Part shown: in pieces, positions 1 through 64,000 of the stretch
Numbering within the stretch: the stretch's first letter is position 1
Layout of the letters: each line of letters begins with the position of its first letter
Assembly (NCBI RefSeq): GCF_965638725.1
Contig: NC_134951.1
Span: 1,116,001-1,180,000, forward strand
From: Aptenodytes patagonicus
Lineage: Eukaryota > Chordata > Aves > Sphenisciformes > Spheniscidae
Direction of reading: 5' to 3'
Length of the DNA: 64,000 nt
Program-made: the position numbers and the translations under genes
Notes under the pieces: model-generated
What the model was told of the DNA's origin: nothing
Databases searched by the model: none
The model's input: the letters and a program-made list of their open reading frames with translations, nothing else

Positions 1-285
1 CATCTTGAATCCAAGAACTTAGTAAGACTTAGCGGTATCTTGTGCCAGTGAGAGAGACAAGTTAGCTTAGTACATACAAAATATTTCCACGAGGCACTTT
101 CACATGTCTCATTAAACGCCCAAATGCTCATTTTCCTATTTCTACTTTGCTCGCAACTTTGAAAGGCTGCAGGTTAGGAAAGTTCTAAAGTCTTAAATTA
201 GAATTTTCAATGCCTTCTCTGCACAACTGCTATTCCTGCCATTTCCACTGATATGTCTATTAACCACAGCCAGCTACAACAGTAC

Positions 286-356
286 CTTTGAATTTGGTGT
301 GTTGAAGCGTATAACAGCGACATCTCCTTTGACATCATAGCTAACGTGGGTTCTAG
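286..356 (-). CDS. HADHA: HADHA exon 3 (trifunctional protein alpha subunit)
   Basis: Minus-strand coding exon of 71 bp with an acceptor (TTTCCAG at its upper edge) and a donor (GTACTG at its lower edge). It encodes THVSYDVKGDVAVIRFNTP followed by NSK, which matches the start of the enoyl-CoA hydratase (crotonase) domain of the long-chain hydratase/3-hydroxyacyl-CoA dehydrogenase subunit of the mitochondrial trifunctional protein. From family knowledge, human exon 3 is also 71 bp and ends at Lys60, and the entry phase (two bases completing a codon) agrees. The rest of the gene lies beyond base 1, so only the 5' end is visible. Identification is secure; expression cannot be judged. Confidence 0.93.
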
Positions 357-2847
357 CTGGAAACAAACAGAAACGTGTTATCAGCTTACGCTCAGTGGGT
401 TTTAAGAAAGAAAATGAACTCACATAGAAAAGCTTTACACTTACTCTGAAGAGCAGTGGAGGTGGAGATGTTACGGCAAGCATAACCTAAAGAAAAGACG
501 TCGCAGATGTTAAAGCAATTCTCCGTAGTCTCAGCTTAACTCTCCTTCATTAATGCATCCTCCCATCTCCCCCCATCTGCCGAGTACAGCGTTTCGGAAA
601 ATCCTGAGTGCGAGCCAGTTCCTCCTCTTACGGCTTGACCTGTGCCACCACCAGAGTTCAGCAGACTCCGCGCTATTGAAGTGACCTTCACAGCACAGAT
701 TCCACACCGCAGCTTCCAATACCAGCAATGCCAAACTGAGGGCAAAAAAACCCCACAGCCTTCTTCCCAAAGAGCTGAGAAGAGATGAAGCGGGCGGCAC
801 GCACAGTTCAACACTTACTTCACACACTAAAGCAGAGACCTTGCTGCACTTTGGAGAGTTTCAAAGCCCGCAAGTTAACTTCTCCGCAAACCAAACATAA
901 CTGCCCTAGAATATTTCTGTAAAAACACGCTCGTGCCAGCGAATGGCGCCACCCCAAGTATTACTTCACAGATCACAGGCTGTACATCTGGTGAGCCACA
1001 AAAAGAGCACACAAAATATTTATTCTCGCCTCCATCTACCAGCAAAATACTTGATCCTTCTCTACTAATTACATATGGAAGCACCCAGACAAACTTGGCT
1101 CGTTTCAAAGCACTCTGAAAACTCAGACCACGGTATGAACAAGTTCTGTCCACAAGTGAAATGCCATTTTTCTGACTCATAAACCCCAGATCCCCTTTTT
1201 TTGCTGAGAAATTGAATTTGGCCTGATGACCTCTCGCTACATGAATGAATCTCAGTTCCATTCAAGCGACCTTGATCTTGACCGAGAGGATCCTCTAACG
1301 CAGATCTAGGCTCAATCACTGCCAAAGCTGCTTTAAGTCTGAAATCTAGTAAAAGCGTTACTTCTTAAGCACCATATGCACATCTACCGACTGGAACACA
1401 GCCATTTAGCTGGGGGAGGTTTGCTGCTCAACGCTGGTAAGACATTCAGGAATGAAACATTCCCGTTCCCAGCAGCAAGAAGGCAGAAAATGCAGCGCAG
1501 GGAGAACAAACTCAAAACCTCAGCCTGCACCTCACCAAGAGGTGGTTCCCCCCCCGCAGCCCCGTGACACGGGCCTCAGGGCTGGAGCTCCGCTGCACTT
1601 TGGCCCTCTTTCCACTTTGTCTCCGGTGCTGGCAGCAGGGACTGACCTTTGCGCTCCATTCCCCGAGCCCAGGACACATGGGGTGCAACACCGTGGGGAC
1701 GGAAATTCGGTGTCAGTCTGTCCCGGCAGACAGGTTTGTGTGCGCGTGTGTGTGTCATGCGCCCACAACACCATTTTATAAACCAAGAGCGAACTGGTTT
1801 CCACTCCAAAGCTACTTTAAAGTATTTTTCGACTATGACAATACCCAGGTTGTGATCGCTGTAGCCAACATTAATTTCCCTGAACTTTTTGTGTGCTAAA
1901 GTCAGGTACTCCTGAAACTAAGTGCCAACACTCATTTCCCACAAAACTGAGCGTGGTCTGACAACAATTTATCTGCTGACAGATGCTCCTCAGCAGAATA
2001 TGACGCGCTTTCAACGGCAGTATTTTAACTCGATAAAAGCCACGCAGCTCCAGTACTTTTAAAAAGAAGGCAAGGGCTGAACTATCTTACCGAATTAATT
2101 CGCTTCAATCCTGCGTTGCTGCACATGGCTAGGCACCACAGGAAGGTGAATTAGACCAAACAAATCTCAGCTGCAAGGCAAGCGATAACATTTTCCTTCC
2201 ACACCCTCAGCCAGGCCTCTGCTAAGGCTGGGACGCGGGAAGGTAAGCAGCACATCGCCCTCCAACACTTACCAAAAGCAAAGCGCTGACTATGTAGTAA
2301 AAACTACCTCGCATGCAAAACACACAATCTCAATTAAAAATAAAAAGGGAATGGATTAATTAACTTTTTTCTCTTTCTATGGTCTAGCATACTTTCCTCT
2401 TTCACATCAGTTCCCAAACAGACTGCTTCCACGAAAGCCTTAAACCTTGAATTCCATTTTGCCTTTCAGTTCTAGCAAAACAAAAGATATGAAGTAGGGG
2501 AAAAAAAAAATATCAAGGGCACGACTGAACAAATCTCACTACATTTTAATATAAACTCTTTTGGGAAAGATACTGTCATTAGAGTAACAGCTGCTCAATA
2601 TTTGAGTGAGGTTTCTTTAGCCTGACAGTATTTTATTTTACAGCCCAGAATACTTGTGGAAAACATATCTAAAACTAAAAGCACATTTACTTGGTCACAG
2701 TCACAGCACATCTGCTTTAGGCGTTGATTCATTCAGCAGTACAACGGTAACTTGCCAAGATCGGAGCCAGAAAAATCCTCCTTCAAAATGCTGAAGGAAG
2801 CAGCAGCAGGCCAGATGTACGCTTCCACCATTTCACTAACATTTGGT

Positions 2848-2902
2848 GTTATCCATTTATTTGGATAACATAACATAAATGTTATCCATTTGTTTGGTTA
2901 GT
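2848..2902. repeat. Small palindrome with a partial second copy
   Basis: Arms GTTATCC (2848-2854) and GGATAAC (2863-2869) form a perfect 7-bp inverted repeat around an AT-rich 8-base loop. The left arm and loop recur from about 2,881 (GTTATCCATTTGTTTGG). It lies inside a HADHA intron. No function can be assigned. Confidence 0.5.
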
Positions 2903-4009
2903 TCCATTCACTAACATAACTCTAGATTTAAAAGCCTTGAGTATCGATTCCATTTTCACCATTTCACTCGCTCCAATTAAAAGACCGTCTAGAGACGGGG
3001 ACGCCAACACTTCAGACAGCTGCTCTCAGGACTTCGCCGAGAACCTGGATGCAGCAGAGAACGGAGAACACCCCTTTCACGCAGTCTGGCCAGGACCTGT
3101 TTCTTCCCACTTTCTCTTTTCTCTGTTATTTCCTCGACTGCTTCCCTGTCCAGCACTTCCCCCTCCGGCCCTTCCACTCACCCGGACGCGGCATGCCACT
3201 CGAAGTGGGAATGGCATCCATGGATGGTTCAGGGAAAAAGCCTTCTTGCAGTCCTGGACCGAGCCAAGCACCAGCAGAGCGAACCAGCTGAAGCTCAGGA
3301 CGACCCCCCACGCTTTCAGCCCGTACCTGCGAGCTGATGGCACAGAGCGCCGAACAGCGAGCCACGAGACGGGAAACTTCTGACAAACTGAGCTTTCCTA
3401 TTCCCTCTGGGAACCTGCTAGCACACGGCACGTGGCCCAACAGGTACGGCCAGCTCTCGAGCTCACGCTGTCTTCTGCCTGCTTGCTGCCTTCTGCACGC
3501 TTTTCGGCCTGCCCTGGCGAGGTCTGCGTCCAATTTAACAAACGCTTTGTTACGACAGAACACCACCATTAATTACGGCGAGTGACAGCGTCCTCACAGC
3601 AGCTCCAGGGCTGTTTGTGATTAAGAATTTTGCTAGTTGTAACAAGAAGTCCAACCAACATCAGCCTGAGCACTCGCTCCAACACCGCACGTACAACAGG
3701 TATTAGGTTTAAACGAAACGCTGCTGGATTTCAGGCCAACACTGACACCAGACCCTGAGGCCCTTCGAAGTGCAGAGATAAGAACCGGTCTCCAATGCCT
3801 CTGAGCCTTGTCCTTCGGCCTTCCTAGGGGCACCTGGTGACTCCTTGCTTCGGTACCTCTGTGAGGAAGCACCACGACCCAGCACTGCAAACAGGCAGGA
3901 GAGCGCCAAGGCCCTGCCCGGGCCGGCAGATTGCAAGGGGGGCATTGGTCCACAGCCGAGACGTTGGTGTACCAAAATAAAGACAGGTCGTGGGGCACCT
4001 GGAGACGCT

Positions 4010-4970
4010 AACACGCCTGGGGGCATCCTCCCCACCCACGCGGGGACACGGGGATACCCCTTTCCCACAGACACACCTGTGTGCCTGGAGGGGGGCCCCG
4101 GGATCCAGACATCCAAGGACGTGGGGACGCCCCCCCCGCCCCCCGAGGCATGCACACACGGGCATCGGGGACACACACACGTGCAAGGACACGAGGACAC
4201 TCTCTCCCTGTGGATCAGCTCACGGGCCGAGGACAATCCTGCCTGGAGGGTCCATCCCCCCACGCAGGGTCACAGAGACACCCCCCCCCCCCCAGACCCG
4301 TATATGGATTCCCAAAATGTGCCCATGCGCAAGGACACAGGGACCGCGGCTGGGCACGCGAAGCCCAGCCTGCCTCGGGGTCTGGCGTGGGAGTATCTCC
4401 CCCGTGGGGGCACACACTCCCCCACGCACCCCCACGCCCCCCACCCCCCCCCCCGTGGTCCTCCAGGACACGGGAGCACGGACCCCTGTTCCGGGGAAAC
4501 CTTGGGGGGGGGTGGGGGTGGTAGGGACGTGCCAAGGATCCCCCTGCGCGATTCACGAGCCGTGGGGGGACACATGCACACGCAGGGACACCTCCACGGC
4601 GGCAGCCCCCACCCCACAGCTCCCCCGGGGACACGCACACCGGGAACGGCCCCCACCTCGTCACCCAGAGACCCTTCCCCGGTAAGACCCCCTTTCTCAC
4701 AGCCCCCACGCTGACACCGCCCGGTGACATCCACACCCCCACCCCCGCGACACCCTGCCCTCCGCCCCGCCAGCAACACCCTCACCCGTGGGCACACCGC
4801 CCGCTGCTCCTCACAGCCCCACGGCAGTGCCCCCCTCCCGCCAGCCCCAGTGACACCCCGTCCCTCGCCCCGCTCCGCCCCCCCCCCCCCGTGCCACCCT
4901 CACGCGTGGGCACACCGCCCGGCACACGCTCGCGCGAGGACCCCCCACCCCCAGAGACCGCGCCCATTCC
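4010..4970. repeat. C-rich GGGGACAC/CCCCCAC low-complexity tract
   Basis: Nearly 1 kb of C-rich sequence in HADHA intron 1, just downstream of exon 1. Imperfect units such as GGGACACGGGGA and CACACGCAGGGACAC recur without a fixed period, broken by long C runs (for example about 4,272-4,285 and 4,446-4,457). The composition opens long spurious reading frames on both strands. The C runs (G runs in the HADHA transcript sense) are capable of forming quadruplexes. Confidence 0.7.
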
Positions 4971-5022
4971 CCCCTACTCGGCGCGGGAGGCAGCGACCGC
5001 CGCCCCGGTAGCTCCGGCTCAC

Positions 5023-5110
5023 CCGCGGGCGGCGGGCGGCGGGACGGGCCGTACTTGGCGGCGGCCGTGAAGCGCCCCAGGCTGCCGATAGCGCGCACCG
5101 CGGCCGCCAT
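5023..5110 (-). CDS. HADHA: HADHA exon 1, start codon and mitochondrial presequence
   Basis: ATG at 5110-5108 on the minus strand in a GC-rich context. It encodes MAAAVRAIGSLGRFTAAAKY and nine further residues, then reaches a good donor (GG/GTGAGC). The 88-bp coding part ends in phase 1, as human exon 1 does (67 bp). The Ala/Arg-rich, acid-free sequence is a typical mitochondrial import signal and resembles the human start (RAIG.LSRF). The product is the alpha subunit of the trifunctional protein on the inner mitochondrial membrane, which hydrates and dehydrogenates long-chain acyl-CoA intermediates in beta-oxidation. Exon 1 diverges head-to-head from HADHB. Confidence 0.9.
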
Positions 5111-5450
5111 CTTTCCTGCGCGCGAGGTCGAATGAGGGAGAGGCCGCCCGGGGGCTTGGCCACTCCATCCCCGCCCGCCCCGCCCCGCCCGCGGCTGCCC
5201 GCGGCGCTGCCTGTCCGCTCCGCCGCGGCCGGCTCCCGCCTCCCTCCCTCTTCTCCGCTCACCGCAAGGTTTCGGACGTTTCCCGTCCATAACCGAGCGG
5301 GAGCGGCGGGAGGGAGAGCGGGAGGGCGCGGGCAGGGGCTGCGGGGCGGGAGGCGTCCCTCAGGCGGGCGGTAGGACAGCCCGGCGGGCGGGGCGGGCGC
5401 GGAGCCCTTCCTGAGTGGCGGCGCGGCGGGCGGTGGCGGCGGCAGTGCGG
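5111..5450. promoter_or_regulatory. HADHA/HADHB bidirectional CpG-island promoter
   Basis: GC-rich, CpG-dense, TATA-less segment between the HADHA start codon (minus) and the HADHB 5' region (plus). Several GC-box (Sp1-type) cores are visible, such as CCCGCCCCGCCCCGCCC near 5,171 and GGGCGGGGCGGGC near 5,390. A shared bidirectional promoter is established for the mammalian pair, and the same arrangement is seen here. The HADHB first, non-coding exon should lie within or just after this block; I cannot fix its limits. Confidence 0.75.
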
Positions 5451-5479
5451 GGCGCGGGCGGAGGTGCGCGGGCGGCTTG

Positions 5480-6149
5480 GGGGGGGGGGGGGGGCGGGCG
5501 GCTGAGGGTGAGGGGGGCCGCTGAGGGTGAGGGGGGCGGCGGCGTGCTCTGGGTGCCGGGACGGGGGGGTGGTCGGTCGGTCGGTCCCGGACGGAGGAGG
5601 GGCGGAGGGTGAAGGGGGGCGGTGAGTTGTGTACGTGAGGGGCGGGTGCGGGGGGGTGTGTTGCTTAATTTTAAGGGGGGGGGGGGGGGTCTGGTGGGGT
5701 GCGTGCGGCCCCCTGAGTGTGTACCCGAGGGCGGGGGGGGTGCCCGTGCGTGCGGCCGAGCGGGTGCGTAGTGGGTCCGGGCTGTGCGTGGGGCGAGGAG
5801 CGGCTGTGGGGGACTGGGGGGGTGTCGGGGGGGGGGGGGGGAGGGTGAGAGAAGCGGGTGTCTTTTGGGGGGGGTGTAGCTCGCGTGCGCTGTGAGTACG
5901 CGGATGTGTCGCGTGCGAGAGCGTATTTGAAAGGTGTTGCGGAGGGTACGAGGGTCGGGGCGGTGCGGTGCGTGCGGGGAGAGGAAGGGGAGCAGGGGGA
6001 GGAAGAGGAGCAGGTGCCGCAGGCTGCGGAAGGAGCTTTGGCCGTTTGCGTGTGTGTAGGGGTGTCTCGTCGGGGTGCCAGGGCAGCAGCTGACTTCTGA
6101 AAACGTGGGGATAGTGCGTGTTGCGGGGGGGGGGGGGGGGGGGGGGGGG
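5480..6149. repeat. G-run rich segment, including a 25-base G homopolymer
   Basis: Start of HADHB intron 1 or its 5' leader. G runs occur near 5,480-5,495, 5,680-5,690, 5,829-5,841 and, longest, 6,125-6,149 (25 consecutive G). On the HADHB sense strand these give many possible quadruplexes just downstream of the promoter. Homopolymer lengths are prone to assembly error. Confidence 0.75.
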
Positions 6150-7298
6150 CCGAGGCCCAGTTAGGTCAGTGGGTACGTTGTGAGGAGAGCGGCCGTGCCA
6201 GGCGCGGGCCTGGTTTGGGTGCCTGTGTTGTCAGCTGGGCAGGGAAGATCCGGAGAAAAGTTTCCATCGGGTGCGGGGAGGCAGCTCGGCGCAGATGGAG
6301 GAAGAGCACCGTTGCAGAGAGGCGATACAAGGAAAGGTGCCGGGGAGGAGGTCCGTTTTCTGGACCTCTACTGACGCGAGGGGTTTGGTTTGTGGGATGC
6401 CAGCGTAGCCGGAGCGGGCTGGGGAACGAGGAATGCTGCGCGGCACGTCGAAGGTGCGGAGCTGCGGGGCGTGAGGTGTAGACGTGGAAGGGGGTGGCTG
6501 GCAGCTCGCGGCGAGTTTTGTGAAGCTGTAGAGAGCTGCGATACCTGAGTGGGCTGGGCTCGGGACAGCAAGTGTTTCTCTAACCCTCTAGGGAAAACGT
6601 GTGTCTCTGGGAGAGGGAGCGCTGTGAGCTTGAACGCTAAAAGCGTGACGGGATAAGGTGAACGTTGCTGTGAAGCACCAAAGAGCTGGAGCTGCGGGGA
6701 CCGTTTTTTGCCCTGGGCAATAAAAAACTGCAGATGAGGATTTTTTTTGTAGGGAAACCCTGTTTTGGAATGAGCTTTGGGAAAGTTACAGAGGACGTTT
6801 TTGGGGTGGCGGATGCCATTTTGTTCTGCTTCCCATGGGGATACGCAACGGAAGTTACTGAGCTTAGCACCGACGGTTAAAACGAGGGATGGTGGCGTGG
6901 AATTGTGCCACGGAGAGTGCATCAGGGGAGTCACGCTGGCAGCGAGGTTGGCTGGGCGCTGGGACAATTTTCCAGTGGGGAAGTGGTGGAACAGTTATTG
7001 GGAGGGGAATCGAAAACTGCGCTGGCTGCTGTTGGTACAGTGCTGGGTCACTGGGGAGATGAGTATTTATTTACAGGAACATTTGCAGACCACAGTCATA
7101 AGCCAGACTCCTCGTGTGTTAGATGCTGTTCAAAAAGTGTAATAGGAACTAATTCTCTGTGCTGCTGCCCTTGGAGCGTCTTCTGTTTCTTCGCTTTTTT
7201 GGCTCTGTGTGAGGCAGGCAGATTGCTTACCTTGAAATTGTTCCGAATAGACCAGATTGGACTAATACCAGTCTTTCTCCACCTCTCTAGATATCAAA

Positions 7299-20463
<13,165 letters not shown>

Positions 20464-20522
20464 CGGGACAAGGGACTGCCGAGTGGGTGTTCCTGTGCCT
20501 GGCAATGCCGTTTCAATGCACT

Positions 20523-20528
20523 AATAAA
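20523..20528 (+). terminator. HADHB: HADHB polyadenylation signal
   Basis: AATAAA 60 bases after the HADHB stop codon, giving a very short 3' UTR. Cleavage is expected about 15-25 bases further on. No other canonical signal lies nearby. Confidence 0.8.
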
Positions 20529-20545
20529 AACATACATACGATCCT

Positions 20546-21911
20546 TCTCGGAAGGGATTTTCGGTGGCCTTTGTAAATACCTTTTAGCTACTCAGCTGGT
20601 AATTTTCAACAAATGAGCGCGCTCTAGGAAATATTCCGATTCCAGGAGAATAAAAGTTAACGTGGCTCTTAGTCCCTCCAGGGTCCTTGTAACCTGATTT
20701 CTACTGTAACTCTCCAGTAAGCGAGATTTCTCCCCCCGGAGGAGGAGGATTCCAAAGCTGGGTACAGAGAATTAAGTTTGGAGATAAGGAGAAGATAAAG
20801 TACCGGAGGTCGGCGGGCTGAGATGGGAGTTAATGTGTCCTTGTAGGGAGTAACAATTGTTTTCAGAAAAGGGGTGCAAACCGAGCTGGCTGGCCTGGTC
20901 TGCCAGGAGGAAGTTTGCTGCACGATGTCCAGATGGCACTGGAATTAGCAAATTGCTTCTGACAAACGAGCGTCACTGATGTTAGCCACAATAAATCAGG
21001 AAAAACCAAGCCCGTCTGGCTTTCTTCTTTCCCTCCCCTCGCCTGAAATATGTCGGGGACGGTTTCTGTGGTGTTTGTCGCGGGGGCTGTGTGCTCTGAG
21101 GTGGCACCGGGTGTCTGCTCTCTGAAATGGGAGAGGGCTGCTGTGAAATCTGCCCAGAACCCACCTTGAGCTCCAGAGCCCCAGTGAATCATCAAAATAC
21201 GTGCTTTTGAGGCTGTTTTGGTAACTCCCGCTTCTCTACGGCGCCTTGATTACACACGTTCAGTGTCTGGCATTTTGAAAATTCAGAAACGGGGGCAGTG
21301 TAAGGCTTACGCGGAATCAAGTCGAGGATAAACTTCAGCTGTGCAGGCTTGGGGTCTCTCTCCCAAGATTTTGGGAAGATGAGACAGTTGCTCCTGCCCT
21401 TTTGGTTCATGTTCCGGCTTATTTTCTTCACTCGTCTCTTTGTGGTTTTGTTATGCTGAGGATGGCCGGTGTTTCTTGCCGGGGGATAGAGATGATTCTA
21501 AAACAACCTGCAAAAACCTTCGAGTCCTTTGTATGAAAGAAACAGCTTCTGCAACCCACCAGCTGCTGTACAGCCCCGCAGTTCGGGAGGCACACCTGAG
21601 AGAAGGGAGGGGTGCGACGCTGGGTGGTTCTTGTTTATTCCTGGCTGGAAATCTTGCGCAACGCTGCTGCTCTGCGGGGATGGGAACGCGGCGCAGGGAG
21701 GCGGCTGCGGGTGCAAGTGGGGAACCGCCTGGGTGAGGGGAGAAGGGGCCTGTTTGGTTTTGTGGGTGTCTTTAAAGGTAACGTAGCTCCACGCGACGGA
21801 AATGTGTAGCTGCTTTGCTTTGTGGATGAGGCTAAGCCCGCCCGTCCTGCCTGCGCGGGCACGGACCTGCCTGCAGCCGTGGATGGATGGTGGGGGCACG
21901 AGCGCCCCGAC
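20546..21911. other. HADHB 3' flank, no gene recognised
   Basis: Unique-looking sequence with no convincing exon, no recognised repeat and no RNA gene. A second AATAAA occurs near 20,649 and an AATAAA near 20,990. Short open frames here lack family similarity. Confidence 0.5.
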
Positions 21912-22095
21912 GGTGGTTAAACATTGGAACAGGCTGCCCAGGGAAGGGGTTGAGTCCCCATCCCTGGAAGTATTTAAAAGACGTGTAGATGCGGCGCTGA
22001 GGGACATGGTTTAGTGGGTGGTGGTGTTGGGTTGATGGTTGGACTCGATGACCTTAGAGGTCTTTTCCAACCTTAATGATTCGATGATTCCATGA
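21912..22095 (+). mobile_element. CR1 LINE, 3'-end fragment
   Basis: About 184 bp matching the final part of CR1: the end of the reverse-transcriptase frame (TGGAACAGGCTGCCCAGGG and the GTATTTAAAAGACGTGTAGA stretch), then the short 3' UTR (GGTTGGACTCGATGACC) and tail (GATTCGATGATTCCATGA). Severe 5' truncation is the usual CR1 insertion outcome. It is the same subfamily as the copies ending at 26,020 and 49,681. Confidence 0.9.
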
Positions 22096-23465
22096 CTGCC
22101 CCGCTGCAAGCCCGGGGGGGGCTGTTGTGGCTGTGCTGGGGGGAAAAGCTGTGGCTGGGGCTTGCTGCAGGGACCAGAGGGAACTGAAGCACGTACGCTG
22201 CTCCGTGCTGGCGTGTTTGGGGCTGGGAAGATGCTGTTTGTGCCCTGTCCGGGAGGTGAGCTGATACGGCGTGAAATATTTCCACGGCTCAGGTGCAAGC
22301 GTGTTGCTGGTGTCCTGGGGCAGCCCTTGCAGCCCCGTGGCCCTGTTGGACCGTTCTGGCCTGCCTGTTCCGTGGTGGATCGTTTTCACAGTTATTTGGG
22401 GGATTTAATCCCCCTCCAGGGTCTCGGGGGGGGGGGGGGGCAGAGCAGCGCCGTGGGCTGTTGCGGGCGGTGGCTGGGTCCCTACGCGCTCGGCGGGGCA
22501 GGGCTGCAGCCCTTTGGGATGTGACTCATCCTGCTCCTCCCGCCTGCTCTGCTGGTGCCTCTCCTGCCTCCTCGCTGCCCGTCGGGGACCCTCGCTGCCA
22601 CCGTCGTCGTCATAGGCGAAGCCGCTCCGGTGCGTCCCGTGCCGGTCTGTGGGGGAAAGGTGCTCGGGGCAAACGGGACAGGCTGGCTGCAGCGAACCGG
22701 GAGAGGAGATGGAGGAGCCTTTGCAGAGCTCCTTCACCGGCTCTCAGTACGGACGGAGCCCGGCTCTGCTCTCCTCCAACCGGGCCTGGGTCTTGGCCCT
22801 CGGCTCCCCGAGACGGCCAGGAGTCCCCTCGCAGCCTGGCGGTGCTGTTTGCCGGGGGAAGCCGGGCTGTCGGGGTTTGCACGGGGCTGTGCCCGCAGAG
22901 GCAGGGCTGGGGCAAAGGTTTCTTTCGCTCTCCTGGTGTTCGGCACCGACCCGGGGTGGAGGTGCGAGGCGGAGGGCGGTGAGGAGGAGGGGTTCAGGCC
23001 AGGGAAGGGGGTCCCGGCTGGGCTGGGGGAGCCGTGCTGTGACGGTGTGTCCCCACACCCCCCGCCCAGGGCTCACGGAGGCGGCGGGCATGGGCAAGCC
23101 GGGGCTGATCTCACCTCCTGGGTGTGTCGGGCTCTGCACGTGTGCTTGGCGGGACGGGCAGTGGGGCCTCACTGCAGCCTCCAGCTTGGTGCCCCGGTAA
23201 GCAGCCCCCTTCTGTTGGGGGGGCCGGGGGGCACGGACCAGGTGGCATTGGGGAGGACGGCCACCCCGACCTGCATCCCCCCGGGGAGGCGGTGGCGGGC
23301 AGGGACCACAGGATGGGGTGCTTTGTCATGGCGGAGGGCTGGGGGGTTTATTTGGCTGGCAGGACATGGGGGGTTGGTCCGGAGGCAAAGCCGCAGGACC
23401 CCCGGCTGATGAAGCCCCGTTTGCAGGGAGCCTGAGCTGCCCCCGCGCCCTGCCCACTGCCCCCC
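22096..23465. other. GC-rich 5' region of the SAM-domain gene
   Basis: GC-rich, CpG-containing sequence ahead of the SAM gene. Open frames on both strands (for example 22,555-23,409 plus) reflect composition. An ATG at 22,709 opens MEEPLQSSFTGSQYGRS, but nothing confirms it as an upstream exon. The promoter of the SAM gene is probably here; I see no TATA box. Confidence 0.4.
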
Positions 23466-24186
23466 ATGGACACCCGGCTGCAGGATGGGGCCGAGGCACT
23501 GCTGGAGGGGTGCCCAACGGCCGAGGTGAGCGTGGGCAGGGGCTTGGGAGCTGGAGACACCCCACAGATAATTGGGGCTGGGCCCCGGGGGCTGGGGACC
23601 CCCCCACGGGTGGAGGATGGGGACGTGGGTGCAGCCACTAGCATCGGTGCGGGGATGGGACCGAGGGTCACGTTCAGGCTGGGTAGGGGGGACACTGGCA
23701 TGGAGGAGCCAGCTTGACCCTACAGCTTCCATGGGGCTGGAGGGACAGGCTGGGGGACGAGGGGACGTCCCAGCTCACCCCTCTCCTCCCGGCGCAGGTG
23801 TCGGAGGGGGCCCGGTGGGAGCAGCGCCCAGTGGGGCAGTGGACGGTGGCGGAGGTGGGTGCCTGGCTGACCGCGCGGAGCGGGGCCGGGGAGCTGGCAG
23901 AGCTGGCGCGCGAGCACGCCGTCTCGGGCCGGGCCTTGCTGCGGCTGACAGAGGGGACCCTGCGACGCATGGGGGTGGCCCCGCGGAGCCGACGCAGGGA
24001 GCTGCTGCGGGAGCTGCTGTGGCTGCAGCTGCAGCAGGAGCTCGAGGAGCTGCTGAGCATCGTTGGGGGTGAGCATCCCCCATGCTGGGGCCATGGGTTG
24101 AGGGTGGGCACTGGCCGTGACGATACCGGGGGGTGCATGGGCTGGTCCCCCCCAAGTGGTTACCATCACCTCTCTCCCCAGAGTGA
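23466..24186 (+). CDS. Small SAM-domain protein, 111 aa, three exons
   Basis: Predicted exons 23466-23525, 23798-24068 and 24182-24186, joined in phase 0 then phase 1, with clean donors (GAG/GTGAGC, G/GTGAGC) and acceptors (GCGCAG, CCCCAG). The stop is the second codon boundary of exon 3 (GAG TGA). Residues 1-20 are MDTRLQDGAEALLEGCPTAE. Residues about 28-105 form a sterile alpha motif: WTVAEVGAWL, HAVSGRALLRLTEGTLRRMG, then a Leu/Gln/Glu-rich last helix (ELLWLQLQQELEELLSIVG). The domain resembles SAMD10/SAMD12-type single SAM proteins, whose role is protein-protein or polymeric assembly; orthology is not settled, so no symbol is given. A first exon further upstream cannot be excluded. It is transcribed in the same direction as HADHB and has its own AATAAA. 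Confidence 0.72.
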
Positions 24187-24709
24187 AGATGATGTCCCTG
24201 CAGATGTTCCCGGGGATGTCCCGGAGCCTGCAGACGGAGAGCTGACACCACGGGAGGACAAAGCAGCAGCTGGAATTGAGCACCCGAGGCAGGAGTGGTG
24301 CCGGAGCGAGCCCCGAGTTCACCGTGTCCTCCCCAAAGAAGCCCAGACCCGGCTGGTGCTGGCAGGCGAGGCAGGGAGAAGTGCTCACCGGGTGCCCGGC
24401 AGCACAAGTTGAGGGCGGCTGCCCCTCGCGCCGCTGCTGGACTCCCATGGGGTCCCACCAGCTCTGGCAAGCTGGGGGGAGCCCTACTGGCCCCGCAGCC
24501 CCCCAGGATCCTGCTGCAACCCAGGGGCGGCCCAGCCCCAGGATTGACACTCCAGTGACAAGGCACAGCAGTGTCTGCCTGTCTGTCCGTCCACGGGGCA
24601 GAGGGGCCAGCGCGGGGGGGATGAGTTCCCGAATTGCTGTGCTGGGGAAATCTATTGCCTCGGTGCCTGGGGCTGGCAGGAGGAGCACAGCGCAGAGCCG
24701 GCCAGCCTC

Positions 24710-24715
24710 AATAAA
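24710..24715 (+). terminator. Polyadenylation signal of the SAM-domain gene
   Basis: AATAAA about 520 bases after the predicted stop, at the end of a GC-rich 3' UTR. It supports the gene ending near 24,735. Confidence 0.7.
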
Positions 24716-24735
24716 CACCTTCTTGGTAACGACAG

Positions 24736-26019
24736 AAGGGTCCCCGCTCCCAAATTTCAGTCAGAGCTGAAAGCCCAATCCCACCACACCCCTGCCCGGC
24801 AGCCCGGGAGAGGGAGGCTGCAGAACCCTCTCCCCTGCTATTTTCCTGGCCCCAAACTTTTGCAGCGGTGGGGAGGCAGCCAGCCCCCACCCCGGTACAG
24901 CCGGCACCAGGCAGGCTCCCGGGGCAGCTGTGAGCCGCGGGGGCAGGATCCATCCCCGGGACCTGGTTCCCCACGGAAGAAGGGGGGCGAGCGCTCCCTG
25001 CCCCTGCAATACCCTCCCACAGCACCCTGAGTCTTGTGTGGTCCAGGGGCTCTGGCCGGATCCTGTGCCCCCCCCCGCAAAGAGGAAGGGGGTCCGGGAG
25101 GTGGGGGAGATCTGGGGCAGGCAGCATCAGCTGGGTCGCTCAGAGGCAGGTCTGGGGGGAGCAGGTTTGGGGGGATCCTGTGTGCAGGGCCATGGTTGGG
25201 GGGGTGAATGCCCATGGGGTGCCTGTGGGATCCCCCTGAGGCAGCCCCCGATCAGGTCCCCGGGGTGACTCGCAGGGGCAAGGTGCAGAGGTGACAATGG
25301 CAGGGGGGCTGGGGGACACAACATCACCCCGAGGGACTGGAGCCGTGCTGCGCTTTACCCCTGTGCCCGCTTTCGCAGCAAAAGGGACATCGTGGCTGTG
25401 GGGACGGGGCTGGAAAGGCCCTTGGGGTGCACCCTGGGGTGGGGGCACCCATCCGAAAGCAGCTGGCGGAGGGGGTCTCTCCAGCCCCAGCACGGGCATG
25501 GACCCTTTCGTGGCTGATGTGCCGGTCCCCAGCAGACGTGCGGCTGATGTGCAGGGAGCAGCGGGGCACAGGAGTGGGGCGGTGTAAGCGGCATCTACCT
25601 GCTTCGTGCACGGTGCCTCATTCAGTGCCCCAGGCGGGGTTTTGGTGTTTCTCCTTCCTGCTGCTGGCCAGCCACGATGGGAGATCCCGGCTCTTCCCGG
25701 CCCCAAGCTGGTGACCGACCGTGTTTTCGCTGTGAGATTCTTCATGGTGATGTGGGGGATTAGATGAGCAACAGCCTCCGTCCTCGCCCCTGGATGTCCG
25801 TGTCCCTCCTCTCCCACCTCCAAAACAAGGCTGAGCACCCAAACGGTTTGCCAGTGCTGCCGCTCCATCCCCTGCGTGAAGCCGGCTTGCACGGGGGAGA
25901 TGTGCATCCTCTGGCCCCGTAGGTACTGCCTGTGTCCTGCCCGTCCCCAGCCCTTGCTCCAGAGGTGGTCGGGGAAGTGGAGGGAAGGACCGAGCGTCTC
26001 CTTCCCAGCATTGACCAAC
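24736..26019. other. Intergenic, nothing recognised
   Basis: GC-rich spacer between the SAM gene and the CR1 block. Several long open frames on both strands (for example 25,140-26,021 minus) have no domain or motif that I recognise and overlap one another, as expected from composition. Confidence 0.5.
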
Positions 26020-26108
26020 ATAGAATCATTGAATCATAGAATCATTGAGGTTGGAAAAGACCTCTAAGATCATCAAGTCCAACCGTCGACCCAACACCAC
26101 CATGCCCA

Positions 26109-27029
26109 CTAAACCATGTCCCTAAGTGCCTCATCTACACGTCTTTTAAATACCTCCAGGGATGGGGACTCCACCCCTTCCCTGGGCAGCCTGGTCCAAT
26201 GTTTCACCACTCTTTCAGTAAAGACATTTTTCCTCACGTCCAATCTAAACCTCCCCTGGCACAACTTGAGGCCGTTTCCTCTCGTCCTATCCCTTGTTCC
26301 TTGGGAGAAGAGACCGACCCCCACCTCGCTACAACCTCCTTTCAGGTGGTTGTAGAGAGCGATGAGGTCTCCCCTCAGCCTCCTTTTCTCCAGGCTAAAC
26401 AGTCCCAGTTCCCTCAGCCGCTCCTCATCAGACTTGTGCTCCAGACCCCTCACCAGCCTCGTTGCCCTTCTCTGGACACGCTCCAGCACCTCGACGTCCT
26501 TCTTGGAGTGAGGGGCCCAAAACTGAACACAGTGTTTGAGGTGCGGCCTCACCAGTGCCGAGTACAGGGGCACGATCACTTCCCTCCTCCTGCTGGCCAC
26601 ACTAGTTCTGATACAGGCCAGGATGCCGTTGGCCTTCTTGGCCGCCTGGGCACACTGCCGGCTCATGTTCAGCCGGCTGTTGACCAACACCCCCAGGTCC
26701 TTTTCCGACAGGCAGCTTTCCAGCCACTCTTCCCCAAGCCTGCATGGGGTTGTTGTGGCCAAGTGCAGGACCCGGCACTTGGCCTTGTTGAACCTCATAC
26801 AGTTGGCCTGGGCCCATCGATCCAGCCTGTCCAGGTCCCTCTGCAGAGCCTTCCTACCCTCGAGCAGATCAACACTCCCACCCAACTTGGTGTCGTCTGC
26901 AAACTGACTGAGGGTGCACTCGATCCCCTCATCCAGATCATCGATATTGAACAAGACCGGCCCCATTACTGAGCCCTGGGGAACACCGCTCGTGACCGGC
27001 CGCCAACTGGATGTAACTCCATTCACCAC
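26109..27029 (-). pseudogene. CR1 ORF2, reverse-transcriptase C-terminal part
   Basis: 306-codon open stretch in transcript sense with [15 protein letters not shown], then the catalytic-type box [10 protein letters not shown] (F-A-D-D), then the thumb and tail typical of CR1 ([53 protein letters not shown]), ending EALRDMV. It is separated from the endonuclease part by frame changes between about 27,030 and 27,560. Confidence 0.88.
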
Positions 27030-27554
27030 AACTCTCTGGGCCCGGCCGTCCAGCCAGTTTTTGACCCAGCGCAGAGTACACCTGTCTAAGCCATGAGCAG
27101 CCAGTTTCTGCAGGAGAATGCTGTGGGAGACGGTGTCAAAGGCCTTGCTGAAGTCCAGGTAGACACATCCACAGCCTTTCCCTCATCCACTGAGTGATAG
27201 AAGGAAATCAGGTGAGTCAAGCAGGACCTGCCTTCACAAACCCATGCTGATTGGGCCTGATCACCTGGTTGTCCTGTACATGCTACATGATGGCACTCAA
27301 GATGAACCGCTCCATCATCTTCCCCGGCACCGAGGTCAGGCTGACAGGCCTGTCATTCCCTGGATCCTCCTTCCGGCCCTTCTTGTAGATGGGCGTCACA
27401 TTGGCAAGCCTCCAGTCGTCCGGGACCTCCCCCATTAACCAGGACTGCTGATAAATGATGGAGAGTGGCTTGGCGAGCTCCTCCGCCAGCTCCCTCAGCA
27501 TCTCGGGTGGATCCCATCCGGCCCCATAGACTTGTGAGCGTCCAGGTGGCGTAG

Positions 27555-28876
27555 CAGGTCATTGACTCTTCCTCTTGGATTACGGGGGGTTCATCCTGCT
27601 CGCCGTCCCCGTCTTCCAGCTCAGGGGGCTGAGTACCCTGAGGATAACTGATCTGCCTGTTAAAGACTGAGGCAAAGAAGGCATTGAGTACCTCAGCCTT
27701 TTCCTCATCCTCGGTGACAATGTTCCCCCCTGCATCCAATAAAGGATGGAGATTTTCCTTGGCTCTCTTCTTGCCATTAATATATTTGTAAAAACTTTTT
27801 TTGTTGTCTTTAACGACAGCGGCCAGATTGCGTTCTAGCTGGGCTTTTGCCTTTCTCATTTCTTCTCTGCACGACCTAACGAGATCCCTGTACTCTTCTT
27901 GAGTCGCCTGCCCCTTCTTCCACAAGCGGTAAACTCTCCTTTTTTTCCTGAGTCCCAGCAAGAGCTCCCCGTTCAGCCAGGCCGGTCGTCTTCCCCGCCC
28001 ATTCTTCTTACGGCGTACGGGGACAGCCTGCTCCTGCGCCTTTAAGACTTCCTTCTTGAAGAACGTCCAGCCTTCCTGGACCCCTTTGCCCTTCAGGACC
28101 GTCTCCCAAGGGACTCTCTCAACCAACGTCCTGAACAGGCCAAAGTCCGCCCTCCAGAAGTCCATGGTTGCGGTTTTGCTGCCCCCCCTCCTTACTTCAC
28201 CAAGAATGGAGAATTCTACCATTTCATGGTCGCTAAGCCCAAGACGGCCTCCGACCACCGCATCTCCCACCAGTCCTTCTCTGTTAGTAAACAGCAGGTC
28301 GAGCGAGGCACCTCCCCTGGTAGGCTCAGTTACCAGCTGCGTCAGGAAGTTGTCTTCCACACACTCCAGGAACCTCCTAGACTGCTTCCTCTCTGCCGTG
28401 TTGTATTTCCAGCAGACGTCCGGGAAGTTGAAGTCCCCCACGAGAACAAGGGCTAGCGATTGAGAGACTTCTGCCAGCCGCTTGTAGAACGCTTCATCCG
28501 CCCCTTCATCCTGGTTGGGTGGTCTATAACAGACTCCCAGCAGGATATCTGCCTCGTTGGCCTTCCCCCTCATCCTTACCCATAAACACTCGACCGTACC
28601 ATCATCACAATCGTTGAGCTCTAGACAATCGAAACACTCCCTAACATACAGGGCCACCCCACCGCCTCTCCTTCCTCGCCTGTCCCTTCTGAAGAGTCTA
28701 TAGCCATCCAGTGCAGCACTCCAATCGTGAGAGTCACCCCACCATGTTTCTGTGATGGCGACTAAGTCATATCTCTCCCGCTGCACAATGGCTTCCATCT
28801 CCTCCTGTTTGCCGCCCATGCTGCGTGCATTGGTGTAGATGCACTTGAGCTGGGCTATCGATTTCGCCCCCGGCAT
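27555..28876 (-). CDS. CR1 ORF2, endonuclease and linker part (open frame)
   Basis: A long open frame of the LINE, starting near 28,876 (MPGAKSIAQLKCIYTNARSM). Apurinic-endonuclease motifs appear in order: IYTNARS, ITETWW (catalytic Glu), LLGVCYRPPN, LVLVGDFNFPDVCW (GDFN), SLDLLFTN and LSDHEMVEFS (catalytic SDH). A basic linker with KKSFYKYINGKK follows, where reverse-transcriptase homology begins. Frame is lost near 27,555. This is an element gene, not a host gene; roughly 440 codons stay open, so the insertion is not ancient. Confidence 0.88.
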
Positions 28877-29007
28877 CGGCACGCCACCCCTAGGCTCATC
28901 TCTAGTGAGCCTGGTTTTATCCCCTTCCCCCTTCGAACCTAGTTTAAAGCCCTCTCAATGAGCCCTGCCAATTCATGAGCCATGATCCTTTTTCCCCTGT
29001 GAGACAG

Positions 29008-29896
29008 CTAAACTCCATCTGTCGCCAGCAGGCCCGGTGCCGTGTAAACCTCCCCATGATCAAAAAAGCCAAAATTCCTGCGATGGCACCAGCCCCTGAG
29101 CCACGTGTTGATGAGGTGTGTTTTCCTGTTCCTTTCAGTATCCTTCCCTGCCACTGTAGGGATTGAGGAAAACACTACCTGTGCTCCCGATCCTTGAACC
29201 AGTCGCCCCAGTGCCCTGAAGTCCCTTTTGATCACTGCAGGACTTCTCTCCGCAACCTCATCACTGCCAGCCTGTATAACCAACAGCAGGTAGTAATCGG
29301 AAGGCCGTACCAGACCAGGGAGCTTCCTAGTGATGTCTCTGACCCGGGCCCCAGGGAGGCAGCAGACTTCCCTGTGGGACGGGTCCGGTCAGCATATCGG
29401 GCCCTCTGTTCCCCTCAGAAGGGAATCGCCTACGACAATTACCCTCCTTTTTTTCTTAGCAGAGGCAGTCATAATGCGTGGGGCTGACTGCCTCACCCTA
29501 GGCGACCCCCTCGATGGACCTTCGTCTACATCCTCGTTTGCCTGGCCTTCAAGTTCCAGGGCCCCATATCTGTTGTGTAAGGGCAACCGGGAAGGTGAGG
29601 GAGGCCGGGCGGGGGTTTGCCTGGCACCCCGAGCAGGGACCCATTTCCATTCCCCCCCGTCGCTTAGGTCCCCTCTTTCTACCTGGTGGCAAGAAGGCAG
29701 GGGATCCTCTGCTTCTCGCGGAGCCTCCTTCTGCTGCCTCTGCCTCAGGGACGGTAGGGTGCAGCTCCACCAATCTATCTCCCTCAATGCCCGGCCCCAT
29801 CCCACCGCAGGGAGAGGTTATCCTGGATCCGGGCATCCCCAGGGCGGTTTGCGTGGAGGCATTATCCTGGGTGATCTGTGTGTTAGCTGTGGGCAT
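29008..29896 (-). pseudogene. CR1 ORF1 with SGNH esterase motif, disrupted
   Basis: It opens with ATG at 29,896 (MPTANTQITQDN) in one frame; the downstream part reads in another frame as KKKRRVIVVGDSLLRGTEG, the block I GDSL signature of an SGNH hydrolase. The third piece (29,283-29,008) continues with VIQAGSDEVAERS and ends DGV-stop, where the family normally carries a DGVHLS motif containing the catalytic His. CR1-group ORF1 proteins are known to carry such an esterase besides nucleic-acid-binding parts. At least one frame change and one stop make this copy inactive. Confidence 0.8.
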
Positions 29897-29920
29897 ATTT
29901 CGGTTGTGCTGATGTATTGA

Positions 29921-31699
29921 GGATGATGGGGAGGATTTGGGGCTCAGACCTGGTCTGCAGCCTCATCTCAGCCTCCGGGATGCTGGATGGAGACGGTGTT
30001 TTGGGAAGCAGAGGGTCAATAGCCCGTGTCGGTCCTGGGGCCAAAGGCTGGTTGCTTTAGTGATGTGAAAGCACAAAGCGCTGTCCACACGGCAGGGCGG
30101 GCAGCCGGCGGAGAGGGAGGGAGGTCAGAGAGGAGCCGCTGCGGTGGCCGTGAGGACAAGGAGAGCAGTGATGCTGTCCTGCCGCGGTGGCCTTCTGGGT
30201 GATATCCATCCCGCCGGAGAGCCCGAACCCCCCCTATGTCTGCCCATCCCCAGGGGAGATTAAAGGAGCGGCTGTAAAGATCAAATGAAGACCAAGGGGC
30301 TGGGAGACCGTATTTTACCCACGTGCTTTTCTTCAGCTCCGTGCATGATTCCCCATCCTGCACGAGCTCTTGGGGATGATGACCAATGGTTTTGGACATT
30401 GTGCCCGACGTCCCTGGCTTGTTCAAGGGACCTCGCTGACTTGAGCACAGCCAACGAGCAGCCCTCCCCACCCCTTCCCTCCCTGGCTCCGTCCCCTATA
30501 CCCGGGCTATAGGTCTGGCTGCCCTATACCCCTCCCCTACAGAGGCAGGAGGAGGCACCGAGCGTTTCTGTCCCCTCTGCGGGACCTGCTGTCTGCTCCC
30601 TTCCCCGCTCCTTGCTGCGGCCCCGAGCTCTCCTGCATCCGCCTCCCGCTTCGGGGTGTTGCGCAATTCCAGCTAAGTAACGGGGAGCTGGCCGACCTCC
30701 CCTGGGCCGGAGAAAAGGGTGACACGCGTTTGCCGGAAGGCTTCAAGAGCCCCCTCGTGATGTTAATGACACCCCTCCCCATTGATTGCTGACGGGGGAG
30801 ACGATGGTCTGCAGCCGTCGCCTTGGGGGCAGGCAAAGAGCAGTTTGCTCTCTGCTCTCCTGGGCTGCTGCTCCTTGCACAGGCTTTGGGCAGGTTCAAA
30901 GGCAATTTTATTTTTTCCTGCTGGCTTGTGCTTGGCCGGCTGCCACAGTTTTTCAGAAATCAGAGCTCTTCTTGGAGAGGGCTTGGGCAGCCTGTAGAAC
31001 TGAAACTGCTCCTCAGGCTCATGTGATTTCGACTAAAGAGCCTCATTTCTCTCTTCTTAGATCAGGAGTTTATCCTCCAAACCCCTCCCGAGGATGGAGG
31101 ATGCCAAGAAGTGCCGCTTTGGCAGGGCACCCTGCAGGAACCAGCCAGCTGGGTGCTCCCAGTGCTCTCGCAGCCCCTGGGATAGGTGCCTGTGGGGCTG
31201 GAGCATCTCCCGCAGGGCAGCAGGAGGGATGCAGCCTCTGGGACAGGCGCCTGTGGGGCTGGAGCATCTCCCGCGGGGCAACAGGAGGGATGCAGCCTCT
31301 GGGACAGGTGCCTGTGAGGCTGGAGCATCTCCCGCAGGGCAGGAGGAGGGATGCAGCGGATCACCAGCTGCCGCGTGGGCCCGACCCATGCTTGGCCAAG
31401 CCTGGAGTGAGAGGCAGCTTGCCCCGGGGCACCCAGCCAGAGCCACGCTCCCGCAGAGGCAGAGGGACCCCTCTCCGCTGCAGAGACCTCGTCCTGCGGG
31501 AGCTGAGCCCCCCGGGCTGCCCCAAGCGGCTGCGGTGCAAAACTGGCAGAAAACGCATGGAGTGGAGGGCACGTGGGCTGGTCGGGATGAGGATGAATAA
31601 ATTCTGCAAGGCTTTTGGAATGGCACATGCAAAGGGGGCTCTGAGGAGAGGGCACTGAGTAATGCAGGGATGGGGAAAGGAGGATTCGGGGTGGATTTG
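29921..31699. other. Spacer between CR1 copies, nothing recognised except a tandem repeat
   Basis: No exon, RNA gene or known transposon recognised. It contains the 61-bp tandem repeat at 31,170-31,355. Overlapping open frames on both strands around 30,780-31,740 are produced by that repeat and by GC content. Confidence 0.5.
31170..31355. repeat. 61-bp minisatellite, about 3 units
   Basis: Unit GTGCCTGTGGGGCTGGAGCA followed by TCTCCCGCAGGGCAGCAGG and AGGGATGCAGCCTCTGGGACAG, starting at 31,186, 31,247 and 31,308 (exactly 61 bp apart). Because 61 is not a multiple of three, the unit is read in all three frames and creates repetitive open frames that are not genes. Confidence 0.85.
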
Positions 31700-32780
31700 A
31701 TGGGTGGACTGTTTGGTGGATGAGGAATTGGCTGCATGGTCACATCCAGAGGGTAGTGGTCAACGGCTCAATGTCCAGATGGAGACCAGTGACGAGTGGT
31801 GTCCCTCAGGGGTCCGTATTGGGACCGGTGCTGTTTAATATCTTCATCAGTGACATAGACAGTGGGATCGAGGGCACCCTCAGCAAGTTTGCAGATGACA
31901 CCAAGCTGAGTGGTGCGGTCGACACGCCAGAGGGACGGGATGCCATCCAGAGGGACCTGGACAAGCTGGAGAAGTGGGCCCCTGTGAACCTCATGAAGTT
32001 CAACAAGGCCAAGTGCAAGGTCCTGCCCCTGGGTCGGGGCAACCCCCGGTATCAATCCAGGCTGGGGGATGAAGGGATGGAGAGCAGCCCTGCCCAGAAG
32101 GACTTGGGGGGACTGGTGGGTGAAAAGCTGGACATGAGCCAGCAATGTGCGCTCGCAGCCCAGAAGGACAATCGTACCCTGGGCTGCACCACCAGCAGCG
32201 TGGCCAGCAGGTCGAGGGAGGGGATTCTGCCCCTCTGCTCTGCTCTGGTGAGACCCCCCCTGCAGCACTGCCTCCAGCTCGGGGGTCCTCAGCACAGGAA
32301 AGACACGGACCTGTTGGAGCGGGTCCAGAGGAGGGACACGAGGATGACCAGAGGGCTGGAACACCTCTGCTATGGAGAAGGGCTGAGGGAGTTGGGGTTG
32401 TTCAGCCCAGAGAAGAGAAGGCTCCGGGGAGACCTTCTTGCAGCCTGTCAGTACTTAAAGGGGGCTTATAAAAAAGATGGGGACAGACTTTTTAGCAGGG
32501 CCTGTTGCGACAGGACAAGGGGGAATGGCTTTAAACTGGAAGAGGGGAGATTCAGACTAGACAGAAGGAAGACATTGTTTACGCTGAGGGTGGTGAGAGA
32601 CTGGCCCAGGTTGCCCAGAGAGGTGGTGGATGCCCCATCCCTGGAAACATTCCAGGTCAGGCTGGACGGGGCTCTGAGCAACCTGCTCTAGTTGAAGATG
32701 TCCCTGCCCACGGCAGGGGGGTTGGACTAGATGGCCTTTAGAGGTCCCTTCCAACCCAAACCATTCTGTGATTCGATGAT
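31700..32780 (+). mobile_element. CR1 LINE, 3' half, with a 323-codon open frame
   Basis: 5'-truncated CR1 on the plus strand. The frame 31,720-32,691 reads as reverse transcriptase: [32 protein letters not shown] (FADD box), [46 protein letters not shown], and it ends LDGALSNLL-stop, followed by a 3' UTR and the tail TTCTGTGATTCGATGAT. It belongs to a different CR1 subfamily from the 26-kb copy (MTRGLEH instead of LVRGLEH, and a different tail). The frame is open without a stop despite several departures from the usual residues. It is not a host gene. Confidence 0.9.
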
Positions 32781-32994
32781 TTGGAGGTAAGAGGAGCAGG
32801 TTGGGGAGGTCCCAAGTGCTGCCCAGTCCCTGCTGCCTTTCACCCTGATTGCAGGCAGCAGGTTTGCTAGCACCCTGCTGATGCTGGACAGGCACACCGG
32901 CCACCCCTGTGCAGAGCCCAGGACAGTCTTTGGGAGCCTGGGGTGGGATCCTAGGGCTGCTCTGCCTTCTGAGCTCTCAGCTCCAGCACAGGCA

Positions 32995-33562
32995 TGAATT
33001 AGGGAACAAATGGGTAATTGTTAGCATAAACTATTGTAGCTAGTAACTCCGATAGCATAGATGCTGTTGCAAGCATAATAGAATGTTTGGCAAAGACACT
33101 GTAACCCTGTTGTCAGCAGAAGTTACAGAAGTTGGGTATATAACAGAAACTTGAATGTATACACTCAGTGACCGTCTGGTTGAAACCAGCCTTGCGGTCT
33201 GACGCTCAGCCAACTCAGCATTCTGGGCCAAAGGCGAAGGTACACGGTGAAGAAGACTGTGAATCTTCCTCCAAAAGACCCCAATAGACGACCACCAGAC
33301 GACAGTACGTGTGCGCCAGGAGGAGGGAGCCTATGATAATAGGTTCCTGGAAATAATTAAAATATCCCCGCCTTTTCTTAGAACTAGTTGTACTAACCCA
33401 GCCTATGGTAATGAATATGTACACCGCAGAACCGTATAAGGGACAGTTGATGCAACATACGGTGTGCAAGCTAGGAGGAGCTATCCCCCTTGCACCCGGC
33501 GCCGTAATAAACATACCTGCTTTACAACTCTTTTGAGTTGTGAAGTTTGATTCCGCACGTCA
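32995..33562 (+). mobile_element. Solo LTR of an avian endogenous retrovirus (568 bp)
   Basis: Begins TG and ends CA, with a 4-bp flanking duplication GGCA on both sides (32,991-32,994 and 33,563-33,566). Internally it has a TATA-like GTATATAA near 33,136, another GTATAAGG near 33,434, and AATAAA at 33,506-33,511 near the 3' end, the usual order for the plus orientation. No internal retroviral genes accompany it, so it is a recombined solo LTR. Four-base duplications fit gammaretrovirus-like or similar families; the exact family is not assigned. The intact flanking duplication suggests moderate age. It stops 14 bases before the interferon-type promoter elements of the GVIN gene. Confidence 0.8.
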
Positions 33563-33576
33563 GGCAGGAGCTGCCA

Positions 33577-33714
33577 AGTTTCTCTTCCACTCTTGCAAGC
33601 AATGGCCTGATTTCCAGGAAGGCAGAAGCCCCCTTATCTGCCCGTGTAAATGGGAAAGCAGCAACCCACCTAGAGACCAGAGGCTATATAAAGAGAGGGT
33701 CTGAGCCAGGCTGA
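33577..33714 (+). promoter_or_regulatory. GVIN1: GVIN promoter: ISRE-like, GAS-like and TATA elements
   Basis: Compact promoter. AGTTTCTCTTCC (33,577-33,588) reads GGAAGAGAAACT on the minus strand, one base from the ISRE consensus GAAANNGAAACT and an exact GGAANNGAAA ETS/IRF composite. TTCCAGGAA (33,612-33,620) is a perfect TTCNNNGAA STAT (GAS) site. TATATAAAG (33,685-33,693) is a strong TATA box, placing initiation near 33,715-33,720. This set is what an interferon-induced GTPase gene needs, and the GVIN coding exon lies downstream on the same strand. Factor binding is inferred, not shown. Confidence 0.72.
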
Positions 33715-33751
33715 CACCAGCCGAGGAGCTGCTGAGCACCAGAGGGAGACG
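33715..33751 (+). other. GVIN1: Predicted non-coding first exon of the GVIN gene
   Basis: Starts about 25-30 bases after the TATA box and runs to a donor (GAGACG/GTAGGA) at 33,751. It has no ATG. It would be joined to the acceptor at 38,895 (TTCTTCCACAG), two bases before the start codon. A short non-coding first exon followed by one giant coding exon is the usual GVIN/VLIG arrangement. The exact ends are inferred. Confidence 0.6.
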
Positions 33752-35418
33752 GTAGGACCTTGCTGTTGAGCTCTGGGGCTGGGAGCCGGAGACCAGCACA
33801 GAGCAAGGATCTTGTTTGTCTTCTGCTTCGTATTCCGTGTGTTTTCCCATCACTTGAGAAATGCCAGGGAAGGAAAAAAGGGGATTTAGGGCAGCAGGTG
33901 AACGGTCTTTGCTCTGAGTGTGGGATGGAGGAAGCAGCCTTTGCTCGCCAGCCTGTTTGAGGAAGCTCGGGGGACGTGTGTGCTGCAAGAGTTGAACCGG
34001 GAGGGTAGGAAGGAGGCAGGGGGGTCAGAGCAGGAGCAGGTGGGGAAGGAGGGGGCATCTGGGGGGCATTCAGGGGCAGGCTGATGTCTGCAGAGGTGCA
34101 AAGCCTGGCTTCAGGAGCTGGCAGCAGTGCTGGATGGGGAGGGACCCGCTGTCTGCTCCAGGGACAGACCCCTTGCAGAGCCCCTTCCCTGCTGCGAGCC
34201 CGTGCCTGGGCTGGGAAATGCTCTCCCGGCCAGGGCTGATCCTGCCCGCCCCGGGCATGACCCAGCCCCCTCGGTGGGTCAGGACGGGTGCGCTCGCCTG
34301 AAGCCCAGCCATGCTGGGGGCCAGGAGCCGGGGCGGCTGCAGAGCTGCGTGTGCACCTGCACCCTGGTGCCGTTTGCTTCCCTGCTGTGGAGTCAGGGGA
34401 CCGGGCTGGGACGTGTCATGGCGAGACTGCGGGGCCAAAGGGGAGGTGGGAAGGCAGCCCTGCGGGTGCTCCCGTGGCCTCGGAAGCTGAAACGGATAAT
34501 TTGGGGAACATCATTGATAGTAACCTTTTCCGTGGCATGCTCTCTGTCAGCATTAACGGGGGCGCAGGAGCAATGGGTGCTGGGGTGCAGTCCTCAGGCT
34601 GGCGGCGTGGGCTGCTTGGGTGGTGGTGCCTGCCTCCCGCGCTGCTCGTTAGAGAGTGTGGCAGCACTGGGGTAACGAGCGGCATTCGTGGGACACCCTG
34701 CTCTGTCCCCACGCCTAGGGGAGAGTTTTTCCTTTTCCTTTCTATGAAGTGATGGTGGGATTCACCTCTCCCAGCCTCTCCTACAGTCTAAACTTCACCA
34801 CCCAAAGCGCTCTGGTCCCTGGTGCAGCCCCTCAAAGGCACAAGCGCTTCCAGAGCCCGGTTCCCCTGGGGCAGGGCTGGGGAAAACAGTCTCAGGGGAG
34901 CTGTTCCCGTGAAACAGGGTGCAGGCAGTCCCATGGCAGGTCGTGCTGCCAGCCTTACTGCTTCCCTGATTGGCTTCCAAGGAAGAAAGCGATCCCGAGT
35001 TATTCCATAAATATGCTTAGTGGTCCTCTGCGTGCACTAACACAATTGCATGTGGCTTTTTCCTTATTCTTGAAGAAATATGAAGCCATGCTGGGACTTC
35101 AAAGTGTGCCTGGGTGCTAGTTCAGGGTCCGGCTGGGCTGGAGTTAATGTTCTCCGTCGCAGCCGTGTGGTGCTGTTTGGGGCATTGCAGACTGAAATAG
35201 TGTTGGTAATGGGCCGACGGGCGAGAAGGTGGGAGGGGACAGAGCCGGGACAGGTGGCCCGAGTGGACTGCGCAACACGGCGTCGTGCTCGGCAACCAAA
35301 GCTGGGGGGGAAGGAGGAGGAAGGGGAGATGGTGGTGGCTGCGGCATTTGCCTTCCCAAGCAGCCGTCACGCACGCTGAGGCTCTGCTTCCCAGGGAGCG
35401 GCTGGACATCTGCCCGCC
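33752..35418 (+). other. GVIN intron 1, first part
   Basis: Unique sequence between the predicted exon 1 and the first intronic solo LTR. No exon, RNA gene or known repeat recognised. Confidence 0.45.
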
Positions 35419-36025
35419 TGTCCTGGTTTCAGCTGGGATAGAGTTAATTTCCTTCCTAGTAGCTGGCACAGTGCTGTGGTTTGGATTTAGGAGGAGAACA
35501 ATGTTGATAACACAGCGATGTTGTAGTTGTTGCTGAGCAGTGCTTACACTAGTCAAGGACTTTTCAGCTCCCCGTGCTCTACCGACTGAGCAGGCTGGGG
35601 GTGCACAAGAAGCTGGGAGGGGGCACAGCCAGGACAGCTGACCCAAACTGGCCAGAGGGACGTTCCATACCATGGGACGTCATGCTCAGTACATAAACTG
35701 GGGAAAGCTGGCCGGGGGGGGGCCGCTGCTCGGGGACTGGCTGGGCATCGGTCGGCGGGTGGTGAGTGGTTGTGTCACTTGTTTTTTTTTCCTTCCCTGG
35801 GTTTTTTGTTTCTCTCTCTCTCTCGTGTTGTTTCACTTTCCATTACAAATTATTATTATTATAATTATAATATTATTATTATTTCAATTATTAAACTGTT
35901 CTTATCTCAACCCACGAGTTTTCTCACTTTTGTTCTTCTGATTCTCTCCCCCATCCCACTGGGGGCGGGAGGGTGAGCGAGCGGCTGGGTGGTGCTTGGT
36001 TGCCAACTGGGGTTAAACCACGACA
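35419..36025 (+). mobile_element. Solo LTR, TGTCCTGGTTT family (ERVL-like), GVIN intron
   Basis: Starts TGTCCTGGTTTCAGCTGGGA and ends AAACCACGACA. The flanking 5-bp sequences are CCGCC and CTGCC, a target duplication differing at one CpG. It contains an (ATT)n stretch at about 35,844-35,885 and the GACGTCATGCTCAGTACATAAAC promoter-like block near 35,669-35,691. Five-base duplications suit ERVL-type elements. It is the same family as the copies at 38,242 and 58,073; the first two are close relatives. Solo LTR, no internal genes; moderate age. Confidence 0.85.
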
Positions 36026-36044
36026 CTGCCGATGGGAAGTAGTG

Positions 36045-36220
36045 AATAAACACCCTACTTCGCTTTGTGAGCACACGCAGCTTTCCTTCACTTGCTAAAC
36101 TCTCCTTATCTTGACCCAGGAGTTCTTCTTGCTTTTGCTTTTCCACTTCTCTCCCCCGTCCCGCCGTGGTGTTTCTCTCCATCTCTTTGGGGGCTTGAGC
36201 TTCACCCACAGCAGCAGATA
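36045..36220 (+). repeat. Fragment related to the neighbouring LTR family
   Basis: Sequence such as TGCTAAACTCTCCTTATCTTG, GACCCAGGAGTTCTTCTTG and CTTCTCTCCCCCGTCCCGCC parallels the 3' part of the LTR just to its left (TTAAACTGTTCTTATCTCAAC, TTCTCTCCCCCATCCCAC). It is more diverged and incomplete, so it is an older insertion or an adjoining internal piece of the same kind of element. The limits are approximate. Confidence 0.45.
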
Positions 36221-37449
36221 CATGATCTGGCCAGTGGTGGGATGTGGCACGTGCTGCCGTGTTGTCAGTGCTGTTCCCCCAGGCTCTGCCACGTCCAGAC
36301 TTTGTCTTGAGGCTGGTTGAGCCTGACTGGAGAGCACAGACATTAACTGGACAGCCTGTGCATCTGGAGCTGGGACTTTTCCGCAGGTCTCCAGGCTTTG
36401 CTCTCACAGACCAGCCTACTCTCCATCCTTCAGCCTGTTCTCCATCCTTCCACGTCTTCTCCCCTCGAGAAAGCAGGCGTGAGCCCTCCACCCTCCCTTG
36501 CTGGTGGCTACATGGTGGTGGCAGTAGGGCCACTATTTGAGAGGTCAGCAGGTAGTAGGGCACTGGAGGATCCTTTTTAATCAGATTGAGCTTTGACTTC
36601 ATGTCCAGGCTCGGTCTTCCTCCCCATGATGCTGCTACGGTGTGCAAGCATTCAGCCCTGTCCTGAGTCACCCCTGGGCACCTTTTGCTGTGTGCAGAAG
36701 AGGCTCTGAAAGCAGGAGACCCGTACTTTGCAAACTGTCCCTGGGCTAACGTACATGATGGGTATGTGGGTTTAGGTCCCAGGCAAAACCCTAGGCTGGT
36801 CACCACCCCAAAAAGGCCCTGATGAGTCTTTGCTGGCTGGGCAATCACCACTGGTGGAGAAAGGATGGCCTCCACCGCTCCCTGGAATGAATCCTCCGTG
36901 TTGATGGGTTGCCATCTCCTGACTGTCTGGTCTTCTCCTTTAGGATTTTGGACCTTTCCTTCCCAGTGTTTTTCCTCCTGAATTGTTGAGGTGGTCCCTA
37001 TCTTCTTCTTAACACCCCAGCCTTGTCTACCAGGCCTGCCGTGTGACGGCGTGCTGTCTCAGTTGAGCCGGGGACCTTGGCTGCCTGTGCCCTCTGGAAA
37101 GTCAAGCATCTGACCAAAAGGAGTATCTACTGTGAGGTGAGATGAATCAGACCCCACATCCATTGAGTGTATTGCCTAAATCTTCACTGACTTTAAAGGA
37201 AAAGCTGACACTAAAGGCTCTGAAAGGGTCCAAGAGCCCAGTCACGATACTCGGATCAATACCTGTGTTGGTAAGAGTCTTGTGTCGTTGGTGGGACGAA
37301 AGCTGAATGCACGGGAAGGTTTTGTGCACTGAATAAATCTCTTCAGTATCCAACTGAATTGAGACAGAGACAATTATCAGGTTTGCATGACAGTGTAAAA
37401 AAAAAAGATGTAAAGCATGTGTACAGTGAGAGCGTCAGCTCCATTAAGG
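36221..37449. other. GVIN intron 1, unassigned sequence
   Basis: No exon recognised. A stretch around 37,300-37,380 (GTGCACTGAATAAATCTCTT) looks like the polyadenylation end of an LTR, but I cannot delimit an element. The open frame on the minus strand (35,907-36,875) runs through the adjacent LTR and is not a gene. Confidence 0.4.
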
Positions 37450-37910
37450 TTAGCAGTCAAGGACCTTTCCAATGCATATGGGATAATAAGTGAAGGGGGA
37501 AACGATAAACCAAACCACACAGGGACACAAACTGGATAGACAGGGGGTCCCAGAGACAATGCCAAAGACCCAAAGTCTCCAGTCACTAATGATGGGCCAA
37601 CAGGATGCTCCAGGCACAGCTCTGGACAGGGACAACTTGGATTTTTCCCATCCACTGGGGTGGGAACGATGTGTGTCCCGAGAACCAGCTCCCGGGGGGA
37701 ACGGGCGTGAGTGAGGCGAGTGAGGGGCTCCATGCCGGCAGCTGGAGCAGGACCACAGGTCACAGCCCGTGTGCCCGGTGCTGGGTATTTGGGGTGGGTG
37801 TGTCTTGTGAGTGTGGGGTGCCCGGGAGATGAATGTGTGAGTGCGTGCCTCTGCTTGCTGGTGAGCACCAAGCTGGACCAGCCAGCAAGCAGGAGACCCG
37901 TGGGGCTGGT
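37450..37910 (+). repeat. Dispersed repeat, copy 1
   Basis: Shares a series of blocks, in order and orientation, with 47,380-48,120: TCAAGGACCTT plus GGGATAATAAG, then CCACTGGGGTG, CGGCAGCTG, AGCAGGACC, GTCACAGCCC, TGTGCC, and GCTGGA(A/C)CAGCC. The spacing between blocks varies. The family is not recognised; it may be an old LTR. It lies in GVIN intron 1. Confidence 0.6.
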
Positions 37911-38086
37911 AAGAGGGTGCAGGATGCAGGGAGGGGTGTTGGATGGACAGAGGGGCTGTGCTGGTGCTCAAGGGATCCAGGAATGCCCATGGCTGCCTGT
38001 ACTTACATATTTATGAGTCCTGTTGGGTATATGTGGGTGCTGTTGAAGGCAGCACCTTGTCCATGGCAGGTTGTGTGGCCAAGTCA

Positions 38087-38112
38087 GTGTGTGTGTGTGT
38101 GTGTGTGTGTTG
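38087..38112. repeat. (GT)n microsatellite
   Basis: About twelve uninterrupted GT dinucleotides in GVIN intron 1. Confidence 0.9.
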
Positions 38113-38241
38113 TCTCTGGGATACACACTCAGCTTCAGGGTTGAACCTGCAAATGGGAAAGCAGCAGGCACATCCATTGTCCCAGGACGGAGACCCCCAG
38201 GTCTTGGGGCATCCTAGGCTGGGCTCCAGCAGCTGGGTAGG

Positions 38242-38792
38242 TGTCCTGGTTTTGGCTGGGATAGAGTTAATTTCCTTCTTAGTAGCTGGCACAGTGCTGT
38301 GGTTTGGATTTAGGAGGAGAACAATGTTGATAACACACCGATGTTGTAGTTGTTGCTGAGCAGCGCTTACACTGGTCAAGGGCTTTTCAGCTCCCCGTGC
38401 TCTACCGACTGAGCAGGCTGGAGGTGCACAAGAAGCTGGGAGGGGGGGCACAGCCAGGACAGCTGACCCCAACTGGCCAGAGGGACATTCCATACCATGG
38501 GACGTCATGCTCAGTACAGAAACTGGGGGGAGTTGGCTGGGGGGGCCGCTGCTCGGGGACTGGCTGGGCATCGGTTGGCAGGTGGTGAGCAATTGCATCG
38601 TGCATCACTTGCTTTGTGTATTATTATTAGTATTATTTTATTTCAATTATTAAACTGTTCTTATCTCAACCCATGAGTTTTCTCACTTCTACTCTTCCAA
38701 TTCTCTCCCCCATCCCACCGGGGGTGTAGGGGGGGAGGAGTGAGTGAGCGGCTGGGTGGTGCTCAGTTGCCGACTGAGGTTAAACCATGACA
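38242..38792 (+). mobile_element. Solo LTR, TGTCCTGGTTT family (ERVL-like), next to the GVIN coding exon
   Basis: Starts TGTCCTGGTTTTGGCTGGGA and ends AAACCATGACA, with a perfect 5-bp duplication GTAGG on both sides (38,237-38,241 and 38,793-38,797). It is clearly the same family as 35,419-36,025, though shorter in its microsatellite part. It lies in the sense orientation, ending about 100 bases before the acceptor of the giant coding exon. The perfect duplication suggests a relatively recent insertion. Solo LTR without internal genes. Confidence 0.9.
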
Positions 38793-38897
38793 GTAGGAGG
38801 AATCCCCAGGGCCGGAGCTGCTGGAGAGCCCTCTTATAAGAGACTGGGGCCTCTTACAACATACCTTAAAGAAAGTCTGTTTGCTTCTTCCACAGCC

Positions 38898-40289
38898 ATG
38901 AGTTCACAAGAGGACATACTAGAGGATGATGAAAAGGCACATCTTGCTAAAAAACTACTGGCAGAAGCATGTGAGAAAGAAGGACTGGATGATGCATACT
39001 GGCTCCCCAAACTGTCGAAGATACTGGGAGTCAAGTCCAGAGAAGCCCTGAAACACCTGCAATATGAAGACTGCCTTAAGCTGGAGTGCGAAGTACGGTA
39101 CCCCTGGGAAACAAAGGCGCTCCAAAAACTCCTGGAACTAACAGACAACAAAGCAACTTTTGAGGAGTTGCAGAGGGAGCGCTTGGAGATGACAAAGCAG
39201 AGACAAGAAGCGGCCAAGCTAGCCCTGGAGGAGCTGAAAGAAATGCACAACAGCCACAGCCACAGCAAGGACGTTGTAAGACAGAAAGAGGAGGCTCTGT
39301 GGCAAGCCATGGAGATTCCCAAAGCGTACTGGGCACCGCCGGAGGAGTCATTGGTGGATGTGCTGGAGAGCATCCAGAAGCTGCTGGAGCTGCAGGAGTC
39401 GTCAGTGGGCAGGGGTGAGAACGTCTCCGACATGGAGGTCCTGAGGCGGGCATCGGGGGGACTGGCCCTGCAGGGCATTTACAGAACCAGCAGCCTTGCG
39501 GATATGCTGGCAAAGCGAGACCAGCTCATCAGGGTTCCCGACGGATTCAAGCTCGCTGGTCCAGAGCAAGGGTCACTGCTTGAGAGGAAGGAGTTCTCCT
39601 CCTCTGCAGCAGAAGCCACTTTCACCAAGTCCATGGAGCAGCTGGGGTTCAGCATGAACGTTTCTGCCAAAGCCAGCTTCTGGGGGTTTAATGTTGAAGT
39701 TGGTGTAGATTACAGCAGCTCCTCGCAGTCAGAGGACACCCACCAGTCCCACTCTGAGCAGAGCTACATTTGCATCACCAAGTACCAGTACATCCCTCTG
39801 GCCTCCTGCTACTTCCAAAAGCATCAGCTTCGCCTCTCAGATGTGGCCCTACGGGAGCTGCAAGACATCGAGCATCTTTTGAACATCACTCAGGAAGCAG
39901 ACAGGCCCAACATGCTGAAGAGCAGGTGTGCGAGCTTCTTCAGCAGGTTTAGGTCTCACGTAAACCAGGGTCCCCTCCATTTTGGGGGGATATTCTGGTG
40001 GAAGGCATCTATGGAAGGATTCAGAGCTGAGCAGTGGGAAGAGATGAAGCGACAAGCATCTGAAGCACTGAACTGCTACGTCGGGGCCAGCTACAGAGGC
40101 TTCAGTGTCAGCGTGGACGTTTCGAAATCCAGCTCACAGGCTTCTTTTCAGGGAAGAGACGGAAGTAGTGCCCACACAGGGGTTCAGCTCTACGTGACCA
40201 ACACAGGGGGCCCATCAGAGACAGATTCTCTTCCTCAGTGGAAACTGGGACTTGTAACTAATAACACAACCTGGTGTGTTATCGACTGA
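38898..40289 (+). CDS. GVIN1: GVIN N-terminal segment: helical module, coiled coil, MACPF-like region
   Basis: 463 codons from ATG to the in-frame TGA. Residues about 14-75 form the family's N-terminal helical module (AYWLPKLSKILGV, EALKHLQYEDCLKLE), which recurs in the separate exon at 48,170. Residues about 88-118 form a charged coiled coil (QRERLEMTKQRQEAAKLALE). From about residue 230 a beta-rich region has Ser-rich strands (GVDYSSSSQSE), then RSHVNQGPLHFGGIFWWKA (39,951-40,007), resembling the perforin/MACPF signature with a His followed by a Gly-Gly pair. It ends LVTNNTTWCVID-stop. On its own this could give a truncated protein without any GTPase domain. Confidence 0.8.
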   Translation: MSSQEDILEDDEKAHLAKKLLAEACEKEGLDDAYWLPKLSKILGVKSREALKHLQYEDCLKLECEVRYPWETKALQKLLELTDNKATFEELQRERLEMTKQRQEAAKLALEELKEMHNSHSHSKDVVRQKEEALWQAMEIPKAYWAPPEESLVDVLESIQKLLELQESSVGRGENVSDMEVLRRASGGLALQGIYRTSSLADMLAKRDQLIRVPDGFKLAGPEQGSLLERKEFSSSAAEATFTKSMEQLGFSMNVSAKASFWGFNVEVGVDYSSSSQSEDTHQSHSEQSYICITKYQYIPLASCYFQKHQLRLSDVALRELQDIEHLLNITQEADRPNMLKSRCASFFSRFRSHVNQGPLHFGGIFWWKASMEGFRAEQWEEMKRQASEALNCYVGASYRGFSVSVDVSKSSSQASFQGRDGSSAHTGVQLYVTNTGGPSETDSLPQWKLGLVTNNTTWCVID

Positions 40290-42992
40290 GGCTTTCAGCT
40301 GATCCCAGTGTGGGATATAATCCTGTTCAATCACAGCAGTGATTTTAAGTCCACCTATCAAATGAGCAGCAGCCTCAGGGCTGCATACGAAGCGCTAACA
40401 AATCACAGTGTCGGCACCATGTTCGGAGAGGAACTGGTCAGTGCAGTGGAAGAGGCCAGAGCTTTCGTGGAGTGTGTGAAGGCCTGGGAGATGACGGTGG
40501 ATGAAAGGAAACTGCTCACGCTGATAGATTTCAAACAGAATCTGCATGAAAAAACCAAAACCCATAGTGTCTGGATCAACGTATGCCTGTCGGACAAAGC
40601 ACTGCAGGAGTTCCTGGTGAATACTGTTCTGCTTTGCGAGAAGTCACCTCCAGAAAACACCACCTATATCAAGTCTCTGTTGAGTTGCCTCCTGGATCCT
40701 CATGTCTATTCTGTCAAGGACTTCCCCAGGTCTTCCGTCATTACGCAATGGTTCTTCCATACTGAGCACATGCTTCCCGAAACTCCCAGTGTTTCTGAGC
40801 TTGAAGATCTCACCAAGACACTGCTGCAAATGAAGGAATACATCCAGGAAGTCACCTATGCACCAGAAACCTCTGCATCTGCCATTCATGAAGCAAAGAT
40901 AAAAGCCACCTTGACTGCAAGCTTAGCTGTTTATTCCTTACTCCAGTTTCTCCAGGAAAGAGCACAGAAAGACATAGAACTGCTGGTGCTCTTAATTACA
41001 ACCAGCATGGGATACCAGGTGGAAAGCAGCACATTTCAGTACCTCCTTGGATGTCCAGAAATTAACTTCATGATAAATGAAATGCAAATGGGACATAAGG
41101 AGTATCTGAGTCTGAAGGAGCAAGATGTTTACAGAGCCCAGGCCTTCCTGCTGCTGACAGGTCTAACTGTAACACCCGAACATAAAGAGGTGTCCCCTGA
41201 ACAGAAGAAGGAGCGTTTAGTTTTCATGGAAGATCAAATGAAAAACTTATGGTCCACAGAGATAAAAACTCTCCTCGAAAAGCACAGTGCATTCAAAGAC
41301 TGGGAGATGCTGGAAAGTGACTTGCATTCCTTCACCAATGGGCGCTTGGATGACACATGTGACGATCTGAAGAAACAGAGTATTATCAAAGACATGGAAG
41401 ACGCTTTTCAAAGAAGAGAGCCTTCCAGTCAGTCCAAATCCAAATCAGACGGCAGCGAGTCCAAAGCAAATCAAGCCATTGCAAACCAAAAGTTCCTCCA
41501 CTTACTTAAGCGCCTTGGACTAGAAAGTCACTATCCAAGAAAAATGGGGACAGAAGATTTCCACATTGTATACAGGACATCTTTACATGACAGCCAGCCC
41601 AGCAAGGAAAACGAACTACCATTTTACTTCTTGCAAAAGCTATTAACTGTGGATTATCGGGTGAGGTACCTGACTTGCAAGGACGAGAGCAGCCCAGGGC
41701 TCGCACCCATGCCAAGAACCACAGAACAAGGGCATGAACCCTCGGATTCCTTTGATGACTTTTTCACTAATTTGGAGCAAGAAGCCCCTGAATCTGCAAC
41801 CAGGGAGAGTTGTGTGCACCCCATGGACCTCCAGATGGCAATTTTTCATTGCGCTGATGATTTCATGAGACAGTACATTTCAACAAAGCTTGCTTTCTGC
41901 CAATTTGCACTACCTCTCCTGGTACCAAACCCGTGCACTTCACAGATAGAGTTCCCACTCTGGTCCCTCAGCCAAATAAAAAAGAGCTGGAAAGGGGCTG
42001 AGAAGTCAGGAAAGCAGGCCAGAATTAACAGTTACAAAAACAAACTCATTTATCAGGCAGAGACACCCATTGTGTCCTTCATACGGATCGGCAGTTCTCC
42101 CTCCTCTTCCAAGTCTCAGATCCTGAATGCTCTGCTGAGCAAACAAAAGCATGACACTTTTTTCCACCGACATTGCAAAGGCAGCACCAAAGACTGTTTG
42201 CTGATGAAAGGCGTTGTGGAGATCTCCTGGTACTGTCCAAGGGGTAGTGACGATGACAACTTTGACTGCTGTGTTGCTTTCTGTAACCTGCATGGAGATG
42301 CAAGGGATCACGAAGAACAGCTACAGTTTTTACAAGAGATAGCTGCTGTGAATGTGGCTCTTATATCCAAGCCTGATCAGAGTGACAAGAAAGGGATGAA
42401 AATTTTACGTGACCTGTGGCAGTCGCAAAGGCCTTTGGTTTGTCTTTTCTCTGAAAAAGAGAACGTTGCAGCTGGCCGATCTAGCCAAAACATAAGAATA
42501 GGTATCAAGAACAGAAACGAAGCAGAATTAATGGGTGAGCTGACAAAAACAATCAGGGATCTCCTGGAAGGGTCTAACACGCTTTTCAGCCTTGACGCCT
42601 GCGTGGACAAAGCACGCAAGCACGGATTCTTAGTCGATGAAGATACAGATGCGTGTGTGACAGCCAAAGAAAAGGCAAAGGAGCTGGTGAAGCTTCTGAA
42701 GAAAGAGAAGTTGTCTGAGATCAAATCCCAGCTACTGCCTCTTCAAGGAAAACTGTGGTACATGTGGTGCAAAAAGGACAAAGAACTCACTCGCTTGCAG
42801 GAAAAGAGAAACAAGAGCATAGAGCATCATCGGAGCCAAATTGAATCAGAGAAGTCGGCAATAAGAAGAAAGCAAGTAGAGAAAGCATTCCCCCTCAATC
42901 AGCTGATGAAATCAGTCCTTGGCTTTCTCCAGTCACAGCCAGCAGATACCAAGAAATACTTCCTGCAGTGGATGAAGGTCTTTATGGGATGA
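40290..42992 (+). CDS. GVIN1: GVIN middle segment with a degenerate P-loop domain
   Basis: Same frame as the N-terminal segment, continuing directly after the TGA (GFQLIPVWDIILFNHSS). About 900 codons, mostly helical. At 42,090-42,116 lies GSSPSSSKS, a P-loop-like sequence in which the Gly before Lys is replaced by Ser. HDTFFHRHCKGS follows, a pattern also typical of URGCP and VLIG proteins, whose first GTPase-like domain is thought not to bind nucleotide normally. The end is a highly charged helical stretch (KELTRLQEKRNKSIEHHRSQ). The frame is lost just after LQWMKVFM at the GGG run. Confidence 0.8.
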   Translation, partial: GFQLIPVWDIILFNHSSDFKSTYQMSSSLRAAYEALTNHSVGTMFGEELVSAVEEARAFVECVKAWEMTVDERKLLTLIDFKQNLHEKTKTHSVWINVCLSDKALQEFLVNTVLLCEKSPPENTTYIKSLLSCLLDPHVYSVKDFPRSSVITQWFFHTEHMLPETPSVSELEDLTKTLLQMKEYIQEVTYAPETSASAIHEAKIKATLTASLAVYSLLQFLQERAQKDIELLVLLITTSMGYQVESSTFQYLLGCPEINFMINEMQMGHKEYLSLKEQDVYRAQAFLLLTGLTVTPEHKEVSPEQKKERLVFMEDQMKNLWSTEIKTLLEKHSAFKDWEMLESDLHSFTNGRLDDTCDDLKKQSIIKDMEDAFQRREPSSQSKSKSDGSESKANQAIANQKFLHLLKRLGLESHYPRKMGTEDFHIVYRTSLHDSQPSKENELPFYFLQKLLTVDYRVRYLTCKDESSPGLAPMPRTTEQGHEPSDSFDDFFTNLEQEAPESATRESCVHPMDLQMAIFHCADDFMRQYISTKLAFCQFALPLLVPNPCTSQIEFPLWSLSQIKKSWKGAEKSGKQARINSYKNKLIYQAETPIVSFIRIGSSPSSSKSQILNALLSKQKHDTFFHRHCKGSTKDCLLMKGVVEISWYCPRGSDDDNFDCCVAFCNLHGDARDHEEQLQFLQEIAAVNVALISKPDQSDKKGMKILRDLWQSQRPLVCLFSEKENVAAGRSSQNIRIGIKNRNEAELMGELTKTIRDLLEGSNTLFSLDACVDKARKHGFLVDEDTDACVTAKEKAKELVKLLKKEKLSEIKSQLLPLQGKLWYMWCKKDKELTRLQEKRNKSIEHHRSQIESEKSAIRRKQVEKAFPLNQLMKSVLGFLQSQPADTKKYFLQWMKVFMG

Positions 42993-45900
42993 CCTGTCCT
43001 CCGATCGCCTTGACAAACTGAAGAGACGGTATCACCAGTTATGGTCTCAAATCCTGGCAATAAAGACAAGCCATGTAAAAACCAATACGAAATCTCTGTT
43101 GCTGAGTAAGTTAGATGCCCTCTCCAATGAAATCAACGATTCATCCATTGGCCTTGAGCATATTTTGAGAGAGGTAGGGCAGATTTACGAAGCTCTGGAA
43201 TCAATGAACTCAAAGGATAATATTTTTGTCAAACTACCTGAAATTGCAGCTGATCTGATGGTTTCAGGGTATCCTGTTGAGCTGATGGATGGTGATGCTT
43301 CTTACGTACCATTACGATGGGTTGTAGCAATCTTTGACAGATTAATTGAGAAGCTAGGGGATAAACGAGTATTTGTTCTTTCAGTGCTTGGTATCCAGAG
43401 CACAGGGAAGTCAACCCTGTTGAATGCCATGTTTGGTCTTCAGTTTAATGTCAGTGCAGGGAGATGCACCCGGGGAGCGTTTATGCAGCTAATTAAAGTG
43501 GACGAGAAGCTGCAGCAGGATTTGGACTTTGATTACATGCTAGTTGTTGACACAGAGGGACTTCGTGCCATAGAGCTGGCCAATAAACAGTCCCTTAATC
43601 ATGACAACGAGCTGGCCACCTTTGTCATTGGCATCGGCAACATGACTCTGATCAATATTTTTGGAGAAAATCCTTCAGAAATGCAAGATGTCCTTCAGAT
43701 TGCTGTGCAGGCTTTTCTGAGGATGAAGCAAGTAAATCTTTCCCCAAGCTGCCTGTTTGTACACCAAAATGTGGGAGAAATAACTGCCAAGGAACAGAAC
43801 ATGGAAGGACAAAGACGTCTGCAGGAAAAGCTGGATGAAATGACCGTGACAGCCGCCCAGCAGGAATTCTGTGACGTCTCCCGCTTCAGCGACGTCATCC
43901 GCTTTGACGTGAACCCCCACATTCATTACTTTGCTCACCTGTGGGAAGGAAACCCCCCAATGGCACCACCCAATCCCACCTACAGCCAGAACGTCCAGGA
44001 ATTAAAGAGCAAAATTCTCCAAGCTGCCAAGAAGGAGTCGCAGGGCAGCATTTTGAGGCTCTCGAACTTGAAAGTTCATATCAGTGACCTCTGGAATGCT
44101 TTGCTGAATGAAAACTTCATTTTCAGCTTCAAGAATTCAGTGGAGATTGCTGCGTACAAGAAACTGGAAACCGCATTTAGTCAGTGGACCTGGCAGCTGA
44201 GGAGTCACATCTTAGACTTGCAAATGAAACTGGACAATAAAGTTCGGAATGGGGACTTGCAGAAGGTCACCACAGAACACCTTGAAAAACTAGTGCAAGA
44301 GACAAGTGACGCCATCATGAAAGACATGGAAAAGTATTTCAGTGAAGACAGAGACTGCGAGATACTGGTCCAGTGGAAAAGCAGCACGGAACTGAAGCTG
44401 AAAGAACTAAAAGAGTCTCTTCTTCTTGAAACTAGAAAGAAGTGTGAGAATCTTATTGAACTAAAGAAGAACCAGTGTAAACTGGATGAAAGGAAGTCAG
44501 AATATGAAAACAAGCTCCTGAAAAGTAGTAGACAGTTGGCTCTGTCTCTGAAAGGCCAAAGCCTAAGTGAAAGAGAACTGAGAGACAACTTTATTTCTCT
44601 CTGGGCAATCTGGATTGCTGAAGTCTCCTCTACTGCTCCCCCTCTGGAACAGGTTGATATCGATGTGGAAATAGAAGATGTCCTTCTAGATCACTTTAAG
44701 GAGCCTAACTTACATGAACGCATCAGGGCATTTCCCAAACAGAGAGTATTTTCTGCTGACTTGGAGAAACACGTTGCTAGGAAAAAACGTTGGGGCATCC
44801 TGCCTGTGAATTTTGATGATGCTGATGTGAGCAAAATACACCGCCTTACAGATAACATCATAGCGTGTGTGATGGCAAACATTGATAAGAAGGAAAAGGA
44901 GAAAAGGGATTACAGTCGAAGTTTTATTCATGAAATACTAAATGAAGTACAGGAAGGTATAAACTCTGTCTCTAGCAATCAAAAATACAGTTTTAATAAA
45001 GATTACAGAATAGATTTATCGCTGTATCTGTGCAGAATGGCAGCAGAAAGGTTTAAAGACATGCATATAGCATTCAGAAAAGCAAACGATCCAGCCATCT
45101 ACCTGGAGAGCAAGAGAGAAGATTTCTTTAAATGCTTCCAGATTTCCTGCCAAGGAGCCACTTCTATCACGACATTTGCTGTTTTCCTGTGTGACAAGAT
45201 TGCCCCAGCTCTTCGCCAGGCCGTCTATAAGAGGACAGCTCTTGCCATAGCTCAAGACATTAAGGGTAAAATCCCAGATTTCAATGGCAATAGATCCTCT
45301 CTGGAAGTCTGCATGCTGAGATACCTGGCACAGGAAGAAAATTTTGAGAATTTCAAGGAGTACCTTAATCGCCCAGGAGACTTTTTACGGAGTTACATTG
45401 AGACACGTGTTGAGACGTACTGTTTAGGTAAGAACAGGAGGCTGGAGAAGTTTTTAGGTGACTCCCTTACTCACTGCTATGAAAGCATCCAGTCAGCCGT
45501 TTTTGAATCAACCAACGTTGTCAAAGACAGAAAAGACAGAAATGACAAAATCTCTCTTTGGCTGGATGAATTTTGCAGCGCACTTGGAGAGGTGCTAAGC
45601 TTGCCCAGAACGGAACTGAAGGGCATTGAGCATCAGGAGATAACAGACATAGAGTTCCTGAATAATGCCATGACAGAAGCACTGACTCCCCTGAAAGATC
45701 ATCTCAAGGAAGAGTTTGCTAGTGCTGATATGAGCTTATTTGAAACACAGCCTCATACAATCCTGGCTGAACAGTTTGCAGGGTGCTGGAAGCAGTGTCC
45801 CTTTTGTGGGGCTGTTTGCACAAACATCATGCAGGATCACGATGGAGACCATCAGCTTCTCTTCCATCGTCCACAAGTTTTGACGGGATACAAGTGGCAT

Positions 45901-46200
45901 AAAACAGACAATCTGGTCATTGATATTTGTTCTAGTAGCGTTGCAAGTGACTGTTTATTCTGGATTGGTGAAGACACGTGGATCCCCTACAAGAGATACC
46001 GGGATGCAGGACCTCCTTATTCCACTTGGAACATTCCTCCTGATCCATCCATGCAAGCGTACTGGAAATGGTTTGTGTCTCATTTCAGGACAGAGCTAGA
46101 AAAACATTACAATGGGAAATTTCATGGCAAAGGAGAAATCCCTGCTTCGTGGCAGATAATTACAAAGCAGGAAGTACTTGACGAACTGGAGAGGCTTTAG
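42988..46200 (+). CDS. GVIN1: GVIN C-terminal segment: VLIG-type G domain and Cys/His tail
   Basis: Continues one base out of phase (DDLSSDRLDKLKRRYHQLWS) to the TAG at 46,198. G domain: P-loop GIQSTGKST (43,390-43,416), an Arg/Thr-rich switch (SAGRCTRGAFMQL), DTEG (43,549-43,560) and a downstream HQNV in the place of a guanine-specificity motif. These are VLIG/GBP-like features. A long alpha-helical region follows, then CPFCGAVC (from 45,796) with HD..H and HRPQ.L.G, the conserved Cys/His C-terminal block of the family, possibly metal-binding. No stop interrupts these 1,070 codons. Nothing in this segment looks decayed. Confidence 0.87.
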   Translation, partial: DDLSSDRLDKLKRRYHQLWSQILAIKTSHVKTNTKSLLLSKLDALSNEINDSSIGLEHILREVGQIYEALESMNSKDNIFVKLPEIAADLMVSGYPVELMDGDASYVPLRWVVAIFDRLIEKLGDKRVFVLSVLGIQSTGKSTLLNAMFGLQFNVSAGRCTRGAFMQLIKVDEKLQQDLDFDYMLVVDTEGLRAIELANKQSLNHDNELATFVIGIGNMTLINIFGENPSEMQDVLQIAVQAFLRMKQVNLSPSCLFVHQNVGEITAKEQNMEGQRRLQEKLDEMTVTAAQQEFCDVSRFSDVIRFDVNPHIHYFAHLWEGNPPMAPPNPTYSQNVQELKSKILQAAKKESQGSILRLSNLKVHISDLWNALLNENFIFSFKNSVEIAAYKKLETAFSQWTWQLRSHILDLQMKLDNKVRNGDLQKVTTEHLEKLVQETSDAIMKDMEKYFSEDRDCEILVQWKSSTELKLKELKESLLLETRKKCENLIELKKNQCKLDERKSEYENKLLKSSRQLALSLKGQSLSERELRDNFISLWAIWIAEVSSTAPPLEQVDIDVEIEDVLLDHFKEPNLHERIRAFPKQRVFSADLEKHVARKKRWGILPVNFDDADVSKIHRLTDNIIACVMANIDKKEKEKRDYSRSFIHEILNEVQEGINSVSSNQKYSFNKDYRIDLSLYLCRMAAERFKDMHIAFRKANDPAIYLESKREDFFKCFQISCQGATSITTFAVFLCDKIAPALRQAVYKRTALAIAQDIKGKIPDFNGNRSSLEVCMLRYLAQEENFENFKEYLNRPGDFLRSYIETRVETYCLGKNRRLEKFLGDSLTHCYESIQSAVFESTNVVKDRKDRNDKISLWLDEFCSALGEVLSLPRTELKGIEHQEITDIEFLNNAMTEALTPLKDHLKEEFASADMSLFETQPHTILAEQFAGCWKQCPFCGAVCTNIMQDHDGDHQLLFHRPQVLTGYKWHKTDNLVIDICSSSVASDCLFWIGEDTWIPYKRYRDAGPPYSTWNIPPDPSMQAYWKWFVSHFRTELEKHYNGKFHGKGEIPASWQIITKQEVLDELERL

Positions 46201-46994
46201 GCCAAGCCGGTATGAAGGAAGAACTGCAACTGCTTTGCATTTTAGAAGAACATAGTACAAGTCAATCCACAAATATTGTTATAATGACTACGACCTCAAG
46301 CCACATGAAGGAAACGATATCTAATTGCTCACAAAGTTGGGTGAAATAGGGCGTGCTGCTCCTGCCATCGCTCAGAGATTCCCTTGCTTCATTATAAAAT
46401 TAGAATCCTCTTCCCTTCTTGCCGTAAACATTTACATCTGCTTTGTTTTAGAGCAAAAAAAAAAAACAATCCTGCAACGAGCGGTCATATGGCCGAGATT
46501 AAGACCAAGTGCCGGATGAAGAGCAAAGGCAGCCTTAGAAAGTACCAATTTTAGCAGCTGCTATGAGAGAATAAGTGACACTGGCAAAAAAATAGTTTTC
46601 CTGTGCTTGTCATGCTTAAAGAAAGGGCTGCGGGATCTGAGAGCAGCTCAACATTGGCTGCAAGCTGTGCTGTTTTGCTTTTTGGGATTATCATTCCCCT
46701 ACTGATAAACTGAGCTAGTAGTCAGATCAGTAGCTGTTCTGCCTCCGATGTCATTACAGCAGTTAACACAACAGCCTATATAGATTTAGGTAGTGGTTTA
46801 ACTCAGTGTTTATTAGGTATACTTCATATGTTAAGGTAAGCCACTGCTACGCAGGTGCCTGGACCTGGTGGACTTTCCTCCAGCTCTTAACCGTAATAGC
46901 AACTGCTCTTGCCATTTGCTTAGCTGTTGAGCAAAAGCCTTTGTATGACCGATGTGGAGAATTACGTATCTTTGCAGCTTCCTCGGCAGCCATC

Positions 46995-47335
46995 GGCAGT
47001 GTGTGACATTAGTGTTTGTGCTGTCAAGACAGGCTGGTGGCAACGGAGCCATGGTCTGGAGAACATGTAACCAGCTGGGACTGCACCAGTGAGGTGGTCG
47101 GCGGTTTTTGCTGCGCAGTTCCTGCAGCGCCGCTGGAAACCCAAGGACCATGCCCCCCTGGAGGGTTGGCCAAAGTGGTGATTCAGTGTAATTCCTTGTA
47201 GTCTTTGCTAATAAACTAATCGAGTTGGACTGGACTGGTCTCTGTATCCTTTATTTTCGGGTGAGCCGCAGTTGTGTGTGACTTCAGCGTTCGTGCTGTG
47301 AAGACAGGCAGGTGGCAACTGGGCGACGGTCTGTG
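46995..47335. repeat. Pair of about 65-bp direct repeats, LTR-like
   Basis: 46,995-47,058 (GTGTGACATTAGTGTTTGTG, CTGTCAAGACAGGCTGGTGG, CAACGGAG, GGTCTG) and 47,265-47,333 (GTGTGACTTCAGCGTTCGTG, CTGTGAAGACAGGCAGGTGG, CAACTGGG, GGTCTG) are about 80 percent alike and 270 bp apart. AATAAA at 47,210 lies between them. They could be the remains of an LTR-type element; the family is not identified. Confidence 0.6.
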
Positions 47336-47379
47336 TAAGGGTGTGTGGAAGGAGAGTGTCTGCTCCTTTCAGGGTGTCT

Positions 47380-48120
47380 TGTCAAGGACCTTCTTCAGTG
47401 TCTCAAGGGATAATAAGAAGGGGAGGAAGCCATAAACAAGAACATCCAGTTAAACAAGCCTGACCGACAAATGATAAGGGAGGCAGCGGTGGGAACCAAG
47501 CCTGGTCAGTCACACTAGTTGATGAGTGAGAGGGTGAGAGGGTTTATTGCAGCGAGGTTATCTGATCGGGGAGCTGGTCAGACGGGAAACTTAAGGGAAA
47601 AAAGGGGAACCAAACCCAAAATATACCAAGACACAGACCTGACAAAACAGACGTGGAGACAATGACAGGAAACAAACCTTGCCAGTGTGAGTGTGTGCTG
47701 CAAGGACTAAGTGCCAGTTACTGGCGAGACCTGTGTGTGTGTGAGTGGATTTGGGGCCAGCTACTGGAGTCAGACTGGGGGCCTGGGTGCCCCTGGACTG
47801 TGGTGCTAGCCACCGGAGTGCGTGGCGTCCCAGTGCAGCTACTGGAGTGAGTGGGGGTCTTTAACCTCCAGCCACTGGGGTGCGAACGGTGTGCGTCCTG
47901 AAAATCAGCTACCTGGGGGGGACTGGTGCGAATGAGGTGAGGGAAGGGCTGAGCACCGGCAGCTGAAGCAGGACCGTGGGTCACAGCCCATGTGCCTGGT
48001 GCCAGCTGCTGGGCGGGGAGCAAGTGTCTGTATCCCCCAAACCGGGCGCGCGTGGGGTGTGCCTGTGAATTCACCAGCAAACTTCAAGCTGGAACAGCCG
48101 GCGAGCAGGTTGGCCTCGGG
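47380..48120 (+). repeat. Dispersed repeat, copy 2
   Basis: Counterpart of 37,450-37,910. Internally the phrase GCCAGTTACTGGCGAG / GCCAGCTACTGGAGT / GCAGCTACTGGAGTG / CCAGCCACTGGGGTG recurs several times between 47,710 and 47,885, so this copy includes an imperfect tandem array absent or reduced in copy 1. It stops about 50 bases from the minus-strand GVIN-like exon. Confidence 0.6.
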
Positions 48121-48169
48121 TCCAGGCTGGGGTATCAGGCGGGTGGAGGGTGCGTGCTGGTACCTTCAC

Positions 48170-48420
48170 CTTGCCGTGTGCCTGAAGCACTGTCAGGGCT
48201 TTTTTCCCCCACGTGTACTGTGCATCGCTTGCAAGCTTTAGGTAATCTTCGTCTTCCAGATGTCTCAAGGCCTGTGTGCCAGTGACTCCCAGCTCGTTCT
48301 CCAGTACAAGGAGCCAGTAATCTGTGCGGAGGCCCACGCCTTTCAGTGTCTCTGCCAGTCCACCCTGGCCCGCATCTCCCTCGGAGGGATCGTCTGGCGT
48401 GTCCTTCCTTGCAGCCATTG
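48170..48420 (-). CDS. Second GVIN-like N-terminal exon (orphan, inverted)
   Basis: Minus strand. Acceptor CCTTCCCACAG, then CA and ATG (48,418-48,416), 83 codons, then a possible donor AAG/GTGAAG at 48,169. Residues 30-78 align with the GVIN N-terminal module without gaps: TDYWLLVLENELGV, QALRHLEDEDYLKLA, YTWGKKALTVL against AYWLPKLSKILGV, EALKHLQYEDCLKLE, YPWETKALQKL. Even the acceptor-two-bases-ATG arrangement is shared with GVIN. No further GVIN-like coding sequence follows in the remaining 2 kb before the GVIN 3' end. It may be the first coding exon of a truncated duplicate, or a small gene encoding only this module. The frame is intact over the aligned region. Confidence 0.68.
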
Positions 48421-48750
48421 CTGTGGGAAGGAATGCAAACGTGCCTTCAAGTGACACAGGGTTGCAGTAGCTCTCCCCGTCTGCCAGGTTTGTAACTAAG
48501 GTTCTCAGTGACACTGACTCGCTGGAAAGAAGTCGTTAGGAAAAGCAAAAGACCTGACGATGGTGGGATGTGAATGTAAAGCTGACCAGGAACTGTCTGA
48601 TGGGTGTCTGATGCATACGGTGGGAAAGACGGGGGCTGGAGAAGGCAGGTGACAGGGCTGGGGCTGGGGTGACAGGCTGGGAGGAGGTCAGGATGGTGCT
48701 GGAAGTGGAGGTGGGGAGACCCGAGTGTACCAACTTTGCTTTCACTTTTT

Positions 48751-48816
48751 CTTCTCCCCCTCCTTGCTCTATCTTCTTCTCCCCCTCCTTGCTCTTCTTC
48801 TCCCCCTCCTTGCTCT
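48751..48816. repeat. 20-bp polypyrimidine repeat, three units
   Basis: Identical units CTTCTCCCCCTCCTTGCTCT at 48,751, 48,776 and 48,797, within a longer pyrimidine-rich stretch that extends to about 48,870. This explains the repetitive Arg/Gly/Glu-rich open frames on the minus strand. Confidence 0.85.
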
Positions 48817-49098
48817 GCCCTTCCCGTCCCTCCTCCCTGTGTGTACCCCCCCCATTCCCCCTTCCCGTGGGATCCCAAACACATATCCCTTGTCCCATCT
48901 GTCCCACCTGTCCCTGGGAGCTGGTGGGACATGGGCAGGCTCCCCGTGGAGCCCATAGGTTCCCCTCACCCCAGCCCTGCCCTACATGCTCCTGGGGTTC
49001 TCCTGCTGGTCCCAGCCTCAGCGTTCATGGACCCTGGGGGTGCTCCCAGCCCAAGCTGCATTGGGAAGGTCCCGCTGTTCCAGCCCCTTTGGACCACC

Positions 49099-49114
49099 TT
49101 TCTCTTTCACTTTC
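49099..49114 (-). promoter_or_regulatory. IRF/ISRE-like element upstream of the inverted GVIN-like exon
   Basis: On the minus strand this reads GAAAGTGAAAGAGAAA, i.e. three GAAA cores at six-base spacing, a perfect multimer of the IRF half-site (GAAANN). It lies about 680 bases upstream of the acceptor of the minus-strand GVIN-like exon. A candidate donor (GG/GTGAGG, minus) lies near 48,967. No TATA box is visible in between, so the promoter call is tentative. Confidence 0.5.
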
Positions 49115-49315
49115 TTTTAAAGGAAAAATGATAAAACTGCAGCAAAACGCGCAAGTGGAACAAGCAGGGCTGGGACTGGGCAGATGTTCCCATGAGATGG
49201 GAAACGGAAAATGTTGATGCTTTTCTTTCCATTTGGCGGAAAGTCATGAAATCCCGGAATTCCCCATTGAACAGCGATGGGGTGGATGAAGTGCATGGGG
49301 GGAAGACACATAGAC

Positions 49316-49480
49316 TTATAGAATCGTTTAGATCGGAAAAGACCTTTACGATCATCGAGTCCAGCCATGAACCTAATGCTACCAAGTCCGCCACTGCCGT
49401 CGGTCCCCTCAGCAGAGCCCTGGCCGCCTGCAGCAGCCCCTGCGCCTTCTCCTTCCCCTGAGGAGGGGTTTCTTTTTCAC
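49316..49480 (-). mobile_element. CR1-type LINE, 3'-end fragment
   Basis: Plus-strand ATAGAATCGTTTAGATCGGA, AAAGACCTTTACGATCATCG and AGTCCAGCCATGAACCTAATG are the reverse complement of a CR1 3' UTR and tail. It is a subfamily different from the 49,681 copy and heavily truncated. The left edge (tail) is clear; the right edge is approximate. Confidence 0.75.
49468..49479 (-). promoter_or_regulatory. Second ISRE-like element
   Basis: Plus-strand GGTTTCTTTTTC, minus-strand GAAAAAGAAACC: 11 of 12 positions of GAAANNGAAACT. It lies about 1.05 kb upstream of the inverted GVIN-like exon and about 1.1 kb upstream of SELENOI. Chance occurrence is possible. Confidence 0.35.
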
Positions 49481-49680
49481 CAAATACCTCCTCCCGGCCC
49501 GCAGGCGTGGAGAGAGGGGTCAGCAGCCCCCAGGGGAGAGCCAGGCTGCCTGGGACCCCGAGCCCGGCCTCACCCAGGCGGGAAGCAATCGCCTTGTCTC
49601 CCCAGGGAGAGCCGGCTTCCCTTGCCTCTTCATCGCCTCCGCATCGGAGAGGTGCCCAAGGCAGGCCTGGCTCGCCCTCC

Positions 49681-50237
49681 TAGAATCATAGAATCATTAA
49701 GGTTGGAAAAGACCTCTAAGATCATTGAGTCCAACCGTCGACCCAACACCACCATGTCCACTAAACCATGTCCCTCAGCGCCACATCTACACGTCTTTTA
49801 AATACCTCCAGGGATGGGGACTCATCCACTTCCCTGGGCAGCCTGGTCCAATGTTTCACCACTCTTTCAGTAAAGACATTTTTCCTCACATCCAATCTAA
49901 ACCTCCCCTGACGCAACTTGAGGCCGTTTCCCCTCGTCCTGTCGCTTGTTCCTTGGGAGAAGAGACCGACCCCCACCTCGCTACAACCTCCTTTCAGGTG
50001 GTTGTAGAGAGCGATGAGGTCTCCCCTCAGCCTCCTCTTCTCCAGGCTGAACAGTCCCAGTTCCCTCAGCCGCTCCTCATCAGACTTGTGCTCCAGACCC
50101 CTCACCAGCCTCGTTGCCCTTCTCTGGACACGCTCCAGCACCTCAACGTCCTTCTTGTAGTGAGGGGCCCAAAACTGAACACAGTATTCGAGGTGCGGCC
50201 TCACCAGGGCCGAGTACAGGGGCACGATCACTTCCTC
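49681..50237 (-). mobile_element. CR1 LINE, 5'-truncated young copy
   Basis: Starts on the plus strand with the tail TAGAATCATAGAATCATTAAGG and continues as the reverse complement of the CR1 3' UTR and the last about 165 codons of the reverse transcriptase ([46 protein letters not shown]-stop). Homology with the 26-kb copy stops abruptly at about 50,237 (GGGCACGATCACTTCC). The two are about 95 percent identical by eye. The truncation point abuts the CpG island of SELENOI. Confidence 0.93.
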
Positions 50238-50596
50238 TGCGCTTGCGGCGGGGTCCACCCCTACGGGACCTCCCCAGGCCTTTTTTTCCCCAAAAAAGTC
50301 ACTTTTTAGAGCCGTTATCTGCCGGCGGCAAGCGGCCCGCCGCTCCCGGCCGGCCGCTCCCCTCAGAGCCCGGCGCCCTCCCGCCCTGCAGGCGGCGCCC
50401 TCCCGCAGCCGGCCCCGCGCCTCGCCTGGCGGGGCGGGGCGCGGTGACGTCACGGCCACGCCGGGTGGGCCGATGCGGCGGCGGGAGGCGGGAGGCGGGC
50501 TACGGCGGCCGGCGGGGGCCTGGGCGGGCGCGGAGCGGCGGGACCGGGGGGACCGGGACCGGGAGCGGGCGGCGGCGGCGGCGCGGCCCGGCCGCC
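50238..50596 (+). promoter_or_regulatory. SELENOI: SELENOI CpG-island promoter and 5' UTR
   Basis: Abrupt change to very GC-rich, CpG-dense sequence with GC boxes (GGGGCGGGGC near 50,432) and a CRE-like core TGACGTCA at 50,443-50,450. There is no TATA box. It ends at the Kozak sequence GCCGCCATGG. The CpG-rich character continues into intron 1 to about 51,350. Confidence 0.75.
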
Positions 50597-50644
50597 ATGG
50601 AGTACGTGACCGCCGAGCAGCTGGCCGGCTTCGGCAAGTACAAG
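50597..50644 (+). CDS. SELENOI: SELENOI exon 1 (ethanolaminephosphotransferase 1)
   Basis: ATG in the full Kozak context GCCGCCATGG, 16 codons ([16 protein letters not shown]), then a donor AAG/GTAGCG in phase 0. It matches the human start MAGYEYVSPEQLAGFDKYK, where the conserved core is EYV..EQLAGF.KYK. The protein is a multi-pass ER/Golgi selenoprotein that transfers phosphoethanolamine from CDP-ethanolamine to diacylglycerol, making phosphatidylethanolamine and plasmenyl lipids. Exons 2 onward (YSAVDTNPLS... in human) are not in the window, nor is the Sec codon. Position next to HADHB agrees with the vertebrate gene order. Confidence 0.88.
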
Positions 50645-52404
50645 GTAGCGGCGCGCCGAGAGGGACGCCGGGGTTGGGGGGCGTCGGGGGCCTGGCCGTG
50701 GAGCCCGGAGCTCGGGGGGCGCCTCGGGGCCTGGCGCCGTGAGGGGGGTGTCGGAGGGGGCCGCCGTGCCTGGGCGGGAGCTCTCGGGGGACGCCGTTTG
50801 GAAGGGAGATGCCGGGGGGGTTGGGGGGGGCTGCAGTGGGGCCCGGAGCCGGAGGGGGGGGGTGTTAGGTGCCGTGGGACCCGGTGCCGTGGGACCCGGT
50901 GCCGTGGGGGGCGGGAGGTGCCGCGGGGAGGGGTGCTGTGGGACCCGGAGCTGGGGGGGGGGGGGGAGCTGCAGTGGGGCCCTGTGCCGTGGGGGGGAGG
51001 CGGGGGCTGCCGTAGGTCCTGGCCCCGTGGAGGGGGAGCCGCGGGGCCCGGTTCCGTGGGGCGGGGGCAGCCGCAGTGGGGCCCGGCGCGGTGGACGGGG
51101 GGTGCCGTGCAGTGGAAGGGCGGCTGTACGAAGTGTGTGTCGTGTCTCCGCCCCACGGTGCCCCACCGTGGGGTGCGGTGAGGTCCAGGGCGGTGGGGTG
51201 GGTGCTCGGCCCCGTGCGGGGCCCCCTCCCACCCCACGCGCAGTTCCCTGGGTGGGCCGTGCCGTGGGCCGTGCAGCGGGGGCCAGTGCAGTGCAGCGTA
51301 ATAAAAACGCTTTCTCCCCTCTCTCCTCCGCCCCCCAGCTCTGTCATGGTGGGGTGTGTGGGGCGCTGGGCGCAGTGAGGACCGGTGCGGTGAAGGTGTG
51401 ACCCGTGACCGTGTGAGACGGGGGGGCCCCCCTCCTTGCAGGAGGGGACAGGGGGACCGTCGTGTGCCCTGCAGCGAGTCAAGGGGTGTCTGCCTGCAAA
51501 CCGGGCACCCCCAGCCTGTTTCCCAGCGGGGACGAGGACGCCGTGTGCGATGCTGTGGGGTACAATGTCCAGTGCAACGCGGTGCGAGCGTGTCCGCGTG
51601 CCGGGTGGGCAACCCCAGACTGTTTGCCCGCCTCGGGGAGGACAGGCTGCGTGCCGTGCAGTGGGGTCCGGCGTGGGGACAGCAGAGCGTGGGGCGGTGG
51701 CAGCGTGATCGCACGCCAGCTGTGCTCCCCCAGCCGTGCTCCTGGGGTGGGGACACACCTTCATGTCCTACAGTACAGCACAGTACAACGTTATTGAGTG
51801 GGGCGTGATCACATTCGACGTGTGTGACACCCCCCCCCCCCGCCCCCCCAGGCTGTCCCTGGGAGTGGGGGGCATCGCTGGGCGCCGTGTGGGTGTGATT
51901 GGGAGCGGCGCTGTGGCAGCTTGCCTGTCCCCCGACCCCTTCCTGGGCTGGCAGCGACGTGGTCAAGAGAGGCAGCTGTGGCATGTCACCGCGTGCAGCG
52001 AGGTCGGCGCCTTGCCGGGTTGCGCTGTGGTTGCCCCTGCCTGCAAAAGGGCCGCGGAGGAGGGAGCTCTGGGTGCGTGTGGGTCTGCATCACGGTGGGA
52101 GCATGGCCAGCCTAGGGACTCACCCCCACATTTAGCTCAGGACCACGTTGCTCCAGCCCTGTGGCTGCTCCCGGCACAGTCAAACCCACAGAAGCGTGCC
52201 AGAGATCGTCCGCATCTCCTCGCGTGAGCGTGGCGGTCTCTGTCTTGTTGAAAGCACTGGAAACCACTGAAGGAAGCTGCTGTAAGTGCTCGCAGGCTCT
52301 GCTGTGGCAGCTCAAATCTCTAGGGACGGTCGTCCTTCCAGGGTGGTTCATGGGGTGTCACTTCAGTGTGCAGGACAGTTAGGACAAGTCTGTTTTCGTC
52401 CCCG

Positions 52405-52838
52405 CTATACAAAAAAGATGTCGACAGGCTGGAGAGGGTCCAGAGAAGGGCCACAAAGATGATCAAAGGACTGGGAAGCCAGCCATATGAGGAAAGGCTG
52501 AGAGAACTGCATTTGTTCAGCCTTGAGAAAAGAAGGCTTAGGGAAGACCTTATCACCATGTTCCAGTATTTAAAGGGCGGCTACAAAGAAGACGGAGACT
52601 CCCTTTTTACAAGGAGTCACATGGAAAAGACGAGGGGTTAATTTTTCATGAGAACAATCAGCCATCGGAATAACCTCCCCAGGGAAGCGGTGGATTCCCC
52701 GACATTGGACACTTTTAAGATTCGGCTGGACAGGGTGCTGGGCCATCTTGTCTAGACCGTGCTTTTGCCAAGAGAGGTTGGGCCAGATGATCCTTGAGGT
52801 CCCTTCCAACCTGCTGTTCTATGATTCTATGATGTGTT
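52405..52838 (+). mobile_element. CR1 LINE, 3' fragment
   Basis: Plus-strand reverse-transcriptase tail ([40 protein letters not shown]) followed by the 3' UTR (GAGGTCCCTTCCAACCTGC) and the tail TGTTCTATGATTCTATGATG, the classic CR1 octamer repeat. The subfamily is distinct from the 26-kb and 31-kb copies. The 5' breakpoint is near 52,405. It lies in SELENOI intron 1. Confidence 0.92.

Positions 52839-64000: not shown

What the first reader, a model, noticed from the sequence alone, without database searches (positions are those of the whole stretch)
38898..46200. Nearly intact giant interferon-induced GTPase gene with only two lesions
A single exon of about 2,430 codons carries every expected GVIN/VLIG feature, yet holds one in-frame TGA and one single-base frame change. 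Neutral decay would leave many more lesions across 7.3 kb. Either function was lost very recently, the null is polymorphic, or one or both breaks are sequence errors and this is a working immune GTPase.
Basis: partly seen in the sequence, partly recalled or inferred. Interest (0 to 1): 0.8.

Follow-up and report, generated by a model that had tools for sequence, protein, structure and literature searches.

The report
Recently broken bird giant-GTPase immune gene
A bird's apparently only copy of a giant interferon-induced immune gene has two breaks in an otherwise well-preserved coding exon, which looks like a very recent loss of a known gene rather than a new kind of gene.

Summary
From the ATG at 38,898 to 46,200 runs one VLIG/GVIN coding exon of about 2,430 codons. 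It is cut by an in-frame TGA at 40,287-40,289 and a one-base frame change at about 42,986. The closest relative found (unnamed, 96%) and the best named ones, Gavia and Calonectris (91%), have full-length proteins. The TGA replaces an Arg present in 53 of 53 printed relatives, and the exon has no other indel of its own.

The window lineage is not evolving faster than its sister (48 versus 63 unique replacements). Under assumed mutation rates, two lesions fit about 0.4-2.4 Myr of decay. Sequence error is unlikely: 63 of 65 cadherin-type matches and two giant SACS-type exons in this assembly are open. The only other family traces found are two ancient relics.

Best reading: a very young, lineage-specific, possibly still segregating null of the sole VLIG gene found. 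Human GVIN1 works from a third ORF of 1,808 codons (PMC11974893). Here the frame change splits that part and the matching start Met is Thr, so such a rescue is unlikely. No reads, RNA or relatives' DNA were available.

The parts
38894..38895 (+). AG of a splice-acceptor-like tract just before the coding exon; suggests a non-coding 5' exon upstream
   Evidence: sequence; no transcript seen, so inferred; note that human GVIN1 is described as intronless
38898..40289 (+). Piece A: ATG plus 463 codons (N-terminal region), ending in the in-frame TGA
40287..40289 (+). Lesion 1: in-frame TGA where 53 of 53 printed relatives (of 54 aligned) have Arg
40290..42992 (+). Piece B: 900 codons, middle region with the first large GTPase-like (URGCP) domain
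40743..40745 (+). Thr codon where 52 of 54 aligned relatives have Met; this Met is the start of the short form in gecko P0241 and, by my translation of the printed cloning primer, in human GVIN1
41814..42686 (+). PF25496 URGCP-like domain (first LG domain)
   Evidence: E 1.5e-113, residues 509-799 of piece B
42984..42992 (+). Lesion 2: one-base frame change in a short G run between a conserved Met and Asp-Asp; runs at once into TGA
42976..46200 (+). Piece C: 1,074-codon frame (homologous from about 42988) with the second GTPase domain and the C-terminal region, natural stop TAG
43051..43986 (+). PF25683 URGCP-like GTPase domain, the part after the frame change
   Evidence: E 5.5e-120, residues 26-337 of piece C
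43390..43413 (+). P-loop GIQSTGKS, intact

Best explanation
This is a bird interferon-induced very large GTPase 1 (VLIG/GVIN) gene, the only near-intact family copy found in this genome. In this lineage, or at least in this individual's assembled haplotype, it has been knocked out very recently. One mutation made a stop at codon 464, probably a transition at a CpG, because the lost Arg is invariant in the relatives seen. A one-base length change in a short G run shifted the frame at about codon 1,364. Translation from the normal ATG would make a 463-residue N-terminal stub without either GTPase domain, and the mRNA would be a candidate for decay. The gene was under normal constraint for almost all of the time since the split from its closest sampled relative. 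Shown: both lesions in the assembly, full-length relatives, no acceleration, no second near-intact copy found, clean control exons. Inferred: loss of protein function, the timing, and whether the null is fixed or still segregating.
For: Three frames and both lesions. Full-length relatives. The Arg at lesion 1 is in 53 of 53 printed rows, there is no other window-unique indel, and a 4-residue deletion is shared with P0002. The window terminal branch (0.025) is shorter than P0002's (0.036). Unique replacements are 48 versus 63 (p 0.18, outgroup Gavia) and 45 versus 67 (p 0.047, outgroup Calonectris). Of 35 window-specific replacements 3 fall on columns invariant in the 51 background rows, where about 26% of neutral changes would fall: (P 0.011). 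Two lesions fit about 0.4-2.4 Myr, overall 95% range 0.05-8.6 Myr across the assumed rates. The only near-intact family copy among five matches at three places in a 1.35-Gb assembly of 618 contigs. Controls: SACS-type frames of 3,861 and 3,437 codons, a Xin-repeat frame of 2,576, and 63 of 65 Cadherin_2 matches in frames of at least 835 codons.
Against: No reads, no second individual, no RNA. The closest relative P0002 is unnamed (source code 'lgn', which I take to be the Logan assemblies), and species and split date are unknown. The mutation and indel rates are assumed. 3 of 35 window-specific replacements at invariant columns against 6 of 209 in the three other lineages is nominally higher, though not significant (p 0.12). 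One assembly error cannot be excluded; one search gives a 4-12% chance of at least one in 7.3 kb under its assumptions. The family search scores only its best candidates (7 of 7 here), so the copy count is formally a lower bound.
Confidence: 0.74

Rival explanations
1. Sequence or assembly error: one or both breaks do not exist in the bird, and this is a working immune GTPase.
For: The protein shows no relaxation. Lesion 2 is a one-base change in a G run, the usual type of long-read error (recalled). No reads were available. Two of 65 Cadherin_2 matches lie in short frames, one with a TAG, and one small SACS-family match has a TAA inside; these may be natural.
Against: No disruption in 63 long Cadherin_2 frames and three giant exons, about 177 kb counted conservatively: chance of two errors in 7.3 kb at most about 0.7%, of at least one 4-12%, on those counts. 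The stop looks like a CpG transition (inferred), not a typical error. If only one break is an error the gene is still interrupted.
Confidence: 0.13
2. Multi-ORF but working gene in the manner of human GVIN1: a downstream frame is translated into a shorter antimicrobial GTPase, or the two GTPase halves are made separately.
For: Human GVIN1 mRNA has three ORFs. The third (1,808 aa) restored the defence in knockout cells, and the gene was annotated as pseudogene GVINP1 (PMC11974893). Shorter predicted proteins of fish, frogs and reptiles are numerous, though that search could only return proteins of about 590-1,870 aa. C-half frames of 975-1,169 aa occur in database proteins of several species.
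Against: In human the third ORF spans both LG domains; here lesion 2 splits that part into 900 and 1,074 codons. The start Met of the short form is Thr here. The first five ATGs after the TGA are in weak or adequate context and the first strong one is at 41,007, all behind a 463-codon ORF. No expression data.
Confidence: 0.08
3. Recoding: readthrough of the TGA and +1 frameshifting at the second site give some full-length protein.
For: The frame change runs straight into TGA-C, an arrangement that resembles antizyme-type +1 sites (recalled). The 100 nt after lesion 1 fold better than shuffles (z -2.63, 2 of 200 shuffles as good).
Against: None of the 53 printed relatives has such sites. The stop context TGA-GGC is not the CTAG readthrough motif (recalled). 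The 100 nt after lesion 2 fold no better than shuffles (z -0.47). Two inefficient events in series would give very little protein.
Confidence: 0.02
4. Old pseudogene kept intact-looking by gene conversion from an intact copy.
For: Other birds (for example Anas acuta, Aythya, Passer domesticus) have several listed proteins each (isoforms included), so conversion is possible in the family.
Against: No donor found: the other two family places in this genome are fragments 22-54% identical in protein and broken.
Confidence: 0.02

Closest known systems
Bird interferon-induced very large GTPase 1-like (VLIG/GVIN), e.g. Gavia stellata P0003, Calonectris borealis P0004, unnamed P0002
   Same: Both URGCP-type domains, length 2,432-2,437 aa, 91-96% protein identity over residues 1-1360 and 89-93% over piece C
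   Different: Those are uninterrupted; the window copy has a stop and a frame change
Human GVIN1 (annotated GVINP1)
   Same: Sole family member of its species, interrupted into three ORFs (PMC11974893)
   Different: Human third ORF of 1,808 aa keeps both LG domains together and works; here the LG domains fall into separate frames and the matching start Met is lost
Unitary pseudogenes of immune genes (general class, recalled)
   Same: Lineage-specific loss of a single-copy gene with intact relatives
   Different: Very few lesions, so unusually young; fixation not shown

Membership tests
VLIG/GVIN giant GTPase family | URGCP-like domain PF25496 and GTPase domain PF25683 above Pfam cut-off | tested here: met
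   379.5 bits (cut-off 27) and, in piece C, 401.2 bits (cut-off 55)
VLIG/GVIN giant GTPase family | Full-length relatives align end to end with the three pieces | tested here: met
VLIG/GVIN giant GTPase family | Coding region in one giant exon, here apparently behind a 5' intron | tested here: inconclusive
   single exon and acceptor-like AG at 38894-38895; no transcript; human GVIN1 is described as intronless
VLIG/GVIN giant GTPase family | Intact P-loop in the second LG domain | tested here: met
   GIQSTGKSTLLN in piece C
VLIG/GVIN giant GTPase family | Interferon induction and GTPase activity | not testable with these tools
   needs RNA and protein
Unitary pseudogene | Disabling lesions in the sole copy found, with intact relatives elsewhere | tested here: met
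Unitary pseudogene | Relaxed constraint along the lineage | tested here: not met
   no acceleration; expected if the loss is very young, so the claim is limited to 'young or segregating null'
Unitary pseudogene | Lesions confirmed in reads and fixed in the species | not testable with these tools
   one assembly only
Human-GVIN1-type working short form | One uninterrupted ORF of about 1,800 codons spanning both LG domains | tested here: not met
   split 900/1,074 at about 42,986
Human-GVIN1-type working short form | Start Met at the MQWI position | tested here: not met
   Thr in the window, Met in 52 of 54 aligned relatives

The most novel reading that the evidence does not exclude
The interrupted bird gene is still used, as human GVIN1 is: after interferon its separate frames are translated, or a little full-length protein is made by recoding. 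The two GTPase halves would then act as separate polypeptides, and 'pseudogene' labels on VLIG genes across vertebrates would need review.
Probability: 0.07. Interest if true: 0.75.

Novelty: new member of a known kind. Interest (0 to 1): 0.36.

Why it matters
Human GVIN1 was reported in 2025 to coat cytosolic bacteria and stop their actin-based movement (PMC11974893). A bird caught in the act of losing its only VLIG copy would be a natural knockout. If the null still segregates, carriers and non-carriers within one species could be compared. It also warns that automatic labels, 'pseudogene' or 'low quality protein', can be poor guides in this family.

Tried and rejected
Structure of piece A: AlphaFold2 mean pLDDT 51.8, pTM 0.28, too poor for a fold search, so none was run. 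MACPF domain in the N-terminal region: precomputed Pfam lists PF01823 for P0098, P0114 and P0130, but my hmmscan at E up to 1 did not find it in any of four proteins, P0098 and P0130 among them; left as a lead. Search for another record with the same split: the middle piece (68 hits among 7,993 scored candidates, lengths limited to about 495-1,575 aa) gave no hit above 91% identity, and piece C (best 120 of 3,738 hits listed, lengths about 590-1,870 aa) none above 82%. This is neutral, since the species may simply not be in the database. PDB by sequence with piece C: only the dynamin-like Sey1, E 2.9e-4. Interferon-response elements: 8 GAAANNGAAA in the window against 2.4 expected, scattered; not used. 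Programmed recoding: folds; not supported. Gene conversion: no donor found. dN/dS: no relatives' DNA reachable. The DNA search of the whole genome for a second copy of the exon did not complete; I rely on the family search, which should list a near-identical copy. Paper searches: 25 of 160 listed; 16 of 16; 15 of 68; 12 of 17; 10 of 40; 5 of 8; among the rows listed I saw no title on VLIG loss in birds. Read: PMC11974893 passages and section 9; PMC12133148 whole text; the rest as search listings only.

Full report
What is there. The stretch 38,898-46,200 is one giant coding exon of a VLIG/GVIN gene. The stop-to-stop listing gives three adjoining frames on the + strand: 38784-40289, 40290-42992 and 42976-46200. 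The ATG at 38,898 is preceded by a pyrimidine-rich tract ending in AG at 38,894-38,895, as expected of an intron end before the coding exon; no transcript was available to prove it, and human GVIN1 is described as intronless. Pfam finds the URGCP-like domain (PF25496) in the middle frame and the URGCP-like GTPase domain (PF25683) across the frame change, profile positions 1-66 before it and 76-396 after it. The P-loop GIQSTGKSTLLN and a DTEG motif are intact.

The lesions. I added the three pieces to an alignment of 54 proteins longer than 2,400 aa, taken from the first 61 hits; five of the 54 are unnamed and the rest are birds. The TGA at 40,287-40,289 stands where 53 of 53 printed rows have Arg. 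The frame change lies between a conserved Met and Asp-Asp at about 42,986. The window has one other gap, of four residues, shared with P0002 and P0029; it has no indel of its own.

Is the gene old or young as a pseudogene? In the tree the window row and P0002 (unnamed database protein, 96% identical over residues 1-1360, 93% over piece C) are sisters, with terminal branches of 0.025 and 0.036. Unique replacements are 48 in the window and 63 in P0002 with Gavia as outgroup (p 0.18), and 45 and 67 with Calonectris (p 0.047). The window is, if anything, slower. Of 35 replacements specific to the window, 3 hit columns invariant in 51 background rows; neutral hits would fall there in about 26% of cases (P 0.011), so most of this branch was under constraint. 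Against this, the three other lineages together have 6 such hits in 209, which is nominally lower (p 0.12). With equal base rates and a background dN/dS of 0.2-0.5 (assumed), at most about 3-13% of the branch can have been neutral with Gavia as outgroup, and none with Calonectris. By lesion count, the exon should gain 0.84-5.3 disabling changes per Myr for mutation rates of 1.5-4.6e-9 and indel shares of 5-15%; two lesions then mean about 0.4-2.4 Myr, with 95% limits from 0.05 to 8.6 Myr over all settings (rates assumed). Both routes say: young.

Are the lesions sequencing errors? The same assembly (1.352 Gb, 618 contigs, window at C3:1116001-1180000) was tested on long single exons. Two SACS-type exons are open for 3,861 and 3,437 codons; the five other matches of that family lie in frames of 70-504 codons, one with a TAA inside, probably small exons. 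A Xin-repeat exon is open for 2,576 codons, all 13 matches in it. Of 65 Cadherin_2 matches (the domain that opens protocadherin exons, recalled) 63 lie in frames of at least 835 codons; one lies in a frame of 237 codons and one of 95 codons with a TAG. Counting 780 codons per long Cadherin_2 frame plus the three giant exons this is about 177 kb; one event in that length predicts 0.04 and three events 0.12 errors in 7.3 kb, so at least one error has a chance of 4-12% and two errors 0.08-0.7%. An error at one site remains possible. In one search I looked at part of the SACS exon; the frame ran to the end of the fetched stretch.

Is there another copy? The family search of the whole assembly gives five matches at three places: this gene (two matches) and two places on C5. 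The C5 fragments match VLIG proteins at 22-54% identity in several frames with stops. They show what a truly old VLIG pseudogene looks like in this bird, and they are no plausible donor or backup. An alternative-haplotype contig should have appeared as a second strong match; none did. A direct DNA search was requested 15 times and never answered.

What happens to function? A protein from the normal ATG would stop after 463 residues and lack both large GTPase domains. The instructive comparison is human GVIN1. According to PMC11974893 (passages and section 9) its mRNA has three potential ORFs, the gene carries the pseudogene name GVINP1, and the third ORF of 1,808 aa, with two LG domains, restores restriction of actin tails in knockout cells. 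The cloning primer printed there begins, by my translation, Met-Gln-Trp-Ile. A gecko protein of 1,828 aa starts the same way, its residue 2 aligning with residue 616 of the merged bird row. So a stop at codon 464 alone might be survivable. Here, however, that Met is Thr, while 52 of 54 aligned relatives have Met, and the frame change splits the remaining part between the two LG domains. A human-type rescue is therefore unlikely, though not excluded. Recoding has no signal in the relatives, and only the stretch after lesion 1 folds better than shuffles.

Context. Many fish, amphibian and reptile relatives listed are about 1,550-1,850 aa long, but that search could not return proteins above about 1,870 aa, so it does not show that longer forms are absent there. 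Bird models that end early occur (Amazona 2,019, Caloenas 1,964, Heliangelus 2,108 aa), as do four labelled 'low quality protein' among the 120 rows (Oxyura, Mergus, Cyanocitta, Eudromia). Some ducks and passerines have several listed proteins each, Gavia and Calonectris one each, in the 120 rows shown of a database clustered at 90%. Loss in a single-copy lineage would remove the family from the cell.

Verdict. Observation confirmed; interpretation partly supported. Most likely a very young, lineage-specific null of the sole VLIG gene found, fixed or segregating. The thing is of a known kind; its interest lies in its youth and in the human parallel.

Noticed in passing
35419-36025 and 38242-38792: Two same-orientation LTR-like copies (94% identical over 350 bp, 85% over a further 175) about 2.2 kb apart; the second ends about 105 bp before the VLIG ATG, so a proviral remnant seems to sit in the presumed 5' intron (the LTR label is recalled). 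Roughly 15 Myr old if 2e-9 per site per year is assumed.
   Followed up: partly
40743-40745: Thr replaces a Met present in 52 of 54 aligned relatives; the same Met begins the short VLIG form in gecko and, by the printed primer, in human GVIN1.
   Followed up: yes
P0191, P0202, P0203, P0208, P0224, P0247, P0280, P0298: Database VLIG proteins of 975-1,169 aa from birds, a mouse, fishes and unnamed sources that align from bird residues 1272-1435, i.e. carry only the C-terminal GTPase half; a recurrent break or separate start between the two LG domains is worth a look.
   Followed up: partly
N-terminal region of VLIG, window 38898-40286: Precomputed Pfam lists the MACPF (perforin-like) domain PF01823 for P0098, P0114 and P0130, and UniRef names an Otolemur relative MACPF domain-containing; my own scan at E up to 1 found none in four proteins, two of these included. 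A perforin-like domain on a giant GTPase would be of interest.
   Followed up: partly
L006, L007 (C5:42.80 Mb and 44.11 Mb): Two ancient broken VLIG/URGCP-like fragments, 22-54% identical to VLIG proteins.
   Followed up: partly
35831-35840: GAAAGTGAAA (minus strand), an interferon-response-like core (recalled), in extra sequence of the upstream LTR-like copy; may be chance.
   Followed up: no
26109-28954 (-) and 31663-32691 (+): Reverse transcriptase and endonuclease frames of retroelements, plus a 553-bp repeat at 26031-26583 and 49683-50235 (96%).
   Followed up: no
31170-31357: Tandem repeat of a 61-bp unit, about 3 copies.
   Followed up: no
C12:21.7-22.5 Mb of G000: Large cluster of Cadherin_2 (protocadherin-type) exons, some with equal scores and frame lengths, as if recently duplicated.
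   Followed up: no
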